Source: a virus
Virus record (IMG/VR): IMGVR_UViG_3300033571_004948
Location: 1 to 21,074 of that record
Strand: one strand, 5' to 3'
Length of the DNA: 21,074 nucleotides
The notes beneath the pieces were generated by a model that made no database searches, was not told where the DNA came from, and worked only from the letters and a program-made list of their open reading frames with translations. Below are positions 1-21,074 of the stretch, one piece after another; within the stretch, counting starts at the first letter, position 1, and each line of letters opens with the position of its first letter. The translations under genes and the position numbers were made by a program.

Positions 1-615
1 ACTTAAAAGAATCTTAGAAGTTTGTCCAGCAGAAATTGTAGGATAAACTGATGTGAAGAATTCTTCAGCCACGTTGTTTGGAATAATTGCAGCTTCGTCA
101 ACGTAAAGTAAGTTTACTGTTTTACCACGAATACCTGATTTGCCTGTTGCTGCAGTAAATACTTTTGATCCATTCTCTAATTCAATGTCACCTTTATTCC
201 AAGTGGTGACACCTTGTTGCATCCAAGTTGGAAGCATCTCATACATTGTTTGATAACGATCTAGAACTTCTCGTGCAGCAGTTGCTTTGTTTGCTAGAAT
301 CGCTACGTTTTTATTTGGTTGAAATAAAGTGTACCAAAGAATGTATGCAGCGGAAGTTGTAGTCTTACCCTGCTGACGTCCTTCCATAAGAATTACACGA
401 CGATTATTATGGATTACGTTTACTTTATTCTTTTGGCAATCGTATAATTTAAATAATTGAAGACCATGATCAATCGTTACGATGTAACAATAGTTCTCAA
501 TGAAGTAAATTGGATCTTGTGAACACTTAATATACTCTTGAATATTATCAGGAGTAAATTCAACTGTTACACCAGCTGCTTTAAGATTCGAATTCGCATT
601 ATAAATTTCAGCCAT
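1..615 (-). CDS. 17: Terminase large subunit gp17, N-terminal ATPase part (cut by window edge)
   Basis: The frame is open from an ATG at 615 to base 1, giving 205 residues with no stop, so the gene continues beyond the window. It is the packaging motor ATPase that pumps DNA into the prohead. Visible features are an adenine-binding-like region around residues 56-62, a Walker A-type loop GRQQGKTT (79-86) like the T4 SRQLGKTT loop, and Walker B LLYVDEAA (169-176), where the acidic pair would coordinate Mg and activate water. The segment VYPTISAGQTSKILLS (190-205) is what normally leads into the coupling motif, so the window cuts just before motif III, and the C-terminal nuclease domain lies outside. 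The start is 3 nt after the gp15 stop, which supports co-translation; the ribosome binding site is weak. Identity is very secure from motif order and the gp13-14-15-17 context. Confidence 0.95.
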   Translation of the reverse strand, partial: MAEIYNANSNLKAAGVTVEFTPDNIQEYIKCSQDPIYFIENYCYIVTIDHGLQLFKLYDCQKNKVNVIHNNRRVILMEGRQQGKTTTSAAYILWYTLFQPNKNVAILANKATAAREVLDRYQTMYEMLPTWMQQGVTTWNKGDIELENGSKVFTAATGKSGIRGKTVNLLYVDEAAIIPNNVAEEFFTSVYPTISAGQTSKILLS

Positions 616-618
616 ATT

Positions 619-1365
619 TTAAAAACCGTCTAACCAACTTTCAACATTAACTGTTGCAGTGGTAACATCACCTTCCGCAGTGTAAATCCTATTTGGATTA
701 CTAAAATTTTGATTTCCGCCAACATTAGCATTAACAGTATCAATAACATTTTTGCCATTAACTGAACCAAATAAATTAACTTTCATTTGAAAATTTAAAG
801 TATGCGTCACAAAACGACGAGTCTGAAAATCTCCATCATACTCATCACTAACAGCAACACTATTTAGAACGATAGGAACATCTATTTTAACATTCATCTC
901 TGGAACAACATTAAGCGTCAGTGTATATTCAGGTGTGAATGTTGGAAGGATCTGTTCAATAATTTGCAATCCATCTTCTTGCGTTTTAGTTAGAACGTAT
1001 AAAGAAATGTCAATGTTATATGGAACTGGTGTATACATTGTAGAAACTGAACCAGAACCGTCACCGCATGCAATTTGTTGCATGCGATTTATTTTACGTG
1101 CTGGATCGTAGTTATATCCAATAATCTCAAAAGACATTCTTGGTAATGTGGTGTACGTATGCTGTTCTAAATTTGGATCAGAATCAATACGAACAATCCA
1201 TTTTTCTTTTGGTGCATATGCCAAAGGAACTTGAAGTCGCTGAATAGTATTTCCTGTTACAGAATCACCTTGTTTGCGATCGATATAAATGTCGCTAAAA
1301 AGTGTACCGAATCCTACGATACACTTTCTAATGATTCCGTGATAGAAAACATTACTATTTAACAT
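619..1365 (-). CDS. 15: Tail completion and sheath stabiliser protein gp15
   Basis: This 248-residue protein matches T4 gp15 (272 aa), the hexameric terminator that caps the tail tube and sheath and docks the tail to the neck. Shared features include the N-terminal FYHGIIRKCIVGFGTLFSDI pattern (T4 begins with a similar FYN...RRY...GDLFSNI), the central TPVPYNIDISLYVLTKTQED followed by IIEQILPTFTP (T4 has FQIVEQILPYFQP), and a DEYDGDFQTRRF stretch matching a T4 DEAIDGDNLSRRR region. I chose the ATG at 1365, 2 nt after the stop of the upstream fibre gene, because it matches where T4 gp15 begins. In-frame starts further upstream (ATG at 1377, TTG at 1398) would overlap that gene. It lies directly upstream of gp17. 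The family assignment rests on remembered T4 sequence rather than an alignment. Confidence 0.88.
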   Translation of the reverse strand: MLNSNVFYHGIIRKCIVGFGTLFSDIYIDRKQGDSVTGNTIQRLQVPLAYAPKEKWIVRIDSDPNLEQHTYTTLPRMSFEIIGYNYDPARKINRMQQIACGDGSGSVSTMYTPVPYNIDISLYVLTKTQEDGLQIIEQILPTFTPEYTLTLNVVPEMNVKIDVPIVLNSVAVSDEYDGDFQTRRFVTHTLNFQMKVNLFGSVNGKNVIDTVNANVGGNQNFSNPNRIYTAEGDVTTATVNVESWLDGF

Positions 1366-1367
1366 TA

Positions 1368-4097
1368 TTAATCCCATCCACCGTTGCTTGATTGCCAAGC
1401 ACCGTCTGTAAAGATCAATGTACTCATGTTCACATCAGGTATATTTTCAAAAGGATAGTAGTCAATAGTTGTATTTAACGCACCGTCAACACGAGCGTTA
1501 GCAACATTTACCCAAATAGCATCTTTTGTCGTTCCATTCTGTCTAACCAAATACATAATCTGTCCTTCTACACCGTCTGCTAATGTGTAAGCACCGTCTG
1601 CTAGTTTGTTAATAGTTTTAGTTAGGTCAATAGCAACTGGTGTTTCCTGTACTACACCCATAACCGTAATGGTAATTATAGTACCTGGTGTACCGCCAAT
1701 TTCACCACTGTCGATTGTACCTATTACATCGTTAACTGTAACAGGGTCATCAGCAGTAATGCTAGTGAAAGCAGATATTTGTCCGCCACCCACTAAAACG
1801 CTAAACTGAACACCACTTCTTACAAATGGACCATATGTACCATCAGTTAGACCAGTTTGCCCAAAATTATGCACTAGTGAAGCAAGAGCACCTGTAGTGG
1901 TTGGCAAAATTGGACCATTTTTAGACACAGTAGTTATGCCAGGATAAGCAGTTGTTTGTACTGTGTTATCTGGGAATGTTAAACCACCAGTAGCGTCAAA
2001 CTCCCAAACATTAATACTTTCTCCAGGAGTGGTAATTTGTATTCTACCATTAGTGGTAGTGCGGACATTGTGGTCGTCTGTTCCTAAAAAGATACTGGTC
2101 TCTGACAAATCGCCTGTGGTCAAATGTAGGTGATGGGCATCACTAAAAGTAGGCGCATCTTCGTTGAACACCAAGCTCTCCACACCTATAGTTGCGCTAT
2201 CGTATACATTGTTTGTAGGTGACACACGAACCGTGAATTCGTAGTCGTCGCTGTCTACTACAAAACTAATTGGACCATCATTGCTGGCACCACCTTCATT
2301 TAGTGTTAATGAACCAGAGTTTGGAGTTGCTATGTTTGCAGATGTTGGATGAATCCACCAGTATAGTGTTTGGTTAGCATTAGCTTCTGAATAGACAGAA
2401 ATTTGAACTGTATCGCCAACCTGTGGATTAATTACATACCAGTTTAGGTTTATACCATTTTCTGTAGAATTGTAGTTACCACCGCCTTTGATCACCAACT
2501 TCTGACTTGCTACATCTGGGTTTGCTGGAGTTAGCTCGATAGTTGGATTGCTAGTAACAATAGCTTCTGAGATTTTACCACCATCAGGTAGAATTAAATC
2601 GCCAGCTGTATCAAACTTCCAAACTTTACCCTCTACATTAATACCTTTACCTGGAGTAACACTCGCTGCGTAGTCATAACTGGTAATAGTCATTGGCCAT
2701 GCTTGTTCAGCGGTTAGCGTAATAGAATTATCAAATGTAATAAATCCGCTGGTAATAAAAGCGTCAGTATTCCAACCTGTAATTAATCTAGTGTCACCAT
2801 TGGCAAATGTTACAGTAGCGTATGTATTTGGATCATTAGTGCCAGAACCAATCCAATCATTGGCTTCTAATACACTTGTAGGAATAAAATCAATACCACT
2901 AACCTCATTTAAACTTGGAGTAGAGTTATTGGCATCTTGTTCTAGTGTTAAAGTTTCACCCTCGAAAGTGCCAGTAATTGTGATTAATTTACCAAGCACA
3001 GTTGCGCCAGTGCTGTCCACAATGTCACCACCTGTTGGTAGTTTTAATTTACCATCAGCACCAAACTCATAATTAGTATCATCAATGGCAATGGTCACAT
3101 TACCACTTGACGCAGGTACATAATTTGCGCTCTGTATAGTCAAAGGATATGTAAGTTCTGCCAATGCTGGGTTGTCTCCCTCGTAGGTAACACCCCAATA
3201 GGTTTCACCGTCAATTACTCCAGAAACTGTTCTCGTTGCTCCACCATTAGTGAATGTAATAATCCAGCCTGCCTGCACTTGATTAGTATCGGTATTTTTA
3301 GGAATTTCTAATACACTGGCACCACCAACATAGTCTACTGTATCACCCGCATCATTTAAAGGAACATTGATAATAGTACCAGTAGTGCTTACACTTGCTT
3401 CACTTTGTATAGTACCGTCTCCAGGTAATCCTAAAACCCCTTGACTGTTAAATATCCAAAATTTGCTAGCATCAGAATCTGCATTGGTTACAATGCCAAA
3501 ATTAGTATCGCTAAAAACTACTAGTCCAGGTTCGCTTTCACCTATTGCACCTCCACTACCACCTGGTAATCTAAAAAAGCCATTATTATCAAATGTCCAA
3601 GTGCGTGTTTCACCATCAACACCAAAATCTGTAGTAATAGTTACTCTGTCATTAGTATCGCTGACACGAACATTGTTTAACTCACCACCTAAGAATAGGT
3701 CAGTTGTTGATTGATCTATCAGACCACCAGCACGAATGTGAATGTGGTTAGGTTCTCCACCTGTTGGATCAATAATAAGATATTGATCGTTGGTAAAAAC
3801 ACCACTTTCTGCTTCATCATCGCTACCACGATATAATACCGTGTCTGGAATCAATTTGATAGTGTCACGTTTTAATCCATCGCCACTGTCAGCATTTCCT
3901 CCATAGAACACACCCTTGCTTAATACTTTGCTTTTAAGATTTGTTCTAACACCATCAAACATTAAAAGTTCTAGAACACCATTATCTAAATTTTCATAAA
4001 TTCCAATTTCACCTCTAGGGCGAATTTCTTCACTTACATTGTTGTTAGCGTCGTCGCCATCAATTTTGTTAACTGTTATTCTGCGTACTATTGTCAT
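1368..4097 (-). CDS. Large fibre-like virion protein with repeated W-x-F/LP motifs
   Basis: This 909-residue protein has no signal peptide or membrane segment and is rich in Gly, Thr, Asp and Asn, as in beta-structured tail fibres. Residues 1-52 contain RPRGEIGIYENLDNG and LELLMFDGVRTN, resembling the small N-terminal folds (Mtd-N-like) that attach fibres. A motif of Trp/Tyr-x-Phe, about three residues, Gly-x-Leu-x-Leu-Pro then Gly-Gly occurs five times (about residues 167, 214, 343, 493 and 698). An HxH...LFLG...NVR...ITT block occurs at 118-156 and 656-690, and a module of roughly 120 residues is duplicated at 241-359 and 369-510. The C-terminal 190 residues are unique and end in GAWQSSNGGWD. 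An AAGGAC ribosome binding site precedes the start. It lies between the collagen-like gene and gp15. A tail fibre or baseplate appendage is likely; receptor binding is inference. Confidence 0.75.
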   Translation of the reverse strand: MTIVRRITVNKIDGDDANNNVSEEIRPRGEIGIYENLDNGVLELLMFDGVRTNLKSKVLSKGVFYGGNADSGDGLKRDTIKLIPDTVLYRGSDDEAESGVFTNDQYLIIDPTGGEPNHIHIRAGGLIDQSTTDLFLGGELNNVRVSDTNDRVTITTDFGVDGETRTWTFDNNGFFRLPGGSGGAIGESEPGLVVFSDTNFGIVTNADSDASKFWIFNSQGVLGLPGDGTIQSEASVSTTGTIINVPLNDAGDTVDYVGGASVLEIPKNTDTNQVQAGWIITFTNGGATRTVSGVIDGETYWGVTYEGDNPALAELTYPLTIQSANYVPASSGNVTIAIDDTNYEFGADGKLKLPTGGDIVDSTGATVLGKLITITGTFEGETLTLEQDANNSTPSLNEVSGIDFIPTSVLEANDWIGSGTNDPNTYATVTFANGDTRLITGWNTDAFITSGFITFDNSITLTAEQAWPMTITSYDYAASVTPGKGINVEGKVWKFDTAGDLILPDGGKISEAIVTSNPTIELTPANPDVASQKLVIKGGGNYNSTENGINLNWYVINPQVGDTVQISVYSEANANQTLYWWIHPTSANIATPNSGSLTLNEGGASNDGPISFVVDSDDYEFTVRVSPTNNVYDSATIGVESLVFNEDAPTFSDAHHLHLTTGDLSETSIFLGTDDHNVRTTTNGRIQITTPGESINVWEFDATGGLTFPDNTVQTTAYPGITTVSKNGPILPTTTGALASLVHNFGQTGLTDGTYGPFVRSGVQFSVLVGGGQISAFTSITADDPVTVNDVIGTIDSGEIGGTPGTIITITVMGVVQETPVAIDLTKTINKLADGAYTLADGVEGQIMYLVRQNGTTKDAIWVNVANARVDGALNTTIDYYPFENIPDVNMSTLIFTDGAWQSSNGGWD
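2568..3377 (-). repeat. Diverged tandem duplication of a ~120-residue module in the 909-aa fibre protein
   Basis: Residues 241-359 and 369-510 of the encoded protein follow the same order: a WI segment, ATRTVSG or DTRLITG, a YPLTIQSANY or WPMTITSYDY strand, then the YEFGADGKLKLP or WKFDTAGDLILP motif. Divergence shows it is not a recent copy. The pairing was made by eye. Confidence 0.6.
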
Positions 4098-5186
4098 TTT
4101 ATTTGTCCTTAATTAATCGTAGAGTTCTGAACCGTAAAACACTGTAGCAGACCACTGCACTTTTAGTGTACTATTGTCATGATCTAAACGACGATATCTA
4201 ATGCGACCTTCTGAAGTCACATACCATAAGTCATCATTTTCACCATCTGAAGAACCACTTTGAACTTCGGTGTGAGTAATATTTTGTTCACCATCATCGT
4301 CTACTATATGTATAGTTCCTATCCAAGTGCTATCGCCAGTATAAGCGTGGTATTTAATAATAGCACCACGGAAGTTTTCGCTGCTACCTGGTAAATCATT
4401 TTTGTCCCACCAAGTTAATGGTTCCCCACCTACAAGGGTTCTATAGTAAATTGTACCTTCACCAACTGGAAATCTAACTCCATCGTCCAAATAAATGTTT
4501 ACATGATCAGACCCCCAGCCAGCGACGGAACCAGTAGCCCAATCGTCTTCATTTAATGAAACCTGTACACGATAATAAGTAGTACCGTTTTCTAATTCTA
4601 TGAGCTCATCACGATTTGCACCTTCAACGTTAAGTCGAACATTACGAGTATCGTTTGAATTGCTTACTGTTGTAGTAGTGATTGTATTGCTTAATTCTTT
4701 AGAAGTTACGCTAACTGCTTTGTAACCGTAAACTTCTTCAATTCTGCGATTGCCTGGACTTGTTAGTTTAACACGACCAGTACCTTCTGCACTATCAAGT
4801 GTTGTGCCATCAGAGAATGTAATACCATCAACTCCATCACCGCCAATAATGTTGATGTGTGATATAGCATTGGTAACAGTTCGTTCTTCTGTGCTAGGTC
4901 CATAGATATAACCACTAATTATTTGACTACCACTGTCTGGTCCAGATCCACTAGTACCAATAGCGGTACTTGAGTTACCTGTAACAAGTAGACCAAATAT
5001 ACCGTCATTATAGACAAAACTGTATGATGAACCTGCGCCAAACGCTGCTTCTCCATCCGCTACAGTTTCGCCATTGTTGTAATTAATTTCATTTGCGAAA
5101 GAACTGTTGATGTAGTTACCAGTGTCGTACTCATCAAATCCACCATCACCGATTGAATTAGTTGGCCAAGGGAGTGTGGGAGGAGT

Positions 5187-5576
5187 TCCTGATACTTCAA
5201 GATTATAGACTTCTCCTAAAATTGAAACGTTGGTGACTGTTAAAGTAATGTCATTTTCTGGTGTAGTACCACCAGTAAGATTGTTTCCTGATAGAGTTAT
5301 TACATCACCTATTGCATAATTAAGCCCCAAGTTGCCAATAGAAACACTATTATTTGCTTGTACATTTAATATAGTCAATCCACTACCTGGCATGTTAGTG
5401 CCTGTTCGTGCAGTATAACCAACCAATTCTAAACTTGGAACACTCACTCCTTCAATAATTTCAAAACTACCAACTACGCCATTAGGTGCGTCAGTAATTC
5501 TAACAACTGCATCATTTTCTGGTGTAGTGCCTCCAAGGTCTGTGCCTAATATTTTAACTCTATGTCCAAATTTGTA
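5187..5576 (-). repeat. Two copies of a GGTTPEND beta domain
   Basis: Encoded residues 1045-1091 and 1130-1174 share the order Tyr, Gly-His/Asp, Ile-x-Gly, GGTTPEND, hydrophobic strand with VT or IT, then a short Gly loop. At DNA level the GGTTPEND codons are nearly identical, reading tcattttctggtgtagt on the plus strand near 5251 and 5513. This looks like an old tandem duplication. Confidence 0.65.
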
Positions 5577-7733
5577 ACCACTGCCACCTGCATTGTTTGC
5601 TGCTAGGAGTGCCTGAAACGTATATGGACCAGTCGGGAAAATAAAGATATTAGGGCTTACTTGGATTTGCCATCCATACTCTTGAGGGGTCACACTAGTA
5701 ACAGTAAAGGTTGTACCATTGTAAGTCATTTTACCGCCAACAGGAATACTTGCAGCATCAGAGCTAGTAGTGTGTATACTGTTGCTACCGTCGCTTTCTG
5801 CTCTTTGATCTACTGTTACAGTAGATAATCTTCCAACTATATAATCTCCATATTGAGTAGCAACAATATCAAATGTTGCACCGCTACCAGTCGGAGTTGC
5901 TGCTGTAGTTGGACCACCATTTAGTGTAGGTATATAGTTTCCATAAAACTCAAAGTCAGTGGCTACTCCGTTTGCGGCATCTGCTAGGCTTGGATAGTTG
6001 TCATAGAACGCTGCCTTCATAGCGTCAACTGATCGGTATTGTCCTGCAACACCATTTTCTAGAATTACATTATCAATAACTGATTCAGCAAATGCCACAA
6101 TATCGCCAATCGATTTCTCTCCGTTGACATCACCTACAACTACAAACATCGCTAGAATATCACTATCACCTACACCACCTACTTCAAAGAAGTCATCATT
6201 GCTATCTTCTGTGATTCCAATTTCAGTCACTGCTGGTTTGTTTATAACAACCTTAGTAACATTTCGTGTGTCAGTTTGTCCGTTACTGTGGAAGCCACCG
6301 TATGCAATTTGTAGACCTTTATATGCCGTACCAATGTTTGCTGGAATTGTAACTGTAGGTAATCCTTGTTCACCGCCACCTAATACCGAATTGCCATTGC
6401 TGTCTACAATGTCACCACCTACAGGTAGTTTTAGTCTTGTAGTACCACCCACATGTTCAAAATCAAAGTCTTTACCACCCTCGCCTGTGTTGACTTCAAT
6501 GTGAACACCTGAATTATCAACCCATACATAGTTATTGGTGCTTTCTAACTGTACGTATTCGTCACCAACGATGTTAACAAAATCACCACTGCTACTAATC
6601 TCATTGTCATCGAATGTAATATTGCCAGTGTTAGCATCACCACCGCCTGTTGAGTTAATGACCAGCGAATTATTAATAAAATCAAACGCAATGTTGTCGC
6701 CTGGTAGAATTTCAGTAAAGCTATTGAAATTAATTACGGAATATAACTGACTGCCTGTATAAACGGTGCTGCCGATACTATCGCCCAAAGTAATTACAGT
6801 CTGGTCGCGACCCTCATCGTAGGCAACATTAGTGACTAAAAAGAAGTATTGAGGGAAAAAATCTATAGAAGCGGTCGACCAAACCCTTTCACCTACATCA
6901 AACAGATTGGTACTGTCACCGCCAACGGTAATAGTGTTGGCAGTATTATCATATGTCATTACCGTCGATGCCACTGAACTAGGTCCACGGGCTTTGTTGC
7001 CTATTACTGAATTACCATCGGCATTAATAATATCTCCACCTGCGGGCAGTTGTAGTTTACCATCACCTCGGAAGTCCCAACCGTGTCTAACAGTTTCACC
7101 TGTGCGATCAAATGCGCTAATAGTTACAGCACTACGATTTTCGTTCAGCCAGTTTAATGCAAATCGTGCCCATTCTCCACTTTGAGTGCCAGAGTTAGTA
7201 TACAAACGAGCAAATGCTTCATCTTCATTAATTGGCATATTAATCCAACGAATGCTGGTTGTACCATCAGCACAATCTTGTACGAATCTACCACCAGTAG
7301 TACCTGTTGTGATATCACCAGGAGCAGTTAATGTTCCATTTTTACCTAATACCCAAGTATAACTGTTATCATCACCGACGCTATTATTTAATAAAATACC
7401 TTGATTTTTTTCAAACGAAATAGTTGAACTGTATAAAAAATCAGTATCAGGAGTAGGAGCATTATCTGTGTTAGTCCATCCCAAACCAGTACCAACTTCA
7501 GGTAATGTTAGCTTACCATCTGGAGTAAATGCCCATTCGTTTCTAGGACCAGCTCCACCCATTAAAATACTAACAGGAGTTTGTGTTATATTAGAACCTA
7601 CAAGCAACGTACCGTTATAGTAAGTGTTGGTAATTCTTTGTCCATCAGCATTTTCAACACCAGAAGATCCTGTGACTGTAATATCGGTAAATGTGACAGA
7701 ATTAGTTGTGTTTAAATCTTGGTCGAATGAAGT

Positions 7734-7907
7734 TCCATCTGCACCAGCTGGACCAGTTTCACCTTGAATACCTTGAATGCCTTGTGGTCCAGTTGGTCCT
7801 TGTGGTCCAGATGGACCAGTTTCACCTTGAATACCTTGAATGCCTTGTGGTCCAGTTGGTCCTTGTGGTCCAACTTCTCCTTGTATACCTGGATTACCTT
7901 GTGGTCC
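7734..7907 (-). repeat. Collagen-like Gly-X-Y tract, second block of the 1531-aa protein
   Basis: About 19 triplets encode GPQGxxG and GIQGIQGETGP units, residues 268-325. Within it a unit of roughly 54 nt (GPxGPQGPTGPQGIQGIQGE) occurs twice almost identically, which suggests recent slippage or unequal recombination. Confidence 0.9.
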
Positions 7908-8075
7908 TACGATTTGACCAATGTTATTCCATTCAGCATCTGTTAAATTCCAGAACCATAGGTTACCCCCACCTTCTGTAACAATCCATCCGTGCCCAGC
8001 AAAGTCTCCTGAATCTTCTGGTGCGGCAGGTAAATCTGCTATTAGTGCTTTAGTTCCTTGTAATGTTACTGCAAC

Positions 8076-8285
8076 ACCTTCGGCACCAGTGTCACCTTTT
8101 GGACCAGGTGCTCCTTGCGGTCCAGTTGGTCCTTGTGGTCCAGTTGCACCTTGAATACCTTGTGGACCAGTAGCACCAGTTTCACCTTGAATACCTTGTG
8201 GTCCAGTAGCACCAGTAGCACCTTGTGGTCCAGTAGCACCTTGTGGTCCAGCTGGTCCTTGTGGTCCTGGTGTTCCATCTAACCC
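8076..8285 (-). repeat. Collagen-like Gly-X-Y tract, first block of the 1531-aa protein
   Basis: About 23 uninterrupted Gly-X-Y triplets (residues 142-211) are dominated by GPQGATGPQG and GIQGETGATG units. Proline is mostly in the X position and Gln, Thr or Ala in Y, as in bacterial and phage collagens that lack hydroxyproline. Confidence 0.92.
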
Positions 8286-8288
8286 TGT

Positions 8289-9856
<1,568 letters not shown>

Positions 9857-9858
9857 GG

Positions 9859-10824
9859 TTAGCCTATAAAAAAGTCTAATGGCGCAGACTTGTTCATCAA
9901 ACTATCTTCTAATTCTTTAACCTCAGAAGATGCTTCATCGTAAAGTTTGTCGCCATCTAGAGTTACACCGCCTGGAAGTTGCAAACCAGAAAACTTTTTA
10001 AGATTAGTCGCCCATTGTTTTTTAAATAACGCTGTAACGTAATGCTTTAACCAAGACTCATTCCAAACTTTGGTGAACTCAGCAGGGTCTAGAGCACGGT
10101 ATCCTTGAACAATAATATAATCACCAAACACCACATCTGTGTCCCAATTTAAATCCAAATACAAACGATTTGTACGACGATTAAATCTAAACATCTGATG
10201 TCCATTTAGCTCTAAATCTAATAATGCCAAATGTCCCATAACAGTTTTATAGTAAATAATAGAAGTAGAAGTTAAATCGTACAAGTCATTTAAACGTAAC
10301 TGATATTGTAAATCAAAAATGTTCTTTGACGATGATGCCATACCAATAGAAAGAACTTTAGTTACACCGTAAACTAAGTCTGGAATAGCGATATATTTAA
10401 GATCGTATTCACGTAGGATTACTGGGGTTGTTCCAAGAACAGCAGTTTGACCAGAAGCAGAACCAGTAATAGTTTCTCCAGCAACAAATGTACCGTTGAC
10501 TTTTTTAACTAATAATAGAGTTCCTGTTGAAACTCTAGTAGTTTCACGAACCACTTCTGCTGTCGCCCCAGAGATTGCGCCTGTAACTATCTCAGCAAGA
10601 ACAAAGTTCTGTGCTACTGCAGTTGTAAGATTTATTTCAGAAGCACGAATTTGATGCTTCATGTAAATTTGTTCACTACCATCATAGTGATACTGTCGCC
10701 AATATTCTAGCGCTTCGTCTAAACGATCTTCTAGTTGCTCATCGTCAACGTTAATCTCGAGCACAGGTGCTCCCAACGCACGAAGCGCATATTGTTTTAA
10801 ATCTTCTCTAGATCCGACAGCCAT
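9859..10824 (-). CDS. 13: Neck protein gp13 (head completion) with inserted beta-rich segment
   Basis: This 321-residue protein is the partner of gp14 in the neck. Homology to T4 gp13 (309 aa) is visible in the N-terminal EDLKQYALRALGAPVLEINV and DEALEYWRQYHYDG stretches, in IIVQGYRALDP, in the WLKHYVTALFKKQW helix, in LPGGVTLDG (T4 LPGGVTIDG), and in the C-terminal PLDFFIG end. Residues about 69-136 are not part of that pattern. They form a Gly/Thr/Ala-rich insertion with two related units, VTGAISGATAEVV and TFVAGETITGSASGQTAVL, of a kind found as add-on domains in many phage structural proteins. Without it the protein would be about 253 residues. An AGGATTA ribosome binding site precedes the start. 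The upstream gap holds an AT-rich hairpin. Confidence 0.93.
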   Translation of the reverse strand: MAVGSREDLKQYALRALGAPVLEINVDDEQLEDRLDEALEYWRQYHYDGSEQIYMKHQIRASEINLTTAVAQNFVLAEIVTGAISGATAEVVRETTRVSTGTLLLVKKVNGTFVAGETITGSASGQTAVLGTTPVILREYDLKYIAIPDLVYGVTKVLSIGMASSSKNIFDLQYQLRLNDLYDLTSTSIIYYKTVMGHLALLDLELNGHQMFRFNRRTNRLYLDLNWDTDVVFGDYIIVQGYRALDPAEFTKVWNESWLKHYVTALFKKQWATNLKKFSGLQLPGGVTLDGDKLYDEASSEVKELEDSLMNKSAPLDFFIG

Positions 10825-10848
10825 TGATTAATCCTATATTTTATAGAT

Positions 10849-10866
10849 ATCACTATATTTAGTGAT
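10849..10866. other. AT-rich perfect inverted repeat upstream of gp13
   Basis: ATCACTA and TAGTGAT arms (7 bp) flank a 4-nt loop, in the 64-nt gap before gp13. On the minus strand the arm and loop read ACTAAATA, one mismatch from the T4-type late promoter NATAAATA. Low GC and the lack of a U-run argue against a terminator. It could be an operator-like or promoter-associated element, an RNA hairpin shielding the leader, or chance in AT-rich DNA. Confidence 0.4.
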
Positions 10867-10888
10867 TATAAACGGTAGTAATATTACT

Positions 10889-11455
10889 TTAAGTAGACCA
10901 AGTGTATGTTATGGGCGCTCTAAATTTAATACTACCATCTAGTCTCCATGGTTGATTTGTCACTAAAGTTATATCATTAAACTCAATATCTGATCCGCTA
11001 CCTGGAGTGCCAACTAATAAAATAACTTCTCTAGTAAAACTGTTTATATTTCCATTAGTTATTAATACATAACTAATAGTTCCTGCTACACTTGGAGTTT
11101 TTTGTGGGAAGTTTGTTAAAACGCAAAACCCATCACTATCCATAGTTCTTGATAATATTTCTGCAGCAGTGTATGACACCAGTGTTACGTTTGACGAATT
11201 TTTAAATTCAAATCTAACATCTGTTGCCAGAGTAGTAGCCCATCCTTGAAAATTGCTTCCTGCTATTGTGTAAGAAGCTAAAAAACTACCTTTGTGATTT
11301 GTATTTGCGTCAGCTGCACGATTATTTGATGCCGTTGGATTTGACGAGCCTGGATTAGTATTAGGATATTCCCAAATAGAGTCTGCTGCTGTTCTCCAAG
11401 TCACACTGTCTGTGATGTCTCTTACTAATGCTGTACTAATTGTTAATGTTGTCAT
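10889..11455 (-). CDS. Unrecognised small beta-rich protein, probably virion-associated
   Basis: This 188-residue protein from the ATG at 11455 belongs to no family I can name. It is rich in Thr, Ser and Asn with alternating hydrophobic residues, and has no signal peptide, membrane helix or catalytic motif. The C-terminal part has VILLVGTPGSGSDIEFNDI followed by a final strand with IKFRAPITYTW, a style typical of small phage decoration or fibre-tip proteins. The start is set by AAGGAG, which overlaps the stop codon of the preceding gene (TAAGGAG), implying translational coupling; an in-frame start at 11476 would lie upstream of that site. It lies between a second unknown gene and gp13, the place where T4 carries fibritin (wac) and short-tail-fibre genes, but no similarity to either is visible. 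Confidence 0.6.
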   Translation of the reverse strand: MTTLTISTALVRDITDSVTWRTAADSIWEYPNTNPGSSNPTASNNRAADANTNHKGSFLASYTIAGSNFQGWATTLATDVRFEFKNSSNVTLVSYTAAEILSRTMDSDGFCVLTNFPQKTPSVAGTISYVLITNGNINSFTREVILLVGTPGSGSDIEFNDITLVTNQPWRLDGSIKFRAPITYTWST

Positions 11456-11460
11456 GCTGT

Positions 11461-11467
11461 TCTCCTT
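11461..11467 (-). promoter_or_regulatory. Strong ribosome binding site overlapping upstream stop
   Basis: AAGGAGA lies five bases before the ATG at 11455 and overlaps the TAA stop (11466-11468) of the preceding gene. It is the best Shine-Dalgarno match noticed in the window and decides the start of the 188-residue protein. Confidence 0.8.
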
Positions 11468-11990
11468 ATTGTTCAACCACAGTTATGCCACCATCATATG
11501 GTCTAAAGGCTTGCCCTTGTGTTGCGGTTGTGCTGGTATATCTAATAACACCCACACCAGAGGTATTTGTTACAGGAACAACAACAAATTTGCTGTTTGC
11601 TGGAACGGATAGAAGACTAATGTCCACACTCTGAGCCATCCAAATTATTGCCCAAGTAGCAACACCGCTATTTAACGCAGTAGAAGTAATTGTATTTGTT
11701 GGGTTTGTGAAAAAGTATGTTAATGTCGGCGCATTATATTGAAATGTTATTCCAGCAGATCCAGTGTAATGTGCCAGACAAATTGAATTGCTACTGTTAT
11801 ATGATAACCAGTTTTGTTCTACCGTCTGTGCTGTTGGTTGTGGACCCGAATATACAGTGACGGCTCTTGTTGGAAAAGATCTTGTAGAAACTGACTCTCC
11901 ACCATCTGTTGTATTACTTTCTGGTGTAAAGATTTGATCAAATGTTCTTCGAGCAATTAGTGTTCTTACTGATGCGTTAAATGTTGCCAT
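11466..11990 (-). CDS. Unrecognised small beta-rich protein
   Basis: This 174-residue protein is rich in Thr, Ser, Val and Asn. The N-terminal part (MATFNASVRTLIARRTFDQI) is basic and possibly helical. The remainder shows alternating strand-like segments (ITFQYNAPTLTYFFTNPTN, WAIIWMAQSVDISLL, SKFVVVPVTNTSGVG) and a final RPYDGGITVVEQ. No signal peptide, catalytic motif or clear membrane span is seen. AAGGAT precedes the ATG at 11990. It follows the 933-residue collagen-like protein and is translationally coupled to the next small gene, so a role in the same appendage, for example a tip or chaperone, is possible but unproven. It does not visibly resemble its 188-residue neighbour. Confidence 0.6.
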   Translation of the reverse strand: MATFNASVRTLIARRTFDQIFTPESNTTDGGESVSTRSFPTRAVTVYSGPQPTAQTVEQNWLSYNSSNSICLAHYTGSAGITFQYNAPTLTYFFTNPTNTITSTALNSGVATWAIIWMAQSVDISLLSVPANSKFVVVPVTNTSGVGVIRYTSTTATQGQAFRPYDGGITVVEQ

Positions 11991-12036
11991 TTTTATTATC
12001 CTTTATAATTCTATAAAATTAGTTAAAACTCGTGTA

Positions 12037-14838
<2,802 letters not shown>

Positions 14839-14862
14839 TAAGAAAATCCTAGTTTATTCTAC

Positions 14863-14870
14863 TATTTATT
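14863..14870 (-). promoter_or_regulatory. Putative T4-type late promoter for the 933-aa fibre gene
   Basis: The minus strand reads AATAAATA, fitting the NATAAATA late-promoter consensus of T4-like phages (T4 itself TATAAATA). It sits 25 nt before the ATG at 14838, in the 42-nt gap after the glycan operon, leaving room for a short leader with an AGGA ribosome binding site. Confidence 0.6.
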
Positions 14871-14880
14871 CTTTTTAACT

Positions 14881-15630
14881 TTACTCTCTTCGTTCTATGT
14901 CCTCTTCAACGCAAGATTCACCGTATTGAATTTCAACGATTTTACAGGGAGAACTAAATGGATTAGTTAGTTGATGCCATCCCTCTACTGGGATTTGCAT
15001 CATTTCGTGTAAATTCTTTTGTTCTTGTCCAGTGTCTGTTTTAACTACACATTGCCCCTCAGAAACAAACCAGATTTCAGATCTTTTAAAATGCTTCTGC
15101 ATACTTAAAGACTTACCTGGATCTACTGTAAGTTCCTTAACTTTCATTCCTGGAACTTCGTGCAGCACTCGATAGTAGCCCCATTGACGTTCTGTCTTTG
15201 GAGCTTTCCATTCTTGAAGAATCCATGAAGAGGAGTTCATTTTATTCTCGCCACCAACACCGAACACAAACTCTACGTTTTCGATATTAGTATCCATCTC
15301 TGGAATATTTTCTTTGGTACGGTCTCCACCATTTGCAAAAACGATAGTGGTTTTAGGGAATAGTTTACGTACTTGTGTGATTGCGTCTTTGGCGGATCCA
15401 TCAGAATCATCAAAACCTATCGCAGTCATAACATCTTTAAGATTGTTAATAATGTTTAATCGTTCTTCGAATGGCATAAATGGTTGTCCCTTTTTACGGA
15501 CTAACCATTGATCAGAATTAACACCAACAACCACACGACCAAGTTGTCTGGCTGCTTTGATGTATTCGATATGACCTGAGTGTAGTGGGTCAAATCCGCC
15601 AGTTACTAGTATAATTTTATCGTCACTCAT
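14881..15630 (-). CDS. Nucleotidyltransferase (cytidylyltransferase-like)-cupin fusion
   Basis: This 249-residue protein begins at the ATG at 15630. Residues 5-140 are a TagD/RfaE-C-type nucleotidyltransferase: GGFDPLHSGH contains the HxGH nucleotide-binding motif (17-20), followed by VVVGVNSDQWLVRKKG. These enzymes join CTP or ATP to a phosphorylated polyol or sugar. Residues 147-246 match the cupin of type II mannose-6-phosphate isomerases (WGYYRVLHEVPGMKVKELTV, PGKSLSMQKHFKRSEIWFVS, GWHQLTNP). The usual HHH...EH metal site is reduced to H180-F-K...E185-I, so isomerase activity is doubtful and a binding role is possible. AGGA six bases before 15630 supports this start over the ATG at 15645. 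It overlaps the preceding gene by 8 nt and is the last gene of the glycan operon. The substrate is unknown. Confidence 0.85.
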   Translation of the reverse strand: MSDDKIILVTGGFDPLHSGHIEYIKAARQLGRVVVGVNSDQWLVRKKGQPFMPFEERLNIINNLKDVMTAIGFDDSDGSAKDAITQVRKLFPKTTIVFANGGDRTKENIPEMDTNIENVEFVFGVGGENKMNSSSWILQEWKAPKTERQWGYYRVLHEVPGMKVKELTVDPGKSLSMQKHFKRSEIWFVSEGQCVVKTDTGQEQKNLHEMMQIPVEGWHQLTNPFSSPCKIVEIQYGESCVEEDIERRE

Positions 15631-16324
15631 TTCGTATCCTATCATTTAGTTTAATAACATTTTCAATTAATTTTGAATCAACATTATGAAGGTCAAAATA
15701 TAATTTTAACCATTTAGTGTCTTTTGGAAAACATTTACCACCAAACCCTAATTTACCATCTGGTCCTGGAACATCAAAATGTGTATTACCCAGTCTAGAA
15801 TCTATCTTTAAAACTTCTTTAAATTCATTATAACTAATTCCATCCTGTGCACAGGCTTGATATAAAGAATTTAAAAATACAACCTTTGTTGATAGAAAAG
15901 CATTTGTAGTGACTTTCATTAAAGACGCAATTTCTGGTTTGGTAACAACAGCGTTATGCATCTCTAATTTAGAAATTGATTTTAATTTTTTAAACTGATC
16001 TTGCGTTCCACCAAATACAATTTGTATTGGATTTAGTGCATCGTATTCCCAATTTGCCTCGACCAAAAACTCAGGATATACTGCATAATTTTTATTTTGT
16101 ATTTTATTTGGAATTAGAGTAGATCTAATAATTACACAGGGATGCTCTTTTAATTCTTCAAGGTATGAATCTAATACATCATCAAAACAACATACAAATA
16201 CTATATCTGCAGAAATATAGTCAGCAAATAATCCCTTTGGTGGGTCATGCCATTCTATATCTTGATTGAGAGTTAAGGCTGTTGCTTTACCAACAAACCC
16301 ATTACCAATAATAACTACTTTCAT
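15623..16324 (-). CDS. Short UDP-glucose/GDP-mannose dehydrogenase-like protein
   Basis: This 233-residue protein carries family hallmarks: a Rossmann start (GNGFVGKA, 7-14), RSTLIP (67-72), YPEFLVEANWEYD (83-95) with Glu85 in the expected place, K137 and N141 in the central helix, and LGFGGKCFPKDT (192-203) with the catalytic Cys198. Typical UDP-glucose 6-dehydrogenases have about 390-450 residues. Here the N-terminal domain is compact and the protein ends about 30 residues after the Cys motif, so the C-terminal sugar-nucleotide domain is missing. Oxidation of UDP-glucose to UDP-glucuronate is the family reaction; whether this short form still does it is uncertain. Its ATG overlaps the stop of the epimerase gene (ATGA), implying coupled translation. 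Confidence 0.85.
   Translation of the reverse strand: MKVVIIGNGFVGKATALTLNQDIEWHDPPKGLFADYISADIVFVCCFDDVLDSYLEELKEHPCVIIRSTLIPNKIQNKNYAVYPEFLVEANWEYDALNPIQIVFGGTQDQFKKLKSISKLEMHNAVVTKPEIASLMKVTTNAFLSTKVVFLNSLYQACAQDGISYNEFKEVLKIDSRLGNTHFDVPGPDGKLGFGGKCFPKDTKWLKLYFDLHNVDSKLIENVIKLNDRIRNE
15637..15640 (-). promoter_or_regulatory. Ribosome binding site fixing the start at 15630
   Basis: AGGA with a six-base spacer lies before the ATG at 15630, within the end of the preceding gene. It favours this start over the in-frame ATG at 15645. Confidence 0.65.
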
Positions 16325-17217
16325 AATAACTTATTTCTAATATATTCTTCAATATAAATGGTTGGTTTCCATCCTAAAACAGTTTTTAATTTTAAGTTGT
16401 CTGCTAAAGTCTCATAGGATTCACCTATTCTAGGCTCAATAAATTTTTGATTTTTAGAAATCATATTTGCTAATTCTAATACTGAATTATTTGTTCCTGT
16501 ACCAACATTAAATATTTCGCCATAACAATTATGATCAACTTGCATGGCTAATATATTAGCTTGAACAACATCATTGACGTGGGTAAAATCTCTACGTTGG
16601 GTTCCGTCTGGTACAATAGTTAAAGGCTCATTGGCTTCATGCTGTCTTAAAAATAATCCAACGACTGGAGCGTACTGGCCACTCGTTGGTTCTCTGTCCC
16701 CATAAACATTAAAGTATCTAAAGATTGTTGTTTTTAAACCAAATAGTTTTGTATACATCTTACACAATTCCTCACCAGCAACTTTAGATACTGAATAAGG
16801 ATTTAAACAATCATTTGGCATATCTTCTTTTAACGGACATGGATTAATTAATCCATATGCAGAAGATGTTGATGAATACATAACTTTTTTGACGCCAGCT
16901 TCACGTGAACATTGCAATACTGTTTCTGTGCCTAACACATTAGTTTTTACTGCTTGAATTGGATTGTTAATGGAAGGTTGGATTCTTGATTCTGCAGCTA
17001 GATGAAACACATAATCAATTCTATCATATAACTTTCTAGTGTTATCATAATCGCAAATATCATAATGATAATATATTGCATTGTTATTATAGTAAAAACT
17101 TTTATGATTTTCCGCTGATAGATTATCTATCACCAAAACCTCGTAACCCATGTCAACTAATTTATCAGTTAACGTTGAGCCTATAAATCCGCAACCACCT
17201 GTAACTATAACCCTCAT
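16321..17217 (-). CDS. NAD-dependent sugar-nucleotide epimerase (GalE-like extended SDR)
   Basis: This 298-residue extended short-chain dehydrogenase has the NAD-binding GGCGFIGS (7-14), D31-N acidic residue after the second strand, HLAAES (72-77), SSTSSAYG (115-122) with the catalytic Ser/Thr, and the Y141-SVS-K145 catalytic pair. The RYFNVYGDREPTSGQYAPVV segment and the RRDFTHVNDV segment are typical of UDP-glucose or UDP-GlcNAc 4-epimerases and dehydratase relatives. It is slightly shorter than GalE (about 330-340). The most economical role, given the neighbouring mutase, is interconversion of UDP-glucose and UDP-galactose, or of the uronates made by the downstream dehydrogenase. Its ATG overlaps the mutase stop by 4 nt, and a NATAAATA late-promoter match lies 26 nt upstream inside the mutase gene. 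Confidence 0.88.
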   Translation of the reverse strand: MRVIVTGGCGFIGSTLTDKLVDMGYEVLVIDNLSAENHKSFYYNNNAIYYHYDICDYDNTRKLYDRIDYVFHLAAESRIQPSINNPIQAVKTNVLGTETVLQCSREAGVKKVMYSSTSSAYGLINPCPLKEDMPNDCLNPYSVSKVAGEELCKMYTKLFGLKTTIFRYFNVYGDREPTSGQYAPVVGLFLRQHEANEPLTIVPDGTQRRDFTHVNDVVQANILAMQVDHNCYGEIFNVGTGTNNSVLELANMISKNQKFIEPRIGESYETLADNLKLKTVLGWKPTIYIEEYIRNKLL

Positions 17218-18260
17218 TGCTCAAATCCTTTAAATTGTTTTATATTTATGGTATTATTTTCATTAATAAATTTTTTAGCAGTTGATAGAGCTGATGCAAT
17301 CGCCTGATGCATATCAATATAAACATATTGTCCGCATCTGCCTATAAACTTAACATTTTTAGGTATCATGGCTTTATACTGATTATAAAGTTTTCTATTA
17401 TTTCCGTCTAAGTCTTTAACTGGATAATATCTTTCCATATTATTGTCCTTATAATCACATGGTTCTTCATATGTTAATGTAGTATAATCACTATTTTCTC
17501 CATGATTTTTCCAATTTTTCCACTCAACGATACGAGTGTATGGACCAGTATTTGTAAAATTAACAGAGGGTGTTGGTAAAACCTTAGTCATGGGTAATGT
17601 GGTTGTGTGAAACTTTATAGAGCGGTAAGGTAATTCACCGTAACAAAAATCAAAATATTCATCAATAGGCATACTATTGAACGTGAAATGATATTTATTT
17701 TCCATAGACTTATCGAATGGAGTTGATAAATTTACTGAAATATTTTTATGATTTAATATATTCTCAAATAATTTTGTATATCCACCCAGTGGCATCATTT
17801 GATATTCATCGTTAGGAAAATATAATTCATTTAAATCATCTCTAAAGGAAACTCTTTGTGTGACAGAATTATCAATCTGTTCCAATGGCATTCCCCACAT
17901 CTTTTCTGAGTACGGTCTAACAAATGTTTGTATTAAATTTTCTTCACCAACAATATCTTTTGTCTCTTTATTGACAGGCAGTGTTACATATTGCCCAGAA
18001 GATAATTGAGCCTTTACCTTTAGTTTAAAATCAAACCACTCACCAAATTGCAATAACCAATCAACAACTTCCTTATTATTTGTGTGAAATGCGTGTGGTC
18101 CATACTTATGAATTAGTATGCTATGTTCATTGGTATAGTCAAAACAATTTCCTGCAATATGATTTCTTTTATCTATTATATCGATAATATATCCGTGTTC
18201 AGCCAGTTCTCTAGCTATTACGGATCCAGAAAAACCAGCACCAACAATTAAAATTTTCAC
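17214..18260 (-). CDS. glf: UDP-galactopyranose mutase
   Basis: This 348-residue flavoenzyme converts UDP-galactopyranose to UDP-galactofuranose using reduced FAD. Visible features are the FAD-binding GAGFSGSV (7-14) followed by IIDKRNHIAGNCFD, the HKYGPHAFHT signature (51-60), YSEKMWG (117-123), FRDDLNELYFPNDEYQMMPL with GGYT, the YYPVKD segment (278-283), and the C-terminal GRCGQYVYIDMHQAI (307-321), equivalent to the family GRLG-x-Y-x-YxDMDQ motif. Length is near the usual 365-390. The start codon is GTG at 18260, and its first bases overlap the stop of the preceding glycosyltransferase (GTGA). UGM is fairly specific in sequence, so the assignment is strong. It points to galactofuranose in the product of this operon. 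Confidence 0.95.
   Translation of the reverse strand: MKILIVGAGFSGSVIARELAEHGYIIDIIDKRNHIAGNCFDYTNEHSILIHKYGPHAFHTNNKEVVDWLLQFGEWFDFKLKVKAQLSSGQYVTLPVNKETKDIVGEENLIQTFVRPYSEKMWGMPLEQIDNSVTQRVSFRDDLNELYFPNDEYQMMPLGGYTKLFENILNHKNISVNLSTPFDKSMENKYHFTFNSMPIDEYFDFCYGELPYRSIKFHTTTLPMTKVLPTPSVNFTNTGPYTRIVEWKNWKNHGENSDYTTLTYEEPCDYKDNNMERYYPVKDLDGNNRKLYNQYKAMIPKNVKFIGRCGQYVYIDMHQAIASALSTAKKFINENNTINIKQFKGFEQ
17243..17250 (-). promoter_or_regulatory. Putative internal late promoter upstream of the epimerase
   Basis: The minus strand reads CATAAATA (NATAAATA) 26 nt before the epimerase ATG at 17217, the same geometry as the site before the 933-aa fibre gene. It lies inside the mutase coding region. In AT-rich DNA a chance match is quite possible. 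Confidence 0.4.
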
Positions 18261-19093
18261 TTTTTATTTTTATATTCGATTGAAGTTAAAAGCTGATGTT
18301 GTATTTGTTCTATTGAAAACTCGCTATACAAATAATAATCTAATCCAGAATCGTCGGGATCTCTGTTAAGTATGGATCTGTATAGATCACTAATAATATT
18401 TTTTCTGTCTTGATGTTTGTTAAAAATATATTCACATAACATTCGATGGTGTTTTGGGTGTACTGTAGATATGTTACTTCCATGTCTTCTATAATGTAAA
18501 TATCTTCCTGTCAATCTAGTTAATTTATATCCAGCTTTATATGCTCGAATCCAAAATTCCCAATCCTCATATGTTCCTGGCATATTTTCGTCATAACCCC
18601 CCAGTTTAGTCCACATTGATTTTGGATACATTGAAGAATTCATAATAACATTTTTGTGGATAATATTATCCCATAATTCATTACCATTTGGCCAAACTTC
18701 TCCTGTTGGCACCATTAGCTCATTGCAATAATAATTTTTGGAAGTCACGATTGTGGATTCATCAATTTTATTGATACTATCTACTAACCAATCTTTTCCG
18801 TATATCACATCATCAGAATCTAATGGTAATATGTATTCGCCATTAGAATTGGATATCCCAGTATTTCTTGCGGTGGCTGGACCTTTATTAGACAGATGTT
18901 CATGATAGTAAATGTTATTGTTTGTGTATTTTTTCAAAACAGATTTTACATCTTCTGGACTACAATCATTCACTACTATAATTTCGTAGTTTTGGTAGTT
19001 TTGATTAAGAATACTGTCTATGGTTTCAGATAACCAGTGAACATTTTTATAAACGGGGACTATTATTGATACTAATGGCAAATTTATGTTCAT
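18257..19093 (-). CDS. Family 2 glycosyltransferase with C-terminal DUF4214-like segment
   Basis: This 278-residue GT-A enzyme has VSIIVPVYK (8-16), EIIVVNDCSPED (37-48), the GPATARNTGI segment (71-80), LDSDD (91-95) as the DXD metal/nucleotide site, and GGYDENMPGTYEDWEFWIRA (165-184) with the ED-x-E/D catalytic region. A short C-terminal tail (237-274: LYRSILNRDPDDSGLDYYLY, then FSIEQIQHQLLTSIEY) matches the pattern of DUF4214, a small helical module of unknown function often attached to glycosyltransferases and surface proteins. There are no membrane helices, so the enzyme is cytoplasmic. Donor and acceptor cannot be told from sequence; UDP-galactofuranose from the adjacent mutase is a candidate. 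Start and stop overlap neighbours by 4 nt. Confidence 0.88.
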   Translation of the reverse strand: MNINLPLVSIIVPVYKNVHWLSETIDSILNQNYQNYEIIVVNDCSPEDVKSVLKKYTNNNIYYHEHLSNKGPATARNTGISNSNGEYILPLDSDDVIYGKDWLVDSINKIDESTIVTSKNYYCNELMVPTGEVWPNGNELWDNIIHKNVIMNSSMYPKSMWTKLGGYDENMPGTYEDWEFWIRAYKAGYKLTRLTGRYLHYRRHGSNISTVHPKHHRMLCEYIFNKHQDRKNIISDLYRSILNRDPDDSGLDYYLYSEFSIEQIQHQLLTSIEYKNKK

Positions 19094-19833
19094 TTACTTA
19101 ATTGATCCAGAAAAGAGTTGCACGGAAAATTATTTTTATCTAAATTGTAATTATTAATTAACATACTATCCCATAAATGAATTAAATACGAATTTTTGAT
19201 TCTCATAGTCACTTCATCTTTATATTTTGCATCAAGTAATTTATAAGATTCTTTATAATGTATTGGATAAAAATAATTAGATTCGCATATTTCATTTTGT
19301 AGTGAGTTTTTCTCAACAAACTTAGTCATTAAGTTAGGTCCAATAATTCCCCAAAATGGTAAATTATTATTATGTTCGTTACATATATTTTGCGCAATAT
19401 TTAATAAATCACTTGCTATGGGTTTACTCAAATATAGTGTTGCGCCATTTATTTCAGTGTCTTGATATGCAGCAATAATACTAGCATTTTTTCTTAATGA
19501 TTCAAAATGACTACTGTCCTTTAAACAATAGCAATCTGTATCAAACCACCACCCAGGATATTGAGATAATAGTTTGTATCTAAATATGTCAGAAAAAGCT
19601 GCTAAACTTTTTTTGATAATACCATTAAATGGTTGACTATATGCATACAATAAAGTTTCATCTAATATTAATTTAGCATCACAAGATTCTACTCCATCAA
19701 TTTGTATATTATTGTATGACCAAAGTTTTACATGAAAACCTTTATTAACAAATGATTTTATACACATAATTTCTAATTTACTAATTGGTCCATGCCAAAA
19801 AAAGTTAGCTACTTCACGTTCCAAAGTCTGCAT
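19090..19833 (-). CDS. GT32-like glycosyltransferase (DXD sugar-binding type)
   Basis: This 247-residue protein from the ATG at 19833 opens with ANFFWHGPISKLEIMCIKSF and VKLWSY, the usual beginning of the glycosyltransferase family that includes Och1 and alpha-1,4-galactosyl/GlcNAc transferases. The central AAFSDIFRYKLLSQYPGWWF is followed by DTD (98-100), the nucleotide-sugar metal site, and then a GATLYLSKP region, an INGA-type acceptor loop, and a C-terminal SYLIHLWDSM, where the His-x-Trp is characteristic. No membrane segment is seen. The ATG at 19833 is preferred over a TTG at 19851; either overlaps the upstream gene (20 or 38 nt). No strong ribosome binding site is visible, so translation may depend on coupling. 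The specific sugar and target are unknown. Confidence 0.82.
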   Translation of the reverse strand: MQTLEREVANFFWHGPISKLEIMCIKSFVNKGFHVKLWSYNNIQIDGVESCDAKLILDETLLYAYSQPFNGIIKKSLAAFSDIFRYKLLSQYPGWWFDTDCYCLKDSSHFESLRKNASIIAAYQDTEINGATLYLSKPIASDLLNIAQNICNEHNNNLPFWGIIGPNLMTKFVEKNSLQNEICESNYFYPIHYKESYKLLDAKYKDEVTMRIKNSYLIHLWDSMLINNYNLDKNNFPCNSFLDQLSK

Positions 19834-21073
19834 GACTAATTCTTTCAACAAATGATTTAGAAAATATTCTGTGGTTATTGCTATTAGCCAATGGGCGTGT
19901 TTTTTCTAAATCGCTGTCATTAAATTCTGTGAACGCACATAGAGGATATGCTAGATGCACATTATCTAATGGTAAATGATTCCATACATTATCAGATTCA
20001 GTCCATACAGGATAATTCATATCTAATATCTTCTTAGCCATATCTAAAGAATATAAACCACAAGTAGTTCCAGAGACATAATCTAAAGTCATTGACGGAT
20101 AATGAGGTTTACATAACCCAATATCACCAACATATTGATTCGGTTTTTCTAAATATGTTACAGATTGTTGTTCTTTACAAACTATTGGAACATTTCTTAA
20201 TTTAACTTTTCCATTTTGCCATTGGTTTGATGACCAATATCCTAACAACACTAATTCTGTATTAACTTTAGTAGAATCAAAGTGTTTTATAAAATTGTGT
20301 AAATTAATATTAGGTATACAATCATCTTCCATCACTATAGCGTATGGGATATTTTCATCTACCATTTTTCTAAAAATTTTTAAATGAGATAATGCGCATG
20401 CGATCTCATTCGGCATTAACTCTCTTTTAGTTTCAATTGCCTTTTCTTTATTATAATATTCTGAACTAATATTATTTTGTAACTCACTTCCATCAACAGC
20501 TTCAATAAAAGTATAGTTCTTAATTTTCATTACATTTAGATTATTAATTAACTTATGTTTTCTATCAACTCTTCTCGCTAAATTAATAATAAAAATTGGT
20601 AAATCATTATTCAACTCTTCTTGAGGAAATTGATTTATTTTAAACTTATTTAAAAATTCCTCTGATTTACTCATCTGTGATTGAATATCAACCAAAGAGA
20701 ATTTAGAATTGACATAATGATTTAAACCACTCGGGTCAGCTTCTCTATCTAATATAAGTTTATATAAATGTTCTATTTGTTCTTTTCTATTCATAATCTT
20801 TAATTTATTATAATACACTTGTGTTTCATCGCTTTTGCGCTGTCTTATTTCACTAGGAGCTTTAGTTATAGACCCTTCATTATACATTAATCTCTCACCT
20901 CTTATAGTAGAGTCATCATCTACATAATATGTTGCTTTATTGTGAATTAAATCACACGATAAGATTAAATCTTCCCATCCAAATGTGGTTTTATATCCAC
21001 CAATTTCTTTTAGTTTTTTAGTTTTTATTGCAGAGTTTAATATACCACCAAATGAAAAATACGATAAATTATA
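19814..21073 (-). CDS. Multidomain glycosyltransferase: GT-A C-terminal part, DUF4214-like linker, GT25 (5' end outside window)
   Basis: The frame is open from the window edge (first complete codon at 21073) to the stop at 19814, giving 419 codons. The first ATG is at 20887, but the 62 codons before it encode SFGGILNSAIKTKKLKEIGG and FGWEDLILSCDLIHNKATYY, which look like the end of a GT-A domain of the galactosyltransferase C-terminal type (GG...IGGY...F-GWE/D), so the gene very probably begins outside the window. Counting from the ATG at 20887, residues 36-81 are a DUF4214-like segment (LYKLILDREADPSGLNHYVN), and residues 97-320 are a GT25 (LPS galactosyltransferase-type) domain with IFIINLARRVDRK, IEAVDG, EIACALSHLKIF, AIVMEDDC (metal site) and SGTTCGLYSLDMAKKIL. 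A start at 20887 cannot be fully excluded. The upstream segment is not in the conventional ATG-initiated reading of this gene and is easy to miss. Confidence 0.85.
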   Translation of the reverse strand, partial: YNLSYFSFGGILNSAIKTKKLKEIGGYKTTFGWEDLILSCDLIHNKATYYVDDDSTIRGERLMYNEGSITKAPSEIRQRKSDETQVYYNKLKIMNRKEQIEHLYKLILDREADPSGLNHYVNSKFSLVDIQSQMSKSEEFLNKFKINQFPQEELNNDLPIFIINLARRVDRKHKLINNLNVMKIKNYTFIEAVDGSELQNNISSEYYNKEKAIETKRELMPNEIACALSHLKIFRKMVDENIPYAIVMEDDCIPNINLHNFIKHFDSTKVNTELVLLGYWSSNQWQNGKVKLRNVPIVCKEQQSVTYLEKPNQYVGDIGLCKPHYPSMTLDYVSGTTCGLYSLDMAKKILDMNYPVWTESDNVWNHLPLDNVHLAYPLCAFTEFNDSDLEKTRPLANSNNHRIFSKSFVERISHADFGT

Positions 21074-21074
21074 A

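Follow-up and report, generated by a model that had tools for sequence, protein, structure and literature searches.

Glycan genes are common in T4-like aquatic phages. The closest described system is the host recognition cluster (HRC) of T4-like pelagimyophages and cyanomyophages, a hypervariable island before the neck genes that starts after VrlC and holds fibres, glycosyltransferases (GTs), rfaE and UDP-glucose dehydrogenase genes; such clusters were argued to alter the host O-chain (PMC7029224). For RB69-type DNA arabinosylation, the published candidate sugar-nucleotide genes are those flanked by DNA polymerase and uvsX, with no mention of a mutase (PMC6024577).

We analysed a 21,074-nt stretch, hereafter the window, of an uncultured T4-like phage (IMG/VR record IMGVR_UViG_3300033571_004948, positions 1 to 21,074). 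The glycan cassette at 14881-21073 matches the HRC, an already described kind of locus: it directly precedes the neck genes within the structural region, fibres occur together with GTs and sugar-nucleotide genes, and the region is hypervariable, being missing from close relatives and different in the phages L265, L068 and L163. It differs from the HRC in its mutase and UDP-galactofuranose (UDP-Galf) route, its DUF4214-bearing GTs and its collagen-rich fibres; the words mutase and galactofuranose are absent from the main text of PMC7029224. VrlC was not identified in the upstream contig 3300033571_004124, whose end is shared with that of the window and which therefore probably joins it. We read the locus, at a probability of roughly 0.42, as an exchangeable glycan-synthesis cassette in the fibre/neck hypervariable region whose glycan would most likely go onto a virion protein encoded by the adjacent fibre genes. 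The window offers a compact cassette with a rare donor sugar, open to testing.

Gene content and borders of the cassette

The cassette and its landmarks are as follows (all minus strand).

9125..10824: neck genes gp13 (9859-10824) and gp14 (9125-9856), conserved landmark; gp13 matches PHROG head-tail adaptor Ad2, 1.4e-40
12037..14838: fibre protein with Mtd_N, collagen repeats and an Ig-like domain (Pfam), cassette border
14863-14870: T4-type late-promoter-like motif AATAAATA, 32 nt before the fibre ATG
14881..15645: nucleotidyltransferase-cupin fusion (CTcup), likely start 15630; CTP_transf_like 1.7e-12 and MannoseP_isomer 9e-22
15623..16324: short UDP-sugar dehydrogenase-like protein; UDPG_MGDP_dh 7.3e-17
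16321..17217: GalE-like extended SDR epimerase; Pfam Epimerase 5.3e-58
17214..18260: UDP-galactopyranose mutase, compact form, catalytic residues conserved; Pfam GLF 3.6e-51, 174 bits (cut-off 26)
18257..19093: GT2 glycosyltransferase with C-terminal DUF4214 (~18269-18403); Pfam Glycos_transf_2 2.3e-27, DUF4214 1.9e-4
19090..19851: GT32-like (Gb3_synth / capsule-type) glycosyltransferase, likely start 19833; Pfam Gb3_synth 4.7e-9, Gly_transf_sug 3e-4 (weak GT32 match)
19814..21073: GT25-type glycosyltransferase, 5'-open at the window end; Pfam Glyco_transf_25 1.5e-29, 103.7 bits (cut-off 24), DUF4214 1.1e-6

The seven cassette genes have intact, tightly overlapping reading frames, and the Pfam E-values of their products are far past chance. 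Four junctions are 4-nt overlaps. The GT32-like gene overlaps the GT25 gene by 20 nt when read from the ATG at 19833, and CTcup overlaps the dehydrogenase-like gene by 8 nt from the ATG at 15630; both starts are likely because the homologous genes of L265 and L068 have them. ORFs, coordinates and Pfam matches thereby bear out the gene content, the epimerase-mutase coupling and the overlaps of 4-20 nt given in an earlier sequence-only reading. A hydropathy scan found no membrane-type, strongly hydrophobic segment in any cassette protein, and the cassette genes present in the available sequence include neither a flippase nor a polymerase nor a polyprenol-phosphate transferase.

Before gp13 and gp14, whose synteny holds in 80 relatives, lie the cassette, the fibre gene and two small ORFs. 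The same reading had placed the fibre genes directly under a late promoter. A promoter-like motif does precede the fibre gene, but it is not the cassette's own: AATAAATA sits downstream of the cassette, between it and the fibre gene, the matching junction of L265 carries TATAAATA 35 nt ahead of its fibre gene, and a motif scan found no late-promoter motif heading the cassette. Contig 3300033571_004124 encodes baseplate-like and fibre-like proteins, so that fibre-like genes flank the cassette on its other side too, and there the cassette begins after a strong terminator-like hairpin. Placed behind this hairpin with no late promoter of its own, the cassette may lack co-expression with the fibres.

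Sugar-nucleotide genes

By its Pfam match and active-site residues, the predicted mutase is a member of the UDP-galactopyranose mutase family. Y117, W122, R136, R243, Y278/Y279, Y312/Y314 and D316 are invariant in alignment A1. The protein scores below the cut-off of the NCBIfam equivalog TIGR00031 (284.9 vs 303.75 bits), possibly because of a deletion of ~31 residues. The best solved relative of the epimerase is the UDP-glucose 4-epimerase 4zrm (3.6e-55); as it stays below the TIGR01179 cut-off (169.9 vs 262.3 bits), we name it GalE-like only. Together these genes plausibly encode a route from UDP-Glc via UDP-Galp to UDP-Galf.

The dehydrogenase-like protein has the NAD and central domains and the catalytic-Cys motif GGKCFPKD; it lacks the C-terminal UDP-binding domain and so the three-domain architecture of UDP-glucose 6-dehydrogenase. 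A peptide-pattern search gave no close viral relative of it, and short relatives are present in the retrieved loci of other phages. CTcup has at least about 600 viral relatives. It resembles HldE domain II and type II mannose-6-phosphate isomerase at the domain level only: its scores of 61 and 70 bits, respectively, stay below the NCBIfam equivalog cut-offs of 182 and 373.

Glycosyltransferases

Three GT types were originally recognized, and GT2, GT32-like and GT25 proteins are all present. The cassette has at least four GT modules, however, since the GT25 ORF opens with ~75 aa that look like the last part of a GT-A domain, followed by DUF4214 (~20642-20794) and the GT25 domain (~19985-20599). 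Contig 3300033571_004124 has its terminal bases in common with the window and probably carries the missing 5' part of this gene there. DUF4214, for which no informative literature was found, occurs in both GT2 and GT25, and the GT2 homologue of L068 has the identical domain pair. The open 5' end and GT-A fusion of GT25, the DUF4214 modules and the confinement of the late-promoter motif to the cassette-fibre junction had been overlooked in the sequence-only reading.

The GT32-like protein is 37-41% identical to L265 homologues and has no meaningful PDB relative. A single-sequence structure model of the GT25 fusion was too poor to use (pLDDT 32). The best solved match of the GT25 protein, which shares its family, is the procollagen galactosyltransferase COLGALT1 (E 1.5e-6); this alignment is weak, covers ~95 residues and is nearly equalled by other GT25 enzymes (E 2e-5). 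A collagen-specific GT25 role, raised by this match, was set aside on account of its weakness and of cassettes that exist without collagen runs. None of the cassette GTs could be assigned as a galactofuranosyltransferase. Of the proposal that the phage synthesizes and transfers Galf, the synthesis half is plausible, given the conserved mutase residues, and the transfer half lacks an enzyme assignable to it.

Exchange at the fibre/neck site

The comparison covered those close relatives for which sufficient sequence was available, among them two contigs of ~162-164 kb. CTcup and the epimerase were found in 0 of 14 and GT2 in one of 14; among 35 further records, GT2 was found in L068 only. The cassette is therefore accessory. 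The T4-like phages L265, L068 and L163 carry otherwise different cassettes in the identical place before gp13, and L171 and L174, grouped with L163, likewise have a cassette of different content at this position. L265 has diverged from the window in gp13 (39-48%), gp14 (48%), cassette and fibre, whereas the flank is close (coll2 82%, gp15 79%, terL 93%), which suggests that fibres, neck genes and cassette were apparently swapped as a block. DNA identity to L265 drops from 100% to ~60% inside ~400 bases of one GT gene, and at the sequence level this drop is a mosaic junction.

Gene-order comparison thus confirms a recurring place beside fibre and neck genes, and also an accessory cassette that close relatives lack. 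The specific link to collagen fibres has weakened: among the window and 80 relatives, collagen-like runs occur in the window only, with no collagen repeats in the available sequence of L265, L068 or L163, whose cassettes exist nonetheless.

The absence of the searched cassette parts from close relatives, and the many contexts in which these gene families occur, would also fit loose metabolic cargo at a merely permissive insertion site with no selected fibre link. We regard this as very unlikely, as several phages use the same place for different cassettes, none of the tightly overlapping frames is broken, and the hotspot has been described as one that recurs (PMC7029224).

Possible acceptors of the glycan

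In the reading that we slightly favour, virion-fibre glycosylation, the epimerase would supply UDP-Galp, which the mutase would convert to UDP-Galf, and CTcup and the short dehydrogenase might help with a second activated sugar. Soluble GTs, partly built of DUF4214-joined modules, would then assemble a short glycan, most likely on a virion protein from the neighbouring fibre genes, and swapping fibres and glycans together would alter the phage surface. The enzyme families, the mutase active site, the position and the accessory, mosaic nature can be read from the sequence; the sugars, transfer order and acceptor we infer. The lack of membrane-type segments and lipid-carrier enzymes in the cassette fits a soluble acceptor. 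The shared position of different cassettes, the apparent block exchange, the mosaic junction and the fibre-like genes on the far side also speak for this reading.

A close second, possible though somewhat less probable, is that the cassette changes the host cell's LPS or capsule during infection, perhaps to keep out rival phages; this has been proposed for the glycan clusters of pelagimyophages and cyanophages. LPS and capsule synthesis typically involves GT2, GT25 and GT32-like families, no late promoter heads the cassette, the O-chain argument rests on a hotspot with GTs, rfaE and UDP-glucose dehydrogenase (PMC7029224), and the cyanophages S-SSM7 and S-PRM1 have glycan clusters larger than that of the window. 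Such envelope modification would not require fibre and neck genes to be exchanged along with the cassette, and the missing membrane and lipid-carrier enzymes also speak against it. The family types and the O-chain argument count against a fibre acceptor, as do the mutase and CTcup relatives, which mostly lie in other places of phage genomes, often by uvsX, and the possible lack of co-expression with the fibres; of 80 CTcup loci screened with a fibre detector, none had a fibre-like ORF.

Mutase lineage and DNA modification

The window mutase shares its family and catalytic residues with mutases of Aeromonas, Agrobacterium and Streptococcus phages and of phage C48C1. It is 53% identical to that of C48C1 and ~39-44% to that of Aeromonas phage Aes012, which has the ~31 residues missing from the window protein. 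In C48C1 and Aes012 the mutase neighbour is phrog_14998, not fibres. The phage-only clade (99/88) that contains the window mutase has 12 other members. In 11 of them phrog_14998 lies beside the mutase, and the sequence of the twelfth ends at this point; seven of the 12 also have a C5-cytosine methylase with uvsX. C48C1 combines TET/JBP, phrog_14998 and the mutase, and a TET/JBP dioxygenase gene lies near uvsX in three close relatives of the window.

These contexts raise the option that hydroxylated bases of the phage DNA are the acceptors of UDP-Galf or of a related furanose. We consider this unlikely for the window. Its mutase has no phrog_14998, methylase, uvsX or TET/JBP nearby; no thymidylate-synthase-type enzyme (PF00303), C5-methylase or phrog_14998 was detected in the close relatives; and the window, a fragment of its genome, contains no base-hydroxylating or hydroxymethylating enzyme. 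Like RB69, the window phage is T4-like with candidate nucleotide-sugar genes of its own, but the window encodes no known DNA glycosyltransferase. To our knowledge, GT2, GT32-like and GT25 are not DNA glycosyltransferase types.

Two possible uses of UDP-Galf by phages can be set apart. One is the fibre-side cassette of the window, which neck genes appear to accompany when it is swapped; the other is a candidate module for DNA modification, with mutase, phrog_14998 and C5-methylase or TET, in the nearest relatives of its mutase. A fuller version of fibre glycosylation, improbable as a whole, would have DUF4214-linked, recombination-shuffled GTs build a galactofuranose glycan on the phage's own fibres, both exchanged together, with a mutase drawn from a lineage that probably uses UDP-Galf for DNA hypermodification.

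A structure of phrog_14998 predicted from four sequences (pLDDT 51) gave no Foldseek match at E < 0.001; that it might be a glycosyltransferase is a guess from context. Mutase relatives up to 62% identical occur in bacterial genome records, which suggests that the compact form also exists outside phages.

Gene content of the cassette

Judging from its ORFs and their PHROG and Pfam matches, this 21,074-base virus record from IMG/VR is a fragment of a T4-like phage genome. The terminase portion it carries shares 52–55% identity with terminases of T4-like phages, e.g., Melnitz, S-SCSM1, and HTVC008M. The gene order is as follows:

Minus strand, first half: GT25, GT32-like, GT2, UDP-galactopyranose mutase, epimerase, short dehydrogenase, nucleotidyltransferase-cupin
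Minus strand, continued: collagen fibre (12037-14838), two small ORFs, gp13, gp14, small ORF
Minus strand, after that small ORF: second collagen fibre (4113-8726), ORF, gp15-like, terminase

The glycan gene cluster proposed by the sequence-only reading was borne out: the ORFs are present, and their enzyme families score well above chance. In an alignment with solved bacterial enzymes, the mutase retains the active-site residues, whose roles are established, and it is compact, without ~31 residues found in the Aeromonas phage enzyme. The epimerase is GalE-like with a score under the GalE cut-off. The dehydrogenase-like protein opens with GxGxxG, contains a GGKCFPKD motif, and stops after the central domain; this short form is recurrent, because other phages carry relatives of about 255–285 aa, several of them adjoining epimerase and nucleotidyltransferase-cupin genes. 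The GT25 ORF runs off the end of the window and encodes, in order, ~75 residues resembling the end of a GT-A domain, DUF4214, and GT25. DUF4214 also forms the terminal part of the GT2 protein, and five such modules from the window and the relatives L265 and L068, on GT2, GT25, and GT32-like domains, share 13 invariant columns.

Position and probable exchange of the cassette

We compared the window with 80 relatives found via gp13 (72–89% identity; terminase up to 99%), all metagenomic contigs and many of them short, and absences apply to the sequence covered only. In 14 long records no epimerase-family domain of any kind was found, nor a nucleotidyltransferase-cupin in a search run without a positive control; tblastn detected the latter in L163 and L068. 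GT2 occurred in one of the 14 and, among 35 further records, only in L068. The cassette is not a fixed part of the phage, but cassettes occupy the matching place in several relatives. In L163, L171, and L174 (gp13 72%), a nucleotidyltransferase-cupin of 49% identity and a kinase-like gene sit immediately before gp13; L163 and L171 have a sulfotransferase ahead of these, and L163 also a methyltransferase. In L068 (gp13 43–48%), the genes right before gp13 are a GT2-DUF4214 gene, an epimerase, and a nucleotidyltransferase-cupin of 67% identity. In L265, an Mtd_N-type fibre follows GT25 (56%), two GT32-like genes, an epimerase, an FkbM-type methyltransferase, and a nucleotidyltransferase-cupin of 55% identity. 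The position is partly meaningful, and unlinked cargo is an improbable explanation. These arrangements before gp13 or a fibre resemble the "host recognition cluster" of pelagimyophages, which lies between VrlC and gp14 and contains fibres and glycosyltransferases (PMC7029224). We consider the genes an exchangeable glycan cassette that belongs to a fibre/neck hotspot and likely provides a route to UDP-Galf (probability about 0.85).

Two observations concern the relatives. In L163 (2021-4903) the nucleotidyltransferase-cupin is flanked by sulfotransferase and weakly APS-kinase-like genes, hinting at sulfated glycans. The ORF that separates gp15 from the small ORF on the gp14 side (L103:4139-6349, L101:4327-6204) resembles, by eye, a subtilisin-type protease.

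Recombination and contig junctions

L265 is close to the window in the stretch between the second fibre and the terminase, both included (fibre 82%, gp15 79%, terminase 93%), and its gp13 and gp14 are only 39–48% identical. In the glycosyltransferase gene common to both, DNA identity is 100% at first and declines over the next 400 or so bases to about 60%. A 76-aa ORF of L265 (2874-3104) combines the start of an epimerase with a GT25 C-terminus (86% identity to the one in the window) and is likely a recombination scar. The epimerase start also forms an 83-nt repeat in L265, found again 996 nt further on.

In contig 3300033571_004124 (42 kb), genes of baseplate and fibre type are followed by GT32, an unknown ORF, an FkbM methyltransferase, and the first part of the fused glycosyltransferase gene. 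The contig's terminal bases are the starting bases of the window (minus-strand reading) and of L265, and it is likely the upstream part of the window's own genome. Compared with the close relative L097, its baseplate genes show only about 28–40% identity. Inside the fused gene, three contigs share terminal bases (window end at 21074, L265 start, and the end of contig L280); the simplest reading is that the assembly branched at a conserved stretch.

Expression signals

The sequence-only reading placed the fibre genes under a late promoter. A late-promoter-like motif does lie 32 nt before the window fibre gene, and L265 has a perfect TATAAATA 35 nt before its own, but none was found at the cassette head. 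The claim rests on placement, because over the whole window the motif shows no enrichment (2 found, 6.4 expected). In contig 3300033571_004124, ahead of the first cassette gene there is a hairpin (−25 kcal/mol, z −4.4) with T-rich sequence after it.

Possible acceptors of the glycan

Glycosylation of virion fibres, suggested earlier, is retained in a general form: a fibre or other virion protein is our tentative choice of acceptor, at somewhat less than even odds. Both window fibres contain collagen-like repeats. Collagen specifically is weakened as the acceptor, because runs of six or more triplets, present in the window, occur in none of the 80 gp13 relatives and in none of the sequenced parts of L265, L068, and L163. 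Transfer to the host envelope is only somewhat less likely than transfer to a virion protein.

Modification of DNA is an unlikely reading, suggested by the context of the mutase clade and by TET/JBP genes in relatives. The nearest mutase relatives adjoin phrog_14998, a family of unknown function, and 7 of 12 viral contigs also have a C5-cytosine methylase and uvsX. In the tree this phage clade includes the window mutase (99/88; inner set 95/80), whose neighbours are two genome-derived records. TET/JBP, phrog_14998, and mutase are consecutive in phage C48C1. Mutase and phrog_14998, recurring with C5-cytosine methylase/uvsX or TET/JBP, are a candidate module for furanose hypermodification of DNA. 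A TET/JBP dioxygenase gene lies near uvsX in three contigs closely related to the window; no C5-methylase, PF00303, or phrog_14998 was detected in them. The loci are:

L004:8892-13642, L006, L008-L012: mutase and phrog_14998
L257:7564-11011: mutase and phrog_14998
L258:7697-9879: mutase and phrog_14998
L319:7103-8428: TET/JBP gene
L320:6070-7341: TET/JBP gene
L321:6289-7656: TET/JBP gene

The window cassette, however, has none of the partners TET/JBP, C5-methylase, and phrog_14998.

The nucleotidyltransferase-cupin is widespread in phages. Of 85 loci, 43 have a UvsX-like gene no more than 4 kb away; UvsY-like and gp32-like genes are common as well, and our detector found a fibre-like ORF at 0 of 80 loci. 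Also present at these nucleotidyltransferase-cupin loci (L015-L094) is a family in multiple copies, with 286 ORFs at 67 loci (e.g., L021:3456-4262), whose only match is a weak one to DUF6716, a putative glycosyltransferase.
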